Source: a virus. Taken from it: a stretch of DNA of 64,000 nt. Shown here one piece after another: positions 1 through 64,000 of the stretch; position 1 is the first letter of the stretch; every line of letters starts with the position of its first letter. Position numbers and translations under genes: made by a program. The notes under the pieces were generated by a model that saw nothing but the letters and a program-made list of their open reading frames with translations, was not told where the DNA came from and ran no database searches. The stretch lies in IMG/VR virus record IMGVR_UViG_3300046542_000332, positions 20,720 to 84,719 of that record; one strand, given 5' to 3'.

Positions 1-871
1 ATAGGCGGCTGCGGCTTTCCTGCGCCCCCTCATTGTTTTCAAAGGCGTGGGCGGCGGTGATCACCACCAGGTTCTCCCCCGCCACGCGGAGCACGTCACC
101 GGCCTGGATCTGTTGGCATATGGTGCTGTCGACGGTCTTGCTGCGCACCAGCACACAGCTGGCGTTGCGCAACTGGCGCTCATCGGCGCGGGCCAGGAAC
201 GCCACGCGCCGGGCCTGGCCCATCTGCCCCCGGATGATCGCGGCCTGGTCGTTGACCGAATAGAACGACGGGATGTCTTGCAGTTGCAGGAACTCGCTTT
301 CGATATTGGCGCTGCTGTCCACCTGGCCGATATCCGCCACCGGTGCCTGCTTGGCCATGTCCGTCAGGCGCATGGCCATGATATTGCCGCCCCTGAGCAC
401 CAGCGCCGCGCCTTCCTCTTGCAGCACCTGCGCCAGCTGGTAACTGGGCTCCTTACCCTTGAAACAGGTAAAGCGCGGGACCGCGAAGTCGCTGGCCACC
501 GGCATGAACGCCCCACAGGCCCTATAGATGGCGCCCAAGGTCGTATTGGTGAGCACCACCGCGCTATTGAGCGGGCGCGCCACTGAGGCGCAGCGATGCA
601 GCAAGGCGGTCACTTTCATGGCCTGCTGCTGATTCTTGCCCTGCACCTGGCCCAAGGGCTGCGCGCGGTCAGTTTTAACGATCTCAAAGCGCAGATTCTC
701 CCGCCCCGCCCATACCGACGTGCCGACCTTGAGCTTTTCCTGTACGCCGTCGATCAGCTTCACCGTGAACTCAAGCGAGCGCGGAATAGGCGTCAGGTCG
801 GAGCGCCCCACCCACTTGAGCAGCACGTCGGTAGGGAGCAGGTCGCCCCCTTCGCGCAGGTAGACGTTCAC
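1..871 (-). CDS. Baseplate/tail protein, cut by the window edge
   Basis: An open leftward frame begins with GTG at 871, overlaps the upstream stop by 3 nt (GTGA), and runs off the left edge after about 290 codons. The start reads MNVYLREGGDLLP. I recognise no enzyme motif. Its position after baseplate, fibre and cell-wall hydrolase genes, and its beta-rich character, suggest a baseplate hub or hub-associated protein; that role is inferred from order. The C-terminus lies outside the window. Confidence 0.6.
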   Translation of the reverse strand, partial: MNVYLREGGDLLPTDVLLKWVGRSDLTPIPRSLEFTVKLIDGVQEKLKVGTSVWAGRENLRFEIVKTDRAQPLGQVQGKNQQQAMKVTALLHRCASVARPLNSAVVLTNTTLGAIYRACGAFMPVASDFAVPRFTCFKGKEPSYQLAQVLQEEGAALVLRGGNIMAMRLTDMAKQAPVADIGQVDSSANIESEFLQLQDIPSFYSVNDQAAIIRGQMGQARRVAFLARADERQLRNASCVLVRSKTVDSTICQQIQAGDVLRVAGENLVVITAAHAFENNEGAQESRSRL

Positions 872-1650
872 TGCGGCTTACCCCAAATGGTGCCGGCGGC
901 GGTGGTTGTCGAGCCGGTGTTGGTGAACTTGTCGGCGTGTTCCACCACAATGACGTTTGGATAGCCTGGCGGCACCTTGTCTGAGCCGTCGTTGGGCTCG
1001 CCCTCGCCCGGCGCGTCAAAGTAGGGAACTGAGCACTTGAGGGTGACGTCGGCAATCAGGATCTTGATGTTCTTGATGCCGTCGGGCTTGACGTCCATCC
1101 AGTCGATGCGCACCGACTCCAGGGTCTGCGGCATGGGCACCTTGTACTGGCCGAACTCATACACCGCGTCGAAATAGCGGTTTCTCGGCTCCTTGATGAA
1201 CGACGACAGTTGCGCGGCCAGGCTCTGCGCGGATCCGCCCTCGCTGGCGATGATCACCATCTGTAGGCGCCGATCCAGCATGACGTGCTTGTAACCGTAC
1301 CAGGAGCCACCTTCTTCGATCTGCACCATCTGCCGGCCGATGTGATCGCCGCCCCAGTCCGCGCCGGTACCGACAAACGTGTCATCCATGGCCAGCAGCA
1401 GCACGGGAAACAGCGTGCTTTGGCCGGGCTCGCCGTTGGTGTTCTTCGCGTAGGCGCGCAGCATGCTCTCGGCATCGTCGACCATACGCCCGGCCACCCA
1501 CTTCACCGCCTCATTGAGCGGCTTGGCCATGAACGCCTTTACCGCCTTCGTGTCGGCGTAATCGGGGTAGAGGCCGTCCCGCCAGCGTTTCAGGTAATGG
1601 GCAAAGCCGATCTTGATCTGGTCGAAACTGCCGTTCATAGGTTTGTTCAT
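868..1650 (-). CDS. Structural protein of the baseplate region, function unknown
   Basis: About 260 residues. I chose ATG 1650, which follows a GAGGTG Shine-Dalgarno; an in-frame ATG at 1701 has no ribosome site and lies on the GTATAGGGATAC motif. The protein has a helical N-terminal half and a beta-rich C-terminal half with repeated VxxxV strands. No signal peptide or membrane segment is seen. It overlaps the next gene by 4 nt, so the two are probably co-translated. It may be a tail completion or baseplate protein, but nothing in its sequence decides this. Confidence 0.6.
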   Translation of the reverse strand: MNKPMNGSFDQIKIGFAHYLKRWRDGLYPDYADTKAVKAFMAKPLNEAVKWVAGRMVDDAESMLRAYAKNTNGEPGQSTLFPVLLLAMDDTFVGTGADWGGDHIGRQMVQIEEGGSWYGYKHVMLDRRLQMVIIASEGGSAQSLAAQLSSFIKEPRNRYFDAVYEFGQYKVPMPQTLESVRIDWMDVKPDGIKNIKILIADVTLKCSVPYFDAPGEGEPNDGSDKVPPGYPNVIVVEHADKFTNTGSTTTAAGTIWGKPQ

Positions 1651-1703
1651 AGCCACCTCGATACTTTTCCGGGCGTACCCGGAAAAAGTATCCCTATACA
1701 TCG
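1651..1703 (-). promoter_or_regulatory. GTATAGGGATAC motif plus hairpin leader
   Basis: Read leftward, the gap holds GTATAGGGATAC (1688-1699) followed at once by an inverted repeat whose arms are ATACTTTTTCCGGG and CCCGGAAAAGTAT. The motif recurs upstream of three other transcription units in the window. It is likely an internal promoter or operator with a structured leader for the gene starting at 1650. Confidence 0.45.
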
Positions 1704-2186
1704 TTATGCCAAATTAATGAGCGAAAGAGGCGTTCCAGCCTTCACCGTGGGCGCTGGAAGCATCCAAAGGTGCTGCGGGGTCACGCGACCGATAATCTCC
1801 GGGCGAATCAACGGGGTACCCGCCTTTTCAAATGCCCAGGCCACGAACTCGCTACAGAAGAAACGCGCCTTGCGGTCGAATCGGTCGGAGTGCACCAGGA
1901 TCCCAAGCAGCCCCAGGTAATCGTAACCGGCGCCGACCATGCTCAATGCAGCCTGCTTGACGGCCTGCGCATCCTGACAAGGGATGTTGACCAGGGCGGC
2001 GTAGCTGGATTTCTCCAAGCGTTCCTTGAGCGGGGTCAGGCCGACACCGGTGAGCATGTTGGCGCCTATCACCTGATCGCCCACCACGATTTCAACGTGA
2101 CTGAATGCGGACCAGGTAACGCCCCGGATCAGCAGGCTGCCGATCATGCGCCGGCGCGTGAACAGGATCTGTACCGATTGCATCAT
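1704..2186 (-). CDS. Permuted NlpC/P60-like (YiiX-type) hydrolase
   Basis: 160 residues. A histidine motif near residue 30 (SHVEIVVGD) precedes a cysteine motif near residue 109 (FFCSEFVAWAFEKAG). This order, His then Cys, is the arrangement of circularly permuted papain-like NlpC/P60 enzymes of the YiiX/YaeF type. Members cleave amide or peptide bonds in cell wall or lipid substrates. With no signal peptide and a place among baseplate genes, it is probably a virion-associated enzyme used at entry. It overlaps the upstream gene by 4 nt (ATGA). Confidence 0.72.
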   Translation of the reverse strand: MMQSVQILFTRRRMIGSLLIRGVTWSAFSHVEIVVGDQVIGANMLTGVGLTPLKERLEKSSYAALVNIPCQDAQAVKQAALSMVGAGYDYLGLLGILVHSDRFDRKARFFCSEFVAWAFEKAGTPLIRPEIIGRVTPQHLWMLPAPTVKAGTPLSLINLA

Positions 2187-2947
2187 TGCGCGCCCACCTC
2201 AGCCCACTCGGCATAGGATTGTGGCCAGTAGGCGGTGAAGTCGTAGTCGGTCGGCACTTCGGCGGCGCGCATGGCGGCGTTGTGCTGCTCGGCCACGGTA
2301 AAGATCGCGATGTCGGAGCATTTGACCGCCGCCACGACGTCGAACGCCAGCTGTGCGGTCACCGTGACAAAGGTACCGCCCAACGTTTTCCAGTTAATGG
2401 CCTGGCCCTCGTCGTCGATCAGGGTGTCAGTCATGGCGCCACCAGCGGCCAGCACGTCACGCGCGTCGTCCTTGAGCCCCAGCCACTGGTTACGGCTGAA
2501 TAGGTCGGAGTGCACCCACAAGGTTCCGACCTTGACGCCCGCAATGCTACGGCGATCGCGCTCGTCCTTGATCGCCAACCACGCACGGGCCTGCTCAGTG
2601 GCGTGCTTGGTGGCCACCAGCTCGGCGCTGACCTGCCAACTGCCATCAATCCAGGCATGGGTAGCGGATGGCCGCGGCTCGCGCGTCAAACCCTCAGGCA
2701 GCTCGCCCAGCACAGTGAATTGTTCCGCAGCACCGGTGGCGGTGCTGTAGACCACGCCCCGGTGGTCGAGCCGCAACGCCGGTTTGTCGTCCACCAAGGC
2801 CCACACGTAGCCATCGGGCGCCGCATCGAGCGGCAATCTCAGCGTGAGTGTGTTTTCGGGCACCTGCGGGCCGATACCGGGCACGACAGGGAAAGTTACA
2901 GGGCCGAACAACGCGCCGGCCGGGTCCACCAGATAAATCACGTTCAT
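2183..2947 (-). CDS. Tail-fibre-associated protein with DUF4376 domain
   Basis: 254 residues from ATG 2947, placed after GAGGTG. Around residues 130-200 it has the DUF4376 signature: charged ERDRR, then AGVKVGTLWVHSD, then SRNQWLGL. DUF4376 proteins usually sit directly after tail fibre genes and are thought to help fibre assembly or attachment. Here it follows the 317-residue collar fibre by 7 nt, which supports a chaperone or fibre-tip role. The N-terminal 100 residues look like a separate beta domain. Confidence 0.65.
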   Translation of the reverse strand: MNVIYLVDPAGALFGPVTFPVVPGIGPQVPENTLTLRLPLDAAPDGYVWALVDDKPALRLDHRGVVYSTATGAAEQFTVLGELPEGLTREPRPSATHAWIDGSWQVSAELVATKHATEQARAWLAIKDERDRRSIAGVKVGTLWVHSDLFSRNQWLGLKDDARDVLAAGGAMTDTLIDDEGQAINWKTLGGTFVTVTAQLAFDVVAAVKCSDIAIFTVAEQHNAAMRAAEVPTDYDFTAYWPQSYAEWAEVGAQ

Positions 2948-2954
2948 AGTCACC

Positions 2955-3908
2955 TCAGATCAGTTTGATTCGGCCGGGATAGGCAATGTTTCGGCTTCTG
3001 AATCGAATCCAGTTGTTAAACCCTTGGGTGTCTACCGTCACCGAACCCATGACCGCGTTATCGGTAGTCGACGGGTCATACGAACCGGATCCGGAAGGAG
3101 GGAGTGCACCGCTAGGTACCGCTCCTCCAACACCCGCACTAGAAATCCTGCCGTCTGCTTGAGCGTGCGCATTACCAAGAACATACGTGCCAGCCCCCAT
3201 GTCAGAGCCAGTCCATTCCTGCGCGACGGTGCGCAACCATGTGCCGTCCTGCCATGAGCCCGCTGCCCGCGCCGCATCCACTCCGCGCGACTCATCGAGC
3301 ATACGAATGAATTCGCCGCGTCCCTCTGGACTACGGAAGGTCGTTGAGCCGTTGCCGGATGTCCACATGCCCTCTTTGCCGGCGCGCAAGGCTTCGGTGG
3401 TCAGCATTCCTGAGGCTTGCGCGTGATCCCACAACCACGGCCATTCCGCGCGGTTGTAGAGAAGGCCGTTATGACCCGCCCAGCCGCCGGGCTGAAACGC
3501 GGTCGTGGTTTCGAACACCGGGCGACCCAGTGGCGTGCCGTCCAAGCGATCCAACACGCGCCAATTGCCATTGCCATCGCTGCGTAGGTGCCAGAAGTCA
3601 CCCGCCCCCATCAGGACGAAGAACTGGTAGCCCTCGGGGCGCAAATGGGTATGAAACAGGATCTTGTCGGCGCCGACAGCAGCGATCACCAGGCGGTTGC
3701 CGCTGTTGTCGACGCGCTGCACTCGGACATCCATCGAGCGCGAAGCGGCCGGCAAGTAGATGTTAAAGGGGATGGCGCTGGCGTCTGCCAGTAGGAAACC
3801 CGTCTCACTGTCGGTCAGTGTCTTGCCGGCGGTGATGATGGCGTTGTCCATGCCACGCATGGCCAGCAAGCCGCTTTCGATATCGGCTAAATCGTTGGCG
3901 CGACTCAT
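2955..3908 (-). CDS. Tail fibre protein, collar-type
   Basis: 317 residues. The centre (about residues 125-235) carries the Gly/Trp-rich collar signature: LGRPVFETTTAF, then GLLYNRAEWPWLWDHA, then FRSPEGRGEFIRMLDESRGVD. The last reads like the LPESRGEFLRGWDHGRGVD segment of the larger fibre at 4460-6415, so the two share a domain. The C-terminus is Gly/Ser-rich. It probably forms a receptor-binding fibre or tip. The start overlaps the preceding gene by 4 nt. Confidence 0.68.
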   Translation of the reverse strand: MSRANDLADIESGLLAMRGMDNAIITAGKTLTDSETGFLLADASAIPFNIYLPAASRSMDVRVQRVDNSGNRLVIAAVGADKILFHTHLRPEGYQFFVLMGAGDFWHLRSDGNGNWRVLDRLDGTPLGRPVFETTTAFQPGGWAGHNGLLYNRAEWPWLWDHAQASGMLTTEALRAGKEGMWTSGNGSTTFRSPEGRGEFIRMLDESRGVDAARAAGSWQDGTWLRTVAQEWTGSDMGAGTYVLGNAHAQADGRISSAGVGGAVPSGALPPSGSGSYDPSTTDNAVMGSVTVDTQGFNNWIRFRSRNIAYPGRIKLI

Positions 3909-4450
3909 TGGGCAGCTCCAGCGGAATCAAAGGTTTGGGATGGCCAGTCGGTGGCCAGCATGTGATCGGCGTAGGTGCCGACCTTTACAGCGGCCAGCAA
4001 CGCCGCCTCACGGTCAAAGCAGGCCTGTACGTAGGCGCTGATAGCGCGCCAAATAGCCAGGATCTGCGGCGCGGTCAGCTCAACAAACCCGTCCGGGGCC
4101 TTGAGGTTGCAGACATAGGCGGGATCGAGCATGGCGCCCATGGCCTTGTCCAGAATCGTCGCTCGCGTATCGCGGTCGGTGGCGATGGCCAGGCCCTTGA
4201 CGGTAACGCCAGCCACCTCGCGGGCATAACGCTCGGCCTTGATGATCGCCGGATAATCTGGCGGGGCTTCGGGGAATGGCTGCTTGGTGATTTCACCGTC
4301 AGCCCCAAGTGTCCATACGCCGTCTGTTTCTTGGGTGATCCGTAGAAACAGGGCGTCTTTGATAGCGACAGCGGTGCTCGGGATGTCGTGAAGGCCTTCG
4401 ATAAGGCAGGTCTTGAGCGTCGAGTCAGCGTTAAATTCAGCGTATTTCAT
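3905..4450 (-). CDS. Tail fibre assembly-type protein, DUF4376
   Basis: 181 residues. The middle has AREVAGVTVKGLAIATDRD, the core of DUF4376 proteins found beside tail fibres. It lies between the 651-residue fibre and the 317-residue fibre, and the window has a second DUF4376 protein after the second fibre, giving two fibre/partner pairs. Likely role is assembly or trimerisation of the fibre upstream of it; this is inferred from family and position. Confidence 0.65.
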   Translation of the reverse strand: MKYAEFNADSTLKTCLIEGLHDIPSTAVAIKDALFLRITQETDGVWTLGADGEITKQPFPEAPPDYPAIIKAERYAREVAGVTVKGLAIATDRDTRATILDKAMGAMLDPAYVCNLKAPDGFVELTAPQILAIWRAISAYVQACFDREAALLAAVKVGTYADHMLATDWPSQTFDSAGAAQ

Positions 4451-4459
4451 AAGCCCCCC

Positions 4460-6415
4460 TTAGTGGCCGATGGCGATGTAGCGCGCGTTGGATGTGCCTA
4501 AGCCATCTGAGCCGTGAACTCGGACGTTCAACGTGGTTTTTGAGATATTTGCCTCGACGACATACGGGGTGATGCCGGCAAGCGCGCCAGTCGTCTTATC
4601 AGACATTGAAACGACGGCCTGAAGCACTGCATTCGGAAACCCAATCGGATACGGAAACGCCAAATCCCCCGTAGTCCCGATGATGGTGCCCCACTGGATA
4701 ATCAGCCCCCCCAGCCAACTGGGGAAAACGATGTAGCCGTTTCGCGCCTTGAGGATCTGAAAGCCCCAGCGCAGTTTCTTTGGGGTCACAATGGTGGCGT
4801 CGTCGGCGCCGGCGTCGGTTTGCGTCTGCGTTGCGACCTTGGCCGTACCTTGGGCCAGCTCCGTCGCTTGCGCGGCCAGCACGGAGAGCGCGGCAATATC
4901 AATGGTTCCCTGGTTGATCGGCGCGTTCCAGGCCTTGATGCACCACATCACCGACAAGTTGCGCGGGCGGGTTTCGGTGCCGACGTTGGAGTCGGTGTTG
5001 CTGGTCATGCTGCGCGTCACGCCGCCCAGTAGGCCGCCAGCGGAGCTTTTGACGCCATTGGAGCCAAAGCTCGTGCCGGCGGTGTTATCGACCAGGATGC
5101 CGTGGCTGTGCGCCTTGGTAAGGTCGCTTTGCAGAGTGCCAATCTCGCGGCCAATGTCGACGCCGCGCCCGTGGTCCCAACCGCGCAGGAACTCGCCACG
5201 CGATTCTGGCAGGGTGCTTCCACCCAAGAAGGCAGCCAAATCCGGGTATACCGCTGGATTAAAGGCGCTGCCGTTGACCTCAAGGAAGCCCGGCGGAACG
5301 ACGCCCCTCGGGAATGGCAGCATGGCGCCAACGGGCAGGCCGCCGGCGGTGGTCAGCAGCGCGGTAATTTCCGCCTTGGTGTAGCTGTCGGCCACCTTGA
5401 ACGATTTGAAGGCCAGGATTTCCAGGCTGTCGCCCAAGTTGCAGGGAGTCGCCAGGGTGATCTTGGAACCGTTGGCGGCCGAGGTGAATTCGGTGATTTC
5501 CCGGCCGTTGCGCAGCACGATGGCGCTACCGACGATGTGAGGCGCGATGAATTCCGCCTGAGCCACAGACGCGACGAACGAATAGCGCTCAAACGCCTTG
5601 CCGCTGCCTACGCCGCCACCCAATTGGAAAAACGTACCGTCGTAGTTGAGGTCGTACAGAGAGCCCGCTTTGATGTCGCCCGCTTCCAGGTCCACCAGGC
5701 CGGTATCGCCGCCACGCTTCACGGCAATGAGCGCGAAGTCTTCAACCTTGGCCGTGACGGCGCCGGTATTGGTGAGCGGCGCCAGGAACTGGAAGCGCTG
5801 GCCGGCGCGCAGGCTCGGCAATGCCGTCTCAAGGGTGTCGAATTTCAGGATCAGGGCGTTGGCGGTGCTGCTGGTTGTGCTCAGGTACGCCAGCGGGCCG
5901 CTGTCATAGGCCATGTCTTCGCGCAGCATGTATTGCGGGTGTGCGTCGGGCGATCCTTCGTGATCAGTCAGGGCCGCCAGCGCCACGCTTTCCAGCGGGT
6001 CAATGGTGAAGCTGATCGAGTTGCCCGGTACCTGCGTAAACGCCAGGTCGTTGAACATCACATAGGGGGTGCCGTCAGTTTTGTAGACCGCCACCTGCCC
6101 ATTGGCCTTGGACCAGACGAACACCAGAACATTGCCCGCCCACCAAGCAATCTCACCGACCGGGACCGTCCCGACATCCTCGCGCCAGGCACTGGTAATG
6201 CGCAGCTGGTAGGGCGTGGGGCGACTGCCACCGGCCACCGGAATCTTGCTGCCCACCGGATCGACCAGCGCCACCTCGTTGCCCGTAGGGTCATAGTGGG
6301 CGCGGCCGAAAGAGACGTGCGTGATTTTGAGTTCAATCCCAACGCTGTCGGCGTTGAACGCAGCCGCTTGGCCCGCCAGCGTCAGCGATGGATTGATGAT
6401 TACAGGATCTGCCAT
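4460..6415 (-). CDS. Large tail fibre protein
   Basis: 651 residues, start after GGGGG at the end of the leader. The N-terminus (MADPVIINPSLTLAGQAAAF) and first 150 residues resemble the baseplate-attachment module of P2-like and T4-like fibres. The centre has a collar domain (LPVGAMLPFPRGVVPPGFLEVNG; then LPESRGEFLRGWDHGRGVDIG). The C-terminal 150 residues match the style of fibre tips made by recombination. A terminator-like hairpin at 6457-6478 separates it from the baseplate genes, so it may be expressed partly independently. Confidence 0.8.
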   Translation of the reverse strand: MADPVIINPSLTLAGQAAAFNADSVGIELKITHVSFGRAHYDPTGNEVALVDPVGSKIPVAGGSRPTPYQLRITSAWREDVGTVPVGEIAWWAGNVLVFVWSKANGQVAVYKTDGTPYVMFNDLAFTQVPGNSISFTIDPLESVALAALTDHEGSPDAHPQYMLREDMAYDSGPLAYLSTTSSTANALILKFDTLETALPSLRAGQRFQFLAPLTNTGAVTAKVEDFALIAVKRGGDTGLVDLEAGDIKAGSLYDLNYDGTFFQLGGGVGSGKAFERYSFVASVAQAEFIAPHIVGSAIVLRNGREITEFTSAANGSKITLATPCNLGDSLEILAFKSFKVADSYTKAEITALLTTAGGLPVGAMLPFPRGVVPPGFLEVNGSAFNPAVYPDLAAFLGGSTLPESRGEFLRGWDHGRGVDIGREIGTLQSDLTKAHSHGILVDNTAGTSFGSNGVKSSAGGLLGGVTRSMTSNTDSNVGTETRPRNLSVMWCIKAWNAPINQGTIDIAALSVLAAQATELAQGTAKVATQTQTDAGADDATIVTPKKLRWGFQILKARNGYIVFPSWLGGLIIQWGTIIGTTGDLAFPYPIGFPNAVLQAVVSMSDKTTGALAGITPYVVEANISKTTLNVRVHGSDGLGTSNARYIAIGH

Positions 6416-6456
6416 AAAGCCCCCACGGGTTTAGTTATGGCGAATCGTAACGTTCG

Positions 6457-6478
6457 AAAATCGCCCTAAATCGGGCGA
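6457..6478 (-). terminator. Intergenic hairpin, likely terminator
   Basis: TCGCCC and GGGCGA pair around a 6-nt loop and, read leftward, are followed by TTTTCG. It lies between the gpI-like gene and the large tail fibre gene. Confidence 0.6.
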
Positions 6479-6488
6479 CTTTGCATGC

Positions 6489-7280
6489 CTAAAGGAGGGC
6501 ATCCATGACGACAGGAATACCGTTGAACACCACCGAGGTATCGCCCATCACCACAAAGGTATGTTTCGGGAAACGCTCAGGCGGCCTGACGCGCTGGCGG
6601 CGGCTGTAGAACAGATTGGTACCGCCCGACAGCATGGCCGCGCCCATCGTCATGCGTGCCTGGATGATCGGCGGCACAAACTGGGCGTTACCCCTGGCGC
6701 GCCCCACCGATACGCCGCGCCCGATGTAGCCTATGGGGATGGTGAGGCGTGAGCGCTGGGCTGCGCGCAGCTCCAGGACAAACCGCGCCGCCACGGCCGT
6801 GCGGGCGGCCTTGAGGATCCGCGCCGGGACAATCTGCGTCTCGATGTCCACGCGCAGGCGGCTGGTCAGGAAGTAGTCCGCCTCATTCTCGCCGGCCGCG
6901 CGGATCTCGGCCTCAGTCATGACGTCTACCGGGTACTCGCCGGCCTTCTTGCACCACAGCTGATCGATGGTGAACACCGGACCAAACAGGGTTTTGAGAT
7001 AGGCGGCCAGAAACGTGGTGCCGCGCTGGGGGTTGCGGTAGCGCCAGGCATGGAACAGATGGCGGATCTGTTCCATGGTGGTAGTGCGCAGGACGGCCAG
7101 GCCATCGCCGACCAAGCTTCGCTCAACGAGGGAGTCCGGGCCGATATGCGGCATGCCGTACAGCCCCACCTCAGTGACCTGATCGTCGATGTGCTGCTTG
7201 TACAGGCTCAGAAACAGCGCCTTGAGTTCGCTTTCTACCTCATCGAACTCGGCACTGCGGACAAGGGGCTTTAACTCCAT
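6489..7280 (-). CDS. Baseplate protein, gpI-like position
   Basis: 263 residues. No diagnostic motif is visible, but it follows the baseplate J-like gene by 2 nt and precedes the main tail fibre. This is the place of the gpI-type protein that links baseplate wedge to fibre in P2-like phages. The first 120 residues are helical (EFDEVESELKALFLSLYKQH) and the rest is basic and beta-rich. Role by position only. Confidence 0.6.
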   Translation of the reverse strand: MELKPLVRSAEFDEVESELKALFLSLYKQHIDDQVTEVGLYGMPHIGPDSLVERSLVGDGLAVLRTTTMEQIRHLFHAWRYRNPQRGTTFLAAYLKTLFGPVFTIDQLWCKKAGEYPVDVMTEAEIRAAGENEADYFLTSRLRVDIETQIVPARILKAARTAVAARFVLELRAAQRSRLTIPIGYIGRGVSVGRARGNAQFVPPIIQARMTMGAAMLSGGTNLFYSRRQRVRPPERFPKHTFVVMGDTSVVFNGIPVVMDALL

Positions 7281-7282
7281 GA

Positions 7283-8677
7283 TTAACCCGCCTCTTGCAG
7301 GAGGACTTGCAGGCTGTCGGCGGTGATGTAGCGGTATTGCTCAGGCAGTGGTGTGTCATCGTCCCCGATGCTGTTGACGATCATGTTGCCCAGGCGCGAC
7401 GACAAGGCCGTCACGGCGTTGTCTCTCATCAGCCGGTAAACATCCTTCTCCAGAATCTGCGCCTCGCCGCGCTTGGCCCACGCTGATTCAGGACCGTACT
7501 CATTGAGCAGGATGGTGCGCACTTGCTGCGTGACGGCGCCGGCCTCATACACCGACGGGATGGTCAGCGTCACCACCATGGGCACCACGACATCGACAAC
7601 CGGCACGTATTTGATCTTGTAGCTGTCGTCGGCGCGGCGAATCACCGCCGTTATCTGCGATTCCAAAACTGCTTGCGTGGTCCCGGCCTTGCGTACCGCC
7701 ACGAACAGCGTGTTGATGTTGTCCAGGCTCGGGCCGCGTACAGCTTCCTCTTTGGCTTCGTTCCAGATGCTGAGGAACGTCACCGGGGATATGGCCTTGC
7801 GCACCACAAAATCGAAGTTAGAGCCAAAGACGGCGCTGTCGTCGTAAATGCCGGGGTAGGAACACACCTCGCGCATGGTCGAGATATCCATGGGGTCGGC
7901 GCCGGTCTGGCTGACTTCGAACAGCTCCATGGCCAGCAGCGCGTCAGCGGCGCCACCGGTGTACTCAAAATAGAACTTGAGGCCAGCAGCCAGCGCCACA
8001 GCGCCCTCAGTGTCCTGCACCGTGACCGCGATCTGCTCGCCCACGGCCGGTTGATAGCCCGACAGCCCGTCGATGCCGAATTGCAGGCTCAGCTCACCGG
8101 TTTCGTCCGACTTGATGTTGTAAACGCGCTCCCCGTCTTCGATGTTGGCGAAGTCGGTTGAGTATTCAAACCCGTCGACCAGCACGGCCGCGATAAATCC
8201 CACCTCGGGCTGACTCAGCGGCACCGAGTAAAACGGGCGATAGGTCGCCACCTGGCGGGTGAAAATGCGGGAGCTGACTTGCTTGGCGGTCAGATAGCCA
8301 ATGGCGCCGGCGGCCAGGGTCACGCCAGTGGTCACCAGCCAATAGCGCCCGGCGGCATCTTGTAGCGATCTGCCGGCCGCCACCTGCACCGTCACCAGTG
8401 ACGCGTTGGTCACCTTGATCGCAGCAATGGAAGGCGTACCGAACGGCAAAATGCCTTTGACCGCCGCGTCACTGCGTACTGTCACGTCGCGGGCCATGGT
8501 GAACGGCTCGCCGGCGGTGACTTCCACCTGGTTGCTCACGTCCGCCAGCATGGCCGCCATGGATCCCAGGCTTTGAATAATCAGTGGGTCGCCAATCTGA
8601 TAGCGCAGGGCAATCGTGGGGTAGCTGGCAATCTCATCGACCGCGCTTTGCACGAATTCTGTTTTAGTAACTGCCAC
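7283..8677 (-). CDS. Baseplate wedge protein, J-like
   Basis: 464 residues. The first 200 residues include a helical segment, then small-residue beta repeats (VTVRSDAAVKGILPFGTPS; AAGRSLQDAAGRYWL; VTLAAGA), typical of baseplate J-like proteins (T4 gp6/P2 gpJ family). The C-terminal part has the repeated helix-strand pattern of that family. It overlaps the small upstream gene by 14 nt and is followed by the gpI-position gene, the usual wedge order. Confidence 0.7.
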   Translation of the reverse strand: MAVTKTEFVQSAVDEIASYPTIALRYQIGDPLIIQSLGSMAAMLADVSNQVEVTAGEPFTMARDVTVRSDAAVKGILPFGTPSIAAIKVTNASLVTVQVAAGRSLQDAAGRYWLVTTGVTLAAGAIGYLTAKQVSSRIFTRQVATYRPFYSVPLSQPEVGFIAAVLVDGFEYSTDFANIEDGERVYNIKSDETGELSLQFGIDGLSGYQPAVGEQIAVTVQDTEGAVALAAGLKFYFEYTGGAADALLAMELFEVSQTGADPMDISTMREVCSYPGIYDDSAVFGSNFDFVVRKAISPVTFLSIWNEAKEEAVRGPSLDNINTLFVAVRKAGTTQAVLESQITAVIRRADDSYKIKYVPVVDVVVPMVVTLTIPSVYEAGAVTQQVRTILLNEYGPESAWAKRGEAQILEKDVYRLMRDNAVTALSSRLGNMIVNSIGDDDTPLPEQYRYITADSLQVLLQEAG

Positions 8678-8984
8678 GGTTCACGTCCCCCAGGTCCGCC
8701 AGACTCACGTAGGAGCCGTTAATTTCGATATAGATGGTCTTGCGGTCGAGCCCATCATTGGTCGTGTACATGTTGATGGTGCCCGGTGGCAGGGAGGCGA
8801 TAACGGGAATGTCCTCTCGCATCTTGGCCAGGTAGGCGTCAGCAATGGGCGAGCTGAGGGGTTTCTGTAGCAAGTCCTCAGTCGGCGCCCCATAGGTCGA
8901 GCCGTAATAGGTGTACGGCCGGGTACCCACCCAATGCGCAATCATGCGAAAGAGCAGGTCCGTGTTTAGCGTGTCGTCAGCCAT
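8664..8984 (-). CDS. Small baseplate protein
   Basis: 106 residues, immediately upstream of and overlapping the J-like gene. This position is normally held by a W/gp25-type wedge protein, but I do not see the gp25 lysozyme-like motif, so only the location supports a baseplate role. A strong terminator lies just upstream at 9026-9051, so this gene probably begins its own transcript or depends on read-through. Confidence 0.55.
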   Translation of the reverse strand: MADDTLNTDLLFRMIAHWVGTRPYTYYGSTYGAPTEDLLQKPLSSPIADAYLAKMREDIPVIASLPPGTINMYTTNDGLDRKTIYIEINGSYVSLADLGDVNRGSY

Positions 8985-9025
8985 AAGGCACCGGTAGCGG
9001 TTTATTGATCACATGATGGCAAACA

Positions 9026-9051
9026 AAAACCGCCCAATAAGTGGGCGGTTT
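9026..9051 (-). terminator. Rho-independent terminator
   Basis: A 9-bp stem (AACCGCCCA/TGGGCGGTT) with a 5-nt loop is followed leftward by TTTTTG. It lies between the tape-measure/lysin gene and the baseplate genes. The plus side has only TTTG, so it works best leftward. Confidence 0.8.
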
Positions 9052-9070
9052 GCAGTGAAACGACGGCCTG

Positions 9071-11452
9071 TCAGCCCATACCAATCCCCCCGCTGGCGGC
9101 GTGGGCAATCTGCCGATCGTCAACGTTCTGGCTCAGCGGTACCGAGAATTGAACGCTCGGCGCGGCGGCCTTGCTCGGCGTCAGCAGCGGCTTTTCCACG
9201 GCCGGCGTGGGCGGGATCTTGAACTGAGACGCATCCGGCGCCGGTGCCGAGTAACGCGGCGCCATCATCGAGCTGGCGCTGATCGGCTTGATCGCGGCCG
9301 TCCCTATGGCAGGCGTCGACACCGTGGGCGCCATCACCCCCACGGTTTGGGCGCCAGGCATGGCCGGAGCACCCGCCGAGTGCGGGCCTATTGGCATCAC
9401 GCCCACGGCCGGGCCACCCTTGAGTGCTGCCATGGTACTGGCCAACGCGGCATTGGCTCCCTCGGGGGCTTGCACCTTGCCCTGATCGGCGCGCCGGGTA
9501 GGCGTCAGGTCGCCGGCTTGGGCCTGAGCCAGGTACCCGTCGTATTTGCCCTGGACGTCGGCCAGGCCGTTGGTACCGCCGTTGGTGAGCTTGCGGGCGC
9601 GCACCTGGTCGCCGGCCATGGCGGCCTTGTCGGCACCGGAACTCTTCCAATGCTGCACCGCGATCTGCGCCGAATACTTCGGATCCATGGCCAGGTCCGG
9701 GTTGTTCACCAGGTCGATGCCCAACTTCTTACCCATTTCAGCGTATTGAGCCTTGCCCGTTAGCTGGATGTTGCCGCGCCCCCGGTACTTGAAGCCGTCG
9801 CCCGCCTCGGTGTTGCCCATCCGCCCGCCATAGACCTTGTTGGCGATGGCTTCCGGGTTGTTGGCGTCGGTGCGCGCTTCCTCGGGGCTCTTGTAATACT
9901 TGGGGAATACCTCCTGTAGGCGCTTGGCGCTGTAGTTCAGGTTTTCCTCGTTCTTGGTGAAGCCGCCCGACTCGTGGTCGACGTTGGCCATCAGCATCGC
10001 CTTGGACTTCGGATCGGTGATCCCGCCGGCGTCCATGGCCTTAATCAGTTCATCCTTGCGCGCATTGGAGCCGCCCGTGTAGCGCCCGCTGGTGACCTTG
10101 TTTAGAACGTTCTGGCCGGCATCCTTGATCGAGGTGGCCTTGTCGCCCACGTAGTCCTTGGCGGTCTGGATCTTGTCCGCCACGGCGTCCACGGCCTTGG
10201 TAAACGAATCCTTGATACTGTCGGTCATCCCCGCCAGCAGCTTGGTACCCGTTGTGACCATGCCGTCCCAGGCGTCTTTGACCGAATCGAAGGTTTTACT
10301 GATTTTCGCGGTGATCGAGGACAGGTCGACGGTAGCCAGCCACTCGCCCACCATGCCGCCAATCTGGTCACCGATCATCGCGCCGGCAATGGCGCCCGCC
10401 GGGCCACCAAACATCCCTACCGCGCCGCCTACCAGCCCGCCGATGCCGCTCCCGACGTTCCCGTAACGCTGTTTCTTGTTCTGCTCTGGTGTCAGGTTGG
10501 GGTCATCGGACGCCAGCACATCGCTGGCCAGCATCCCGCCGCCGATCAGCGCCCCGATCAAGGGAAGCTTTTTCAGAAACTTCTTGAACTTGCTGGCGGG
10601 CGGGCTCGGGCCAGGCCCCGGACCAGGGCCGCCGCCAGGACCACCACCAGGGACAGGCGGGATCGGAGGATTCTTTTTAAATACACTGGCCACACCCTTG
10701 GCAGCCGCCGCAATCAGGCCGGTTGCCCCCGTCATCTTGCCGAGTGCCTTGATCGGCGCCAGCAGCAGGCCCAGCGTCGACAGCAAGGCCGTCATGAGCA
10801 GGCCCATACCGCCACCGCCCCCACCGGTGCCTCTTACGGCGTTCCAGATACGGCGGTACCAGCTGACGTTTTCGCGCTGCTCAGACTTGCGGCCGATGCC
10901 AAACAGGCGACCCATCGGCCTGAGGACACCCATCAGCGGCTGGAAGATGCCACCAATCTCCTTGACGGCCTGGACAGTCGGATCAATCCCGTCGGCGCCG
11001 GCTGCGACCGCACTGGCCGCGCCTTTCATGCTCTCAGCGGCATCACCCATGGCTTGGGACGCTCTAGAGGCTCTGTCGCCGCTGCCAAACCGGCCGTTCT
11101 CATCGCGCTCGGGCGGTGGCGCAGGGGGCGGCCCTGGCGGAACAGGTGCCGGGGTCGGGCCTGGCGGTACGGGGGTTGGTGGCGGACTTGGCGGCGCCGG
11201 TGGCAGTGGTGCAGGGCCGGGGGGTGGGCCTGGTGGCACGGGCGGCAAGGGCGGCGGATTGGGGGCAGGACCTGGCGGTACCGCTGGCGGGATATTCGCC
11301 ATCGAGTTGGCAATCGAGGCCAAGTGCGCCAGGGACGCTGCCGTGTCCACTTGAATCGCCCTCAGCACCGCCAGCTCTTCGGCCATCCGGTCCAAGTTTT
11401 CTTTCATGGCCGCTATCAGGAAGCCATTAGGATCCGAGGGAAGAGTGCTCAC
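9071..11452 (-). CDS. Tape-measure-like tail protein with GH19 muralytic domain
   Basis: 793 residues. Order: helical start (1-50), proline/glycine linker (about 54-115), small hydrophobic region with a membrane-like segment (about 216-250), second Gly/Pro linker (about 262-287), glycine-rich hydrophobic zippers (about 330-370), helical coil, then a GH19 glycosidase domain (about 460-640), and an Ala/Pro tail. The GH19 part has HESGGF with likely catalytic E494, ENLNYSAKRL, and KYRGRGNIQLTGKAQY. GH19 enzymes cut the glycan strands of peptidoglycan. Position between head and baseplate genes suggests a tail-lumen protein injected at entry. It may be the tape measure itself or a separate virion lysin. 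Confidence 0.72.
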   Translation of the reverse strand: MSTLPSDPNGFLIAAMKENLDRMAEELAVLRAIQVDTAASLAHLASIANSMANIPPAVPPGPAPNPPPLPPVPPGPPPGPAPLPPAPPSPPPTPVPPGPTPAPVPPGPPPAPPPERDENGRFGSGDRASRASQAMGDAAESMKGAASAVAAGADGIDPTVQAVKEIGGIFQPLMGVLRPMGRLFGIGRKSEQRENVSWYRRIWNAVRGTGGGGGGMGLLMTALLSTLGLLLAPIKALGKMTGATGLIAAAAKGVASVFKKNPPIPPVPGGGPGGGPGPGPGPSPPASKFKKFLKKLPLIGALIGGGMLASDVLASDDPNLTPEQNKKQRYGNVGSGIGGLVGGAVGMFGGPAGAIAGAMIGDQIGGMVGEWLATVDLSSITAKISKTFDSVKDAWDGMVTTGTKLLAGMTDSIKDSFTKAVDAVADKIQTAKDYVGDKATSIKDAGQNVLNKVTSGRYTGGSNARKDELIKAMDAGGITDPKSKAMLMANVDHESGGFTKNEENLNYSAKRLQEVFPKYYKSPEEARTDANNPEAIANKVYGGRMGNTEAGDGFKYRGRGNIQLTGKAQYAEMGKKLGIDLVNNPDLAMDPKYSAQIAVQHWKSSGADKAAMAGDQVRARKLTNGGTNGLADVQGKYDGYLAQAQAGDLTPTRRADQGKVQAPEGANAALASTMAALKGGPAVGVMPIGPHSAGAPAMPGAQTVGVMAPTVSTPAIGTAAIKPISASSMMAPRYSAPAPDASQFKIPPTPAVEKPLLTPSKAAAPSVQFSVPLSQNVDDRQIAHAASGGIGMG

Positions 11453-12349
11453 TTACACCCCCCCGATCACTTTACGCACCAGGTCGACGGCGTTGGCCAG
11501 CACACCGGCTTTCTTGTCCGCCTCTACGGCCTCGGGAGCCGGCTCAAGGTCTGGCAGGTCGGCTTTCATGAAACGATCAGCACTGTCGAGCATGGCCGCC
11601 GCGCGATCTGGCAGGAACTCGGCACCGCGTTGCAGCGTGTCCGGATTGAGGCTGTCGAGCATCGCGCCACCGCCATCCTTGAGGCGCTGCATCAGGCGCG
11701 CATTCTGCTCGACCAGGTCGTCATTGAGCCTGCACTGATACAGGTAGGCCTCACTGATCCCGGCCGCCTGAGCGTCGTTCTCAGCCATGATCGCGTCCAC
11801 GCTGTCCATCATGGCGGCGCACTCGCCCGCGAAGCCCAGCGACTCGATGGCGCCCGGCTCGATGCCATCCAGCATCGCGTCATAGCCCTTGTTGGTGTTG
11901 TAGTTCGGGACACGGACGAAATCCATCCCGTGGAACGTCCGGGGCGTGCGCTTGCCGTTCTCATCGGGCGCGTGGAACACTGAACTGAATCCGTAGGCCT
12001 TGCTGTCGAACAGGCGACCACCGATCCGGCCTGGCGCGTTGTTCAAAAACTCCTGCTCGTGCTCCACCGTGCCGTCGGGCAGACACTTGATGTACACCGT
12101 GCGCACGCAGGGTTCCAACACCACCACCTTTCCGCCCTCGTTAACGCTCTCAGGGACGTTGAGGCCGTATTTCTCGCGGAACGTGTGGCCGATGTAGCCG
12201 TATACGTCGCCCTGGCGCACCAGTTCCTGTACCGACGGGCCGTTGATCAGGCGCATGGCCGCGTCGATATCGACGTCACGATCCTGGCCGTTGAAGTCGC
12301 GCCCGCGCTCGTTCAAGTTGTATCTGATAACCCCTGTGCGCTTAAGCAT
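11453..12349 (-). CDS. Probable prohead protease
   Basis: 298 residues from ATG 12349, preceded by GAGGAAG; GTG 12355 is an alternative start. Residues 50-60 read DVYGYIGHTF and residues 118-128 read SKAYGFSSVFH. This is the His...Ser layout of herpes-type prohead proteases (T4 gp21-like: a GH near 57 and a Ser near 124), with a PDGT/NNAPGRIGG strand between. It follows portal directly, the usual place. The C-terminal 130 residues are helical and may act as scaffold. The family match is weak, so treat as probable. Confidence 0.58.
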   Translation of the reverse strand: MLKRTGVIRYNLNERGRDFNGQDRDVDIDAAMRLINGPSVQELVRQGDVYGYIGHTFREKYGLNVPESVNEGGKVVVLEPCVRTVYIKCLPDGTVEHEQEFLNNAPGRIGGRLFDSKAYGFSSVFHAPDENGKRTPRTFHGMDFVRVPNYNTNKGYDAMLDGIEPGAIESLGFAGECAAMMDSVDAIMAENDAQAAGISEAYLYQCRLNDDLVEQNARLMQRLKDGGGAMLDSLNPDTLQRGAEFLPDRAAAMLDSADRFMKADLPDLEPAPEAVEADKKAGVLANAVDLVRKVIGGV

Positions 12350-12351
12350 GA

Positions 12352-13956
12352 TCACTCTTCCTCGTCTTTATCTGGCTTGCCGCCTGGTGGTGGTAACTGG
12401 AGCGGATCGGTGTCATCACCGCCGCCGAATCCCCCACCACCCATGTCAGGCGCAGGCGGTTTTGCATCCTTGATGCCCTGGGCGAAAATCTTCGCCTTCT
12501 CGGCGTCTACCTCCATCATCGTGGCCATGAATTCTTCCATCATGGGCGCTGGCAGCCCCATGTTGCGCATCATGTCCATACCCTGGAGCAGCATCACGCC
12601 GCCACTGATCGCGCGTTCTCGGCTGGCCTGTTTCTCGGCCTCAAGCGCGGCAATCGAACCGAAGAAATTCACGTCATAGGGGCGCTCATCGTCCGCCCAG
12701 CATTTGCCGGTCTTGGCCAGCATGTGACGATCGATCGTATCGTTCACCGTCTGCATAAAGGCGGTGCGGATGATCCGGGAACGCTCGGCGGCTTGGCTGC
12801 TGGTGCGGTTAAACCCGCCCTCACCCAACCCCCCCGCCATCTGGTCGGCAAAGCCCACCATGGACAGGTCAATGCCCAAGGTGCCCGCCAGCTTGCGCGC
12901 GCAAAACATCACGTCTTCGATGTTGGCGCCGGCGCCGGAATTGGAGCTGCCATTGAACGAGGTGATCGCGGTCAGCTGCTTTTCGTTGAAGGTCGGCATG
13001 ATGTGGAAATTGCGCGACGTGGCGTATTGGCCCGTCCTCACCGCTTCCTCTGCGCGCGTCTTCATGCTCTTGAGCATCTTTTCCAGCGAGTCCATGAACA
13101 GCTTCTGTTGGGCGGCTGTCATGTCCGACAGGTTGGCGCCCAGCATCGTCTCGTCAATCGATCCGGTGATGCGCTGGCCGATCATCCCGCGCAGGGCAGA
13201 AATTAGGTTGTCATAGTCAACCTCGGCCGCTTCCAGGAACGAACCACCCACCAGCGCCGGCAATGGCCGAAAATCGCGTGGATCTTTGGCTTCCATGTTG
13301 ATCTTTTGGGCGTTCTCGATGGCGCGCATCTGCGGCAGGTACACCATGCGCGGCATGCGCATACGCACCATGTCCAGATGGTTGAAGCGGCTTTGCATCT
13401 TCGGCCCTTTACTGACGATGTAACCCACCGTCTGGCCAACCTCTTCATAGGCCTGCACCAAAGGGGCGAAAGGTTCCTCGCTGTCGAAGGCAAACATTCC
13501 CTCGTTCTTTTTGGTGTAGAGCCTGGCGTAGGCGTCCCCGAAGGCGCACGCAGTGAAGCACATCCCATGCGCGTGCTTGTTGAGGATCTTGGCGATAAAT
13601 TGCAGCTCATCGACCAGCTTTTTATCGGCCGCCGAAATACCGGGCTTGGGCTCGATAAAGATCGTTTCCCCGGTCGTCTCGTGGCCGCCCAGCGCCATCT
13701 GGACGTGCAGCCTCAGGATGGTGCTGATCAGCCCGTCCTGAATCATGTAGTGCCACTTCTGATAGATCGCCGACCGGGAGCGCGCCGGGCGATCGCTCGA
13801 CCCCAGCAGCATTTCAACGCCAACGTAGTCGGCGTCAAACGTGCTGATACCTTCCATTCGGTTTTCGGGCGCCGTGCTCACCTCGCCCAGCAAAAGCTTG
13901 GCATGGCCGCTAAGCGACCCCAGCCAGCTCTTTTTCGGTTTCTTTTCGTCGGCCAT
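12352..13956 (-). CDS. Portal protein
   Basis: 534 residues. It has the helical and charged composition of portals, including a stem-like region (residues about 240-330) and a long C-terminal helical barrel from about 380 on. The end is acidic and Gly/Pro-rich (GGGGFGGGDD). No exact family motif is visible, but length, the protease-like gene overlapping its end, and head genes upstream fit a portal. Portals form the dodecameric channel for DNA entry and anchor terminase. Confidence 0.68.
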   Translation of the reverse strand: MADEKKPKKSWLGSLSGHAKLLLGEVSTAPENRMEGISTFDADYVGVEMLLGSSDRPARSRSAIYQKWHYMIQDGLISTILRLHVQMALGGHETTGETIFIEPKPGISAADKKLVDELQFIAKILNKHAHGMCFTACAFGDAYARLYTKKNEGMFAFDSEEPFAPLVQAYEEVGQTVGYIVSKGPKMQSRFNHLDMVRMRMPRMVYLPQMRAIENAQKINMEAKDPRDFRPLPALVGGSFLEAAEVDYDNLISALRGMIGQRITGSIDETMLGANLSDMTAAQQKLFMDSLEKMLKSMKTRAEEAVRTGQYATSRNFHIMPTFNEKQLTAITSFNGSSNSGAGANIEDVMFCARKLAGTLGIDLSMVGFADQMAGGLGEGGFNRTSSQAAERSRIIRTAFMQTVNDTIDRHMLAKTGKCWADDERPYDVNFFGSIAALEAEKQASRERAISGGVMLLQGMDMMRNMGLPAPMMEEFMATMMEVDAEKAKIFAQGIKDAKPPAPDMGGGGFGGGDDTDPLQLPPPGGKPDKDEEE

Positions 13957-14053
13957 TGTCTGTACGTACGCAGTAGTCCCATTTACCGGTCAGCGTACAG
14001 GCGGTTTTGAGCCCTTCCGGACGGCGCTTTGCACCATCTGGAGGGCGTGCGCG

Positions 14054-14563
14054 TTAGGGTTCCAGGTCAGCGGTGACGACCTCATCAGGGCGCGGATTGA
14101 CCAGGTACTTGCGGGTGTATGGCGATATGTTCACGCTACCGGTGACGTCGACGATCTCGTAATTGATGATCAGGCCGTCACCCATCAGCAAGGCCACCAG
14201 CATGCGCTTGGCGGGCTGCACGTAGCCGGCGGCACCAGGCTCAAGGATTGGCTCGATGGACGCCTCTGTCACCCCTTCGGCGTAGTCCAGGCGCGCCCCG
14301 TTGTCGGCGGTGTTGCCCAGCGGCGCCGCATAGCCTTGAGCAAAGTGGATCTTGGCGTCACACGCATACACCCACGAGTAATTCACCTCGTCCTCATCGC
14401 TGATCACGCCCACGCCCCCCAGGTCGGGATAGCCGTCAACGCTGGCGCCCTCCGACACCCGGTCGACCTGCTTGGTGAACAGCACACAGTCGATGGCGTT
14501 TGGCTCGCGTAGCGTGCGCTGGCGGTTGGCCCGGTTGATCTGTATTGCGACGTTGTTGAGCAT
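14054..14563 (-). CDS. Virion protein near portal, unknown
   Basis: 169 residues, beta-rich, no membrane segment. It lies between the SWIM-zinc protein (4 nt upstream) and portal (97 nt downstream). A head-completion or minor head role is plausible from position. Nothing specific can be read from sequence. Confidence 0.55.
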   Translation of the reverse strand: MLNNVAIQINRANRQRTLREPNAIDCVLFTKQVDRVSEGASVDGYPDLGGVGVISDEDEVNYSWVYACDAKIHFAQGYAAPLGNTADNGARLDYAEGVTEASIEPILEPGAAGYVQPAKRMLVALLMGDGLIINYEIVDVTGSVNISPYTRKYLVNPRPDEVVTADLEP

Positions 14564-14566
14564 GTC

Positions 14567-15637
14567 TTAACCCTGTGCGTTGTCGGCGGCGGTGATGGCG
14601 ATACGGGCGGCCTGTTCGGAGTAGCCCAGCTTCATCATGGCCTTGATTTTCTTGTCCAGCGGCACCGGCTTGTTGACCTTCGCCGCGTGCGTTTTGCGCA
14701 ACTGATCGTTCGCCGCCTTGACCTTGGCCGCCTCGACGGCTTTGCGCTGCTGTGCGGGCTGCGCGGCACGCTCCAGGCGCTTCTCTTCGGTGGTCTTGAT
14801 CGTGCGGTCCCGCTTGCGGACGCTGGCGGCCTTGTCGAGGAACGCCTGCTGCTCTTTGACGGTCATCACCTGCTGTTTGCCGCTCAGCGTCTTGCGTCCG
14901 TACTCGATCATGCGTTGGGCGAAGTTGTTGAACGTCCCGCTATGCCCCAGCGTGCCCATCACCTTGACGACGTGCTTGCAGGCCACCCCGTACAGCTTGG
15001 GGTTGCGGATACGCGGGAAACCGTCCTCGGCCCGGCCATAGTTGAAGTTGCCAATGCTGGCGATGAACCGAAACCAGAAGGTGTGACGGTTGCAGCTGCA
15101 ATCGTATTTGACCTTACCGCGCGCCAGCAGCTTTGCCGCCTCGTGCGCCGGCTGGCCACCCGACAGCGCCGCGTCGTAGGCGAGGAACTGCACCATCACC
15201 GTATGGCGCGCGACGTTGGAGTTTGGCCCGGAGTTGGTCTGAAACTGCACCACGCCGCCCCGGTTGACGATCGGCATCACCGAATGGATTTGCCGGTTGG
15301 CGCGCTCCCTGTCCTGCGGCGTGGACAGGTCGATCACCTTCTTGACCAGGATCCCGCCAGACGCCTGCTTGCTGTGCTGGCCGTGCATGCGCTGAATGTC
15401 TTTGACGGCAGCCTTAAACGCCAGGATGTCGTCAAAGGTGAGCATGCGGGGCTTGCCGTCAATCGTGGTGAACAGCGCCCGCTTCGGATCGTACAGGCCG
15501 CCCATGTCGTCGGCCGACAGAATCCGGTCCTGGTCGCCAAGCCGGCGCTTTAGATCGAACTCAAACGCCTCGCGGGCCTCCTTGGCGGCCTTGCGCGCAT
15601 CCTGTACCAGATTCGACCGCTGATCATTGGCCGCCAT
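14567..15637 (-). CDS. SWIM-type zinc-binding protein of the head module
   Basis: 356 residues from ATG 15637, overlapping the upstream stop (TGATG); a TTG at 15640 is also possible. Around residues 180-230 it has C-x-C (YDCSCNRHTF) followed about 40 residues later by C-x-H (VACKHV), the CxC...CxH layout of SWIM zinc domains, which bind DNA or protein. The ends are Lys/Arg/Ala-rich helices. It may be a minor head protein or DNA-binding virion protein. I recognise no closer family. Confidence 0.6.
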   Translation of the reverse strand: MAANDQRSNLVQDARKAAKEAREAFEFDLKRRLGDQDRILSADDMGGLYDPKRALFTTIDGKPRMLTFDDILAFKAAVKDIQRMHGQHSKQASGGILVKKVIDLSTPQDRERANRQIHSVMPIVNRGGVVQFQTNSGPNSNVARHTVMVQFLAYDAALSGGQPAHEAAKLLARGKVKYDCSCNRHTFWFRFIASIGNFNYGRAEDGFPRIRNPKLYGVACKHVVKVMGTLGHSGTFNNFAQRMIEYGRKTLSGKQQVMTVKEQQAFLDKAASVRKRDRTIKTTEEKRLERAAQPAQQRKAVEAAKVKAANDQLRKTHAAKVNKPVPLDKKIKAMMKLGYSEQAARIAITAADNAQG

Positions 15638-15933
15638 CAACGAACCGTCCTAACAGCCGTCGTGATCCCGCACCGCTCCTTGAGATAGCGCAGATACGCC
15701 ACCGTAGGCAGCACAAGATCCTGCTCCTTGAGCGGCGCGTCGACATTGGGTAGACCAGCAGCGGCCAGGATCACGCGCGTCTCTGTCGGATCACCAAAGG
15801 CCCGCCGCGCCACCGCCGACAGATTGTGTCGGTCAGCGGGTAGCGTGCGGATCACCTGGCAGTTGGCGGAATAGCTCGGCTCAGTGGTGGCGAACCGGCG
15901 CACCTCGCGATAAAACCGTGACTCTTCGATCAT
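15637..15933 (-). CDS. Small protein with possible LysM-like segment
   Basis: 98 residues from ATG 15933. The middle reads NLSAVARRAFGDPTETRVILAA, then LKEQDLVLPTVAYL, which resembles the repeat layout of LysM (AxxFYGD, then GQxLxIP). The match is weak. It is translationally coupled to the SWIM-zinc gene. If LysM-like, it would be a peptidoglycan-binding or tail-type protein. Confidence 0.5.
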   Translation of the reverse strand: MIEESRFYREVRRFATTEPSYSANCQVIRTLPADRHNLSAVARRAFGDPTETRVILAAAGLPNVDAPLKEQDLVLPTVAYLRYLKERCGITTAVRTVR

Positions 15934-16006
15934 GTCCCACCCCATGGAATGCTAGGGCGGTAGTGTCACATGCAGGGAAAGGGGGGAGAGATTCCGGGTT
16001 TGCACG

Positions 16007-16088
16007 CCCGCCGCGCAGGGCGAAAGTCTAAGTTTTACAGGGTAATTTGGACGTAATGACCAATCGATTTAGACAAGCGCGCGGCGGG
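16007..16088. repeat. Inverted repeat flanking an AT-rich gap
   Basis: CCCGCCGCGC at 16007-16016 and its exact complement GCGCGGCGGG at 16079-16088 flank a 62-bp AT-rich spacer. It lies just after the Cro-like gene and before the head genes. It could form a cruciform or an attenuating hairpin in the leftward transcript, or mark an operator. Confidence 0.5.
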
Positions 16089-16090
16089 GT

Positions 16091-16315
16091 TTATTCAGTG
16101 GTCAGCTGGTGGCGCAGCGCTTTGGCTTCGTTGGCCAGCAATTTGGAGCGCTCAGCGGCTTCTACAGCCTTCGTCTCAAGGGCGATGAGCACGGCCGGCA
16201 ACTGCCTCGGCGGAACGTTCTTACCCCAGCAATACACCGTCTGATACGCCACGCCCAAGGCCTCAGCAATCACTTTCTTGTTGCCCATCAGCTCAACCAA
16301 TCGTGCTACTTCCAT
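16091..16315 (-). CDS. Cro-like helix-turn-helix regulator
   Basis: 74 residues from ATG 16315 with an AGGGTGAG ribosome site; GTG 16324 is possible. The N-terminal 40 residues form a Cro/YdaS-like helix-turn-helix: KKVIAEALGVAYQTVYCWG. The rest is a helix that may dimerise. It is isolated between a tailspike terminator and the head genes, with its own predicted promoter at 16345-16372. An early-type regulator here is unusual. It may control the head module or tailspike. Confidence 0.7.
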   Translation of the reverse strand: MEVARLVELMGNKKVIAEALGVAYQTVYCWGKNVPPRQLPAVLIALETKAVEAAERSKLLANEAKALRHQLTTE

Positions 16316-16344
16316 ACATCTCACCCTGAATTAAACGCCATGCA

Positions 16345-16372
16345 CCTATAAGATTTATTCAGCATACCACAA
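16345..16372 (-). promoter_or_regulatory. Predicted promoter for the Cro-like gene
   Basis: Read leftward, TTGTGG and TATAGG are separated by 16 bp, about 30 bp before ATG 16315. The sequence TGGTATGCT just inside could serve as an alternative extended -10. Sigma70-like by eye only. Confidence 0.4.
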
Positions 16373-16417
16373 GGTTGATCAGCGCTATGCGGCCGGTGCT
16401 CTGGCGTTTCTTCCAGA

Positions 16418-16445
16418 CAAAAAGAAGCCCGCACAGGGCGGGCTT
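16418..16445 (-). terminator. Rho-independent terminator after tailspike
   Basis: AAGCCCGC and GCGGGCTT pair with a 5-nt loop, followed leftward by TTCTTTTTG. It closes the tailspike transcript. Confidence 0.8.
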
Positions 16446-16525
16446 TGGTCTATTTAGTTGCCTGCTGATTGATATCCGCACGGCCACCTGAATCAGCAGC
16501 CGTATTCATTGGAATTTCCCAAGCG

Positions 16526-18949
16526 TCAGTACAGCCTGAACCAGTTGAGACTAGATGCGCGCCATATGTAGGCGAAGCCAGCACCCGCCGAGAGCGTCGT
16601 TGGCTTGGCGTTGACCGTGTGGCCGGTCGTGCCAGTGCCTGCCGAGACGGTCAGGGCAGTGATGATTCGGTTTGTCGCAACTTTCACCTCCATGCCATCA
16701 ACAGGGTTGACGGGCAGCAATACGGTGTACGCGGCCAGGGTCGCGGCTGGGTTCAGGATCACGGTCGGGGCGTTATCGGGAACCTGGAAACTACCGCCAT
16801 CAGCGGCAACGATTGCCGAATATTGCCGGTCAGAGTTTGCAGAGTCGCCGCTGTAGCCAATCACGCGAACGTTGCCTAACTTACCCCCGCTATTGTCTTT
16901 CCATTCGCCGGTCACGTTGCCGCGCAGGCTGCCGCCGAGCCAGTTACAGTCAACGGCCCCGGCCGCCGCTTCAAACCCATACTTATGCTTCGGCGTACCT
17001 ACGCCAGGCCCTGAGCTTGCTCCGGTTTCGCAACCAATAGCGTTAAACGTATTGGCGGTGGTATCACAGAACACAGCAGAGTACGCAGCAGAGCCCGACT
17101 GTGAGTTGCCGCCCATGTTAACGCCGTTCAGTTTTACCTTACTGCCTGCGTTGTACAGGCCGCATTTGAAGTTACCGGAAATCTTGCGGCCTTTGGCTGA
17201 AACGTTTACAACGCCAGCGCCGACATACAGCCCGTGTCCACTAACGCTGCCATGTAGGTAGCTGTCAGTGAAGTGGATGTCTTGACCTGACTCGATGCGC
17301 GCCGTGTCACCATAGACAAACTCCACCTCTGCATCGTAATACGCTGCAAATCCGCCAGCCGTAGTGGCCGCACTGTTGACGTGATGAATACCGGTGCTGG
17401 TCTTTAGTACCACCAGACCAAACGCCTGGATCGTGTTGAAGTTACCGTCAATGGTAAAACCGCGCGGACGCGAAGCAGCATCAATCGACTCATTAGCGGT
17501 CAGTGTCAGGCCAAAAATCTTCAACAGGTCTGAACGCTCGACAGTACCATCACCCAAGAACAGGTCAGTACCTCGGTAATAGGCCATCTGCGTGTTCATG
17601 ATAACAGTTGTATTGGCCTTCTTAACCCTGATCCCGTTCCAGCCATTGGCGCCGCGCACGTTGGCGATGGTGCAGATGTTGGAGCCGTTGACGACCAAAG
17701 AATAGCCGCCCGTCATCAGGGCCGCATCAATGCGCAGAGTGTCAACCCCGCACCCATTCCCGCTGTTAGAAGCGAAAGTGAGAATGTCGAATGTCCCGCC
17801 CAGGGCTTTAATTGTGCTGCGAATGCTCGCACCGCGAACGCTCTGATACTGCGCGGCACAAGTCAAACCTACCGTTGTGCCGTATGTTTTTTCACCCAGA
17901 TACATCGACAAACCGGTAGCCAAGTGCGCCGTCAGCGCCGCGCCGTCGTCGGAGCCATCACCTTTTGCGCCAAACCACTCCGGGCACGGAGCGCGGTCAA
18001 ATACACGCAGCCAGCGGCGACCATCACTGCCAACGATAGTGGTGCCGCCATTGTCTACGGCCAGACTGCCGGCATCCCAGTAAAACACACCATACAAGCC
18101 AGATTGCGTCAACCAAACCCGCGTAGCCGGCCCCGTGTAGTTTCGCAGGTCGGTGTAATTCCCCATCTTCTTGGACAGGTTCATCTGCGCGCCGACTGTT
18201 GAGCCATCCCAACTGACCTCAGCCGCACCCTTAGCAGGATCATTGCCGTCGGCCAAGTCCTGACGCAACGCCATGTCGTTGGCCACGACGAACTTGGTAA
18301 CGTCCGTCACCCACTCGGTGGTTTCAAACGGCAAGGCCTCAGCCCGTGGGCGGTACAGGACGTCGTTTTGCGTCACCGTCTGCGCTGGGCGAATGACCGC
18401 GATTCCAGGCGCATAAGGCACCGACATTTCAAGCGCCAGACCACCAAGGTAGGTGTGATAGTCCGCTGTGCGCTCGGCTTTCTCGGCTTGATAGTTCGCC
18501 GCGTTCTCGGCAGCGAGCCCATCCTGTAGGTCGTCGAAATTCTGAATCAGGTCGTCAAAGCGGGCGTTAACGACAATGCGCATCGGCGCGCCGTTGACGT
18601 AACTCCCTGGAGCGTCGAGCGTGAATTTCTTCGCGTCGTTGATGGTGAAGGCATAGTCAAGCAATCCGCCGGTGATCAAGGCCATGCTGGCGGTCGTTAC
18701 CGTACTGTCGCCACTGATCACGCCGACATCGTATTGCGCCTGGCCGGTCACAAACGTGAACGGATACTGCTTGTTGACCTTGTTGAGGCTGGCCACTGAT
18801 GCAGCGGCGGCGGCGGCGTCTGTAGCGGCCTGCTGCGCCTCTGTAACGGCTTCATCGCTGCGATCCACGGCATCGACAGCAGCCAGGCGCAGAGCCTCGT
18901 TAGAAATCGCCAGCGCATCCACTGACTGCGCAAGCTGTAAATAGGACAT
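16526..18949 (-). CDS. Tailspike, right-handed beta-helix (pectate-lyase-like)
   Basis: 807 residues from ATG 18949, after GGAGGCAGC. The N-terminal 60 residues are an Ala/Glu coiled coil for trimerisation or attachment. Then beta domains lead to the linker RAPCPEWFGAKGDGSDDG (near residue 330), the classic entry to a pectate-lyase-type beta-helix in phage depolymerase spikes. Small-residue rungs follow to about residue 640 (VVNGSNICTIANVRG; LNGVNMGGNSQSG). Such spikes bind or cut capsule or O-antigen. The catalytic residues cannot be placed. It has its own leader hairpin and terminators on both sides. Confidence 0.78.
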   Translation of the reverse strand: MSYLQLAQSVDALAISNEALRLAAVDAVDRSDEAVTEAQQAATDAAAAAASVASLNKVNKQYPFTFVTGQAQYDVGVISGDSTVTTASMALITGGLLDYAFTINDAKKFTLDAPGSYVNGAPMRIVVNARFDDLIQNFDDLQDGLAAENAANYQAEKAERTADYHTYLGGLALEMSVPYAPGIAVIRPAQTVTQNDVLYRPRAEALPFETTEWVTDVTKFVVANDMALRQDLADGNDPAKGAAEVSWDGSTVGAQMNLSKKMGNYTDLRNYTGPATRVWLTQSGLYGVFYWDAGSLAVDNGGTTIVGSDGRRWLRVFDRAPCPEWFGAKGDGSDDGAALTAHLATGLSMYLGEKTYGTTVGLTCAAQYQSVRGASIRSTIKALGGTFDILTFASNSGNGCGVDTLRIDAALMTGGYSLVVNGSNICTIANVRGANGWNGIRVKKANTTVIMNTQMAYYRGTDLFLGDGTVERSDLLKIFGLTLTANESIDAASRPRGFTIDGNFNTIQAFGLVVLKTSTGIHHVNSAATTAGGFAAYYDAEVEFVYGDTARIESGQDIHFTDSYLHGSVSGHGLYVGAGVVNVSAKGRKISGNFKCGLYNAGSKVKLNGVNMGGNSQSGSAAYSAVFCDTTANTFNAIGCETGASSGPGVGTPKHKYGFEAAAGAVDCNWLGGSLRGNVTGEWKDNSGGKLGNVRVIGYSGDSANSDRQYSAIVAADGGSFQVPDNAPTVILNPAATLAAYTVLLPVNPVDGMEVKVATNRIITALTVSAGTGTTGHTVNAKPTTLSAGAGFAYIWRASSLNWFRLY

Positions 18950-18970
18950 GCTGCCTCCACGGTGCTCGAA

Positions 18971-19013
18971 AGCCACTTAATTAGGCGCCAGTTTATGGCG
19001 CCAAAAAGTGGCT
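18971..19013 (-). repeat. Fibre-leader hairpin, copy 1
   Basis: Nested inverted repeat: AGCCACTT...AAGTGGCT outside, and GGCGCC...GGCGCC inside. It lies directly before the tailspike ribosome site. A near-identical copy stands at 22037-22079 before the SGNH fibre. It is probably a leader RNA structure or a recombination boundary. Confidence 0.65.
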
Positions 19014-19053
19014 CCGAGGCCGGGGTTTGCAGGGTTTCAGGCGGTTTTCAGAC

Positions 19054-19079
19054 AAAGAAAAGCCCGCACTTGGCGGGCT
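19054..19079 (-). terminator. Rho-independent terminator after SGNH fibre
   Basis: AGCCCGC/GCGGGCT stem with a 5-nt loop, then TTTCTTTG leftward. It ends the fibre transcript before the repeat copy and tailspike. Confidence 0.75.
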
Positions 19080-19132
19080 CTCATTGCAACTACAAAAAAC
19101 TGCTTAGTGGCGACCTGGAACCGCTTTCAAAC

Positions 19133-21940
19133 TCACGATTCCAAGATAGCCGACCGAATGTTATCGAACATCAAACCATAGCCATAGTCATTGGGGTGAA
19201 GCCCGTCTGCTGTCCAGGTTTCACCTTTGATCTTGGCCATGACCGTCGCTTCATGGTTGTTGATGAAGGCCAACCCTAACTCACTGGCAACCTGCTTAGT
19301 CACCATCGCCACCTCACGTTGGCCATATACCTTGCCGCCATTAGGGCTCTCCCCAGCGGCCGGGATCGCATTAGCCGCCATCATCACCACATCTTTCCCG
19401 GCGGCTACTAACGTCTTGGCTATACTGGCCAGGTTGAGATAGGTGACGTGCGGGCCTTTGGCGGATCTATCGTTCGTCCCAAGCTGCACAAAAACAAACT
19501 CGCTTGTTTTGGCAATCACACCAAGAAGGTTTGGCGACGTGGCCAGCCATGTCCCTGTACTCGTTCCGCTTAGACTGTCATTGATCAGCTTAACCGTCTT
19601 GTTAACCTTAAAGCCTTCCAGCCTAAAGGTGTTCAAGCCCGATTTATTGACCAGGCTCATCTGGTATTTCCCGAAGGGGAACGTGATGTTCGCCAGCTGC
19701 GAAAAAGACTCAGCCCCGTAATACGAAAAGCTTCCAAGGAGGGCGCCATTTCCCCACAGCTCAACAATTGAGCCTGCCGGGTCCGCCGTGTTAATAGCGC
19801 AGTACATTACCGATAAATTATCACCTGTCAGCTCAAACTGAATCGGCTGATTGTAATGTCCTGATGCGCCGGCCGAGACCGCATCAAAGGCATAGTAATA
19901 CCCTGTATAGGCAGCGGCATTAAATTTGCTGACCGGCACGACCTTGGCGCCATTGTTATAAATATGGAAATACGGGCCGTCGCCAGGATAGAACGGATTA
20001 TCGAAGGCCACGAAACGGTTAGCCGAATACGACGCCACACCATCCCCGGCAACAAGAACGCCATCGGCGAAGCTTTCGCCCAGCCAGCGATGAAGTAAAT
20101 TGGCCCAAGTGTTATTGGTCAGGATATTGCGGGTATCGCCCAAGTCTCCGTTGTTGACGCCCCCGGTCAGCGACCCTGTAGCACCCACACCCCAACCAAT
20201 AGAATCTGCGACCAGATGAAGCGTCGGCGAATGCAATGGGTTGTAGAGCGCCGCCTTAAGCCGGTTGAGGGCGGTCGTGACCACTGGGGCTGGCACTGGA
20301 AGGGCATTCACTTGGGTCGCCAAGCGCAAGAGTTCGCTATTGGGAATCAAGTTATGCAGCGGCTTGCCCACCACCAGCCAGTCTAGACTCCAAGACGTTT
20401 CGCCCGTACCGGCGGACAGTGACAGGTAAATCTGGTCAATGACCGCCCCGGCCCAAGCCGTGCCGTCTGGCTTCTTGCTGATGTCGACCTCATAGGTCAC
20501 CCACGACGTATCATCGACCAGGGAATACTTTGCGCTGGCCGCCACATTGTAGTAGTAGCCTGCCGCGCTTGTGGCGTCATGCAGATAGATCATGTACGCC
20601 CGCGCTGCACTGCCCGTTCGCTTAATTCGATACTTCAGCGAGGTATAGACGGTCGGATCGAATTTTTCGGAAACGCTTAGCGATCTTGCCGCAAAGCCAT
20701 TTGTTGCAGTCGCCCCGTCGGGGGAAAACACAGTAACGCCACCGACCACACTTTTGGTAAAGCCTGACAGCGCCGCCCAAAAAGTCGAATAGGCACTGTT
20801 GGCCTCGATAAAAGGCAGGTAGCCGTAAGTGTCCCGTTTTGTCGCGCTGGTATCTACCAGGGTGCGGGCGGTTACCTCGGCCGCTAGGCCGGCGGCGCTC
20901 AAGGCAGCTTGGCGCTTAAGGTCGGCGTTTGGCGCCACATCAGATCGAGCCTGACCCACAATGAGCCAGTCCAGCTGCCACGTAGAGTTGCCGTTCCCAT
21001 AGGACAACGAAACGTAAATTTGATCCAGCAATATACCTGGCGTCCATTCCGTGCCGTCAGGCTTACGAGTCAGGTCAACCTCGTATGTCACCCACCCCCC
21101 ATCATCCACCAGGTTGTTTGGTGTTGCGGAGTACGGGTAGTAGTCTGAATACACGCCCAGGCTATCCCGAACTTTAACCACATACAGACGATTCAGCGTG
21201 CCGGCCGTCCGGCGAATCCGATAGCGGAGCTTACCGTTTACGGTCGGGTCAATTCTTCCGGCGCCGGATAGCGTTCTTGCAAAATACCCAACCGTTGCAG
21301 TTACGCCATCGGGGGCAAATTGAATTCTTCCATTAACCACGGTCCTCACAAATCCCGATAACGAGTTAAATGAAGTGGGGTTATTGGCGTTGTAGGTTAT
21401 GAACGGGAGCAAACCATAGTGGGCCTCGTCACCCACCACAGAGCCAGGGTAGCGCTTTACTTCAACGGCCACTCCGGCAGCGTTTTGATACAGGACCAGG
21501 TACTCGCTCGCGTCTGGACTCGGCACGCTGAAATATCGGTCGACCGGCGTCGCGAGCAGGCCCGCCGCCGTGGTCGCGTATACGCCCGCAGAGAGCTGGG
21601 CAGCATCAGCCGCCTGCTGAGACGCCAGCCGGTCGGCGCTCACCTCTTGCGCCACCGACAGCACGTCGGCAGCAAACGCCTCGGCCGCATCACGAGCGTT
21701 AATCACTCCCAAAGCGTTCGGGTAGCGATCAACCTCAACCGCTGCGCCAGCGTCGTTGCGGTACAGGACCAGGTACTCGTCCGCCTCAGCAGATGGCACG
21801 CTGAAATACGGCTCGCCCGACAGCAACCCTAAATCCGTATCGGCGAAGATGTTGGCGGTAGCCATGGCCTGAACCACCTCAGACCGCCGCGCCACCTGGA
21901 GAATTTCAAGCGCGCTGTCCAGCTCAATGATGCCCGCCAT
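19133..21940 (-). CDS. Tail fibre with duplicated beta domains and a C-terminal SGNH hydrolase
   Basis: 935 residues. Residues 40-170 hold two copies of a short repeat (EPYFSVPSAEADEYLVLYRN and DRYFSVPSPDASEYLVLYQN). Residues about 175-330 and 373-527 are two copies of a beta-sandwich-like domain (GYLPFI start, WVTYEVD, DQIYLSLS, LDWLVVG end). The C-terminal 365 residues are an SGNH/GDSL hydrolase: nucleophile S580 in VADSIGWG, GTND at 821-824, and DGLH with D912 and H915. SGNH domains on fibres usually deacetylate surface polysaccharide. Its start overlaps a 26-residue ORF (TAATG), suggesting coupling. Confidence 0.82.
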   Translation of the reverse strand: MAGIIELDSALEILQVARRSEVVQAMATANIFADTDLGLLSGEPYFSVPSAEADEYLVLYRNDAGAAVEVDRYPNALGVINARDAAEAFAADVLSVAQEVSADRLASQQAADAAQLSAGVYATTAAGLLATPVDRYFSVPSPDASEYLVLYQNAAGVAVEVKRYPGSVVGDEAHYGLLPFITYNANNPTSFNSLSGFVRTVVNGRIQFAPDGVTATVGYFARTLSGAGRIDPTVNGKLRYRIRRTAGTLNRLYVVKVRDSLGVYSDYYPYSATPNNLVDDGGWVTYEVDLTRKPDGTEWTPGILLDQIYVSLSYGNGNSTWQLDWLIVGQARSDVAPNADLKRQAALSAAGLAAEVTARTLVDTSATKRDTYGYLPFIEANSAYSTFWAALSGFTKSVVGGVTVFSPDGATATNGFAARSLSVSEKFDPTVYTSLKYRIKRTGSAARAYMIYLHDATSAAGYYYNVAASAKYSLVDDTSWVTYEVDISKKPDGTAWAGAVIDQIYLSLSAGTGETSWSLDWLVVGKPLHNLIPNSELLRLATQVNALPVPAPVVTTALNRLKAALYNPLHSPTLHLVADSIGWGVGATGSLTGGVNNGDLGDTRNILTNNTWANLLHRWLGESFADGVLVAGDGVASYSANRFVAFDNPFYPGDGPYFHIYNNGAKVVPVSKFNAAAYTGYYYAFDAVSAGASGHYNQPIQFELTGDNLSVMYCAINTADPAGSIVELWGNGALLGSFSYYGAESFSQLANITFPFGKYQMSLVNKSGLNTFRLEGFKVNKTVKLINDSLSGTSTGTWLATSPNLLGVIAKTSEFVFVQLGTNDRSAKGPHVTYLNLASIAKTLVAAGKDVVMMAANAIPAAGESPNGGKVYGQREVAMVTKQVASELGLAFINNHEATVMAKIKGETWTADGLHPNDYGYGLMFDNIRSAILES

Positions 21941-22020
21941 TACTGAGCACCCGACAAGGCTGGCAGGTCACTCGAAAGGGGCTCGTTTGTACCTGTCGCC
22001 AAAATTAATGCAGTCGTCAT
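21940..22020 (-). CDS. 26-residue ORF coupled to the SGNH fibre
   Basis: ATG 22020, preceded by AGAGGC, encodes 26 residues (begins MTTALILATG) and stops at TAA overlapping the fibre ATG. It may be a leader peptide that sets fibre translation or a vestige of a longer N-terminal segment. No homologue is recognised. Confidence 0.45.
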   Translation of the reverse strand: MTTALILATGTNEPLSSDLPALSGAQ

Positions 22021-22036
22021 GCTATGCCTCTACGAA

Positions 22037-22079
22037 AGCCACTTAGTTAGGCGCCAGTTTATGGCGCCGAAAAGCGGCT
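22037..22079 (-). repeat. Fibre-leader hairpin, copy 2
   Basis: Same layout as copy 1: AGCCACTT...AAGCGGCT outside and GGCGCC...GGCGCC inside. One outer pair is changed (A-C mismatch). It stands before the small ORF and SGNH fibre. Confidence 0.65.
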
Positions 22080-22110
22080 CAGATTACTTGGTTTGCAGGC
22101 TTTCGGGCAC

Positions 22111-22135
22111 AAAAAACCCGCCATGTAGGCGGGCT
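22111..22135 (-). terminator. Rho-independent terminator
   Basis: CCCGCC/GGCGGG stem with a 5-nt loop, then TTTTTT leftward. It closes the upstream regulator operon ahead of the fibre genes. Confidence 0.8.
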
Positions 22136-22149
22136 CTTTAGGGGGTGGG

Positions 22150-22644
22150 TTACTGGCCCGGATCGTCCTCGTCTTCATCCTCAAAGCCGTCGGTCACGGT
22201 CATCTGTAGCGGGAACTTGTCCAGTAGCTGGCGAACCACCAGAAGGCCGGCGCGCATGCCCTTGGCGAAGTCCTCGCTGATCGCTACAGGCTCGGCACCA
22301 TCACCAAGGACCACCTGGTTGCCCGCCTTGGCGTGCGCCAGCAGCAACTCGACTTGCTCCATACGGTTGGCGTGCCAGCGCTCCAGGAAGCGAATACCCT
22401 CGACGGAATCGGGCAAATGGATCACGCGCCGGATCAAGCCCTTGAACTCTTCGGTGGCCAGCACGTAGTCGTCTTTGGCGTCATCCGTGGAATATGGGTG
22501 ATCGATCTTGCTGAATTGCCCGGCCAGGGCCTGCTGAGAGGTCATCACCTCCGTTAGAAGGCGCTCACGGGCCTGCTCAGGCGTTTCCTTGGGTGTAGTC
22601 GATACAAGCCCGGAAAGGTCCGGGGTTTCATTTTCAAAGCTCAT
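22150..22644 (-). CDS. Unknown protein after LytTR regulator
   Basis: 164 residues, mainly helical, with an acidic tail (FEDEDEDD) and no membrane segment. It overlaps the end of the LytTR gene by 11 nt and is the last gene before a terminator. Function unknown; co-translation with the regulator suggests a linked role. Confidence 0.6.
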   Translation of the reverse strand: MSFENETPDLSGLVSTTPKETPEQARERLLTEVMTSQQALAGQFSKIDHPYSTDDAKDDYVLATEEFKGLIRRVIHLPDSVEGIRFLERWHANRMEQVELLLAHAKAGNQVVLGDGAEPVAISEDFAKGMRAGLLVVRQLLDKFPLQMTVTDGFEDEDEDDPGQ

Positions 22645-23026
22645 CTGGCGATTTGTCCATGGGGTAAGTGGGAGAGCGTTCGCGCCTCAGGTTGTGCTCG
22701 ATCAGCTCGACTATGGTGTCCACGCAGCTACGGCGCGCCAGCTTGTACTCGCCCACCGTTGTCACAACGGTGATGAGGATACTTCCGCCCTTGCGGGACC
22801 GAATCAGTCCGGTGACGTGGGAGCGCTTGACCAGCACGCCCCGATTGATCCGGATCAGGTCAGGCAACACCGTCTCAAGAGACTTGAGTGTCGAGCCATC
22901 CGACAACAAGAACTCGCGACCATCCGGGGTGATACCTATCACATACTTGCTGTCTGCCTTGAACACCGCAAAATCGCGGGCCTTGATGTAATGAAATTGC
23001 CCGTCCCTGTACGCTTTCAAAATCAT
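22634..23026 (-). CDS. Stand-alone LytTR DNA-binding regulator
   Basis: 130 residues, nearly all one LytTR domain: a short strand (FHYIKARDFAVFKADSKYV), then GREFLLSDGSTLKSLETVLP, then LIRINRGVLVKRSHVTGL, and GEYKLARRSC. LytTR proteins normally carry an N-terminal receiver domain; that is missing here. They bind DNA as dimers to regulate transcription. A GTATAGGGATAG site lies 54 bp upstream at 23080-23091, so the gene may respond to the shared motif. Confidence 0.75.
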   Translation of the reverse strand: MILKAYRDGQFHYIKARDFAVFKADSKYVIGITPDGREFLLSDGSTLKSLETVLPDLIRINRGVLVKRSHVTGLIRSRKGGSILITVVTTVGEYKLARRSCVDTIVELIEHNLRRERSPTYPMDKSPDEL

Positions 23027-23079
23027 CGGGTTAGATCCTTTTCCTTATTGCTGTTTGAGGCCGGGATAGCCGTAAAAAA

Positions 23080-23091
23080 CTATCCCTATAC
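23080..23091 (-). promoter_or_regulatory. GTATAGGGATAG motif, LytTR leader
   Basis: Read leftward, GTATAGGGATAG is followed at once by an inverted repeat (GGGATAG...CTATCCC) in the leader. It is a near-copy of the sites at 1688, 33394 and 50417. Confidence 0.5.
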
Positions 23092-23146
23092 ATTTTTCAG
23101 GCCGAAAAACGGCTTTTGTGGCGCCAAAACACCATCGCGCCACACT

Positions 23147-23344
23147 TCACGATTCTGACTTAATTACATCCCGCAATGGAATCAGGCCCACCGAATCAGG
23201 CAGGCGGACGACCTCCAAGGTTCCGCCCTCACACAAGCCCTGCATCAGCCTGAGCAAGACCGGCTTGCACTCTTGCGGGATCACCACACGACATAATGCG
23301 CCGTCGACACTGACAACGACCTGAACAAGCTCCACGTCACTCAT
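23147..23344 (-). CDS. Small protein, unknown
   Basis: 65 residues from ATG 23344, overlapping the upstream gene end. The sequence is mostly beta-like with the motif RVVIPQECKPVLLRLMQGL. No domain is recognised. Tight overlap suggests a real co-translated gene. Confidence 0.5.
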   Translation of the reverse strand: MSDVELVQVVVSVDGALCRVVIPQECKPVLLRLMQGLCEGGTLEVVRLPDSVGLIPLRDVIKSES

Positions 23345-23867
23345 GAGCGCCACTGCTCGGTTTGTTATACGCGCCCGGGAACATCTGCTGAGCCATTTCA
23401 GGCCCTACCATCGCTTCGGTACCCGAACGAACTATAGCCTTGAACTCGGCATCTGCTGCCTCGCTCATTGGTGTGCGCACCATCATCCGCCGCGCTCGCT
23501 TGATCGCCTCCAACCACTGCTCATCGCTGAGCTGATAGGCACCTATTTCGGCGAACGACATCACGACCTTATCCGCCAGTGCCTCGCGGGCCTTCTTGAG
23601 GTCGTATTCTAGGTAGAACACAAACTCATGCGCGCCCGCCAACCGATCGATCTTGTCGCACACCTCGGAATCGGCGCCCACGAGCTTGCGCAGCGCGTCC
23701 ACATTCCAATAGCTGCTGTAGTCGCCTGAGTCACCGTTAGGGGAGCAGCTTATGTACTGATCAAGCCCATCCTCAGGGCAAATGCTGCTAAAGATCGTGA
23801 CGGCCTCAGCGCGGCCCTGTGCTCGGGCCCGGCGGATCACCGCTTGAATTGATTTGCTCTTTTTCAT
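23337..23867 (-). CDS. Unknown protein next to NdpA
   Basis: 176 residues with a basic start ([19 protein letters not shown]) and a helical second half. It overlaps NdpA by 4 nt and the next gene by 8 nt, so it is part of the same operon. No motif gives a function. Confidence 0.6.
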
Positions 23868-24880
23868 GCCTTGGCATCCTGTGCGCGCTTGAGCTGGTCG
23901 GTGAGCTGAGTCGGCAGACCTTTAATCATCAGTGTGCCGGCGGCCTGGTCGTATTCAATCTTGTCGCCCATCAGGTGCGCCTCAAAGCTGATTGACAGGC
24001 CGTCAGAGCGCCCGGTGAAGCGGCGGAACTGATTCAGGGTGCGCTTATCGGCCGGAATCACAGGGGACAGGCCATAGTCCTTGTTGCGGATGTGATCGTA
24101 GAAGGCTTTCGGGCGCTCTTCGTCGATCAGCTCCGACAGCTCAGCCAGGCTCATAGGCTCGCCCAGCTTCGTCTGGCTGGTGGCGTAATCGATCAGGGTC
24201 TTGGTCCGCTCGCGCGCCGACTCTTCTGGCAGATCCTCGCTTTCCACGAAGTCACTGAATGCCTTGAGCAGCGTGCGGGTTTCGCCAGGGCCGTCGACAC
24301 CTTCCTGACAGCCAATGAAGTCGCGGAAATACTCGGTAGCCTTCTTGCCGTTCTTGCCCTTGATGTAAGAGACGTATTGCTTCGACGCAGAATTACTCTT
24401 CCACTCGCTCAGGTTGATCCGGGCGGCCAGGTGGATCTGGTCCAGGTCCAGCCGGCGGATCGGCGTTACCTCAAGGCTGTCGCTCACCGTCACCGCATCG
24501 CTTTGCTGTAGGAGCGCGATTGTCAGGTATTCCGTCATGCCTTGCAGGTAGTGGGCAAACAGCACATGGCCGCCCGTGGACAGGTTCGACTCTTCCAGTA
24601 GCTGGGTCAGATGCTCAACGGCGGACCTGGTGAACTCGGTAAACGTCTTGTCACCGGCGCAATAGCCTTTCAGCCAGCCACTGAATGGGTAGGCGCCAGA
24701 CTCAGGGTGAAAGAACCCCCAGCCCTTGCCGGCCTTGGCGTTGTAACTAGTGTTCAAATCAAGCAACAGATGATCGGTCGCCAGCGTCTCGACCAGCGGC
24801 TTATCGCTGATATGCAGGATGGCAGGCGTGCCGTCTGGCTTCTTGTCGATCTTGTGAATGGCGCTATTGATTACAGGCAT
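23864..24880 (-). CDS. ndpA: Nucleoid-associated protein, NdpA/YejK family
   Basis: 338 residues, the family's usual length. The start ([13 protein letters not shown]) and the middle ([44 protein letters not shown]) are characteristic of the 37-kDa nucleoid-associated protein NdpA/YejK, found bound to the host chromosome. A phage copy could compact or protect phage DNA, or disturb the host nucleoid. It sits downstream of the terminase block, in a regulatory operon with a LytTR protein. Identity is fairly sure; the role in the phage is inference. Confidence 0.85.
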
Positions 24881-24904
24881 GGTGATTCCTCAGGGTTGTG
24901 GGGG

Positions 24905-25294
24905 TTAGATGAATGTTTTCAGTTCGGTGTCTTTGCCGGTGCGGCGGTAAAACTCGGAGCGCTTGAGATACATTACGTGCAAGCACTCTTCGCACGCGTC
25001 GGCGGTGTTCGCCTCGTTGCGGGCGGCCTTGTTGGTTCGGATGACGTAGGCGCCACAATCGCAGCGCATCACCCATTTGAGCGCGGCGCCCTCTGACAGG
25101 CCTATAGCGACCAAGCGCCCGCGCCGCACGCCAGCCAGATCGCTGTAGCCCGGCACGCTTCTATCGCGCCTTGTCGCTTGACGGATCGGCGGGCACACCT
25201 CGAAAACCTGCGAGCCGTGGCGCTTGTTCGGCCTGTAGTGAGTGCCAGCGGATACCACGCGGGCGGCGGTGGCGTTAACAGGGCGACGGTTCAT
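24905..25294 (-). CDS. Zinc-ribbon protein
   Basis: 129 residues. CDCG (near 77-80) and CEEC (near 100-103) form a two-knuckle zinc ribbon, of a kind common in small phage proteins: GRLVAIGL, WVMRCDCGAYVIR. Likely nucleic-acid or protein binding. It overlaps the upstream membrane-protein gene by 4 nt and ends 25 nt before NdpA. Confidence 0.6.
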   Translation of the reverse strand: MNRRPVNATAARVVSAGTHYRPNKRHGSQVFEVCPPIRQATRRDRSVPGYSDLAGVRRGRLVAIGLSEGAALKWVMRCDCGAYVIRTNKAARNEANTADACEECLHVMYLKRSEFYRRTGKDTELKTFI

Positions 25295-25476
25295 CGCCGC
25301 ACCTCATGCGCCAGCATGAAACCCATCTTTACGAGCAGATAGGCCCAGTACAGCGGCCACACGGCGATACGACGAAACAGATAGGTTTCATGGCGTGGCA
25401 TGTCCATTGACAGCAGGGTGATAAGACAGCCGGCCATGTAGCCGACTACCAGCGCCGCCAGTGCGTCCTCACTCAT
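25291..25476 (-). CDS. Small membrane protein
   Basis: 61 residues with two likely membrane helices (ALAALVVGYMAGCLITLLSM and WPLYWAYLLVKMGFML). It overlaps both neighbours by 4 nt. Function unknown. Confidence 0.55.
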   Translation of the reverse strand: MSEDALAALVVGYMAGCLITLLSMDMPRHETYLFRRIAVWPLYWAYLLVKMGFMLAHEVRR

Positions 25477-25736
25477 TGCGCGCCACCATCGACGAACACG
25501 ATTGCGTTATTGGTCATGCGGACAAACACCGCTGTATCACCCACCAGCTCAGCGAGCGTCGTCATGTACTGGGCTACGCGCGCCAGCGGCAACCCGGCGA
25601 AGCCGATGCCCTCCAGCACGAAAGAAAGCTCGCCAGCGATAGGAGCGGCGACAGGAGCCGGACACCCGCCGTGGGGCGAGCACATACCCGGCGTCTGGCA
25701 GGGCTGCATTGATTTGCGGCAGATCATGGCGCTCAT
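25473..25736 (-). CDS. Cys-rich small protein
   Basis: 87 residues. The first 25 have four Cys (CRKSMQPCQTPGMCSPHGGC), likely a metal site; the remainder is a helical domain ending in DGGAQ. It overlaps the 25733-26356 gene by 4 nt. Function unknown. Confidence 0.55.
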   Translation of the reverse strand: MSAMICRKSMQPCQTPGMCSPHGGCPAPVAAPIAGELSFVLEGIGFAGLPLARVAQYMTTLAELVGDTAVFVRMTNNAIVFVDGGAQ

Positions 25737-26356
25737 GGCTTCCTCCCGCGCACTGAGTGGTCGATAGCTTGGTCAATATGCTTGGCGCGTAGGTGCTCAT
25801 CGCATACGTGCAGGTTTACCCAGTTGTCCAGATAGCCGCCATCGCGCAGCTTCTGGTAGCGCTCAGCGTTAGCCTCAGCCTCTACGCGGCACTGGTGCGG
25901 CGTCTTGCCCTCTACCCGTTGCAGGGTGACAACCAGCGAGCCGAGTTCCGGGTGCGTGGCACTGTCAAAGCGCAGCTCCAGATAGTTGATGGCCTTGCTC
26001 TCATAGAACTGATCGCCGAACACCTGAGCCAGCATGCCGCATGCGCCGCCTTCAAAGCCCAGCGTCATACCGCCATCGCCCGGAACCAATCCGGTCAGCA
26101 TGGTGGAGGTCACGACCTTTTCGGCGAGCAGATTGCGCAGGCGTTCGTTCTCAGCCTTGAGCTGATCGCGTTCCTGCATTGTTTCCATGCGGAATGCACC
26201 ATGGGCGCCATACGCAACGGCGGTCATTCTCTTTGTCTCGGCGAGCAGATGCAGGGTATCGCCGGAACTGGCGCCTATGCCGCGCTCGGCGTCTTGCTTG
26301 ATTCTGGCCAGGTGGTCGGTTGTGATCGGCGCCGGCGCTGAGGTGGACTTACTCAT
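25733..26356 (-). CDS. Coiled-coil protein after TerL
   Basis: 207 residues from ATG 26356; upstream in-frame codons lack a ribosome site. A coiled coil runs through ERDQLKAENERLRNLLAEK (near 65-85). The C-terminal half is a mixed domain without a recognised motif. It follows TerL by about 70 nt. Confidence 0.55.
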   Translation of the reverse strand: MSKSTSAPAPITTDHLARIKQDAERGIGASSGDTLHLLAETKRMTAVAYGAHGAFRMETMQERDQLKAENERLRNLLAEKVVTSTMLTGLVPGDGGMTLGFEGGACGMLAQVFGDQFYESKAINYLELRFDSATHPELGSLVVTLQRVEGKTPHQCRVEAEANAERYQKLRDGGYLDNWVNLHVCDEHLRAKHIDQAIDHSVRGRKP

Positions 26357-26426
26357 AAGGTTTATTCCGAGTATGTGGGGCGGGCGCCAGCATATCAGCG
26401 GAATAGCCATTATCAAAACATTGTTT

Positions 26427-27992
26427 TTAAGTGATTCCGGCAAGAGCCTCGCGGGCAGCATCAAGTGCGGCCTGTCGCCTGTCCGTACTGAGGCTGACGG
26501 CTTCGCCTTGCGCAGGAACGTAGTCCGCCGACTCCAGGAACGCCATGGCGATGGTGTCCAAAAGGTCGGGGGATGGTAGACCCTCGGCGGCCATGTCCTG
26601 CTTGCGGGCGATGTGGTACCGCCCCAGCTCGTCCAGGAAGTAAGGAATACGGCTGCCCTGGTCGATCAGATCCTTTTTGTACTGGCTCGACAGGCGTACC
26701 ACGCCGTCCTTGATCGCCTCGACCGCGTGCACGGTGCACTGCGCCCGCTGGTTGAGGAATCGCTTGCGGTAGTCGTTGGAGAACGGCAGTTCGCCCCAGC
26801 GCACGCCCTTGGCATGGATACCGCCGCCCGACAGCTCTATCAGCCGCTTGAGGAACTGGTTACCCATGCCGTTGGTGTCGACGATGATCGTCACGTTGGA
26901 GAATTGCGCGGCGTAGTCCAGCACCTTGACCGCCACCGGTGTCCAGTCCTCGGTGTTGGTGTAGACCGGCACGCCCACCACTTCAATCCGGCGCCGGTCG
27001 GCGGTCATTCGATCCCCGTTGCCGATCACCTTCATATGCGTGGCCACGGTCTTGTCTCGCCCTACGCCAGCCGCCACGTCGACCACGATCAGGTGACCGT
27101 ATGCCTCGCCCGGCAGGATGACGTTCGGGCCTTCAATGACGCGCTCAAGGGCTGCCTGGCTGAGCAGGTACTTGCTTGAGTTTGTCGGGAACATGCCCCG
27201 GACCTTGATCTGGTATTCCATTTCATCGCGCCCACCGTACTGAATGAGCTTTTCCTTGATGAACTCGATCCCCACGAGCGTGCTCTCTTCGGAGCTGAAC
27301 GTGAGGCTTGTCCACGCCCCGCCCTGGCGCTTGCTCTTGCTATGGTGCGAGTCACGGAAGAACCCGCTACTACGGGTTGGCTGGCTGGCCATGATGAACC
27401 GGTTACGCGGGTCCGTGAGGGCGCCGCCGATAACGCCGAAGTTTTCGTCCGGGATGCCTGAGGCTTCGTCCGCCATCCACATCAGATAGTCGCCGTGGGT
27501 ACCGGCCAGGTTCTCAGGCGAGCCGCGTGGCGCTGTACGGGTGGTGACGTACCAGATCGCCGACTTGGTGTTGATGTAGACCTTTTCGGCCTGGATGGTG
27601 ATGTACTGCGCGATCCAGGCGTGCGGGCCTTTCTCGATCTGCGCCTTGAGGGTGGTGATTTCCTTCCACACACCCTCTCGCACCGTCTTGAGCTTCGGCG
27701 CGGTGATGTAGGTGTTGGAGTTGCGATAGCAGAGCAGGTGCCACAGGGCGATAACGCCGAAGGATCTCGTTTTTCCAGTCCCGTGGCCAGACGCCACCGA
27801 CACCCGGCAACCATAGGGCGATGCCTCGTCGAATAGTTCCTTCTGCTGGTGCGTTACAGGCTTGCCCACAATGCCCATGCCGCAGACTTCGACCGCGAAC
27901 TTGTACTGTTCGAAGGCGTACCGGGCGACGAACGCGGGCCAACGCGGATCCGCGTCGAGCACCAACTGTTTTTCTTTCTTCGCCTTGGCCAT
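26427..27992 (-). CDS. Terminase large subunit (TerL)
   Basis: 521 residues. ATPase domain: Walker A GHGTGKT at 69-75 and Walker B LMWMADEA near 170-177. C-terminal RNase H-like nuclease: likely acidic residues D305 (LIVVDVAAG), D372 (IIVDTNG) and D476 (PDLLDT). It packages genomic DNA through portal and makes the cuts, partnering TerS at 30898-31983. A terminator at 28010-28034 lies only about 20 nt before its start, separating it from an ATPase-like paralogue. Expression therefore needs read-through, antitermination, or a promoter I cannot see. Confidence 0.9.
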   Translation of the reverse strand: MAKAKKEKQLVLDADPRWPAFVARYAFEQYKFAVEVCGMGIVGKPVTHQQKELFDEASPYGCRVSVASGHGTGKTRSFGVIALWHLLCYRNSNTYITAPKLKTVREGVWKEITTLKAQIEKGPHAWIAQYITIQAEKVYINTKSAIWYVTTRTAPRGSPENLAGTHGDYLMWMADEASGIPDENFGVIGGALTDPRNRFIMASQPTRSSGFFRDSHHSKSKRQGGAWTSLTFSSEESTLVGIEFIKEKLIQYGGRDEMEYQIKVRGMFPTNSSKYLLSQAALERVIEGPNVILPGEAYGHLIVVDVAAGVGRDKTVATHMKVIGNGDRMTADRRRIEVVGVPVYTNTEDWTPVAVKVLDYAAQFSNVTIIVDTNGMGNQFLKRLIELSGGGIHAKGVRWGELPFSNDYRKRFLNQRAQCTVHAVEAIKDGVVRLSSQYKKDLIDQGSRIPYFLDELGRYHIARKQDMAAEGLPSPDLLDTIAMAFLESADYVPAQGEAVSLSTDRRQAALDAAREALAGIT

Positions 27993-28009
27993 GCCATCCC
28001 TTAAAACGC

Positions 28010-28034
28010 AAAAAGGGCCGAATTACCGGCCCTT
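28010..28034 (-). terminator. Terminator between TerL paralogue and TerL
   Basis: AAGGGCCG/CGGCCCTT stem with a 6-nt loop, then TTTTTG leftward. A strong stem inside what is otherwise one packaging operon. Confidence 0.75.
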
Positions 28035-28062
28035 GACACCTTAACGCTCGATTTGTTGGCGC

Positions 28063-28752
28063 TTACCGCCCGCTTTGCGCGCCTTCCAGGGTGCAAACGT
28101 CCCACGGCCCGCCCTGGTCCTTGCTCAGCTTTCCGCGTGTGGCGGCCGCATACCCCGACTCACGCCAAGGCCTATTGGTGAGCACCATGCCGTTGCCCGG
28201 ATCGGTCATATGGGCGCACGCCATGTAGAAACACGCATCAGGGATGTCGTGGGCTTCCTCCATCAGCCAGCAAACGTGCTCACCGTAGAAGCCGGCCAGC
28301 GCCTCGGGCATTCTCGCGTCGGCACAGAGGAACCGGATTTTCGCGCCCATGGACTGGCGCCTCAGGTGGATCTGGTGAGCGTCAAGGCTGATATAGGCGC
28401 GCAACCAGCTATGGGAGCCCTCGACCATCCAAGTCAGCAAGCGCACGTATTGCTGCTTACGTGCACGGCCGCCTCCATGAGGAATGACCACCAGGGTTTG
28501 GGATTCGGGGCGACACAGCAGGCGCCAGATCGCGATAGGCGCCATCGGGCTGATGCCATCCCATCCATGCAGGTCGATGTCGGTGGCGATGGACACACGG
28601 CAGCCAGGGAGCGAGGCAAGGCAGTAGACGTGGGCGAGTGCTGGCGTTACCTCCATGCCGAAGACATCAGCGGCAAACGCGCACAGGTCGTTGGCGTAAC
28701 GCTCGATGAACGCTGGCCACCGCGCATCCTCATAGAGCGGTGTCAGGCTCAT
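28063..28752 (-). CDS. Inactive TerL ATPase-domain paralogue
   Basis: 229 residues that align along their whole length with the first 235 residues of the TerL at 26427-27992. Shared pieces include DxRWPAFxxRYA, PxGCRVSxA, WRLLC/WHLLC, WMxxEAxxIPD, MTDPGN/LTDPRN, and QGGPWDVCTL/QGGAWTSLTF. The Walker A GHGTGKT is replaced by DIDLHGWDG, so it should not bind ATP normally. The Walker B-like CWLMEEAHDIPD is kept. No nuclease domain follows. It looks like a duplicated, catalytically dead ATPase module that could regulate TerL or TerS. It overlaps the upstream gene by 4 nt. Confidence 0.8.
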   Translation of the reverse strand: MSLTPLYEDARWPAFIERYANDLCAFAADVFGMEVTPALAHVYCLASLPGCRVSIATDIDLHGWDGISPMAPIAIWRLLCRPESQTLVVIPHGGGRARKQQYVRLLTWMVEGSHSWLRAYISLDAHQIHLRRQSMGAKIRFLCADARMPEALAGFYGEHVCWLMEEAHDIPDACFYMACAHMTDPGNGMVLTNRPWRESGYAAATRGKLSKDQGGPWDVCTLEGAQSGR

Positions 28753-29339
28753 CGGGACGCCTCCAGCAACTTGGCGCGCTCCAGCTCGGAAAAGATCAGC
28801 GCCACCGCCTTGGTCAGCGCCTCAGCTGGCGGGCACACTTTGATTTTCGACTTGAACGGCCAGAAGCTGGTGTAGCGCATCGGGTACACACCGCCCGCCT
28901 GCATCGCGTAGCACGCCGCTGCACGCGCCAGCTCGCCGGCCTGGTACTGCTCCAGGTCGGTGGCCAGCGTATAGCCCTCTTCCTCGCGCTGGCGCTTGTG
29001 CTCATTGAGCGCCGCCATCACTTCCGGGCTCACCCCCGGAACGTTCGCATGCAGCGGCATGGCCGGCTCATAGCCCAAGGCTCGACGCTTTGGCCAGCTC
29101 GGCGACTCGGGACCGGTCGGGCGCTGTAGGACGATGCCCACCGCCTTGCCGCCGCGACGGTTCACCCACGCCAGCGGCGGCTCGCCACGGTCGCCAAACG
29201 GAAACGCCACGCTCTTCCACACCGCATAGGCCGCTTGTGTGTGGTCGTTGACGTACTCGGGGCCGACCTGCTCCAGGTCCGTGATACCGGCCTGGCGCGC
29301 GGCATACTCAAAATCAGCCCGGTTCAAGAAGAGCGACAT
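28749..29339 (-). CDS. Conserved phage protein with GELARAAACYA motif
   Basis: 196 residues. The C-terminal half has the pattern YQAGELARAAACYAMQAGG, then a Trp/Lys stretch, then EALTKAVALIFSELERAK, a small helical domain seen in many phage proteins of unknown role. The N-terminal half includes basic segments near 90-100. It overlaps its neighbours by 1-4 nt. Confidence 0.65.
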   Translation of the reverse strand: MSLFLNRADFEYAARQAGITDLEQVGPEYVNDHTQAAYAVWKSVAFPFGDRGEPPLAWVNRRGGKAVGIVLQRPTGPESPSWPKRRALGYEPAMPLHANVPGVSPEVMAALNEHKRQREEEGYTLATDLEQYQAGELARAAACYAMQAGGVYPMRYTSFWPFKSKIKVCPPAEALTKAVALIFSELERAKLLEASR

Positions 29340-29791
29340 CAGCTGCGCCCCTCTTCCACCAGGATCGGGACGAACTTCAACCGATCCTCAATCAACGCCA
29401 CGTCGGCGGCGGTATAACCTCGCGCCAGACGCCCGTTTACCAGCGGCACCAGTAACGTGCGGTGAATCTTGGTCCCGTGCGCCACATAGTCACGCAGGCC
29501 GCGCAGCACCACCGCCTCGGAGCCCTTGTAGGGGAACCCCAGCCAGAAGCCGTTGGCGCCCTTGGCAGTGCTGTGCAGGTCGATGGTCGGCGTTTCCGGG
29601 TTGTGGTCGCGGAAATGGACGCGGCCGTCCACGGTCAGGCGCAACCGGCACAAGTCGCCGTCGGTGTTCGCCCACATCTTGGTGCCGACCTTGGCTATCT
29701 CGGCCAGCACCGTGTTGGCGTGGCGCAGGCGCATCAGGCGAGTTTCCCGGTGCAGGTTGGTGGCGCGTGGCTTGCTCTCTGGCTGACTCAT
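29339..29791 (-). CDS. Unknown protein in packaging/early operon
   Basis: 150 residues with a mixed helix-strand pattern and many basic residues. It overlaps the following gene by 1 nt and starts 7 nt after the zinc-finger ORF. No family is recognised. Confidence 0.55.
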   Translation of the reverse strand: MSQPESKPRATNLHRETRLMRLRHANTVLAEIAKVGTKMWANTDGDLCRLRLTVDGRVHFRDHNPETPTIDLHSTAKGANGFWLGFPYKGSEAVVLRGLRDYVAHGTKIHRTLLVPLVNGRLARGYTAADVALIEDRLKFVPILVEEGRS

Positions 29792-29798
29792 AAGGGAC

Positions 29799-29975
29799 TC
29801 ACTGCATTTTCAATTGAAGTTGGGCGCGGGTGCATTCGTGGGCGCCGTGAGGCAGGGCGCTGGTGCCCCGCTCACAGTTCCGACGCTTGCAGTCCTGGCA
29901 AAGGGTATGGGGACCGCGCGAACGCCCCGCAGGGCGCCACACGACCCTATCCCCGCCGCAGTAACGGCAAAGCAT
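29799..29975 (-). CDS. 58-residue zinc-finger protein
   Basis: Short gene: MLCRYCGGDRVVW at the start and LCQDCKRRNC in the middle give a CxxC...CxxC zinc ribbon. Start ATG 29975, stop TGA 29799. It is spaced 18 nt from the upstream gene and 7 nt from the downstream gene. Likely a small nucleic-acid-binding regulator. Confidence 0.6.
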   Translation of the reverse strand: MLCRYCGGDRVVWRPAGRSRGPHTLCQDCKRRNCERGTSALPHGAHECTRAQLQLKMQ

Positions 29976-29993
29976 GGGTTTGTATACTCCCGG

Positions 29994-30614
29994 TCAATCC
30001 CCGGCCTGGGTGGTGCGATGTTTGATCATCAAGTCCGCGTACTCCCAGCGGCGAATAACATGCTGCTCCAGCTCTTGCTCAGTGGGATGCTTCCCCAAAG
30101 GAGGGATAGGCGCATGCAGGGCGAAGTCGTCGCGCAGGTCGCTCAGGTACTGCGCATCGCCCGTCGACTTGAGCGACACACCTTGAGTGCTGACCAGCTG
30201 AGCAGTGGTTGTCTTGAGTGATTCACGAAAGGCCTTACGTTGCTCATGGAGCGGCTGGTGCTCAGGGGCTGGTGCGCACTCACGCGGCAAGTCCAAGGCC
30301 GCACGCGCCACGGCACGCTCGGCCGCTTGACGCTCGGCGCGGACCTGGCCAACGGCGGTATTCAATGGCGTTCTGAGAAAGCCGTCAACATAGGAGCGCA
30401 GCAGCTGGGGGGTTACCGGCGCACCCGCACGGCCGCGCTCAATCGGCAGCCAGCGAGTACCACCGGGCACCTGAACGTGGAAAAACTGTCCAGCCCCCGA
30501 ATCGCGCACCCGCAGGCCGCTTTCCACCAGGTATGCACGGAATGCCGGGATCTGCTCCGCACTCACCAGGCCGGTATCATTAACAATGGTCGTTGTAGCC
30601 GCTACGTTCTGCAT
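29994..30614 (-). CDS. Unknown protein
   Basis: 206 residues. N-terminal 75 residues are beta-like (FFHVQVPGGTRWLPIERG), then a coiled region (ERQAAERAVARAALDL). No catalytic motif is recognised. It begins 5 nt after the XRE-type gene. Confidence 0.5.
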   Translation of the reverse strand: MQNVAATTTIVNDTGLVSAEQIPAFRAYLVESGLRVRDSGAGQFFHVQVPGGTRWLPIERGRAGAPVTPQLLRSYVDGFLRTPLNTAVGQVRAERQAAERAVARAALDLPRECAPAPEHQPLHEQRKAFRESLKTTTAQLVSTQGVSLKSTGDAQYLSDLRDDFALHAPIPPLGKHPTEQELEQHVIRRWEYADLMIKHRTTQAGD

Positions 30615-30619
30615 TGTTA

Positions 30620-30901
30620 CTACTCCTGTGACTTAGCCTTGAATGGCGTTAAGTTTTCTCGCCTGCCTTGGCGTAATGTCGCCCGCTTCTCTGCCTTCAA
30701 CGGCAGCGGACGAACCCATATTTGTCCGGTTTTGAACTGGTACAGCTCCCACAGGCCGATCTTCATCGGTACAGAGCCGTCTTCGTAGGTCTGCCAGGCG
30801 CGACGGCTGACATGGATCAGCGCGGCGCTGGCCCGCTGACTCAGGCCGGTGGTAGAGCGCGATTGCTTCACCTGGTCCGCTGTAGGGCTGCAAGGCTTCA
30901 A
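30620..30901 (-). CDS. XRE-type helix-turn-helix protein
   Basis: 93 residues. Residues about 8-45 form an XRE-like helix-turn-helix: ADQVKQSRSTTGLSQRASA, then HVSRRAWQTYEDGS. It overlaps the end of TerS by 4 nt, an unusual place for a regulator. A role in timing of the packaging operon is possible. Confidence 0.6.
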   Translation of the reverse strand: MKPCSPTADQVKQSRSTTGLSQRASAALIHVSRRAWQTYEDGSVPMKIGLWELYQFKTGQIWVRPLPLKAEKRATLRQGRRENLTPFKAKSQE

Positions 30902-31983
30902 TTCACGATCCCTATCTTGGCCAGCTCTTCGGCCCGACCGGCCATGGCTGCGCGGTTGGCCTCGGTGTTCGCCTGGGCCTTAGCCAGGATTTCGTCCAGC
31001 TGCTCGTCGCTGACGGCCAATGTCACAGCTACGGCCGGCTCTACGTTCATGTTGAACAGCTTCGCCAGGGAGTCGCGGTAGCCTTTCTGACTGGCCACCT
31101 TGAGTTCGGTCCCGTCCTTGCCTTCCTTCACGCCTTCAAACAGCGTCAGGGCGGCTGGTGACAGGTTGCTGGTGTCCTTGAACAGCGCCCGGCCTTCGCC
31201 TTCACCGTCGCACTCAGGGCAATCGTAATTGGGTGGCTTGCGGCCGTCGTAGCCAATGCCCCCCAGCTCATCAAACTCGCCAATGGTCTTGCTCTCGGCC
31301 TCGGCGGCGGCTTTATCGGCCTCGTACTGCTGGCGGCGGCGCTCCATTTCACTCGGGCGCAAGTGAAACTTGTGGTCGATGCCGTAGCAGTAGCGGCAGC
31401 ACCGACGCACGTACTCGACCAGCTCACGCGGATCGGCAAACGACGCCGCGTGATAGGTGGCAATGAGCTGGTTTTGAACGTCGGCCGTGCGTGCAAACAG
31501 CTCGACCTGGCGCGCCAGGGTATAGGGGTGGTTCTTAACCTTACTTAGCAGTCGACTGGCAGCCGCTGAGGCCACGTTGTCGTTCTTGCAGGTAAAGCCC
31601 GCATCCCGGTAGGACTGGCTCGCGTTGTAGGTCACTAACCACAGGTCGACAAACTTCGCCTGGCGAGCGTCCAACCCTTGGAAAGCCGCCATTTCCATGG
31701 CTTTGCGCTCTTTCAGGCTGAGCTTTACCGGGTTCTTTATCGCGGTCGTGCCCACCTTGGGCTTGGTGCCCTTAGTCGCCGGCTTTGCAGCCTTTGCCCC
31801 TGGCTTCGCCGCCGCTTTAACCGGCTTTTTGGCTTCCGTGGTGGCCGGCTTTTTGCTGCTTTCCACCTTGTTAGCCTTAACTCCACGCGGTTTAGCAGGT
31901 TTGCGAGGGCGCGCAGTAGCCACGGACGGGGATAAATCATCCCTCGACACGGCAGGTTTATCAGTCTCTGGCTTGCGCGGCAT
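30898..31983 (-). CDS. Terminase small subunit (TerS)
   Basis: 361 residues. Residues 1-85 are a Lys/Ala/Pro-rich tail (KKPVKAAAKPGAKAAKPATK) resembling histone H1. Residues about 100-150 are a TerS DNA-binding domain: DARQAKFVDLWLVTYNASQS, NDNVASAAASRLLSKV. Residues about 190-270 hold Cys pairs (CCRYCYG and CPECDG), a likely zinc site. TerS recognises the packaging site and loads TerL. It is longer than typical TerS because of its tail and zinc region. The hairpin-rich non-coding segment just upstream is a candidate packaging site. Confidence 0.8.
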   Translation of the reverse strand: MPRKPETDKPAVSRDDLSPSVATARPRKPAKPRGVKANKVESSKKPATTEAKKPVKAAAKPGAKAAKPATKGTKPKVGTTAIKNPVKLSLKERKAMEMAAFQGLDARQAKFVDLWLVTYNASQSYRDAGFTCKNDNVASAAASRLLSKVKNHPYTLARQVELFARTADVQNQLIATYHAASFADPRELVEYVRRCCRYCYGIDHKFHLRPSEMERRRQQYEADKAAAEAESKTIGEFDELGGIGYDGRKPPNYDCPECDGEGEGRALFKDTSNLSPAALTLFEGVKEGKDGTELKVASQKGYRDSLAKLFNMNVEPAVAVTLAVSDEQLDEILAKAQANTEANRAAMAGRAEELAKIGIVN

Positions 31984-32052
31984 CCCTACACCTCATGCGT
32001 AATAAGTTCGCTATCAGCCGTGGCAACACGGCCAACCTCTTGCGCTTCACGT

Positions 32053-32086
32053 TAAAAAAATAGCCCGCAGGGCGGGCTATTCTTTT
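32053..32086. terminator. Bidirectional terminator
   Basis: TAGCCCGC/GCGGGCTA stem with a 3-nt loop; A7 on the left gives T7 for leftward RNA, and TTCTTTT on the right serves rightward RNA. Separates the non-coding hairpin region from TerS. Confidence 0.8.
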
Positions 32087-32478
32087 GGGCGTGGATCCTG
32101 GATCCCCACCACTATCAGCCAACGGAACGCTGCTGACCGGCGCCGCAAAGGCAGGTAAGTGCCCTCCTCCTGTCGGTTATCCATGCTGTGATGTTCCGGC
32201 GCACTGTCTAAAGGCACCATAGCCCGGTGCGAACCACACACCCGACCACCACAACGAGCGACCGCATAACGCTTTTGAATGCGCCCCTTAAGCGGGCCAG
32301 GCTATTTGCCGAAGCAAATTAGGGTGCAGCAGGTAACGCGCTTAGGCGCATGGTCAACCCGCGTTACTGGCGCCTCAACGGGTCAAAGATAACCCCGCCA
32401 TGCTTGCCGCCTTTCGGCCTACTGCATACCGCAGCGCTCTTTTTCAAAGCGCTCCGGTATGCGTAACCCCGTTAAAGA

Positions 32479-32510
32479 CCCCTCAAACCGCCGAAGTTCG
32501 GTTTGAGGGG
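32479..32510 (-). terminator. 12-bp hairpin after the XRE regulator
   Basis: Perfect 12-bp stem, 8-nt loop, followed leftward by GTCTTTAAC. It can end the regulator transcript about 90 nt after its stop. Confidence 0.55.
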
Positions 32511-32596
32511 GTACCACTGCCACCGTTGACAAGCTGGTCACGCCAGTAGGGGCCACGCATGGCTATACACCCCCACCTCTCCAGCACCTGATACCT

Positions 32597-33349
32597 CTAG
32601 AACAAAATCTGCTGCACCTGCTTTGCAATCTGTTCCGGCGCAGGATGGATGGGCTCGTAATCAGCCATCGCTTCCTCCCGCGCTCGGCGGCGTATCTGTT
32701 CCGACATACTCCCATGCAGTTCACCCACCAAACGGACGAGCTTTGCACCTCCCCGAATCTCTTCGAACTCGGGGGCATGGGTTCTGACAACGTTTAGAGC
32801 ACTGACCAGATCCGTGGCGACGACGGCCAGGTTGGACAAAAGAGCGCGATCCAGGCTCAGTGCCTCGATCATGATGGCGTTGCGGCGAGTCAGGCCGTCG
32901 ACGAACTGCCCGAACTGGCCCATTAATGCGGTGCTGATAATCCCCCTGAGTACCGCCTGATTGCCTTCTTCCGGCTCAGCCAGAATGTCGTCGTGCATGT
33001 CAAGAAGGTAATCAGTCGTCACCCCGTACAATTGTGCCATTAAACGCAGGTTCGCCAGGGACGGCAGACGATGGCCATTCTCGTACAAGCTGATCATCGT
33101 TACGCCTTGTTGCGCGAGCGCCAAAGCAGCGGCACTTTCACTGTAGCCGGCCACCTTGCGCGCTCGGCGCAATTTGCACCCCATGATGCCCATCAGGCGG
33201 GTTTCCTCGGCGCGCCGGCGCTCATTCATGCCAGCGCCAACCCCCAAGTCTTCCGACTCATCAAACAACGAAAGAGCCGCGCCTGGGGCGGTGCCCGGCT
33301 GTTCGGCTTGCTCTGTCGCCTTCGAAGCGGTTGGTTTATCCCCGTCCAT
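32597..33349 (-). CDS. XRE-family transcriptional regulator
   Basis: 250 residues. An acidic disordered start (1-45) precedes a helix-turn-helix at about 57-110: KLRRARKVAGYSESAAALALA, then MISLYENGHRLPSLANLRLMA, QLYGVTTDYLLD. The C-terminal 130 residues are helical and could dimerise; no LexA-type protease motif is seen. A GTATAGGGATAC site 45 bp upstream suggests it controls, or is controlled by, this shared motif. It may be the phage repressor or a late switch. Confidence 0.72.
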   Translation of the reverse strand: MDGDKPTASKATEQAEQPGTAPGAALSLFDESEDLGVGAGMNERRRAEETRLMGIMGCKLRRARKVAGYSESAAALALAQQGVTMISLYENGHRLPSLANLRLMAQLYGVTTDYLLDMHDDILAEPEEGNQAVLRGIISTALMGQFGQFVDGLTRRNAIMIEALSLDRALLSNLAVVATDLVSALNVVRTHAPEFEEIRGGAKLVRLVGELHGSMSEQIRRRAREEAMADYEPIHPAPEQIAKQVQQILF

Positions 33350-33393
33350 CTAAAGCACCCTCCCCGGCACGTTTCAACGTCGGCGATTAGAAA

Positions 33394-33405
33394 GTATCCC
33401 TATAC
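33394..33405 (-). promoter_or_regulatory. GTATAGGGATAC motif, XRE regulator
   Basis: Near-palindromic GTAT-AGGG-ATAC, 45 bp before ATG 33349. Same motif as at 1688, 23080 and 50417. Candidate operator or promoter core. Confidence 0.5.
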
Positions 33406-33462
33406 ATTTGGCAAGCGAGAAAGGCGTAAGTAGTTGGCTATTGGCGCCGCAATATTGACAAC

Positions 33463-33741
33463 TTATTGCGCTTTTTCGACAGTCTCGTTGTACAGCTCTA
33501 TCACGCGGGCCTTGAGCCCTTCGGCGTTTGCGGGGTTTTGGTAGGTTTCGCGGTACAGCAGCTCTCGGCGCCGCCGAACATCGGAAATTGCCATTAAAAA
33601 ATGCGCGTCGTACTCAATGCGCAACGGCAATCCTGTAAGACAATGGCGCTTTTTTGGTGCAAAACAATCTCGGCAAAACATGATATGGCTAACATATTTT
33701 TCGTGGGCCTCGACCACCACCGCCGGCAAGGGCTCACTCAC
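33463..33741 (-). CDS. Small Cys-containing protein
   Basis: 92 residues from GTG 33741, overlapping the DUF1064-type gene by 4 nt. Contains CRDCFAPKKRHC, a likely zinc site. Helical second half. Unknown function; last gene of the long early operon. Confidence 0.5.
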   Translation of the reverse strand: MSEPLPAVVVEAHEKYVSHIMFCRDCFAPKKRHCLTGLPLRIEYDAHFLMAISDVRRRRELLYRETYQNPANAEGLKARVIELYNETVEKAQ

Positions 33742-34271
33742 GCGCCAACCTCTTCGATGATCCAACCCCCGCCATCCTTCTTGGCCTTCGGGAACACCAC
33801 GCGGAACACAAACGGGTAATCCTTGGCGGCGACCTTCATTTTGACCTTGGCGTCATCCTCATAGATCGCCTTCGCCCCCTTCACGTCGTGCAGCTCAACC
33901 GTACCGTCCGCCAGCTGCACCATGAAATCAGGCGTCAGCGTTGTGAGCGGAGCCAACAGCAGCTTTACGGGTTCGAAACGCCACCACACCACATCCCCGG
34001 CCAGCTTCAACTCGTCCAGGTGCGCCGCGTATTTCGTTTCGGTGGCGTTCATCACTCCTTTCGGCAAGCGCCCCTTGGCCTGCATACGCTGCTTGGCTGT
34101 AGGAGCGGGCTTGCTGGCCGTCACCGGCTCGGGAATCTGCACAGCCTTGGCCGCGCCCCTGCTCGGGGCTTTCCGGACTGTAGGAGCGGGAGCAGCACCG
34201 CCCAGCGCCCGCCGCGTCATGTCCGCCGGGAGGCTCTTCAAATGCTCTTCGCTGATCCATCGTTTCGTCAT
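33738..34271 (-). CDS. DUF1064-type nuclease
   Basis: 177 residues from ATG 34271. Conserved pieces: MNATETKYAAHLDELKLAG, VVWWRFEPVKLLL, LTPDFMV (acidic D), VELHDVKGAK (E...K), and KVAAKDYPFVFRVVFPK. This is the DUF1064/PD-(D/E)xK-like pattern of phage Holliday-junction or structure-specific nucleases. The basic Ala/Pro linker near 30-70 is unusual. It lies after a terminator at 34289-34316. Confidence 0.7.
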   Translation of the reverse strand: MTKRWISEEHLKSLPADMTRRALGGAAPAPTVRKAPSRGAAKAVQIPEPVTASKPAPTAKQRMQAKGRLPKGVMNATETKYAAHLDELKLAGDVVWWRFEPVKLLLAPLTTLTPDFMVQLADGTVELHDVKGAKAIYEDDAKVKMKVAAKDYPFVFRVVFPKAKKDGGGWIIEEVGA

Positions 34272-34288
34272 GTCCGTATTTTCCCCAC

Positions 34289-34316
34289 AAAAAAGGCGCC
34301 AGCACGGGCGCCCTTT
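34289..34316 (-). terminator. Terminator inside the early operon
   Basis: GGCGCC/GGCGCC stem flanked by AAA and TTT with one bulged base, then TTTTTTG leftward. Sits before the DUF1064-type gene. Confidence 0.65.
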
Positions 34317-34332
34317 GCATGAATCGAGCGAG

Positions 34333-34614
34333 TCACGCCGCCGGCCTGGCCACCGGCCCCCACTCGACATGGCGCGTCCGGCCGGTATAGCCACACTCCC
34401 GACACCCACCATTGCCACACCCACACCCGCCCATTTCACAGCCACAGCAGCAACCGGAGCAGCGCAGGGTGAACCGGCCTTGCTCCTGTACCTCGCTACC
34501 ATCGATCAGGTAATGCCTGCGACGATCCAGGCGGAACCCGGCCAGCTTCTCGGCGTCCTCATAGGTGGCCAGCGTCATAGGCTTGCCTCGGGTGTAGCGG
34601 TAAACGTTACGCAT
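34333..34614 (-). CDS. Cys-rich metal-binding protein
   Basis: 93 residues from ATG 34614. Has CSGCCCGCEMGGCGCGNGGC and CRECGYTGR, many Cys pairs likely binding one or more zinc ions. Overlaps the preceding gene by 8 nt. No catalytic role visible. Confidence 0.55.
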   Translation of the reverse strand: MRNVYRYTRGKPMTLATYEDAEKLAGFRLDRRRHYLIDGSEVQEQGRFTLRCSGCCCGCEMGGCGCGNGGCRECGYTGRTRHVEWGPVARPAA

Positions 34615-34930
34615 CGAGCACCGCCGGACTGGCTGAAAACATGTCCACGGTGCTCTCACAGCGATACGGCGCGGTCGGATCGAATGGCAGCAGATCGACG
34701 ATCAGGCGCTGATCACCAGACGGCAGGCCATACGGGCAGGCATCGTTCCACTGGCCGTTCTCTACCGTGTCCAGGTCGGCGCGGGTCTTGATTTCACGGC
34801 TGCTTGTGGTTTGCGTAGTCAGCTCACTGCAAATCGAGGACATGTTCCGTTCCGCCCACAGCTCAGCCGCGCTTTCGCTCTCAGCCGCCACCACCGCCGT
34901 TACGGTCACTTCAATTTCAAACACTTTCAT
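34607..34930 (-). CDS. Small unknown protein
   Basis: 107 residues from ATG 34930 (ATGA overlap). N-terminal 45 residues are a strand-helix repeat (MKVFEIEVTVTAVVAAESE). No domain is recognised. Confidence 0.5.
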   Translation of the reverse strand: MKVFEIEVTVTAVVAAESESAAELWAERNMSSICSELTTQTTSSREIKTRADLDTVENGQWNDACPYGLPSGDQRLIVDLLPFDPTAPYRCESTVDMFSASPAVLDA

Positions 34931-35361
34931 GGCAGCACCAGGCAGGCAGGGACTTTGACGATATCGCCAAGCTTTGCGGCGACAATGGCGCGGCAGGCGG
35001 CAATAAGCGGTGTCGCATCCATGGCGGTCAGTGGATTGTCCTGCGAGTGAGTACCAGCCTGAGCCCACCACCCTCGACCTGGAAGGCCATGCGGATAATG
35101 CAGGTCAACACGGTACTTCTCGATCAGCGGGCCTCCAATGCGCCATTCCGTAGACGGGCAATAGCCATACCCACGGTGCTGCAACATGTACGGGTTGTTT
35201 ACTTGGCCAGGCGTGTAGTCCACCTCATACCCACCAACCACCCACTGTAAGCGACCATCCGCCAGCGGCGTGGCGCCTTCGATCACGCCCACTACCCAAT
35301 CAAGCGCAGCCCCTGATAGATCCTTGGTGGCAACGTCCACAAGCACGGTATCGGTAATCAT
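34927..35361 (-). CDS. NinX-like protein (DUF2591), copy 1
   Basis: 144 residues. Pattern of DUF2591: ALDWVVGVIEG, then PSTEWRIGGPLIEKYRVDL, then ATPLIAACRAIVAAKLGDIVKVP. NinX-type proteins occur in lambda-like early operons; their exact job is unclear. A second, more distant copy is at 35747-36178. Confidence 0.68.
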   Translation of the reverse strand: MITDTVLVDVATKDLSGAALDWVVGVIEGATPLADGRLQWVVGGYEVDYTPGQVNNPYMLQHRGYGYCPSTEWRIGGPLIEKYRVDLHYPHGLPGRGWWAQAGTHSQDNPLTAMDATPLIAACRAIVAAKLGDIVKVPACLVLP

Positions 35362-35750
35362 AGTTTCGCCTTGCCGCCAGCCTTCTGGATGGCAGTCATA
35401 CAGTCGAGAATTGCAGCACCAGCAACGTCTGGCACCGTGTAGGAATGAGCATCAGGCATCTGCACCACGAAATGGCGCGGCTCTACTTGGAGTCTCACTT
35501 TTTCGGCCATCGCCTTGATTCGATCCTCAAGGCCGGAAAGGTCTGGCGGATCGATAGAAATCACCGGCTCTGCCTCCATAGCTGCCTGCCAGCCAATCCA
35601 TGCGCCATCTACCCAGTCAATCGCGTAGGCGCCATCGGTGCGGCGTTCGAATAGCGTTCTCAGCGCCGTCTCACTCTGCGCATAGCGGTAATGCTTCACA
35701 GCCAGCACCCGGCACCGGGCCTCAAACTCTTCACGGGATTTATCGGTCAT
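35358..35750 (-). CDS. Unknown protein between two NinX-like genes
   Basis: 130 residues from ATG 35750, overlapping both neighbours by 4 nt. Has the segment AYAIDWVDGAWIGWQAAMEA, common in small phage early proteins. Helical middle (LEDRIKAMAEKVRLQVE). No clear domain. Confidence 0.5.
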   Translation of the reverse strand: MTDKSREEFEARCRVLAVKHYRYAQSETALRTLFERRTDGAYAIDWVDGAWIGWQAAMEAEPVISIDPPDLSGLEDRIKAMAEKVRLQVEPRHFVVQMPDAHSYTVPDVAGAAILDCMTAIQKAGGKAKL

Positions 35751-36178
35751 TGCGACACCCCCACCAGCTCGACCGGCACTTCCACCGACGTCCCCAGCTT
35801 GGACAGCACCACAGCACGACACACCGCGACACGTTTTGTCGCGCCAGTGGCGAACTCGTTGTTATGCGCCATCGCAAAGTATTGCTTGCCCTCGGGGATC
35901 GCATCCCAGCCATTCACAGGCGCGGAACAGTCACCCATGCGCTTGATATGGTCGTCAGCCAGATCACCGGCCTGGCGCCAGTCGTTGGTAGGCATCCAAT
36001 CAATTTTGGCGATGCGAGCACAGAATGGCGCTTTTAACGGATCGGTGTACCACCAGCGGCCTTGCTCTATCGAGTCCTCGGGGTAGTCCACCCAGCCCAG
36101 CGCCTTAGCTACAGCCCAATTCAGCGCCAGCCCTTCCAGATTTTCCGTCTCGACAACAGCCGTCTTCACAGTGGTCAT
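35747..36178 (-). CDS. NinX-like protein (DUF2591), copy 2
   Basis: 143 residues. Has LNWAVAKALGW, MPTNDWRQAGDLADDHI, and RVAVCRAVVLSKLGTSVEVP, the DUF2591 pattern. More acidic than copy 1. Gene duplication within the early operon is likely, though sequence has diverged. Confidence 0.65.
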   Translation of the reverse strand: MTTVKTAVVETENLEGLALNWAVAKALGWVDYPEDSIEQGRWWYTDPLKAPFCARIAKIDWMPTNDWRQAGDLADDHIKRMGDCSAPVNGWDAIPEGKQYFAMAHNNEFATGATKRVAVCRAVVLSKLGTSVEVPVELVGVSQ

Positions 36179-36483
36179 TGCGCTTTCTCCGGTCTATCAA
36201 GCATCCAATCAGGCAGGCAGGACAGCGAGCGGTCGTAGTCGGAAGGGGACCAGCAGGTAACGCCGTTCGCCTTGTCCCGAGTGACAACCAGAGCCCGCGA
36301 AGTGGTCAGAATCTTGGAGCCCGGCATGGCCTCATATTGCTCTTGGTACCGCTTAAGCTCTTCCATCATCCGATCAGGTTTGGCGCCAGCGCTGGACACC
36401 TCAGGAGGGGGCTCGACCTTGCAGCCAACCAAGGCCCAAGAAATAGCCGTGATCACCAGTAGCCGCTTAATGGCAATGCTCAT
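36175..36483 (-). CDS. Predicted lipoprotein in the early operon
   Basis: 102 residues. N-terminal signal (IKRLLVITAISWALVGCK) has an LVGC lipobox with Cys21, so it is likely lipid-anchored at the membrane. Residues after are hydrophilic and helical. It sits among early genes rather than next to lysis genes, which suggests a membrane role such as superinfection exclusion. That is inference only. Confidence 0.65.
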   Translation of the reverse strand: MSIAIKRLLVITAISWALVGCKVEPPPEVSSAGAKPDRMMEELKRYQEQYEAMPGSKILTTSRALVVTRDKANGVTCWSPSDYDRSLSCLPDWMLDRPEKAQ

Positions 36484-37574
36484 GCCGCCACCTCGGCTTC
36501 CAGGGTCTTGCGGTACGCCTCACCGGCGGCCACGTCCTCAGCTGTCACGACATAGGACTCAATGCTATCGCCGGCGACGTTGTAAAAGTTCACATCGCAG
36601 GTACGGTCGGCCCAGGCTTGCAACGGCTTCAACAGGCGCTCAAGCTCGGCTTCCTGCTTTTTGGTGGTGTCGGGAAAGTTGTCGGCAAACTCACTGTTAT
36701 CGTCATGAGCTGCGTTCGCCATGTGCTGAATCACGTCACTGGCATCAGGCAGGAAGCTGCTTGCGCTCCTTCGGGAAATCACCCCGCGACGGATCACAGT
36801 GCCCATAGTTAATTCATGGTCACTCACATATGCCGCCAGCCCGTCGTCACTCCAACGCTCATCAGTCGTCATGGAGTAGCAGTATTCTGGTGCCAGTGCA
36901 GCGTCCTCGGCAGCAGCCTTCTGAGCCATGATTGCGTTGGCAGCGTGGCGGACGTAGAACAGTTTGCGCCAGACGTGATCGGAGGGCTTGGCGAATGTCG
37001 ATTCCCATAGGTCGCTGGTGCGCAACAGATCTTCGCTTTCGGATAGCAGGTCAAAGGCCGGCACGATGTCGCGGCCAGTGCCCTCGTCGAAGCGACCAAT
37101 ACGCTCCAGCAGATCAGACCACTCATCAAATGGTAAATCCGAGTCTTCGCGCCCCTTGGTCATAGCGTCCAACCAACCAATCAACGCCTGGATATCCATC
37201 CCACCTGGATATTCGAACTCTTCCTCATCCAGCGCCTCATAGATGCAACCGCTGACCGTCTCAAGGATCGCGTCCTTGTCTATCCATTCTTCCTTGCAGG
37301 ACGCCGCCAGCTTCCCGTGCAGGTTGTGCATGCAGGTATTAGCGAGGTACCGAAGGCCATAGCTGGCGTCGATATCGAATGTCAGGTGCCCGATATCGCC
37401 AAATACCGCCGTGCCGTAGCGGGTCACACAGATATCAAATGCCAGATTGTGGCTACCGGGCTTCTGGCAGCGCCACACCTCAACGCCATTCGCATTGGTT
37501 AATTCAGTGTAAGCGTGGTCTTTCAGCCAATCGGAAACATTGGCCTCCAGCTTGGCGCGTTGTTCGTCGTTCAT
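36480..37574 (-). CDS. Unknown 364-residue early protein
   Basis: The N-terminal 60 residues have the early-phage pattern GVEVWRCQKPGSHNLAFDICVTRYG. A helical acidic region follows (residues 100-200). No enzyme motif recognised. Overlaps the lipoprotein by 4 nt, so co-translation is probable. Confidence 0.55.
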   Translation of the reverse strand: MNDEQRAKLEANVSDWLKDHAYTELTNANGVEVWRCQKPGSHNLAFDICVTRYGTAVFGDIGHLTFDIDASYGLRYLANTCMHNLHGKLAASCKEEWIDKDAILETVSGCIYEALDEEEFEYPGGMDIQALIGWLDAMTKGREDSDLPFDEWSDLLERIGRFDEGTGRDIVPAFDLLSESEDLLRTSDLWESTFAKPSDHVWRKLFYVRHAANAIMAQKAAAEDAALAPEYCYSMTTDERWSDDGLAAYVSDHELTMGTVIRRGVISRRSASSFLPDASDVIQHMANAAHDDNSEFADNFPDTTKKQEAELERLLKPLQAWADRTCDVNFYNVAGDSIESYVVTAEDVAAGEAYRKTLEAEVAA

Positions 37575-37609
37575 GGTGGTATCAGCTCGTTCGGTTGGTT
37601 GATTGGTTG

Positions 37610-37819
37610 TTATGCGGTCCAGCGGGTGCGAAGTAGAACAATGTCCCGCACTGTCGAGACTCCGCAGCCATACACACCGGCCAACTTGGCATAGCTCCAG
37701 CCCCCGGTGCTGTAGGCGGCACGGATAGCCTTGACCTGTGTGGTGGTCAGCTTGGCGTGTTGGTGACAGGCGCCCACTCGGTGGCCAGTGTGGTTACGGG
37801 TAATGACTGGGGAGGTCAT
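37610..37819 (-). CDS. Small helix-turn-helix protein
   Basis: 69 residues. Residues 22-64 give a helix-turn-helix: AKLTTTQVKAIRAAYSTGG, then YAKLAGVYGCGVSTVRDIV. Overlaps upstream gene by 4 nt. A DNA-binding accessory role is plausible. Confidence 0.6.
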   Translation of the reverse strand: MTSPVITRNHTGHRVGACHQHAKLTTTQVKAIRAAYSTGGWSYAKLAGVYGCGVSTVRDIVLLRTRWTA

Positions 37820-38544
37820 AGCGTTTCAGCCCGTGGGCGCTTCTCTTTGACGCCAGCCCCATCAGCAGGCGCCAGCGTAGTGCCGGCGAATTCACTCATG
37901 GAGCCGCTGTGATATTCGCTCGAAACCTCAAAGGGCTCGATCTGGTGCCACGCCCAACGGCCCTTAACGTCGCCTGTGAGCCATTCGGCCCAAGCCGGGG
38001 CGTTGGCCCACACCGGACGCGGTTTCACCTTGGAGCGCGGTTTGGGGGCGACTCTCTTGGCTTTGGCTGGGGGCTTGCCCGGTAACAGCTTCGCCACATG
38101 CGGCAAACCCTGCGCAATGCTGTCGGCGCGCTCACGATCCCGCAGACCTTCCTCAAACCGGCGCTGTACCGTGGCGCCGCCAAGGTTGTCATGGGGAAAG
38201 ATGCCGCGACGGCAGTGCGGGCAGCTCGGCACCGTCGTTTTGCTGCGCCAAGCCGCCTCGACCTTCTTGGCCGCCGTCAGGTGCAGGACCGCGCCACGCT
38301 CTTCCTGTACCGCCTCCAGCTCGCGCTTGTACTTCTTCGAATGATCGCCCCAAAACTTCCGGAGCTTTTCGAGAGCCCAGTACGCGGATACTTGCTTGTT
38401 ACAGTCCAAACACATGACTGTTTCGCCCACTTCGTCCATTTCCAGACGGTGGTGCTGGCAGCCTTCGCGCTGGCGAATGTAGCCCGCCTCAATCCTTGCA
38501 AGCCTTAGCTCGCCTATCTCTACGACGTTTTTGGTATCCGACAT
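37816..38544 (-). CDS. Zinc-finger protein, early operon
   Basis: 242 residues. Two Cys pairs: CLDCNKQ near 45 and CPHCRRG near 108. A Lys/Pro-rich linker near 160-175 and an acidic tail follow. A weak promoter-like site lies just upstream at 38582-38610. Probably DNA-binding; function unknown. Confidence 0.55.
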   Translation of the reverse strand: MSDTKNVVEIGELRLARIEAGYIRQREGCQHHRLEMDEVGETVMCLDCNKQVSAYWALEKLRKFWGDHSKKYKRELEAVQEERGAVLHLTAAKKVEAAWRSKTTVPSCPHCRRGIFPHDNLGGATVQRRFEEGLRDRERADSIAQGLPHVAKLLPGKPPAKAKRVAPKPRSKVKPRPVWANAPAWAEWLTGDVKGRWAWHQIEPFEVSSEYHSGSMSEFAGTTLAPADGAGVKEKRPRAETL

Positions 38545-38581
38545 GCCCTTGTACCTGACTGGCTAATCCTGGCTTGGCGTC

Positions 38582-38610
38582 ACTATACACAACCCTCAAA
38601 TATCAATACA
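38582..38610 (-). promoter_or_regulatory. Weak predicted promoter
   Basis: Leftward TGTATT...TATAGT with a 17-bp gap, 38 bp before ATG 38544 and after a terminator at 38644-38675. AT-rich surroundings support a promoter; the -35 match is poor. Confidence 0.3.
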
Positions 38611-38643
38611 TCATTTTTATGTATTTATCTGATTGCAGGGCAT

Positions 38644-38675
38644 AAAAAAGCCCCGGCACCAGATCGGGCGGGGCT
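38644..38675 (-). terminator. Terminator in early operon
   Basis: AGCCCCG/CGGGGCT stem with a 13-nt loop, then TTTTTTATG leftward. Separates the 38693-38926 gene from the next operon. Confidence 0.7.
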
Positions 38676-38692
38676 CCTTTCGTTATCAGTTG

Positions 38693-38926
38693 TTACCCAG
38701 CAGCGCGCTCAGCCTCGGAAATCTCGCGGCCCACCATGAACGCCAGGGTCGCGGCCTTCTCGTGGAAAACCTTGGTAGCCGCTTCGCTAGCCGCAATAGC
38801 CTCCTTTGCCCCCTCCCCATTGGCGCCTGTACCTCTCAGAACATCCGCTGTTCGTCTCATCACCACCATAGCGGCGTCTACCTCATTGCTGGCCTGCTTG
38901 AATTTGTCGCTGTCGATCATTGGCAT
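38693..38926 (-). CDS. Small helical protein
   Basis: 77 residues, mostly amphipathic helix (ASNEVDAAMVVMRRTADVLRG; ATKVFHEKAATLAFMV). Start ATG 38926 follows AAGGAAG. No membrane segment. Last gene before a terminator. Unknown function. Confidence 0.55.
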   Translation of the reverse strand: MPMIDSDKFKQASNEVDAAMVVMRRTADVLRGTGANGEGAKEAIAASEAATKVFHEKAATLAFMVGREISEAERAAG

Positions 38927-38944
38927 TGCAGTACTTCCTTATCA

Positions 38945-39163
38945 TTAATCAGTCGGGCGGTAATCGCCATCAGCACGGTGGCGGCGGACTTCTTGGCCCA
39001 CCAGGTCGAAGCCATCAACCGAGTAAAACGCCTGAGCCTCATGGTCGAACTCAATGCGCGTTTCTACCCACTCGCCAGACATCAACACCGCTACGCATTC
39101 ACCGGTAAAGAATTGCTGGTCGCCGCACTGGATACGGCCCCTTTCATTGACGTATGCACTCAT
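38945..39163 (-). CDS. DUF5348-like small protein
   Basis: 72 residues. Layout GRIQCGDQQFFTGECVAVLMSG, then WVETRIEFD, AFYSVDGFDLVGQEVRRH resembles DUF5348 proteins (short beta-rich phage and mobile-element proteins). Good AGGAG ribosome site. Function unknown. Confidence 0.55.
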   Translation of the reverse strand: MSAYVNERGRIQCGDQQFFTGECVAVLMSGEWVETRIEFDHEAQAFYSVDGFDLVGQEVRRHRADGDYRPTD

Positions 39164-39220
39164 TGCGAAACTCCTACGCCCGCCTTTACACCTGGTGGAA
39201 AGACGGGCTTTCGTTGTGAC

Positions 39221-39256
39221 GTTAAGGCGCTTTAACTCTATAACTTCTTGGCGCCT
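39221..39256 (+). repeat. Short inverted-repeat element, copy A
   Basis: AAGGCGC...GCGCCTT with about 20 nt between (TTAACTC...TTCTTG core), spanning a gene junction. A related copy is at 45365-45398; more distant ones are at 42237-42269 and 43071-43110. Confidence 0.5.
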
Positions 39257-39888
39257 TCAGCCTCGCCGGCCTCCACGTAGCTGGCGTGGATCTGGTCGGC
39301 CTGCTCCTGGCTGGTAACGATCACCGTGGGCGGCAAGCCTCGCTGGCGTATGGTCGTCAGCTCAGCCATGGCCGCCGCGTTCTGTTCCGCCAGCGCGATC
39401 ACCATCAGCTCCAGCGCATCCTCATAGCAAACGCTCGGGTCGCGCTGCATATCCAGGCAACCCTTAACGATAGGATTGGTTTGCGCCAGCTGCTGCATTT
39501 TCTCTTGCTGAGGTGACGACTTACCCTCGGGCGTGTAGCCGTCCGCCAGCGCCGTCTGTAGCCTCGCAACCAACCCCCGCACGTCGTCACGCTCCCACAC
39601 TGCGAAAAGCTGATCAGGGTCAAACTCGCCGTCACGGCACAGCGTATTGAAGTGCAGGGCGAAAGGCGCGCCCTCAATCTCGGCCAAATCCATGATGCCG
39701 TCACGCTCAAACGATCCGCTGCAATCCACCTCATCGGTAAGGCTCGTATAGCGAAAGTCGATCAGCTTGCCCTCTGATCCGATGGACTCAGCCTTAACCA
39801 TGGGCTCCCGGATGATGCTCGGGTCGTACTTTGAGAACACCGTACCCTCGGGCATGGCCAGGAATGTCTCGCGATTAACGATTCTCAT
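39238..39888 (-). CDS. Early protein, unknown
   Basis: 216 residues. N-terminal MRIVNRETFLAMPEGTVFSKY is a common start in phage accessory proteins. C-terminal half helical with an acidic end. No domain is recognised. Its stop lies in an inverted-repeat element. Confidence 0.55.
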   Translation of the reverse strand: MRIVNRETFLAMPEGTVFSKYDPSIIREPMVKAESIGSEGKLIDFRYTSLTDEVDCSGSFERDGIMDLAEIEGAPFALHFNTLCRDGEFDPDQLFAVWERDDVRGLVARLQTALADGYTPEGKSSPQQEKMQQLAQTNPIVKGCLDMQRDPSVCYEDALELMVIALAEQNAAAMAELTTIRQRGLPPTVIVTSQEQADQIHASYVEAGEAEGAKKL

Positions 39889-40646
39889 TGTTCACCCTTC
39901 TCAGCCAAGGCCTTCTCAAGCGCCCGCGACAGCCACCGAATGCGATCCTTGGCAGCGGTCAAATATACGGTAGAGGTCGGCAGCCCCGACAGCATGCAGT
40001 GCAATCGCTCTTCTTGGCTTTGATCGCCACTCAGGTACACAGCATTGGCCAGCTCATCGTCCGTCAGATGTCCCATGCATAGATCGGCGCGCTCACAGTC
40101 GTATCTATCCCCATGAGGATCAGAGGCACCATCAGCGCGCCACTTGGATGCGGGCGCTGGTGGTGGGCTAGCGGCGAACTCACTGGCACTGAAAGTTCTC
40201 AAAATGGCGTCTTGCCGCTCGGCGGCTTCCATTTCGGCCTCCGAGGCCTTGCGGGACGAAACCCACCCGCCATCCGCATGCTTGTAGAGCACCCGCCCGT
40301 AATGCCCATTCTTCGGATCAATCATCACCGCATGGGTAGCCGGGCCGGCGTGCTCTTGTGATTGCAGCAGCGCTTTCAAGTGCCATAGCGCCGCCATGCG
40401 GTGGTTGTCGAATTGGAGCGCCAAGTCTCTCCAGTGTTGCAGGACTGCCAGCTCTTCCCGCAGGGCAGCCTCACGCGCCACCGACTCGTCCAGCAGCTGC
40501 TTGGGCGACTTGTACGGCGTCGGGCACTCACCTGGCGGGGTTTCGGTAAGGTTGCCGTAAACAAACTGGCGACAGCCAAGGCAGCGGCGGCTTCCGCCAT
40601 CGTCCATTTCTACGCCGACCATCACATGCTTATTCGATTCACTCAC
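39885..40646 (-). CDS. Early protein with N-terminal Cys pair
   Basis: 253 residues. CLGCRQFVYG near 23-32, a helical middle (ESVAREAALREELAVLQH), then CERADLCMGH near 182-191. Likely zinc-binding. Neither catalysis nor family is visible. Overlaps neighbours by 4-8 nt. Confidence 0.5.
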   Translation of the reverse strand: MSESNKHVMVGVEMDDGGSRRCLGCRQFVYGNLTETPPGECPTPYKSPKQLLDESVAREAALREELAVLQHWRDLALQFDNHRMAALWHLKALLQSQEHAGPATHAVMIDPKNGHYGRVLYKHADGGWVSSRKASEAEMEAAERQDAILRTFSASEFAASPPPAPASKWRADGASDPHGDRYDCERADLCMGHLTDDELANAVYLSGDQSQEERLHCMLSGLPTSTVYLTAAKDRIRWLSRALEKALAEKGEQ

Positions 40647-40989
40647 TGACAGTTACCCCTTCGGATTCGATAATGGTGCGGACTTCATCAAGCGCCGCGT
40701 TTCGGCCTTCGCCGCTCATGCTGTAAATCGGTTGGCCTTGGTAGTTGATCGGTTGGGCGCGCGCCGGCAAGGTGATCACCAGCGCCTCCCGCGACAGCTT
40801 CCAGGCCGCTTGGAAGGCGGGCCACTGCTCCCCGCCTTCAATAAAGCTGTAATACGGGCGCCCCTGCTCCAACTGGCGCGTCAGGTTCTGGCGCATCGAG
40901 TCGGTGAACGCGTGGCCAGCGGCTTTCATCAGCTCACTGTGCTGGTCGATCAACAACGCCTCAAAGGCGCAACGCATACGGTCGCTCAT
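40639..40989 (-). CDS. Small unknown early protein
   Basis: 116 residues from ATG 40989 (ATGA overlap). Mostly helical; FIEGGEQWPAFQAAWKLS in the centre resembles segments in other small early phage proteins. Unknown function. Confidence 0.5.
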   Translation of the reverse strand: MSDRMRCAFEALLIDQHSELMKAAGHAFTDSMRQNLTRQLEQGRPYYSFIEGGEQWPAFQAAWKLSREALVITLPARAQPINYQGQPIYSMSGEGRNAALDEVRTIIESEGVTVSE

Positions 40990-41843
40990 ATGGACACCGC
41001 ACGGGCAGGGCTGGCCAGACGGCGAAGGTACTCGACAGCCATCACCACCGGGAAAATCGCGAACAGACCGGCCTCGCAACTTTCATCCTTGCGCATCTGC
41101 ATAGAGCCCTCTTCGATAAAACACCAGCCCCCGCGCTTGCCATTGCCTGCTTGGTAACCGTAGAAGAACAGGAAACCGTCTTTGCTCAGCACAAAGTGCG
41201 AAGCGTGGCGGGCGTCGGTCAGCATGCGTTCCAGTTCCGGGAGGTGATCAAGGCTCAGCTCCCCCGGCAGCGCCCGGTCATCACCAATCAGGATCGGCGG
41301 CAGACGGTTTTCCTGCTCACACCGCCAGCGCACCCACGTATGGCTCTTTACCGGGCCGTTATCGTTGGGGATATGGGCGCGCAATACCTGCTCGCGGCCA
41401 CTTGGCGCCCGGTACTTGGGCTGCTTGATCGGCGGCGGGTTCTTTTTGCGCGGTACCAGCTTTTCAGGGCTGATAGCCGAAACCGTCGGGGCCGGCGCAG
41501 TTGTGGCCACCGGCTCAGGCTTTGGGGGAGTGTCGACCACCGGCGCCGGCGTGGCGGCCTTCACAGGGGCCGCGATTGACTGCGGGCGCGGCGCCGGCTT
41601 CAACAGCTCCGGGCGCTCTTCCAGCTCGATCACATCCTCGGGGATGTCATCACCAACGGTCAGGGCAGCAATGCAGCGACCTTGGCCCTGCTGATCCTCA
41701 ACCCATTGCACCAGCGCCAGACCGCGCGCCAGCAACAGATTGAGGTTGGTGTGGCCGCACTGGCGCAGCAGGCCGTCCACGCGCGCCTTGGATGCGTCGG
41801 ACATGCTGAACATGATGTCGTGGCGCACTGGTCCGGTACTCAT
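40986..41843 (-). CDS. Early protein with Pro/Ala linker
   Basis: 285 residues. Residues about 80-140 are a Pro/Ala/Lys-rich linker; the C-terminal part (RAHIPNDNGPVKSHTWVRW; FYGYQAGNGKRGGWCF) is a compact domain without a recognised motif. It may link two functions. Overlaps the next gene by 4 nt. Confidence 0.5.
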   Translation of the reverse strand: MSTGPVRHDIMFSMSDASKARVDGLLRQCGHTNLNLLLARGLALVQWVEDQQGQGRCIAALTVGDDIPEDVIELEERPELLKPAPRPQSIAAPVKAATPAPVVDTPPKPEPVATTAPAPTVSAISPEKLVPRKKNPPPIKQPKYRAPSGREQVLRAHIPNDNGPVKSHTWVRWRCEQENRLPPILIGDDRALPGELSLDHLPELERMLTDARHASHFVLSKDGFLFFYGYQAGNGKRGGWCFIEEGSMQMRKDESCEAGLFAIFPVVMAVEYLRRLASPARAVSI

Positions 41844-42190
41844 AACTCACCCCCACGGTGCGCAGTCTTCAAAAAACGCTCTACAGCGTCCGTCACAGAT
41901 CCCGTCTCGACGTAGCGACCACCCTCGACGATCAGCGGCAAGGCGCGGCGCAGCAAACGCTCGGCATGGCGCAGGCGCTCGGTCTGCTCGGCCATTTGCC
42001 GTTGCACTTCCTCAGAGGTGGCCGGTACCGGACGGGCATGGATCGATTCGTCACCCTTGAGAATCAGACGGATCAGGTTGCGCCGGGCGCCGGGGTCAGA
42101 CTTCAAAGGCGGCATTTCAGGCACGGCGCACTCAAGGTCATTGAGCAGCCCGGCCAGCAGCTCGCGGGTGATCAGCAGATATTTAGCCAT
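41840..42190 (-). CDS. Small protein with CGCCAGAGATAA leader
   Basis: 116 residues. Helical middle (EEVQRQMAEQTERLRHAERLL). ATG 42190 lies 14 nt after the CGCCAGAGATAA leader motif (42204-42215), whose end also supplies the AAGGA ribosome site. Unknown function. Confidence 0.5.
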   Translation of the reverse strand: MAKYLLITRELLAGLLNDLECAVPEMPPLKSDPGARRNLIRLILKGDESIHARPVPATSEEVQRQMAEQTERLRHAERLLRRALPLIVEGGRYVETGSVTDAVERFLKTAHRGGEL

Positions 42191-42203
42191 TTGCGGGTGT
42201 TCC

Positions 42204-42215
42204 TTATCTCTGGCG
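42204..42215 (-). promoter_or_regulatory. CGCCAGAGATAA leader motif, copy 1
   Basis: Exact 12-mer, 14 nt before ATG 42190. The same or near-same sequence precedes genes at 46873, 48057 and 52064 (+). Confidence 0.5.
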
Positions 42216-42236
42216 GAGTAACGGCATAATTACATA

Positions 42237-42269
42237 AAAGCGCTAATGTGTCATTAACGTTTTGACGCT
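42237..42269 (+). repeat. Short inverted-repeat element, copy C
   Basis: AAAGCGCTAATGTGTC...GTTTTGACGC resembles copy A/B elements, with AGCG...CGCT ends. It lies between the phosphatase stop and the next gene start. Confidence 0.35.
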
Positions 42270-42283
42270 ATAGAGTTTTGCCG

Positions 42284-43000
42284 TTATTCCCAGTCAGGCA
42301 GCAACTCCGGCCGCGCAGCGGGGAACGTGGCCAGCGTGGAAAGGTCCAGTAGCGTGAAATACCCCCGGTCATCACTGCGCCAGCCGCCCGTATCAATGTG
42401 ATGGACGTTGCCCAGCACCAGCGGCGCCAGCAGTGGGTTGTGACCGACCACCAGCGCCCGCACCCCTTCAACCGGCGTCGTGTCGGCCAGCTCTACACGT
42501 CGGCGCGACCACATGCAGGTGTTGTGAACCAGGCGCAGCTGTTTTTTGCTCTCGGGCGCTTCCAGTTCGTGGCGCAATTGATCCCATGACGGGAACGGGC
42601 AATCAGCGTGCACTACCCCCACCAGGCCGCCAGGCGTCTCGACTTCAATGGCGAAAGGAATCTCGGCAAACTGGACGGCGAACTCTCGCTGTTCATCCCA
42701 CGCCAGTCCCGCGAACCACGAGCCGCCGTTATAGATCCAGTTATCCATGTCGCAGGTGTCGAATCGGCATACGTAGTCGTCGTGGTTGCCGCGCACCGGG
42801 TGAAACCATGGTTTGGCCAGCCATTCCAGAACGTCGCGGCACTCCGGGCCACGGTCCACCAGGTCGCCAGCGCTGAATAGCCGATCCCGCTCCGGATCGA
42901 AGCCCGCCGCGTCCAGGGCCTTTTGCAGGCGGGTGAAGTGGCCGTGAATGTCGCCCACGGCAAAGTCTCGCCCCGCCGTGTTGGCCGCGAAACGCTTCAT
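42284..43000 (-). CDS. PPP-family protein phosphatase
   Basis: 238 residues from ATG 43000. Metal-binding motifs in order: GDIHGH (about 16-21), GDLVDRG (about 44-50), GNHDD (about 71-75), VVHADCP (about 129-135) and VGHNP (about 185-189). This is the lambda-phosphatase/PPP fold, which removes phosphate from proteins using two metal ions. In phages it may counter host kinases. A 12-bp hairpin at 43055-43088 lies upstream. Confidence 0.82.
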   Translation of the reverse strand: MKRFAANTAGRDFAVGDIHGHFTRLQKALDAAGFDPERDRLFSAGDLVDRGPECRDVLEWLAKPWFHPVRGNHDDYVCRFDTCDMDNWIYNGGSWFAGLAWDEQREFAVQFAEIPFAIEVETPGGLVGVVHADCPFPSWDQLRHELEAPESKKQLRLVHNTCMWSRRRVELADTTPVEGVRALVVGHNPLLAPLVLGNVHHIDTGGWRSDDRGYFTLLDLSTLATFPAARPELLPDWE

Positions 43001-43054
43001 TCGCACTGTTCCTATTACCTCAAGCATGCCGCCCGCCCTTTCCTATGACTCAAA

Positions 43055-43088
43055 TGAAAACGGCAAAGCGTTATGGCGCTTTGCCGTT
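43055..43088 (-). terminator. 12-bp hairpin before phosphatase
   Basis: AACGGCAAAGCG/CGCTTTGCCGTT with a 6-nt loop, then TTCATTTG leftward. Likely terminates or attenuates between the 43119 and 43000 genes. It overlaps an inverted-repeat element. Confidence 0.6.
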
Positions 43089-43118
43089 AAGATGTTATAG
43101 CGCTTTTAGATTGCTCTG

Positions 43119-43769
43119 TCAGGGCGCGTTGTCCGCCCCGCAGTGCGAGCAGTCGGCATACACCGGGGATGGCACAAAACGCCCGCACCCGCCGCAGTTC
43201 TGAATGCTTGACCGCGAGCGCGACCGATAGCGGGGCGCCTTGGCCAGCATAATCCCGGTACCGCGCAGCGCTTCCCGGTGGTTTACCTTGTTGCTGGCCA
43301 CCACCTTGCGCGACAGCCTCACCGCCATCAGATGCGCGATAGCCGTAACGTTGTTGTGCGGCTGCGCGGCCTTTGCGATGGCGAAATTCACGGGGAACGG
43401 CTCAGCCTTGCGCACGTCATCCGATAGCCCGCCGTCGCCGGTCAGAAATATCAGGTCGTTGCCGTTCCATTGCCCAGTGGCGTACAGATGCGCCTTGGTT
43501 GCCTCACCCAGTTCGGCGGCGACTTCCTCGGGCTTGACGTACTGGTGATCAACCGACCATTCCGCGTGCGCCTCCAGATACGCCAGCGGCCACGGCAGAT
43601 CCGACTCGCGGCTCTCGTTCTGTTTGGTGGCCTGCTCTTTGGTGTAGCGCTGGGCGTTGTCCAGGCTGGTCGTGTAGCCGGCACCGTCCTTTGCCCAAAA
43701 CATCAGGCGGTCACCGGTATTGCCCCGGCTGTCCTGCAATACAAACTCGGCTGGATCGATGTCAGACAT
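43119..43769 (-). CDS. Zinc-ribbon early protein
   Basis: 216 residues from ATG 43769. The C-terminus has CGGCGRFVPSPVYADCSHC, a clear zinc ribbon; the middle resembles early phage proteins (SDLPWPLAYLEAHAEWSVDH). It overlaps the ASCH gene by 8 nt. Likely a nucleic-acid-binding accessory protein. Confidence 0.55.
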   Translation of the reverse strand: MSDIDPAEFVLQDSRGNTGDRLMFWAKDGAGYTTSLDNAQRYTKEQATKQNESRESDLPWPLAYLEAHAEWSVDHQYVKPEEVAAELGEATKAHLYATGQWNGNDLIFLTGDGGLSDDVRKAEPFPVNFAIAKAAQPHNNVTAIAHLMAVRLSRKVVASNKVNHREALRGTGIMLAKAPRYRSRSRSSIQNCGGCGRFVPSPVYADCSHCGADNAP

Positions 43770-44157
43770 TTGCAGTCCCTTGCGGCAGTAGGTGGTTCGG
43801 CACTTCGAAAAATTGCAGCTGGCCAGGGTACGGAATGAATGGCAGGTACTGAGGATCGCGCAGCAGATAACCCTTCTGGCCCATGTACCAAGGCGAATCG
43901 CTATGGTCCAGGCTGTCGACCAGCTCAACAGAGCCGATAATCCCGCCCCGTTGCAGTTCGGCAAAGCGGGGCATATCGGTAATTCCGCGCTCAAGGGCGA
44001 ACTGGTAAGCCACGGTGTATTCGTCCCGCGTCATGCCCTTGGCTGCATGCACCAAGAAGCGCCCCCGGTACTTTGTGTGCCAACTACGGTTTTCGATGTC
44101 CTTGCCGCCGTGGACGATCAGCCAGGCCCATGGCTGGCGAATTGATAGTGCTTTCAT
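43762..44157 (-). CDS. ASCH-domain protein
   Basis: 131 residues. The start MKALSIRQPWAWLIVHGGKDIENRSW and YRGRFLVHAAK are characteristic of ASCH domains, which often bind RNA or modify nucleotides. The basic K/R residues near 2-30 line the predicted cleft. It overlaps the 48-residue gene by 4 nt (ATGA). Exact substrate unknown. Confidence 0.78.
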   Translation of the reverse strand: MKALSIRQPWAWLIVHGGKDIENRSWHTKYRGRFLVHAAKGMTRDEYTVAYQFALERGITDMPRFAELQRGGIIGSVELVDSLDHSDSPWYMGQKGYLLRDPQYLPFIPYPGQLQFFEVPNHLLPQGTANV

Positions 44158-44300
44158 GCTTCTTTCACCCGATCAGCGCTCGGCGCTGGCATGTACATTC
44201 CGCCCGGCCCGCGCCACACGCCGAACCGGTCTACGGTGCATTCGCGCCAGCCGCCGGCATTGCCGTAACGAGGCGCGAACCAAACGAGGCGCTTGGTCAT
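44154..44300 (-). CDS. 48-residue protein between two coupled genes
   Basis: Short gene, ATG 44300 to TGA 44154, overlapping both neighbours by 4 nt (ATGA each). Contains WRECTVDRFGVWRGPGG. No domain recognised; coupling at both ends supports it being real. Confidence 0.5.
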   Translation of the reverse strand: MTKRLVWFAPRYGNAGGWRECTVDRFGVWRGPGGMYMPAPSADRVKEA

Positions 44301-44989
44301 TCCTTCCCCCCGGCCTCAGCGCTGGCGGCCAGGCTTTTACGCTCTTGCTCGATCCAGGCCAGTATCCCGGCGCCTGAGTTGTACAGGTGCGCCACCCGCC
44401 CAGCGTTCGCAATCGCTTGTGCCGCCGGATTGCGCTCGCCCAGCGTGGCCAGGGCTTCGCGGAATTGCTCGACGTAGCTCTCTGTCGAGGGGGCGCCCCA
44501 GCAATTCACCAGGCAATCGTCGTCCGGCCCGCCGCCTTCGTCCTCGTCGCTCGACTCGCCCGGTACCATTAGAAACTCACGCTCTACGGCATGCAGGTAA
44601 TCAGAAAACCGCTTCATATTGCCGAGACAGGTCAGCAGCGTGCTGGGGGTGCGCGCCAGCTGCCCCGTGCCGAACACGTCATAGACCTTTTGGAGTGTTG
44701 CCGCATCGCCTTGGTACTGCATTGGCTGACGGTAAAGCGGGCCTTGCTCTTCAAGCCATTGCTGAACCTCGCCGCCCGACCACATCTTGCGCAGCATGGT
44801 GGGAAAGTGCAGCTGTGCCGGCGCAGATTGGTACTCGGCTGGTTTTTCCAGCTCGGCAATACGCGCCAGCGCGGCGTCCAGGTGCTTGGCGTCCACGTAC
44901 TGAGCTTGGGCCAGGTCGCCAGTGGCAAACCGCAGGGTGGTGGCGCTATGGCGCTCTACTTCGACGGCTGGGGTTGCTTGGTTATTCAT
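44297..44989 (-). CDS. Helical early protein
   Basis: 230 residues from ATG 44989. N-terminal half helical (AKHLDAALARIAELEKPAE), acidic block EDEGGGPDDD near 150, then helices. Unknown function. Overlaps the LigA-like gene by 4 nt. Confidence 0.5.
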   Translation of the reverse strand: MNNQATPAVEVERHSATTLRFATGDLAQAQYVDAKHLDAALARIAELEKPAEYQSAPAQLHFPTMLRKMWSGGEVQQWLEEQGPLYRQPMQYQGDAATLQKVYDVFGTGQLARTPSTLLTCLGNMKRFSDYLHAVEREFLMVPGESSDEDEGGGPDDDCLVNCWGAPSTESYVEQFREALATLGERNPAAQAIANAGRVAHLYNSGAGILAWIEQERKSLAASAEAGGKE

Positions 44990-45354
44990 GGGGCGATTCC
45001 GTAGATGTCTTTGAGTGGGGTTTCGCCGTGCTGGCGGCAGAGCCAGACCACGGGGTCCAATTTGTGGAACGGCAGCTGATACCCGGTACCCGCCGACAGC
45101 GCCGACCGGTCGCACATATCCTTGTAGCGGTGCGTCACCTGATCCCAGCCGGCCAGCAGCGTTTTGCAGAGCTTGTCGAAATAGCTATCAGGGACCACCG
45201 GCGCATCGAGCACGTAATAGCGAATGCTGTGCTCCAGATATTCGCCATACGCCGCGTTGAGCGCCTGGCTGTCCTTGGTCGCCACCGGTACCGGCTTGGA
45301 TGTCTCGGCCGGCATGGCGAACAGGTCGGGCTGTACTTCTGCGCGCCGCTTCAT
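44986..45354 (-). CDS. LigA-related small protein
   Basis: 122 residues. Contains AYGEYLEHSIRYYVLDAPVV and SYFDKLCKTLLAGWDQV, reminiscent of the N-terminal Ia domain of NAD+-dependent DNA ligases, as in small phage LigA-related proteins. The adenylation domain is missing, so it cannot be a ligase alone. It might bind NAD or modulate host ligase. Family call is moderate. Confidence 0.6.
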   Translation of the reverse strand: MKRRAEVQPDLFAMPAETSKPVPVATKDSQALNAAYGEYLEHSIRYYVLDAPVVPDSYFDKLCKTLLAGWDQVTHRYKDMCDRSALSAGTGYQLPFHKLDPVVWLCRQHGETPLKDIYGIAP

Positions 45355-45701
45355 TGTTCTGACTCTAAAGCGCTATAACTCTTAAGCGTCTTGGCGCTTT
45401 CTTCCCGCTCAATGAATCGCTCACGGGCCTGGCGGGCTTTCATGCCGACCTCCGTAGGGATCGAACCGAAAGGCTCCCCGCCTTCACGATTAAAACTGTC
45501 CTCGTCGTTCGCGTAGAAGGCGCAAACCTCTTCAAGGATATGCAGCTCGACCAGCGCCGGGTTGGCCTTGAGTGCCGCCAGCGCCCACCCCATAAGCCCA
45601 GCACGAGCCATGGGGCGTACAGACCGGGCATTGCCCACCAGCCAGCTTTGCAGCTCAGCGGCTTCGGCCTGATCCTGTTGTGCATCGGTCAGGCCGCTCA
45701 T
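45351..45701 (-). CDS. Small helical early protein
   Basis: 116 residues from ATG 45701. Helical throughout (AELQSWLVGNARSVRPMARAG; MKARQARERFIEREESAK). C-terminus encoded inside an inverted-repeat element. Unknown function. Confidence 0.5.
   Translation of the reverse strand: MSGLTDAQQDQAEAAELQSWLVGNARSVRPMARAGLMGWALAALKANPALVELHILEEVCAFYANDEDSFNREGGEPFGSIPTEVGMKARQARERFIEREESAKTLKSYSALESEQ
45365..45398 (+). repeat. Short inverted-repeat element, copy B
   Basis: AAGCGC...GCGCTT around TATAACTCTTAAGCGTCTTG, across the 45351/45354 gene junction. Best copy of this junction element family. Confidence 0.5.
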
Positions 45702-45847
45702 TGCCCAGCCCTCAGCGCGGCGGTGCGCACCTGGCGCCGTTTGCTGCATTTCTGGTGGTTACCGCTGCTACGGGCGCGCCCGCACTCATCACACATGGAC
45801 TTCACATGGATATGGCCAATCTGCTTTGGGCCGGGATGAATGCTCAT
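45698..45847 (-). CDS. 49-residue zinc-finger protein
   Basis: Short gene, ATG 45847 to TGA 45698, overlapping neighbours by 4 nt on both sides. CDECGRARSSGNHQKC is a likely Cys/His metal site. Basic tail (SKRRQVRTAALRAG). Probably a small nucleic-acid-binding protein. Confidence 0.55.
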   Translation of the reverse strand: MSIHPGPKQIGHIHVKSMCDECGRARSSGNHQKCSKRRQVRTAALRAGQ

Positions 45848-46515
45848 GCGGCACACTCCAGCGACGACGCTACGTTGATAATCGGCAGTTGCTGCGCCGC
45901 CTCACGGCACAAACGCATCTGCTCAGGCTCATAGCCCCAAATGTTGCCCGCGCCTATCTGGCGATCGATTCCGAGATAGGCCGGATCGATCCGCTCGCCA
46001 CGCATCACGTAATTGCGCATCTGTAGGACCAGATCACGCAGCGTGCCGCCATGGCTGAACCCTTTCCACTTGCCGGACGCCTTGACCTCGATCATCACCC
46101 CACGCTCGTCATGCAGGTACACGCGCTGCTCAAAGCGCAGGCGCGCCACGCGGTCATGCCGGCGGGAGTAGAAAAAAAACCGTCCATAGCTGGAAATGAC
46201 TTCAATCAGCCGGTTGGCGTACTCACAGCGCAGCAGCTTGGCGAACGGGCTGATGCCGTGATCGACCGTGCCTTCTGCCAACATTGTGGCCACCAGCTGC
46301 TCGCACAGCTCGACGCGGGCGCTATTCATGTCGGTGTTACCGACCGCGCACACCAGCAGCTCGGCCGTGGTGCAGGTCGGCAGGTGCTTGGCGATCAGGC
46401 GCAGCTTGTCGTTGCCGGTGCACAGCCGTGCGGTGAATTCAAAGCGCGGGTTACCCACCATGGCGCCAACCCAATCAGGTTTGCCGGCGGCCGGGATTAG
46501 AGTTTGAACGGTCAT
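45844..46515 (-). CDS. Unknown early protein
   Basis: 223 residues. A central basic segment (RRHDRVARLRFEQRVYLHDE) and EVKASGKWKGFS look like part of a nucleic-acid-binding domain, but the full pattern is not a family I can name. Overlaps the zinc-finger gene by 4 nt. Confidence 0.5.
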   Translation of the reverse strand: MTVQTLIPAAGKPDWVGAMVGNPRFEFTARLCTGNDKLRLIAKHLPTCTTAELLVCAVGNTDMNSARVELCEQLVATMLAEGTVDHGISPFAKLLRCEYANRLIEVISSYGRFFFYSRRHDRVARLRFEQRVYLHDERGVMIEVKASGKWKGFSHGGTLRDLVLQMRNYVMRGERIDPAYLGIDRQIGAGNIWGYEPEQMRLCREAAQQLPIINVASSLECAA

Positions 46516-46516
46516 A

Positions 46517-46873
46517 TCAGTGAACCTCCGGATGGATAGAGCGCCCTGCGTAGGGCTGCAAGCGTTCCGCGATCATGCTGGCCACCTGAATCAGGCCGGG
46601 GCGCTTACTGGTCGGCGCCTTGCCAATAACGCTGTTGCCTTCAAGGGACTCGACCAGCAATGCAATGGCGGCCGGGCTTGGGTTGATTGCTTTCCCGGAT
46701 TTCAGATCCTCGGTCAGCGCGCGGGCGGTGTCGGCCCAGCGCTCCAGATCAAAATCAGCGGGAGGGTTGATGTCGTACAGGTCAGCCAGGATTTCAGGGC
46801 AGGCCAGGAAGCGCATGCGGTGCGCTAACAGGTCCGCCGACATCCGGCTGAACATGAGTGGGAGGGTGGGCAT
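46517..46873 (-). CDS. Small early protein with CGCCAGAGATAA leader
   Basis: 118 residues, mixed helix. The start follows CGCCAGAGATAA (46880-46891) by 6 nt. An AT-rich leader (46895-46960) may hold the promoter for this operon, but no single box stands out. Confidence 0.5.
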   Translation of the reverse strand: MPTLPLMFSRMSADLLAHRMRFLACPEILADLYDINPPADFDLERWADTARALTEDLKSGKAINPSPAAIALLVESLEGNSVIGKAPTSKRPGLIQVASMIAERLQPYAGRSIHPEVH

Positions 46874-46879
46874 ATCGGT

Positions 46880-46891
46880 TTATCTCTGGCG
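46880..46891 (-). promoter_or_regulatory. CGCCAGAGATAA leader motif, copy 2
   Basis: Exact 12-mer before ATG 46873. Preceded leftward by CACCAAAA, also seen near copy 3. Confidence 0.5.
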
Positions 46892-46966
46892 TTTTGGTGA
46901 AGACGCAAGATTATCATTATGCCCTGAACTTCATAAAGCATTATTTGAATAAAACTTATGGATGGC

Positions 46967-46994
46967 GTCCGGGGATTGTCATTTATCCCCGGAC
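46967..46994 (-). terminator. 10-bp hairpin after dUTPase
   Basis: GTCCGGGGAT/ATCCCCGGAC with an 8-nt loop, 16 nt after the dUTPase stop. No T-run follows leftward, so it may be an attenuator or RNA-stability hairpin. Confidence 0.5.
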
Positions 46995-47009
46995 ATCAGA
47001 TTGAACCTT

Positions 47010-47450
47010 TTACACAAGGCCGGTATGGCCAAACCCGCCAGCGCCACGGTCTGAGGCCGTGTTGAACTCTGCAACCTCGACCAGCTCAGTCCCGAAGAAC
47101 GACGGGGAAACGCGGGTAACGATCACCATCTGCGCGATTCTATCCCCCGCCTTAATTTCAAGCCGCTCAGGGCCGTGGTTGATCAGGATCACTTTGACTT
47201 CCCCCTGATAACCGCCGTCGACCAGCCCGGCCAACACGTCGATGCCGTACTGATCCGCCAGCCCGCTGCGCGGCCAGATCTGCGCACCCTGGTCTGCCAG
47301 GAACTCATAGGCGAAGCCGGTAGGCAGCGTGACGCGCTTACCGGGCTCCAACATGACGGACTGAGTGGTGCGCAGGTCATAACCGAAGTCGCGGGCCTTG
47401 GTGCGCTCAGGCAGTGGCAGGCTGTGTTTTCCGATACGCTTGATGTTCAT
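47010..47450 (-). CDS. dut: dUTPase
   Basis: 146 residues with all five trimeric-dUTPase motifs: ARDFGYDLRT (I), PRSGLA (II), GIDVLAGLVDGGYQGE (III), GDRIAQMV (IV) and DRGAGGFGHTG (V). It hydrolyses dUTP to dUMP and PPi, keeping uracil out of phage DNA and feeding dTMP synthesis. Overlaps the zinc-ribbon gene by 4 nt. Confidence 0.92.
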   Translation of the reverse strand: MNIKRIGKHSLPLPERTKARDFGYDLRTTQSVMLEPGKRVTLPTGFAYEFLADQGAQIWPRSGLADQYGIDVLAGLVDGGYQGEVKVILINHGPERLEIKAGDRIAQMVIVTRVSPSFFGTELVEVAEFNTASDRGAGGFGHTGLV

Positions 47451-47650
47451 TGGGTCTTGTCCTTGTTCTTGCGGCCCGCCCGGTGCGAGCCGTTGAGTGG
47501 TTCCTGGCCCTTGGACAGCGGCCAGTAGATGAGCTTGCGGCAGTCGTTGCAGCGCTTGTGGTTGAGCGATGCGAATTCAACCAGGTGGGTGCTACCGCAC
47601 CGGCAAGACTTGGTGGTCTTGGTGACCACCTTGTCCTCTGTACTCAGCAT
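47447..47650 (-). CDS. 67-residue zinc-ribbon protein
   Basis: ATG 47650. CRCGSTHLVEFASLNHKRC and CNDC form a zinc ribbon. Basic tail (HRAGRKNKDKTQ). It overlaps the Ref-like gene by 7 nt and dUTPase by 4 nt. Likely a nucleic-acid-binding helper. Confidence 0.55.
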   Translation of the reverse strand: MLSTEDKVVTKTTKSCRCGSTHLVEFASLNHKRCNDCRKLIYWPLSKGQEPLNGSHRAGRKNKDKTQ

Positions 47651-48057
47651 GCAATGGCCTCTGTCGATTCGTGGTTGCTCTGTTCCCAAGCCGTCACCAG
47701 CGCCCGCACGCCATCCGGTACCGCACGGCCGGAGGCGTCAACGAGCTGCACGCACATACCCACCAGCGAGATTTCGGTGCCGTACTCCGCAATCCAACGC
47801 GCCTTGTGGCCGTGGACCGCCAGCATGTTGGGGCGCTGGCCGTAACCGTTCTGGTGGTGGCCAGCGCACAGCGGCAGCACAAAGTAATGGGCATGGGGCT
47901 TGGTGCGGCCGTCACAGTGGTGGATCGAAACGTGGGCCTGCTCGGAAAAGTCCCGAGGGAAGCCGTCCAACAGGCAGCAGATGCAACCGCAAATGTCCGC
48001 TACGTCGTTGAACCATTGGTTTTGGGCTTTGGTTGGGTTTTTACCTGAATGGCGCAT
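47644..48057 (-). CDS. Ref-like HNH nuclease
   Basis: 137 residues. Zinc/HNH features: CGCICC near 24-29, then VSIHHCDGRTKPHAHYFVLPLC and HHQNGYGQRP. This matches the P1 Ref family, a RecA-dependent nuclease acting at displacement loops. The gene follows a CGCCAGAGAGAA variant of the leader motif (48065-48076). It probably aids recombination with RdgC and SSB. Confidence 0.75.
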   Translation of the reverse strand: MRHSGKNPTKAQNQWFNDVADICGCICCLLDGFPRDFSEQAHVSIHHCDGRTKPHAHYFVLPLCAGHHQNGYGQRPNMLAVHGHKARWIAEYGTEISLVGMCVQLVDASGRAVPDGVRALVTAWEQSNHESTEAIAC

Positions 48058-48064
48058 GGTTGTT

Positions 48065-48076
48065 TTCTCTCTGGCG
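48065..48076 (-). promoter_or_regulatory. CGCCAGAGA-type leader motif, copy 3
   Basis: CGCCAGAGAGAA, one base off the consensus, 8 nt before ATG 48057. An AATCGCCAGAGA extension is shared with copy 4. Confidence 0.45.
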
Positions 48077-48103
48077 ATTGAGTGTTTTGGTGTTACAGGT
48101 GAA

Positions 48104-49054
48104 TCACTTGCTCGGTATGCCCACGCGAGTTTTAAGCGCGCTCAGGGCTGCGGCGCCGGCCGAGGCTGGCGACGGTATGGATTTGGTGTTTTCGTTCGCC
48201 TGGGGCGCTGAGGCGCTGACCTGTTCCGCTTTCTGCACGGCCACCGCCGCCTTGTCCGCCCGCTTTTTGCTTTGCTCAGCTTCCACGACCTTGGCTTTGT
48301 AGGCTTCGCAGTGCTTCAAAAAGACGGTGACAGGGTGGAACTTGTCGACAATGGACGGGGCTTTCTCGTGCTTGACGTAGTGAGTCGCAGCGGCTGGCGT
48401 GGCGTCTTGGATGCGGGCAACGGCCTTGCCCATGATCCCGGCCACCGTGACGTTGTAGGTCGGCCATTGCTTGTACCGCTCACGGAATGCCACGGCATAC
48501 GCTCGCCAGGCGGCAAAGATCTTGCTGGCCGGGCCCGGGTATTCCCTTGGGTAATCAGCGGGTAGCGCTGGGTCGATATCGGCGGCCGGCTCCGGATCGG
48601 TCTTTGCGTCCAGGGGGTCGGCGGTAGGTTTTATATCTGAAGTACTCTCTGTTGTATTCTCTGTATGCACGAAATGCGCTTTCGCTAACCCCCCAATTGC
48701 GCTTTCCGCATTTCGGGGAATGCGCTTATCGACAATGGCGAGTAACAGGGCATCAAATGCTTCTAAATCAAGGTGATAGTAGATTTTGTGCTCAAGGCGC
48801 TTATGGGTCTCCCTGATCAATCCCATCTGTACCAGCGTCTTTCTGGCGGACGCCTGCTCGCGATAGGAAAGCCCGGTTTCTTCCTCCCATTCTTCGCAGG
48901 ATTTATAGACGCCGAGGTCGTTATGCGCCTTGTCGGACCAGTAGAACAGCTGGCACAGGAACAGGGTCGCCTTCACGCCGCCTACATGAGGTGCAAGGCG
49001 TGGGTAGTAGGCGATGGGGCGCCCAAGGCCGCGCAATATCTCTGACGGGCTCAC
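48104..49054 (-). CDS. Replication initiator-like protein
   Basis: 316 residues. N-terminal winged-helix part (residues 1-95): GGVKATLFLCQLFYWSD, YKSCEEWEEETGLSYREQ, LVQMGLIRET. Then an Ala/Asp linker and helices ending in an Ala/Lys-rich tail. This is the layout of phage O-like or DnaD-like replication proteins, which load host helicase at the origin. Coupled to the 49051 gene by 4 nt. Confidence 0.68.
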   Translation of the reverse strand: MSPSEILRGLGRPIAYYPRLAPHVGGVKATLFLCQLFYWSDKAHNDLGVYKSCEEWEEETGLSYREQASARKTLVQMGLIRETHKRLEHKIYYHLDLEAFDALLLAIVDKRIPRNAESAIGGLAKAHFVHTENTTESTSDIKPTADPLDAKTDPEPAADIDPALPADYPREYPGPASKIFAAWRAYAVAFRERYKQWPTYNVTVAGIMGKAVARIQDATPAAATHYVKHEKAPSIVDKFHPVTVFLKHCEAYKAKVVEAEQSKKRADKAAVAVQKAEQVSASAPQANENTKSIPSPASAGAAALSALKTRVGIPSK

Positions 49055-49317
49055 AGGGACACCTCAGCCAGACCGACAGAGGGTCCGTATCCAGCCTTGA
49101 TGATTTCACTCAGGACAGCGGCCGCATCCTTCTTTCCGAACTTCTTCGCGTTGCTGCCGGACATTTTGATCAGCAGCTCTATGGTGATCGGTTCGTCTGG
49201 ATGTGCGACTGCATAGGCCAGAACACCGCGAGCACGCCAGGAAAGGCGCTCGTCTTCGATGATGGCGGTGGGCAGAACGCAGAACTGGGTTTTTCGTGCG
49301 GCGCGAACGATGCTCAT
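49051..49317 (-). CDS. Small winged-helix replication-module protein
   Basis: 88 residues. A winged-helix start: CVLPTAIIEDERLSWRARGVL, then SGSNAKKFGKKDAAAVLSEI. Usually partners replication initiators in phages. First gene of this operon after the small-RNA region; may bind the origin. Confidence 0.6.
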   Translation of the reverse strand: MSIVRAARKTQFCVLPTAIIEDERLSWRARGVLAYAVAHPDEPITIELLIKMSGSNAKKFGKKDAAAVLSEIIKAGYGPSVGLAEVSL

Positions 49318-49442
49318 CGAGCACCCCCTTGAGATTGGATGCTGACGGCAAAATGAACATGCACAGACGGGCGCTGAGGGTCACAGCCATGAGGCCGGCT
49401 CAGCGATACGCCGTTAGTGAATGCTTGAAAAAGGCAGGAAAG

Positions 49443-49470
49443 TTTGCAGATCCCGAGCCTGTGGTATACT
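49443..49470 (+). promoter_or_regulatory. Rightward promoter with inverted-repeat operator
   Basis: TTTGCA...TATACT with a 16-bp gap and an extended TGG before TATACT (49465-49470). The inverted repeat TCCCGAG (49451-49457)...CTCGGGA (49469-49475) brackets the -10, a good operator layout. Confidence 0.5.
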
Positions 49471-49476
49471 CGGGAC

Positions 49477-49619
49477 GTCAACAAAGCAGATCCCCCTGGC
49501 GCCATCTTCCGATAGCACTGGGTAAGCAAGGAAAGCTTACGGATTGATTTGGTAATTTTTGCATCATATCTGTAGTAGAAAAGAACCTATAACCTTGGCG
49601 GGGGCGGGTTCTTTTTTTT
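49477..49619 (+). ncRNA. Predicted small RNA, OOP-like
   Basis: The promoter at 49443-49470 and a terminator at 49579-49619 define about 143 nt read against the leftward replication operon. Internal hairpin GTAAGC...GCTTAC (near 49522-49540) has an AAGGAAA loop. No ORF of note. Its place, between regulator and replication genes on the opposite strand, recalls OOP RNA of lambda. Inference from sequence only. Confidence 0.5.
49579..49619 (+). terminator. Terminator of predicted small RNA
   Basis: AAAGAACC/GGTTCTTT stem followed by an eight-T run (612-619). Oriented rightward. Confidence 0.75.
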
Positions 49620-49652
49620 CGTCTCCAATTTGGTGGGCGATGACGGATCGCC

Positions 49653-49757
49653 TCAATTCGGCGTGCTGTATACCATAGCTGAAAGCAGAGCGTCTAACAT
49701 TTGCTGCTCCCTATACCTCTTTGATTCTTTGCGCTTTATTTCCCGCAGATACAACAT
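49653..49757 (-). CDS. 34-residue ORF coupled to the regulator
   Basis: ATG 49757 overlaps the regulator stop (TGATG). Encodes a basic helix (LREIKRKESKRYREQQ) followed by LDALLSAMVY. It could be a small accessory protein of the regulator. No homologue recognised; lack of length keeps confidence low. Confidence 0.45.
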   Translation of the reverse strand: MLYLREIKRKESKRYREQQMLDALLSAMVYSTPN

Positions 49758-50290
49758 CAAATTGCTGTATTGGCGCTTATTTCGTCATCCTCGGACAACG
49801 TTTCAGCCTCGTCCGGCACCGCCTTTCTTTCGCGCAGCGCCTCGATTACTTGCAGGTACAGCGCCTTCGACACCCCACGCTGCCCGCTGGGCGAATCCAT
49901 GATCTGAGCAATCTTCTTTTTGCTGCGGCCGGCCCATTCCGGGTCGAGTTCGTAGGTGGCCAGCTTGCGCACTAACCGCGTGCCACGGGCCAAAGACGCC
50001 CGTAATTCGCGCTCTGGCAGGGGCTGGTCAAAGAACCCGAAGGGAATGCCAATCTCATATTCGATGCGCCGGGCGAGCTTTTCGGTGATCCCGGTTCGGG
50101 CCTTGCACGCCACACTGATCTGATTTGACAGGGTATGCAGCTCCTTTTCCGGCAAGTGCCGGAACAAGTCCAGGCGCACGCCATCGGTGCGCAGGTCGAC
50201 GTACAGGTAAAAACGGCGCTGACGCTCCAGATAACTGGCTTGCACCGCCTCTTCGTCCGTCACAGCCCCCTCAAAAACTTCAAGATTCAT
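49757..50290 (-). CDS. Early regulator facing ssb (Cro/repressor-like)
   Basis: 177 residues. A helix-turn-helix-like region near residues 52-90: LSNQISVACKARTGITEKLA then RRIEYEIGIPFGFFDQP, similar to XRE-type repressors. A second helical unit near 118-155 (SKKKIAQIMDSPSGQRG) might be another DNA-binding helix pair. It is read away from ssb across a shared 155-bp control region holding GTATAGGGATAC, GTATAGGGCTAGATAC and ATGTATACAT. Likely switch protein. Confidence 0.62.
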   Translation of the reverse strand: MNLEVFEGAVTDEEAVQASYLERQRRFYLYVDLRTDGVRLDLFRHLPEKELHTLSNQISVACKARTGITEKLARRIEYEIGIPFGFFDQPLPERELRASLARGTRLVRKLATYELDPEWAGRSKKKIAQIMDSPSGQRGVSKALYLQVIEALRERKAVPDEAETLSEDDEISANTAI

Positions 50291-50445
50291 TGCGTCACAG
50301 CCTTAATTCATTCGTATAGGGCTAGATACTAAACCATGTATACATAAATGCGCTGTATTAAATTCCAATTAGGCATTATCTTATGCGCCAAGCACGGGTT
50401 TTTACGCCCGAACCACGTATAGGGATACATCAGGAGGGGGCTTTT
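50291..50445. promoter_or_regulatory. Divergent control region, regulator/ssb
   Basis: Holds GTATAGGGCTAGATAC (50314-50329), palindrome ATGTATACAT (50336-50345), and GTATAGGGATAC (50417-50428) 18 nt before ssb. Candidate operators for the neighbouring regulators. No clean -35/-10 pair can be fixed. Confidence 0.5.
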
Positions 50446-50967
50446 ATGGCTCGCGGAGTCAACAAAGTGATCTTGGTGGGGACGGTGGGGCAAGACCCTG
50501 AAACTCGATACCTACCTAACGGCAATGCAGTCACAAACCTGAGCCTGGCCACCAGCGAGCAGTGGACCGACAAGCAGACCGGCCAGAAGGTTGAGAAAAC
50601 CGAATGGCACCGGGTGTCGATGTTCGGCAAGGTCGCGGAAATCGCGGGTGAGTACCTGCGCAAAGGCGCTCAGGTCTATATCGAGGGCAAGCTCCAGACC
50701 CGCGAGTGGGAAAAAGACGGTATCAAGCGCTACACCACCGAAATCGTGGTGGACATGCAAGGCACCATGCAGCTGCTCGGCGGGCGCCGCGATGGCGACC
50801 AACAGGGCCAGCAACAGCAACAACAGCGTCCCAATCAGAACCAGGCCGCCCGCCAGCCGGCGCCGCGCCCACAACAGAATCAGCAGGGCACCCAAGGCCC
50901 GAATCAAGACCCGCTAGAAGATGATGATATTCCGTTCGAACCCCTGCCCTATCTGGCCGGCGCCTAA
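50446..50967 (+). CDS. ssb: Single-stranded DNA-binding protein
   Basis: 173 residues from ATG 50446, after AGGAGGGGG; upstream in-frame codons are not used. The OB-fold start ([20 protein letters not shown]), [23 protein letters not shown] and the DDDIPF acidic C-terminus are those of bacterial SSB. Gln/Pro linker near 120-155. It coats ssDNA during replication and recombination. First gene of the rightward operon with rdgC. Confidence 0.92.
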
Positions 50968-51018
50968 CTCACCGTGGGCCACTCGGCCCACAGCTGCCCT
51001 ACCTCACTAAGGACAACC

Positions 51019-51936
51019 ATGTTTTTCAAGAACCTGCTGGTCTACCGCCTCACCCAAACCCTGCCTGTCGATGCCGAGGCGCTGCAAACTGCGCTGGCCA
51101 CCAAGCTGGCGCGCCCGACCGCTACCCAAGAATTCAACACCTACGGCTTTGCAGCCCCGTTCGGCAATGGCGAGGACGCACCGCTGGTACATCACAGCAA
51201 CGGCTTCATGCTGATCGCCGCCCGCAAGGAAGAGCGCATTTTGCCCGGTAACGTCGTGCGTGACGCGGTGAAGGAAAAGGTCGAGGAAATCGAGGCCGAT
51301 CAAGGGCGCAAGGTTTTCAGGAAGGAACGCGACCAGATCAAGGATGAAATCATTCAGGCCTTCTTGCCTCGGGCGTTCGTGCGCCGCTCGGCCACATTCG
51401 CCGCCATCGATCCGGCAGCCGGCTTGATCCTGGTCAACAGCGCCTCACCGGCCCGCGCCGAGGATCTGCTGTCTACCCTGCGCGAAGTGCTCGGCACGCT
51501 CCCTGTTCGCCCGCTAACGGTCAAGATCAGCCCGGCCGCCAGCATGACGGATTGGGTTAAGACCAAGGCACCCGATGATTTCTTCGTGCTCGATCACTGC
51601 GAGCTGCGCGACACCCACGAGGACGGCGGCACTGTGCGGTGCAAGCGCCAGGATCTGACCAGCGAAGAGATTCAGCTGCACCTGAGCACCGGCAAGCTGG
51701 TCACTCAGGTAGGCATGGCGTACCAGGACAAGCTGTCGTTTGTGCTCGATGACCGTATGGGCATCAAGGGCATCAAGTTTGAGGACATCTTGACCGACCA
51801 GGCCGAAGCGGACGGCGGCGACGATGCGCTGGGCCAGCTCGATGCTGGATTTGTCCTGATGATGCTGACCTTCCGTAAGTTCCTGCCCGCGTTGTTCGAA
51901 GCGCTTGGCGGTGAGGAAGTGCCACAAGGCATCTGA
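51019..51936 (+). CDS. rdgC: Recombination-associated protein RdgC
   Basis: 305 residues from ATG 51019. Opens with [11 protein letters not shown]; conserved pieces include [40 protein letters not shown], and [18 protein letters not shown]. RdgC forms a DNA-encircling ring that limits RecA filament formation. Here it follows ssb by about 50 nt, and a terminator at 51955-51992 ends the pair. It probably controls recombination on replicating phage DNA. Confidence 0.9.
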
Positions 51937-51954
51937 CCAAACGGCAAACGAAAA

Positions 51955-51992
51955 AAAACCGCGACGGGGCTCTACTGCCCGCGCGGTTTCTT
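51955..51992 (+). terminator. Terminator after rdgC
   Basis: AAACCGCG/CGCGGTTT stem with an inner GGGC/GCCC pair, followed rightward by CTTCCC; A8 on the left also suits leftward RNA. Confidence 0.65.
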
Positions 51993-52003
51993 CCCACTTA
52001 AAT

Positions 52004-52015
52004 CGCCAGAGATAA
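52004..52015 (+). promoter_or_regulatory. CGCCAGAGATAA leader motif, copy 4
   Basis: Exact 12-mer on the plus strand, about 49 nt before ATG 52064. The only copy on this strand. Confidence 0.45.
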
Positions 52016-52063
52016 GTCGCCCGGATTCTACGCAAGGGCGCCAGTTATGCAAGGGATCACCCG

Positions 52064-52327
52064 ATGAATGTCAATTTCAATGGCCGCGCCAGTCGCACCC
52101 AAGGTAAGCAGCCCAAAAAACCGGTGCGCTGGTCGGGGCGATTTCTGGTGGTCGATGCGCAGGGTAACGCCCGCGAGGCGGAATGGTTGCCCAACAGCGG
52201 CGCCCTGATGACTTACACCGAGGCGCGGGAGGCGGCATTGAACCTGATCGACTCGCTTAATTCGATGCTCTACGCCGAACACAACCAACCGATCAAGAAA
52301 GTCACTTTCAACTTGGTGAGCCGCTGA
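52064..52327 (+). CDS. Small early protein
   Basis: 87 residues. Basic start, then a small fold (WSGRFLVVDAQGNAREAEWLP; EAREAALNLIDSLNSMLY). It overlaps the next gene by 1 nt. Role unknown, but location beside RdgC suggests an accessory DNA function. Confidence 0.5.
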   Translation: MNVNFNGRASRTQGKQPKKPVRWSGRFLVVDAQGNAREAEWLPNSGALMTYTEAREAALNLIDSLNSMLYAEHNQPIKKVTFNLVSR

Positions 52328-52752
52328 TGAAACATCAACGAGTAGTAACAGAGGCCGATTTTCGGCAGCCCGAGTTCCGTACCGCCAAGGTTGAGGACTA
52401 CGAATTCGACAACGCCGGGCGCCCGGTGCGCAAAGATCGGTGGGAGACAGCCATTCGTTCGATGTTGGGCGCGGTGGGGCTGTCGGCCCGCGAGCCCTTC
52501 GAAGTGTCCCAAGTGGTCGAGGCAGTGCGCGCCATGGCCAAAGAGCGCGACAGCTGGGAAACCGAGGACTTGCCCGAGCACAGCGGGCTGCTCGACGTGA
52601 AGCTCAGCGACGGCAGCATGCTTGTAGGCGTGACCTACATTTCCCAAAACCACTACCCCACTTGGCAACACATCACGCTGAACATCGGCCCTGATTCGTC
52701 TCTCCAAGTCGTCGCCTGGCGTACATCGGCGCCGGCGGCACCCCATGAGTGA
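52327..52752 (+). CDS. Unknown protein in ssb/rdgC operon
   Basis: 141 residues, mixed fold with an acidic N-terminus. Overlaps the next gene by 8 nt. No motif recognised. Confidence 0.5.
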   Translation: MKHQRVVTEADFRQPEFRTAKVEDYEFDNAGRPVRKDRWETAIRSMLGAVGLSAREPFEVSQVVEAVRAMAKERDSWETEDLPEHSGLLDVKLSDGSMLVGVTYISQNHYPTWQHITLNIGPDSSLQVVAWRTSAPAAPHE

Positions 52753-53248
52753 TGTCGCCCTATCCCGCGCCAATGACGGGAATTCCGACTTTTCGTTAAA
52801 GAAAATGGCCTTTACGCCTGAAATCAGCGCCAAAGTGCAAAGCGGATCGGTGAAAGTGGTCATCGTGCCATTCGATCCGCAACCGGTGATCGATGACCAG
52901 GCGCTGGCCTCCTGCGGCCTGAGCCTCGACGATGCGATAGGGCTGATGGGGGCCGTGCGCCTGGCTTTCCGGGTGGGCCTGATCAGCCGCGATATCGCCC
53001 CGATCCAGCAGGGCCACGCTTTCGAACTGCTGCAAGAGCTGCCACCGCAACGGCTGGCGCGCTTCGGTACCGGGCGAGTCATACGCCTGGACATCGCACG
53101 CTTTGCCGACCTCGGAATGCACGATTTGCGGTCGTGTGGCTATACCACCAAGGTCGAATTCCAAACCTACTGGGCACGCAGTCACCCCGACACCCCGGCG
53201 GAAGCCAACCCGTGGTGCTGGCTCATTCAATTCGAATTCAAGGGATAA
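52745..53248 (+). CDS. Unknown protein in ssb/rdgC operon
   Basis: 167 residues. Contains SVKVVIVPFDPQPVIDDQ and a Trp-rich end (PWCWLIQFEF). No recognisable catalytic motif. Followed 5 nt later by the small membrane protein. Confidence 0.5.
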   Translation: MSDVALSRANDGNSDFSLKKMAFTPEISAKVQSGSVKVVIVPFDPQPVIDDQALASCGLSLDDAIGLMGAVRLAFRVGLISRDIAPIQQGHAFELLQELPPQRLARFGTGRVIRLDIARFADLGMHDLRSCGYTTKVEFQTYWARSHPDTPAEANPWCWLIQFEFKG

Positions 53249-53252
53249 ACAT

Positions 53253-53597
53253 ATGCTGTCAATTGCCGCAATCGTCCTATGTTTGGCGCTGACGTTTTGC
53301 TACCGCGCCTTAAACCCGGCGCATCACCCCGTGCCGACCATTGCCAAACGGGTCCGGGTAGCATTGGGCGCCGTGATCATGATCCTGTCCGTGACCACCG
53401 GCTACCTGCTCCCGGTAGAGGTCGGCGACGGCCTGTCAGTAATGGCATATCGCCAGCAACAGCAGCAAGAGACGAGAATGGAGCGACGAATGGCCGCCGA
53501 AAAGCGCCATGTCACTCAAATGATTGAGATTTTCGGCGGCACAGAGGGATATTTGACGTACTTAAGCGGTAAAACCTCGCAAAAACAGCCTTTCTGA
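53253..53597 (+). CDS. Small membrane protein
   Basis: 114 residues from ATG 53253. Two likely membrane helices near 2-15 (LSIAAIVLCLALTF) and 35-52 (VALGAVIMILSVTTGYLL), then a basic Gln/Arg-rich tail. Last gene before the non-coding element and integrase. Confidence 0.55.
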   Translation: MLSIAAIVLCLALTFCYRALNPAHHPVPTIAKRVRVALGAVIMILSVTTGYLLPVEVGDGLSVMAYRQQQQQETRMERRMAAEKRHVTQMIEIFGGTEGYLTYLSGKTSQKQPF

Positions 53598-53904
53598 TCC
53601 GACCACTCGTCGGAAACGCCTTACCCCCCTCCAACAAAGCCCCAGCCCCTGCCTACAAACCTTCTAGGGTTTGATGTGGGGGCAAGTGTGGGACCGCCAC
53701 CCCCCTCTTATGCCAAAAGCCTTTCCTTGTTGGGGTTTACGGCCAGCCGTTCGGGGATACCATATCCCCCGTACTTTCAGCACTATCTGAAAGAACGGCT
53801 GTCTCTAAACCCTATGAATCTCAAATCTGTCTAGCCACACCCAGCAATTGATACTCAACACATGGATAGCGTTTCAAAAAAACTGCGCATAAAAGGTAAG
53901 TAAA
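53598..53904. other. Non-coding segment upstream of integrase
   Basis: 307 bp without a gene. Contains a hairpin CAAACC/GGTTTG at 53656-53673, a GTGGGGGCAAGTGTGGG stretch at 53677-53693, and a three-way-junction element at 53733-53812. It may hold the attachment site, but I cannot identify a tRNA 3' end or host match. Confidence 0.5.
53733..53812 (+). other. Predicted three-way-junction DNA or RNA element
   Basis: Outer stem GGGTTTA/TAAACCC (53733-53739/53806-53812), a 4x4 internal loop, stem CAGCCGTT/AACGGCTG (53744-53751/53794-53801), then two inner hairpins: GGGGATA-CCA-TATCCCC (53753-53769) and CTTTCAG-CACTAT-CTGAAAG (53774-53793). All paired bases are exact. Orientation is uncertain. 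Confidence 0.6.
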
Positions 53905-55116
53905 ATGGCTCTCACGCAGAAAGTGATCCAAAACATCACCATTCCGGCGACGTACACGGATAAAAATGGTTTATCCCTGCGCGTCACCAAGACTGGTGCA
54001 AAATCCTGGATATTCCGCTACCAGCTCGACGGCCAACGCCACGACATGGGCCTGGGCTCGTTCCCACTCGTGTCGCTGGCGGAAGCTCGGGCCAAGTGCC
54101 TGGAATTACGCGTCCAGATCAATAACGGTCAGGATCCGCTGGCGCAAAAACACCAGCAAGCCAAGCAGGCCATTACCTTTCAAGACGAAGCCCTGGAGCG
54201 CATCGAGCGCTACAAACACGGCTGGTCAGAAAAGCACGCCGCACAGTGGTTTTCCTCGCTGCGCGACCACGTATTCCCGAAAATCGGCCTGATGCCGGTG
54301 AGCGACGTCGACACCGATGCAGTGATGTCGGTCCTGGAGCCAATTTGGCGTGAATTGCCAGAATCGGCCCGGCGCGTGCGCAACCGCATCGAGCTGATTC
54401 TCGACTTCGCCAAGACGCGCGGTAACCGTACCGGCGATAACCCGGCGCGCTGGCGCGGACACCTGCAAAACATTCTGTCGCAGGCGATCCCGGAACCCGC
54501 GCACCTGGAGTCGATGCCGTACTCCCGCCTACCGGCATTTATGGAGAAGTTAGAGGGCGATACCACCCGCGCCGCGCGCTGCCTTCAATTCGTAATATTG
54601 ACAGCTTGTCGCAGTGGCGAAGCCATGGGCGCAACATGGGATGAAATCGACTTCGAAACCAAAACCTGGAACATTCCGGCCGAGCGCATGAAAAACCGCC
54701 TGCCGCACCAGATCCCGCTCAGCGATGCCGCCATGGCAGTGCTCAAAGACGTGCACACCCGTGGCAAGAGCAACCTGATTTTCCCCAATCGCACCTTTGA
54801 GTCGATCATGGCCAACAACGCCATGCGTAGGGTACTGATTAAATACGGGGAGAGCGCCACGCCGCACGGCTTTCGCTCGACGTTCCGGATGTGGGCAGCT
54901 GAGAAAACCAAGTTCCCGTCGGACTTGTGCGAGGTTGCGCTATCCCACTCGGTGGGTAATGCCACCACGCGCGCCTACAACCGAGGCAATCTGCTGGAGC
55001 GCCGCCGCCCACTGATGGAACGTTGGGGCAAGTACGTGATGGAACGCAGCACGCCGCCACAGCGTATTGAAAAACGCAGCCGTCCGGAACAGTCCATGGC
55101 CAGCGCCCACGCCTAA
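53905..55116 (+). CDS. int: Tyrosine-family integrase, P4-type
   Basis: 403 residues. Residues 1-90 are the DUF4102-type arm domain (NGLSLRVTKTGAKSWIFRYQ; MGLGSFPLVSLAEARAKCLE). Catalytic residues: R236 (TACRSGEAMG), H321 and R324 (TPHGFRSTFR), H348 (LSHSVG), Y358 (RAYNRG). It integrates phage DNA by strand exchange through Tyr358. It is the only integrase in view and is flanked by phage genes on both sides, so the site is internal to the phage map. Confidence 0.92.
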   Translation: MALTQKVIQNITIPATYTDKNGLSLRVTKTGAKSWIFRYQLDGQRHDMGLGSFPLVSLAEARAKCLELRVQINNGQDPLAQKHQQAKQAITFQDEALERIERYKHGWSEKHAAQWFSSLRDHVFPKIGLMPVSDVDTDAVMSVLEPIWRELPESARRVRNRIELILDFAKTRGNRTGDNPARWRGHLQNILSQAIPEPAHLESMPYSRLPAFMEKLEGDTTRAARCLQFVILTACRSGEAMGATWDEIDFETKTWNIPAERMKNRLPHQIPLSDAAMAVLKDVHTRGKSNLIFPNRTFESIMANNAMRRVLIKYGESATPHGFRSTFRMWAAEKTKFPSDLCEVALSHSVGNATTRAYNRGNLLERRRPLMERWGKYVMERSTPPQRIEKRSRPEQSMASAHA

Positions 55117-55141
55117 CCAGGCAAGGGCGCTGGCCGCCTGG

Positions 55142-55408
55142 TCATTGACAGGCGGATGACGCGGCTAACAGTTCGATTTCGTAGCCGATGCGCTGATTGC
55201 GCTCGGCCAGCAAGGCGCGCACCTTCACCTCAAGCGGGTCGGACTTTTTCAGTCCGTCGGCCGCAAAGGTGGGTACCGTCACGCGTGCTGTTCGGCAAGG
55301 GACCAGCACCGGCACTTCGACGCGCACGGTTCTCACCTCGGCCGCTTTCCCGGCGCAGCCCACCAGTGCCAGCGCTATCAGCGCGCCCAAAAAAACTCGA
55401 GTTTTCAT
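55142..55408 (-). CDS. Outer-membrane spanin lipoprotein (Rz1-like)
   Basis: 88 residues from ATG 55408. Signal peptide with LVGC lipobox (MKTRVFLGALIALALVGCAG). Short beta-like and helical segments after. It overlaps the i-spanin by 4 nt. o-Spanins join the i-spanin to fuse inner and outer membranes at lysis. Confidence 0.72.
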   Translation of the reverse strand: MKTRVFLGALIALALVGCAGKAAEVRTVRVEVPVLVPCRTARVTVPTFAADGLKKSDPLEVKVRALLAERNQRIGYEIELLAASSACQ

Positions 55409-55767
55409 AAACCGAATAACTCCTGATCGATCACCGCCGTGGCCGCTGCGCACTGGTCACCGCCCGTTCGATCCCGCAACAGCTGATTGGCCGCCGCATA
55501 GTGTGGCTGGGCCTCTTGCTGCGCCACCCCCTGCGCCTTTTTGGCCAAGGCTTCGCGCTCATTACCCAAGCTCACCAACTCGCCCAACTTCAACCCTTGC
55601 TCGGTGGCCAGCGCTTCCAGGTTGTCGCGCCCGCTGATGGCGTTGGCCAGCTCCCCGTTAGCCGTATCCAGTAGAGGCTGGAAGTGGCGGTAACCCTGGT
55701 AAGCGCCAACACAAACGCCAATGCTCAGCAGTAGACACACAGCTAGCGCTTTAACTTCAAAACTCAT
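55405..55767 (-). CDS. Inner-membrane spanin (Rz-like)
   Basis: 120 residues from ATG 55767. One N-terminal membrane helix (LAVCLLLSIGVCVGAYQGY) and a helical periplasmic part (ANGELANAISGRDNLEALAT; GNEREALAKKAQGVAQQEA). Partner of the o-spanin downstream. Typical final lysis step. Confidence 0.68.
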   Translation of the reverse strand: MSFEVKALAVCLLLSIGVCVGAYQGYRHFQPLLDTANGELANAISGRDNLEALATEQGLKLGELVSLGNEREALAKKAQGVAQQEAQPHYAAANQLLRDRTGGDQCAAATAVIDQELFGL

Positions 55768-55772
55768 TAGCG

Positions 55773-56099
55773 TTAACTCTCCCAGTCCGGAAGGTCGACG
55801 GTCTGGCCGGCCAGCTCGTGCGTGCAATCACTCAGGAATTGAATACGCCCGCCTGTGACGAACGAGTGGCAAACCCGCTCTGTTCGCCATTCCTTGAACT
55901 CTTCGCCGGCGTTTGGGTTCGCCGGGTACCGGACAAGGATCGAAGGCGTGAAGGTCGGTTGCTCGGCGTTGCCGTCCCAGCCCCAGCGTGGACCGGCGCC
56001 GGCGCCGTACTGAATGGCATGTGAGCCATCGCAGCCAGGGCACCAGAACATCAAGGCATTGCCGGGGCCGCCCCGCAGCACGCTGGACAGGTAATTCAT
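55773..56099 (-). CDS. DUF6527-like small protein in lysis module
   Basis: 108 residues from ATG 56099. Conserved spots: FWCPGCDGSHAI, PTFTPSILV, VCHSFVTGGRIQFLSDCTHEL, and QTVDLPDW, the DUF6527 pattern. Cys pairs may bind zinc. It overlaps the endolysin by 4 nt; its role in lysis is unclear. Confidence 0.65.
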   Translation of the reverse strand: MNYLSSVLRGGPGNALMFWCPGCDGSHAIQYGAGAGPRWGWDGNAEQPTFTPSILVRYPANPNAGEEFKEWRTERVCHSFVTGGRIQFLSDCTHELAGQTVDLPDWES

Positions 56100-56539
56100 G
56101 GTACGTTCTTGAAAAAGACGTGCTGCCCCAACTTGAGGGTCTGCGTGGCGCCCTTGATCCAAGTTGGTGGCTTGGGCATGGTGGTCGCGTAGTAGTGGGT
56201 CGCACCCCCGGTTGGATCCGGTACCGAACCGTTCACCACAGCGGTGGCCGCTGCCAGCGCCTTCTTGTATTCGCCCGCCGGGATCGGCTTGGCGCCACGC
56301 AGATAAGGCGAGTTCGGATCGTTGGCGTTCCAGCAACTGAACTGCCAAGGCTTCTGGCACACGCCGGCATAACCTTCGCCCCACCAGGATTTGGCCTTGC
56401 CGTCGAACACCCGGTTGCGGATGGTCCACGCCACCGCTTCCATGCCGGCCTGGCTCTCGCCACGCGCTTCGCCCCACAAGGTCCGGGCGAGAATGTCGAT
56501 ATCGTTAACGGTGGCGGTGGTCGGTCTACTGAGCTGCAT
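56096..56539 (-). CDS. SleB-type cell-wall hydrolase (endolysin)
   Basis: 147 residues. LARTLWGEARGESQAGMEAVAW, IRNRV, and KPWQFSCWN match the SleB/CwlJ-type hydrolase domain; E27 in the GEAR motif is a likely catalytic residue. No signal peptide, so export needs a holin. It digests peptidoglycan before spanins act. Overlaps the upstream small membrane gene by 14 nt. Confidence 0.82.
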   Translation of the reverse strand: MQLSRPTTATVNDIDILARTLWGEARGESQAGMEAVAWTIRNRVFDGKAKSWWGEGYAGVCQKPWQFSCWNANDPNSPYLRGAKPIPAGEYKKALAAATAVVNGSVPDPTGGATHYYATTMPKPPTWIKGATQTLKLGQHVFFKNVP

Positions 56540-56783
56540 CGGTGTCGTCTCCTTGAATGGTCTTGCTCAGGTAGTGCAGGCCGAGGTTCGCGGCCTTCAC
56601 CACAGCGGAAATAGCGCCATAGACAATCGGGTCAAACGGCGGGTTGTCGGCGTACAGCGTGAGGATCCCCACGGCCGCATCGAGCAGCAGACCGGCCGCA
56701 ATAATCTTGGTGTTGTGCGGCTTGAGCTTCTGGCGCAGGAGGTTTTTCAGGGTGGTCGGCGCGACGGCGTTACTTGCGCTCAT
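56526..56783 (-). CDS. Holin-like small protein
   Basis: 85 residues from ATG 56783. One or two hydrophobic helices (KIIAAGLLLDAAVGILTLYA; DPIVYGAISAVVKAANLGLHYL). Location next to the endolysin suggests a holin or accessory. It overlaps both neighbours by 14 nt. Confidence 0.58.
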   Translation of the reverse strand: MSASNAVAPTTLKNLLRQKLKPHNTKIIAAGLLLDAAVGILTLYADNPPFDPIVYGAISAVVKAANLGLHYLSKTIQGDDTDAAQ

Positions 56784-57096
56784 TGGCCCGATCCTTTTCC
56801 ATCTGCTCAACCTTGAATTCCAGGCGAGCGGTGCGCTTCTCGCCCGAGGCCTGCTCGGTACGCAGTTCGGTGGAAGTCGCTTCCAGCCGGCGAACATCGT
56901 TCTGCACCAGCGCCATGTCCCGCGAGCTTTGGTTGACGGTGTTCTGAATGTTGTCGAGCTTGGTCGTGATGCTGCTACACACGCCGATCAGCAGCGCCGC
57001 GCCCAAGGCCTGAGCCAGGCCAAAGCCCATCTTGGCTATCGGGGTATCCATAAAACGCTGCACGTCAGCGGCCATATCGTTGTCCCATCTGGTCAT
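56770..57096 (-). CDS. Membrane protein with coiled coil, holin-like
   Basis: 108 residues. A membrane helix near 23-44 (MGFGLAQALGAALLIGVCSSI) and a coiled coil after it (KLDNIQNTVN; VRRLEATSTELRTEQ). Probable holin or antiholin: one hydrophobic helix and a charged tail. Role by location. Confidence 0.58.
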   Translation of the reverse strand: MTRWDNDMAADVQRFMDTPIAKMGFGLAQALGAALLIGVCSSITTKLDNIQNTVNQSSRDMALVQNDVRRLEATSTELRTEQASGEKRTARLEFKVEQMEKDRANERK

Positions 57097-57156
57097 GGTG
57101 AATTACCGATATTGTCTATGGCTTTGTGCCAGCCCTCCGTGGCCGGTTTGCGTGAT

Positions 57157-57405
57157 TCAGCGGCCTTTTTGGGCCAGGATCTGCGCGACATTGCCTACAG
57201 ATTTAATGATGGCGTCCAACCGATTCAGCTCAGCCTGGACGGCCTTGTTTTCGTTCTCACGGCCGCTCTTCCAGTTGCTGAAAGGCTTGCTGTCGAACAG
57301 TTTGCGTACGCGGGTATCGGTGAGCTTGCCGCACTGCACCAGATCCTGGCCGAAGTACAGCGCCAGCTCGGCGCGGACATCGTTATACGACTGCCATAAG
57401 TGCAC
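57157..57405 (-). CDS. Putative tail chaperone, second frame
   Basis: 82 residues from GTG 57405, in the +1 frame relative to the 57383-58141 gene, which it overlaps by 23 nt. Begins HLWQSYNDVRAELALYFGQD. Either an independent small gene or a frameshift extension of the larger product. Without a slippery site in plain view I cannot decide. Confidence 0.45.
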   Translation of the reverse strand: MHLWQSYNDVRAELALYFGQDLVQCGKLTDTRVRKLFDSKPFSNWKSGRENENKAVQAELNRLDAIIKSVGNVAQILAQKGR

Positions 57406-58141
57406 GCGCCCCTGGGCTGATGCAGGAATGGGCAGGAAAGCAGGCCGGTGCTAACTCTGGCTCCCCCTCTGGCCGCTCCGACACCGGCGCCGCGACAACG
57501 CCGAACGAACTGGTCACCGCGTGCACCAGGTGCGCCCCGCGTTGTTGAGCGAGCTGGAAGGCTTGAAACATTTCCACGAATTCAGACGCGGCCAGCTTGC
57601 GGTGGCGGTCGATACGCTTCACCAGCCAGGATTCATATTGGGCGTCGTCGATGTAGGGCTCGGGCGCTTCATTGGCGCCGCGCACACAGGCCGCCATGGC
57701 TGCGCACCACCAGCTGAAATCGGTTTTCTTGTAGGTGCCGCTGGCAATCAGCGATTCGATGATCTCGGCCTGGTAACCCAACAGCGGGGTGTACAGCGCA
57801 TGGTTGCCGTCAAAGGTGAACTCGATATCACCGACAAAATCGGTATCGGCCAGCAGGTAGTCGCTAAAGCGCCCATCGCCCACCGGGAAATCAGGGCCAT
57901 CGTCACGGGTGGCGGCCATGTAGCTGGCGACCACGAACATGCGCTCATTCACGGACCAGTGACGCGGATCGGCCACCGCGCCGGTACGATCGATCGGTTT
58001 GCAGACGCGGCGCAACAGCTCGCTGAGAGTGCGTTGCTCATAGACGGCCGGGATTTCACACAGCTTTTCCACGTCCTCAATGAGCATTTCCGACATTTCT
58101 ACCGAGATACGGCGCGTGTTGATCGGGTTGATATATTTCAT
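57383..58141 (-). CDS. Putative tail assembly chaperone or baseplate assembly protein
   Basis: 252 residues. The first half is conserved in style with tail assembly proteins (SELLRRVCKPIDRTGAV; FVVASYMAATRDD); the C-terminal 40 residues are variable. It stands after tube-like and sheath genes. A second ORF in another frame follows with overlap. The family call is weak. Confidence 0.5.
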   Translation of the reverse strand: MKYINPINTRRISVEMSEMLIEDVEKLCEIPAVYEQRTLSELLRRVCKPIDRTGAVADPRHWSVNERMFVVASYMAATRDDGPDFPVGDGRFSDYLLADTDFVGDIEFTFDGNHALYTPLLGYQAEIIESLIASGTYKKTDFSWWCAAMAACVRGANEAPEPYIDDAQYESWLVKRIDRHRKLAASEFVEMFQAFQLAQQRGAHLVHAVTSSFGVVAAPVSERPEGEPELAPACFPAHSCISPGARALMAVV

Positions 58142-58845
58142 AGCGTTCCGAATGAGTCATGTTGGGTAAATGACAGGTTGAGCGCGGTGAATTCGTCGGT
58201 GCTGCGCGACAGGCTGACCTCGCACGACACGGGCAGTAGCACCCAGCTTTTGGAGTACCCGCGCCCCTCTTCAATGGCGCCATGGGTCACGGTGATGGTG
58301 TTGGCGTAGTCGGTCGGCAGGCCAAAGGTGCCGTCAGGGTGCGCAGCCAGGGTGGCCAGCTTGTCGAACCAGGTTTTGATTTCCCCTTCGACGTCGTAAC
58401 AGACGATGCGCAGCTCGGCCGGATCGGCGCCGGTCGGCGCTTGCGTGAAACCGGAACCGATCTTGACCGGCTCATAACCCAGCTGGACGGAGTTAAACGA
58501 CACCTCGGTGGCCAGCAGGTTGACGCGCGGCGCCGACAGCTTGCCCACCGGCTCGATGCCGATATGCCACAGGTTGGTGCGCTCGCGCTGGACGCTCATG
58601 GCCTCTTCGAACATCTGGAGCTGCTTGTCCCAGGACACGCCCGCCAGCACGACGTTACCGCCGTCGGAGAAAGTGCTTGTTCGGCCAAAAATGTTATCGA
58701 GCATGCCATTGGCGGCGCCGCTCAGATTGCCCCCCAGCAGGTTGCGGGCCACGCTGGTGTACTTGAGCATTTTATTGTTCAAGCCCAGCTTGGGCGTGAC
58801 CGACTCAATCCCCTGGTACGCCAGCCGTTCGAAGATGTTGGCCAT
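58138..58845 (-). CDS. Tail-tube-like or baseplate-tube protein
   Basis: 235 residues. After an amphipathic start, residues about 75-230 have the tube fold's strand pattern: EVSFNSVQLGYEPVKIGSGF, ELRIVCYDVEGEIKTWFDKL, WVLLPVSCEVSLSRS. It could be tube, tube initiator or a baseplate-tube connector. It overlaps the 58141 gene by 4 nt. Confidence 0.52.
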   Translation of the reverse strand: MANIFERLAYQGIESVTPKLGLNNKMLKYTSVARNLLGGNLSGAANGMLDNIFGRTSTFSDGGNVVLAGVSWDKQLQMFEEAMSVQRERTNLWHIGIEPVGKLSAPRVNLLATEVSFNSVQLGYEPVKIGSGFTQAPTGADPAELRIVCYDVEGEIKTWFDKLATLAAHPDGTFGLPTDYANTITVTHGAIEEGRGYSKSWVLLPVSCEVSLSRSTDEFTALNLSFTQHDSFGTL

Positions 58846-59252
58846 TAGATCGACCTCACTTCATAGGAGAATGTCAGCTGAGGCAGGCTGCGCTCATAGT
58901 CCAGGATCGATTGCTTGACCTCGGGCGTAGAGCGGCCGTAGGGGTCCGCGCCCTGGCTTCTGGAGGCTTCCAGGGCCATGGCGTTCTCGTGCTCGATGTA
59001 CAGCAGCCACAGCGGGCGGATGATCGCCAGTTCGCTGTGCGTGATGTCGACGTCTACAGCGACCGGGGTGGATCCGCTGGCGTCGTCAAGGACACTGTGC
59101 ACGTCGTCGACCGACTGGGCGCTGGTCAGGCGGGCATATCCGCAATACTGGCGCACGGCATCGCGCAGGTGACGGGTGATCTGCTCTTCTGTCAGCACAC
59201 AGCCAATCGGCAGCTCAGTGGTGTACTGGTCGACTAATTGGCTGATTTTCAT
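58845..59252 (-). CDS. Small tail/head-neck protein
   Basis: 135 residues from ATG 59252, 2 nt after the upstream stop. Contains TEEQITRHLRDAVRQYCGYA and HSELAIIRPLWLLYIEHENA, mainly helical. No membrane part. Role unknown; next to tube-like genes. Confidence 0.5.
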   Translation of the reverse strand: MKISQLVDQYTTELPIGCVLTEEQITRHLRDAVRQYCGYARLTSAQSVDDVHSVLDDASGSTPVAVDVDITHSELAIIRPLWLLYIEHENAMALEASRSQGADPYGRSTPEVKQSILDYERSLPQLTFSYEVRSI

Positions 59253-59254
59253 GA

Positions 59255-59728
59255 TTACTGGTTCGCAAACCAGTGGATGGTCATGGTGCCGGCCAGGATG
59301 AACACCTGCATGTCGTTCTCCCAATCGCGATCAGGGGTGTCCATCACCAGCACGCAGTTTTTGTAATCTTCTTTCTTGGTGTAATCGTCCGGGCGGCCGG
59401 CGTACACGGTGCAATCGAACTGCGCGCCGCTGAGGATCAGCTGTTTCAGGAACTCGCCCGCTTTGTTCTCGCGGGTTTCGTAAATCTGAATCGGGCCTTC
59501 CTGCATGGTCTTGTTTTGGCTTGGCTGGCCCATCTTCTGGCCCAAGGGACCGAAGGACTCGATCACGCCGCCCGAGGTCGCCACCGCCCATGGGAATTGC
59601 TTACACAGCAACATCATGTCTTCGTAGCCGGCGATCACCATGGTGGCGTCGGCCTGGACAGCCTTGGCGCCCATATCGTTGATGTTTTGAAACGTGCGGC
59701 TCAACACCGACATGCTAGAAACGGTCAT
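59255..59728 (-). CDS. Probable tail tube protein
   Basis: 157 residues with a T4 gp19/tube-like layout: IYETRENKAGEFLKQLILSG, DCTVYAGRPDDYTKK, NCVLVMDTPDRDWE, and QVFILAGTMTIHWF at the end. Tube proteins stack to form the inner tail channel. It has a terminator on its upstream side (59775-59800). Confidence 0.55.
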   Translation of the reverse strand: MTVSSMSVLSRTFQNINDMGAKAVQADATMVIAGYEDMMLLCKQFPWAVATSGGVIESFGPLGQKMGQPSQNKTMQEGPIQIYETRENKAGEFLKQLILSGAQFDCTVYAGRPDDYTKKEDYKNCVLVMDTPDRDWENDMQVFILAGTMTIHWFANQ

Positions 59729-59774
59729 AAATCACCTCTGGAGAAATGGACTACTCCGGGCAATCGTCACACGT

Positions 59775-59800
59775 AAAAACCCCCGCTCCGGGGCGGGGTT
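59775..59800 (-). terminator. Terminator between tail genes
   Basis: CCCCGC/GCGGGG stem with a 6-nt loop, then TTTTTACG leftward. It lies between the 392-residue tail protein and the tube-like gene. Confidence 0.7.
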
Positions 59801-59818
59801 TGCAGGGTTTTGCAGCGG

Positions 59819-60997
59819 TTAGCGCCCGAAAAAGCGCTTGATGTCCGGCCGGTCCAACGCGGTGAGCGTGGCCATCGACACCTGCACCGGCAGATCGATG
59901 AAATAGCCTTGGGAATTCTTCGGCGCGTCGAGCGGGAGCGTCACGCTTTCGATCACCATGGGCGACCAGGTACGCCCGCCGTAGGTGAAGCCCAGCAGCT
60001 TGGGCGCGGTCGATGGAAACAGCGCCTGAATAAACGACTCGATGTTGGTGGTGGTTTTCAGCACCTCCGACAGGATCCCGTCCGCCGCCAGCTCTTGCGG
60101 GAACACCCACTCAAGCAAGCGCGTCAGCGGCGCCTCGACCTCGGTGAGCGCGTCACTCACTGCCCGGAAATGCAGGGTGAAATTGACTTTCATCGGCGGC
60201 ATGCCCGAAAACACCTGACGGCTATTGAGCTTGGTGATCCCGGTACGGCCTTCCAGGTCGCGCATGATGCTCTTGAGCTTGTCAGAGCCATTGCTGAGGG
60301 TGTCGGCAATCGCGCCCTCCTTGAACGGGGAAATGGCCGCCAGCGCGTTGAGCACCGGCACCAACGAGCCCGATTGCAGCATGCCGGCGAGCGCGGGCGC
60401 CTTGGTTTCCGGGCCAGTGCTCTCAAAGGGGGAAACCCAGTTTTGTTGGATTTCGAGTGAACCCTCTTTCATCGCCCCGTACACGCCGGCGAATTCCGTC
60501 ATGTCGGCCACGCCTTGGGCATTGCAGACAAACAGGCGCACCAGCAACAGGGGCGAGAGCCGGCCCCAGTCGCCACCCAGGTCAGAGCTGAGCGTCTTGA
60601 GCCCCGGTATGTACTCGCCCACCGAGCCCATGAGATTACCCACCAGCGCCTCAGGGTCGGACTTGACGCCACCCACCAGGGCCATCACTTTGTCAGAGGC
60701 CTGATCAACTACCGCGCCTACGGTGGTTTCGCCATTCCACAGGTCCGACACCGTGCCCGACACCGTGCCAATGGCGCCCTCGATGGCCCGGCGGTTGTTG
60801 CTGCCCCCCACCAGGCCGTCAAGAGCGGTCACGCCGCCCTTGAGAATGCCAGAAGCGGCGCCAGCGGCACCGCCCCCTACGAATTTAGTGGCTGACCCTA
60901 GCAGGGTGTTCGACGTGCTACCGGCGACTGTCCCGGTCACACCCTTGATGCTTGCTGAGACGGTTTTGCCCAGGCTATCAAAGCTAAAGTCAGTCAT
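59819..60997 (-). CDS. Tail protein, 392 residues
   Basis: Residues 1-135 are Gly/Ala/Ser-rich low-complexity helices, possibly a tape-like or assembly region. Residues about 150-390 are a mixed fold with FSGMPPMKVNFTLHFRAVSD and TYGGRTWSPMVIESVTLPL. The latter resembles tube-related or baseplate proteins. Position just after the sheath group supports tail function. No enzyme motif. Confidence 0.55.
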   Translation of the reverse strand: MTDFSFDSLGKTVSASIKGVTGTVAGSTSNTLLGSATKFVGGGAAGAASGILKGGVTALDGLVGGSNNRRAIEGAIGTVSGTVSDLWNGETTVGAVVDQASDKVMALVGGVKSDPEALVGNLMGSVGEYIPGLKTLSSDLGGDWGRLSPLLLVRLFVCNAQGVADMTEFAGVYGAMKEGSLEIQQNWVSPFESTGPETKAPALAGMLQSGSLVPVLNALAAISPFKEGAIADTLSNGSDKLKSIMRDLEGRTGITKLNSRQVFSGMPPMKVNFTLHFRAVSDALTEVEAPLTRLLEWVFPQELAADGILSEVLKTTTNIESFIQALFPSTAPKLLGFTYGGRTWSPMVIESVTLPLDAPKNSQGYFIDLPVQVSMATLTALDRPDIKRFFGR

Positions 60998-61001
60998 GGT
61001 C

Positions 61002-61736
61002 TTACTTGCCGATCAGACGTTGGCGCAAGCGCATGGACTTGGCGCGTTTCATCTTCGCTTGGCCCGAGAAGGCTTTGCGCTGCATCTTGCGCACGGCGCC
61101 TTTCTGCGCAGCGGTCAGGCGGACGGTGCCGCTGATACGCTTCTTGATGCGAACCTTCTTGCCGCCACGGACGGCCACGACCTTTTTGTAAACCGCGTCC
61201 ATCATTTCGTCATCATCGCCGCTGACAAACTTGTCGGCGTCATCGAGCATGGCGTCCTCGCCCTGCGGCATCTTGTCGAGCAGCGCATCGTGAATGCGGG
61301 CGGCCAGGTCGTTGTCTTCCAGGTTGCCACTCAACAGTGCATCCACGTCGGCAGCATCAGCGCCCTTGCCTTCCAGGTAGTCGCCCACCAGTTCGGCCAC
61401 GGTCGCGGCGTAATCGGCTTCGTCGTCCGAGATTTCTTCGTCACCGTCGGTGGCATTGCCCACGATCAGCGCGTACAGACGATCAGCAAAGCCTTCGCCC
61501 TCTCCCAGTTCCGACTCGGCCCACTCGTGAACGATGGCCACGGCATCCTGGCGCATTTCGTCAGTGATCAGGGCGGCCGGCGCGTTCGCCGGATCGATGG
61601 CGTCGAGCATGGCCTGAGCCAAGGGAGTCAGCTCAGGGACTGGCTCGGGAACGATGGCCGGGGCCTGCACTGGCGCGGTGTAGGCCTTATTGATGGCGGC
61701 GCTCGCGGTGAGCACGTTTTTCAGTAGCATTTCCAT
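61002..61736 (-). CDS. Bipolar acidic/basic structural protein
   Basis: 244 residues. About residues 70-180 are acidic, rich in D and E (EEISDDEADY, SGDDDEMMDA), while the last 60 are strongly basic (KKVRIKKRI, KMQRKAFSGQAKMKRAKS). No fold recognised. It could neutralise DNA or bind a partner by charge. Between sheath and the 392-residue tail protein. Confidence 0.5.
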   Translation of the reverse strand: MEMLLKNVLTASAAINKAYTAPVQAPAIVPEPVPELTPLAQAMLDAIDPANAPAALITDEMRQDAVAIVHEWAESELGEGEGFADRLYALIVGNATDGDEEISDDEADYAATVAELVGDYLEGKGADAADVDALLSGNLEDNDLAARIHDALLDKMPQGEDAMLDDADKFVSGDDDEMMDAVYKKVVAVRGGKKVRIKKRISGTVRLTAAQKGAVRKMQRKAFSGQAKMKRAKSMRLRQRLIGK

Positions 61737-61746
61737 GAAATTCCCC

Positions 61747-63396
61747 TTAAGTGCGGACGATCGACTGCTGGTTTTCGATAACGCGCGCGGTACCGTCGTA
61801 GCAAATGGCAGTATCGATGTTCATTTTTTCGAATGGCTGATTGGCATTCGCCTGGATGTTCGCCGACCAGCAGGCGCCGTCGAGTTCTGCGCTTGGTTGC
61901 AGCCAGCCCGCCGATTGCAGTGCCGGCAAGAACGTCTGGACGAAATTGGTGGTTTTCTCGATGGCCTTGGCCATTGGCTTCTGCAACGATTCCTGAGCCA
62001 CGGAGGCCAGGGTGTCGTCCACGTAGGTCGCCATTTCAACCACGGCGATCAGCTTGGTCGCGCCTTCGGTCTGCGCACCGGTCAAGGAGTCAACCCAGGC
62101 GTATTTACCGCCGCTGGCGTAGTCCTTGTAGATCACCGGGTTGATGCGGCTGGCGGCCAGATCTTCCATTTCGGTTTCTTCGTCCGGCTCGTAGGTCTGC
62201 TCCATGCTGGTCCGGTTGACGGCGTAGTCAGAACCGGCGATCACCTCGTTTCGCTTGGCGATGCCCTTGGCGTTGGTGATGGCGTTGCGAGCGCAGCGCA
62301 GGCCGATGTTCAGGCCCGAGGTACCCATAAACGCCTTGCCGCCCACGACCGGGTTAGTGGCCTTGATAGGCGCCCAGTAGCATTGGCTGTACAGGCTGTC
62401 AGTGGCGCCGCCTACAGATTCGTAGAAGGTGATCGCGGCCGCTGGCGTGAAGCGGCCAGGGATGTCCCATACCACTTGCTTGTTGATGTCCTTGCCCAGG
62501 TCCAGCAGGCGGGAAATCAGGGCCAGGCTTTCGGTACCGCCGCCACCGATGTAGGTAAAGGACGGCTTGGCGCGCTTGATACGATCAACCGCCGCGTCCA
62601 GGTCTTCGGTGCTATACAGCGTGGCGCCTTCGGTGAAGTACGACAGGGTGGCCGAACTGTAGATGTCCTTACCGCTGGCCTTGCCGTAGAACACGCAGGC
62701 GACCGGTACCGAGGCGTCAGGGTGAACGTCCACAACCTGCAACAGGTCGGTGTACAGCTCCACGATGTCGCCGATGTAATAGCTCTGGCCGAACTCATCG
62801 AGCGCCGCCGGATCGAGCGAGCCCTTGTAAGGGCCGAGAACGATGGCGTTGGTGGCCACGTCGCGCAGTTGCAGGGTGATGATTTTGGACGCCGCCGGGT
62901 CGCCTTGGGCGTCGGTGGCCGCATCAGCATGAATCTCAGCCTTCACGCCGTCCGAGAAGCATTCCAAGTGCTTGATGGCGATCAGGTAGCTACCGGTCGC
63001 GCCGGTTTCTTCGTCCACCAGGCTCCATACCACCGGGGCTGGCTGGCCTTCTGCGGGAGCGACAGCGGCGGTGGCCACCATCAGCTTGTTTTCAGCGTCC
63101 GCACTCACCAGGCGGGACACGACGGCCTGCACGGTGCCGGACTTGAGGGCTTCGTAGATGTGCACATACGGCTCACCCAGCGCGCTCACCGACAGCGACT
63201 GCGCCGCGCCCAAGGTGCGTTTTTGCTTGTTACGCGATACCGCGAACGCTTTATCGATACGCCCACGGGCGAAACGGCCAACGATGGCCATGTTATGCGC
63301 CACGGTGCTGACACTCGGAATTTCCGACATGTCATTGATTGGGTTGACTTGAACGCCAGACCGCTTATTAACCGTGCGGGAAAAAGGGATGGTCAT
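61747..63396 (-). CDS. Tail sheath protein
   Basis: 549 residues, usual sheath size. Contains NMAIVGRFARG near the N-terminus, AGSDYAVNRTSMEQTYEPDE, ASRINPVIYKDYASGGKYAW and the C-terminal helix region MATYVDDTLASVAQESLQKP. The sheath contracts to drive the tube through the host envelope, the defining part of a contractile tail. It overlaps the 110-residue gene by 1 nt. Confidence 0.82.
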   Translation of the reverse strand: MTIPFSRTVNKRSGVQVNPINDMSEIPSVSTVAHNMAIVGRFARGRIDKAFAVSRNKQKRTLGAAQSLSVSALGEPYVHIYEALKSGTVQAVVSRLVSADAENKLMVATAAVAPAEGQPAPVVWSLVDEETGATGSYLIAIKHLECFSDGVKAEIHADAATDAQGDPAASKIITLQLRDVATNAIVLGPYKGSLDPAALDEFGQSYYIGDIVELYTDLLQVVDVHPDASVPVACVFYGKASGKDIYSSATLSYFTEGATLYSTEDLDAAVDRIKRAKPSFTYIGGGGTESLALISRLLDLGKDINKQVVWDIPGRFTPAAAITFYESVGGATDSLYSQCYWAPIKATNPVVGGKAFMGTSGLNIGLRCARNAITNAKGIAKRNEVIAGSDYAVNRTSMEQTYEPDEETEMEDLAASRINPVIYKDYASGGKYAWVDSLTGAQTEGATKLIAVVEMATYVDDTLASVAQESLQKPMAKAIEKTTNFVQTFLPALQSAGWLQPSAELDGACWSANIQANANQPFEKMNIDTAICYDGTARVIENQQSIVRT

Positions 63397-63728
63397 TACT
63401 TGGCCTCCACGGCTTTAGTCTTGCCCTTGGTTTCAGCTGGCACTTCCGGCGCGACCAGAACGGCGAAGTCGTCGGCATCGTTGTCGGCGCGGTGCGCCAG
63501 CTCAGCCAGATCCGTGACCAACAGCCAGGCCTGGTCAAAACTCTTGACCTTCACGCTGACCGGCTCACCGGGCGCAATCGGGGTATTGATGCCCGAGGAC
63601 GGGACCACCAATGGTTTGTTGTGCTTGTGCGTCAGAGACGCCACAAACGGCAATGCCTGACCGGCCACCAACTTTTCAGCCAGTGGGCGCGGGGCGCTGC
63701 CAGATTTTCGATTAATCGTTACGGTCAT
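63396..63728 (-). CDS. Small virion protein before the sheath
   Basis: 110 residues, beta-rich with Pro/Lys ends (VPAETKGKTKAVEA). It overlaps its neighbours by 1-17 nt. Small head-tail joining or completion proteins often occupy this place; sequence alone is not diagnostic. Confidence 0.52.
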   Translation of the reverse strand: MTVTINRKSGSAPRPLAEKLVAGQALPFVASLTHKHNKPLVVPSSGINTPIAPGEPVSVKVKSFDQAWLLVTDLAELAHRADNDADDFAVLVAPEVPAETKGKTKAVEAK

Positions 63729-64000
63729 ATTTCACCTGCAAGCCTCTGAAGTTGTCCCACTTATGCGCCCGCGCACTGCTGATCAGCGCTTTGGCGAGCT
63801 TGGCGAACTGCTCCTGAGATACCTCAACCACCGCCTGCTGATAAGGGAGCAGGGCGACGTTTGCGCCTGCTACCGCAATGCGGTTTCGGGTGTTGTTATC
63901 CAGGGTGACAGTGGCCGGAAACTCGCTGATTTCAGGGAGCGCCCACCCGTTCAAAGTTACGGCACTCGCGGTGCCCTCTTCGGCCGTGGTTTGCGTGGTT
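63712..64000 (-). CDS. Structural gene cut by the window edge
   Basis: Open frame enters from the right edge and stops at 63712. About 95 codons are visible (ends RGLQVKYDRND). A TTG at 63954 could be a start, but the frame is open beyond it. Mixed fold with a helical centre (QFAKLAKALISSARAHKW). Probably a minor virion protein. Confidence 0.5.
   Translation of the reverse strand, partial: TTQTTAEEGTASAVTLNGWALPEISEFPATVTLDNNTRNRIAVAGANVALLPYQQAVVEVSQEQFAKLAKALISSARAHKWDNFRGLQVKYDRND

Follow-up and report, generated by a model that had tools for sequence, protein, structure and literature searches.

A P-loop-less, nuclease-less copy of the TerL ATPase domain encoded next to TerL in P1-type phage-plasmids

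We analyzed a 64,000-nucleotide stretch of DNA (the window) from an IMG/VR virus record of 84,719 bases with genes of the P1 type. These include genes for a portal protein (phrog_1497), a baseplate protein, a PmgG-like head-morphogenesis protein, an integrase and TerS (Terminase_2 match), and the nearest named relatives are the Pseudomonas phage-plasmids CP048608, pKF715C and the SM1 plasmid. Large ORFs that match neither PHROG nor Pfam families at E 0.001 are found at 61693-63660 (plus strand, 655 aa), 44269-45378 (plus strand, 369 aa) and 40986-41843 (minus strand, 285 aa). The window encodes an intact TerL with the motifs GHGTGKT, WMADEA and SQPTR and the nuclease aspartates D305, D313, D372, D476 and D479. 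Next to it lies a shorter gene related to its ATPase domain, which we call the dead gene. The genes and features around TerL are as follows:

25733..26464, minus strand: 243-aa gene 3' of TerL
26427..27992, minus strand: intact TerL (P1 PacB type), 521 aa
28013..28034, minus strand: GC hairpin and T-run just 5' of the TerL start, with the stem at 28034-28013
28063..28752, minus strand: the dead gene, a paralogue of the TerL ATPase domain without P-loop and without nuclease domain, 229 aa
28749..29339, minus strand: 196-aa gene, function unknown, directly 5' of the dead gene (ATGA overlap)
29339..29791, minus strand: 150-aa gene, function unknown, in a variable block between TerS and TerL
29994..30614, minus strand: 206-aa gene
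30898..31983, minus strand: TerS (Terminase_2, phrog_51), 361 aa

The dead ORF (28063-28752, minus strand) begins with an ATG within the ATGA overlap with the gene upstream. In BLASTP, residues 9-227 of its product align with residues 15-237 of TerL at 33% identity, with an E value of 1e-36 that refers to this single pairwise comparison. The initial annotation had proposed this match to the TerL ATPase domain, and the alignment extends over nearly the whole length of the protein. The replacement of the P-loop and the loss of the nuclease domain, described in the same annotation, were both confirmed: Walker A is absent, with SIATDIDLHGWDGISPMAPIAIWRLLC at the position of TerL SVASGHGTGKTRSFGVIALWHLLC, and the ORF ends at about TerL residue 237 without a nuclease domain following. 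A frame check of the locus restored the P-loop in no frame of either strand, which rules out a frame error. Two relatives from other metagenome records (L014 and L016) have the same Walker A loss, and a sequencing error is thereby excluded.

The AlphaFold2 model of the dead protein has a pLDDT of 91 and a pTM of 0.90. Its top PDB matches in Foldseek are the TerL ATPase domains of P74-26, Sf6, D6E, HK97 and T4, rather than a fold unrelated to terminase, the outcome named beforehand as speaking against the assignment. Since the alignment supplied to the model contained TerL rows, this support is not independent of the sequence homology. With the fold model matching TerL and no frame restoring the P-loop, the description of the gene as a duplicated, catalytically dead module of the TerL ATPase is upheld. 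The dead protein also matches the phrog_5902 profile (E 2e-17, residues 6-219), but this match does not discriminate, because the intact TerL of the window matches the same profile (E 5e-70). Pfam gave no match for either protein, sequence searches of the PDB with profiles of the dead protein or of TerL returned nothing useful, and the PADLOC models contained no family for the dead protein at E values up to 0.1.

Searches based on TerL recovered 41 further loci, the flanks of which we read for the dead gene; scans for close relatives with the dead protein alone found nothing in viral or genome contigs. The same gene pair, which the initial annotation had suggested looking for in other phages, is present in P1-related Pseudomonas phage-plasmids, where the dead gene is intact in 12 distinct copies, that of the window included. 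All 12 copies lie directly 5' of TerL and 3' of the same 196-aa gene (28749..29339 in the window), a conserved neighbor among the Pseudomonas relatives, and start within an ATGA overlap. They group in a single clade (100/99 support), and their branches greatly exceed those of TerL in length. The dN/dS ratio in close pairs is 0.16-0.33 for the dead gene and 0.04-0.11 for TerL. The dead gene is thus under purifying selection and evolves several times faster than TerL, although its fast divergence can also reflect weak constraint. The dead gene persists across TerLs of 67-76% likeness, and its groups broadly match the TerL groups. It is a real, old and selected gene and not a decaying copy.

We compared the columns that are invariant or nearly invariant in 39 TerLs with the 12 dead copies. 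The Walker A lysine K74, present in all 39 TerLs, is retained in none of the dead copies, and neither are the Q-motif residue Q50 or Q204 and T206 of the coupling motif (SQPTR). The Walker B aspartate D175 is likewise missing from all 12, each having E instead, and the catalytic E176 survives in a single copy (1/12), that of the window itself. R198, just before strand 4, is also retained in one of the 12; it is a candidate trans-arginine finger, guessed from its position by reference to that given for D6E (PMC5727402). The residues D15, R17, R24, Y25, F32, R63, W126, P159, E160, A163, G164 and W227 are retained in 10-12 of the 12 dead copies. The residues dropped are those that handle ATP and the residues retained those of the fold, and the sequence of the dead protein predicts no ATP-driven DNA packaging. 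Like TerL/PacB of the P1 and D6 types, the dead protein has a homologous ATPase domain with the same predicted fold and keeps the N-terminal DxRWxxFxxRY and PExLAG segments. Unlike them, it has no Q-motif, Walker A, Walker B aspartate, coupling motif or nuclease domain, and its gene evolves faster and is accessory.

The dead gene is not present in all close relatives. The TerL of L013 is 98% identical to that of the window, and the dead gene is absent with a clean junction: the DNA aligns up to where the 196-aa gene ends and again from within the TerL leader, leaving 689 bases (28081-28769) that only the window has. The gene is also absent from L017 (TerL 97%), L015 and L005. L018 and L022 contain only an ORF of 50-60 aa, whose product matches the C-terminal tail that the dead proteins carry in L004, L019 and L023. 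These lone-tail ORFs are located 5' of TerL (L018:7745-7950, L022:7745-7940), so the tail occurs both alone and fused to the dead domain. In L031 and L009 the TerLs are 93% identical and the flanking DNA is 82% and 87% identical on the two sides; their dead genes are unalignable as DNA and encode proteins with 38% identity. This pattern looks like gene-precise allele exchange. These comparisons show the dead gene to be an accessory, swappable element that is gained and lost as a unit.

Between the dead gene and TerL there is indeed a terminator-like hairpin, as had been noted, but the separate control of the two genes deduced from it is not supported. The scan found one such hairpin against a mean of 0.8 in shuffles, but a hairpin recurs at the same spot in relatives, including L013, L017, L015 and L005, which have no dead gene. 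The stem is 20 bases from the TerL start codon. The hairpin belongs to the leader with which the TerL gene begins, whether or not the dead gene is present, and a terminator separating the control of the two genes is therefore rejected. The short spacing leaves no space for a promoter, so TerL transcription would have to cross the hairpin, which would make it an attenuator and not a separator.

P1-like enterobacterial phages carry a second PacB without nuclease domain, which corresponds to phrog_5902 ('unknown function' in PHROGs). The copy of MH422554, annotated there as 'terminase large subunit', matches phrog_5902 with an E value of 5e-184 and is located between ssb and hxr; in pB2C_96 and pCUVET20-PYO4.3 the gene is a neighbor of phd/doc, and in a Citrobacter plasmid it is flanked by ref and mat. 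Like the dead protein of the window, it is a nuclease-less copy of the PacB ATPase domain. All four copies examined have lost the catalytic glutamate and have E, R, H or C in place of the Walker A lysine. It differs from the window's gene in not being located beside pacAB, in retaining a GxG remnant of the P-loop and in being mostly longer (364-366 aa in three of the four copies, which lie 3' of an isaA-type gene). The AU test rejects a common clade of the Pseudomonas and enterobacterial dead copies (p 0.00033, with long branches as a caveat), and with it a single origin. With the same caveat, the enterobacterial copies represent a second, independent origin. A total of 120 plasmid records match the MH422554 copy at an identity of at least 80%. 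The reference phage P1 has no second PacB, its place being occupied by IS1 and isaB, and P1 isaA (L060:938-1729; NC_005856 21737-22528) corresponds to the gene that accompanies the dead PacB in the cassette of P1-like phages, with 97% identity over 264 aa. In P1 the ssb promoter P2ssb, located 5' of isaA, is next to a C1 operator, which suggests that the P1-like copy beside its isaA-type partner could be expressed early in the lytic cycle.

Relatives of the window also contain ten ORFs with the TerL nuclease domain only, one of them a weak match (L031 10748-11632, E 1.7e-4). Such copies are located 3' of TerL in L018, L019 and L022, within homologues of the 206-aa gene in L003/L025, L009, L031 and L046, and elsewhere in L023 and P. 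psychrotolerans; the homologues in the window and in L026 have no insert. At the positions of D305 and D313, all ten nuclease-only copies have lost the aspartates that 33 of 33 TerLs keep. The dead nuclease inserts are in frame and in mid-gene (L009:5177-6457, L003:3170-4465, L031:5145-6437, L046:5161-6444; none in L026:6532-7122), and the model of the nuclease-insert protein was poor (pLDDT 58) and was not used. In the copies directly 3' of TerL the first aspartate is replaced by valine (L018:9523-10482, L019:9602-10321, L022:9558-10451). ATPase-only, full TerL and nuclease-only genes follow one another in L019, and in L018 and L022 a segment homologous to the 243-aa gene of the window is fused behind the dead TerL nuclease domain. 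Two independent origins of the ATPase-only copies, together with nuclease-only copies that all lack the same aspartate, suggest that the loss of catalysis is the point.

The retention by selection of a disabled copy of half a motor suggests that it interferes with or regulates packaging rather than performing it. As ATP handling is lost and the core of the domain retained, we infer a binding role: a folded TerL ATPase domain without ATP-handling residues or nuclease would bind and not catalyze. The dead protein would take the site usually filled by the TerL ATPase domain, either within the portal-bound TerL ring or directly on TerS or portal, and packaging would be blocked or slowed. The best explanation, to which we give an even chance, is a TerL pseudo-ATPase, a binding-only mimic that blocks or slows packaging, preferably that of rival phage-plasmids. 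An action on the terminase/portal assembly is itself probable, while interference with the packaging of rivals falls somewhat short of an even chance. In the preferred version the main target would be the packaging motors of related phage-plasmids sharing the cell, and the competition would take place at the packaging step.

The effect of inactive subunits on packaging motors has been described for three phages: the T4 motor accepts some but then packages less efficiently and more slowly, the phi29 motor tolerates one, and the lambda motor was concluded to tolerate none, a single Walker A mutant subunit stopping it (PMC8589836). A non-catalytic mimic of the TerL ATPase is favored because dead subunits poison or slow packaging rings; those subunits were laboratory mutants of the full protein, whereas the dead protein is a natural ATPase-only paralogue. 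The small satellite proteins Rpp and Ppi act on terminase and block or redirect the packaging of a rival, Rpp by binding TerS and mimicking its DNA-binding part (PMC6739421). Unlike the dead protein, they are not TerL homologues and are encoded by satellites.

Control of the phage's own motor is the nearest rival explanation, close behind, though unlikely in absolute terms. The dead protein would join or cap its own TerL or TerS-TerL complex and delay, slow or gate packaging, for example by preventing cleavage of pac while the phage persists as a plasmid, or premature cleavage during lysis. The location of the dead gene within its own packaging region, in the same block as TerS and TerL, the ATGA translational coupling to its neighbor, its persistence across diverged TerLs with broadly matching groups, and the possibly early-lytic expression of the P1-like copy, suggested by the C1 operator at P2ssb, are consistent with such a regulator. 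However, L013 and L017 have almost the same TerL and no dead gene, the exchange of alleles only 38% alike would be surprising in a protein dedicated to a TerL that hardly varies, and the P1-like copies are found outside the pac operon in accessory places. Presence and absence, allele exchange and repeated origin fit competition better than a dedicated subunit of the phage's own motor. We found no basis for discrimination between self and non-self, though an inhibitor directed at rivals should spare the nearly identical TerL of its own phage.

An exaptation of the TerL fold as a binding scaffold with a role other than packaging, such as lysogeny, partition or anti-restriction, is improbable. 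The completely rewritten active-site face, the location of the P1-like copy between ssb and hxr or beside phd/doc and not at pacAB, and the C-terminal tail on some copies, also found as the lone ORF of L018 and L022, would agree with it. The constant position of the dead gene directly 5' of TerL in the Pseudomonas phages argues against it, as do the parallel nuclease-only copies, which suggest that TerL contacts are what gets copied. Decay of a functionless duplicate is very improbable: although the gene is missing from several relatives and only a partial copy exists in L020, the 12 ORFs are intact over a deep divergence, the start-codon coupling is retained, conserved residues are lost selectively and not at random, and dN/dS values well below 1 in close pairs rule out a pseudogene.

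We tentatively consider, as a doubtful but wider reading, that P1-type phage-plasmids repeatedly evolved split pseudo-terminases (ATPase-only and nuclease-only TerL copies, both kinds non-catalytic) as weapons or immunity against related phage-plasmids at the packaging stage. No description of a TerL paralogue or pseudo-terminase was found in the open-licence literature; subscription journals may have reported the P1-like copy earlier. If terminase interference is true, packaging would be a step of phage competition beside the TerS-directed tricks of satellites, packaging motors would have a naturally occurring dominant-negative tool in the dead protein, and phrog_5902, found in about 120 sequenced P1-like plasmids, would gain a function.

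Several relatives have inteins or intein-like insertions within the TerL Walker A loop, namely L005 (5221-7497), L010, L016 (7974-10292), L017, L033, L044 and L049, the site in L005 being exactly GHG^TGKT. A connection between the intein and the dead gene was considered and rejected: L016 carries both, while L005 and L017 carry the intein alone, so there is no consistent relation. The P. psychrotolerans plasmid pPRS08-11306 (CP018759.1) encodes two full TerLs with equal scores (13969-15507 and 108211-109749), and its nuclease-only copy is located at 79932-80954.
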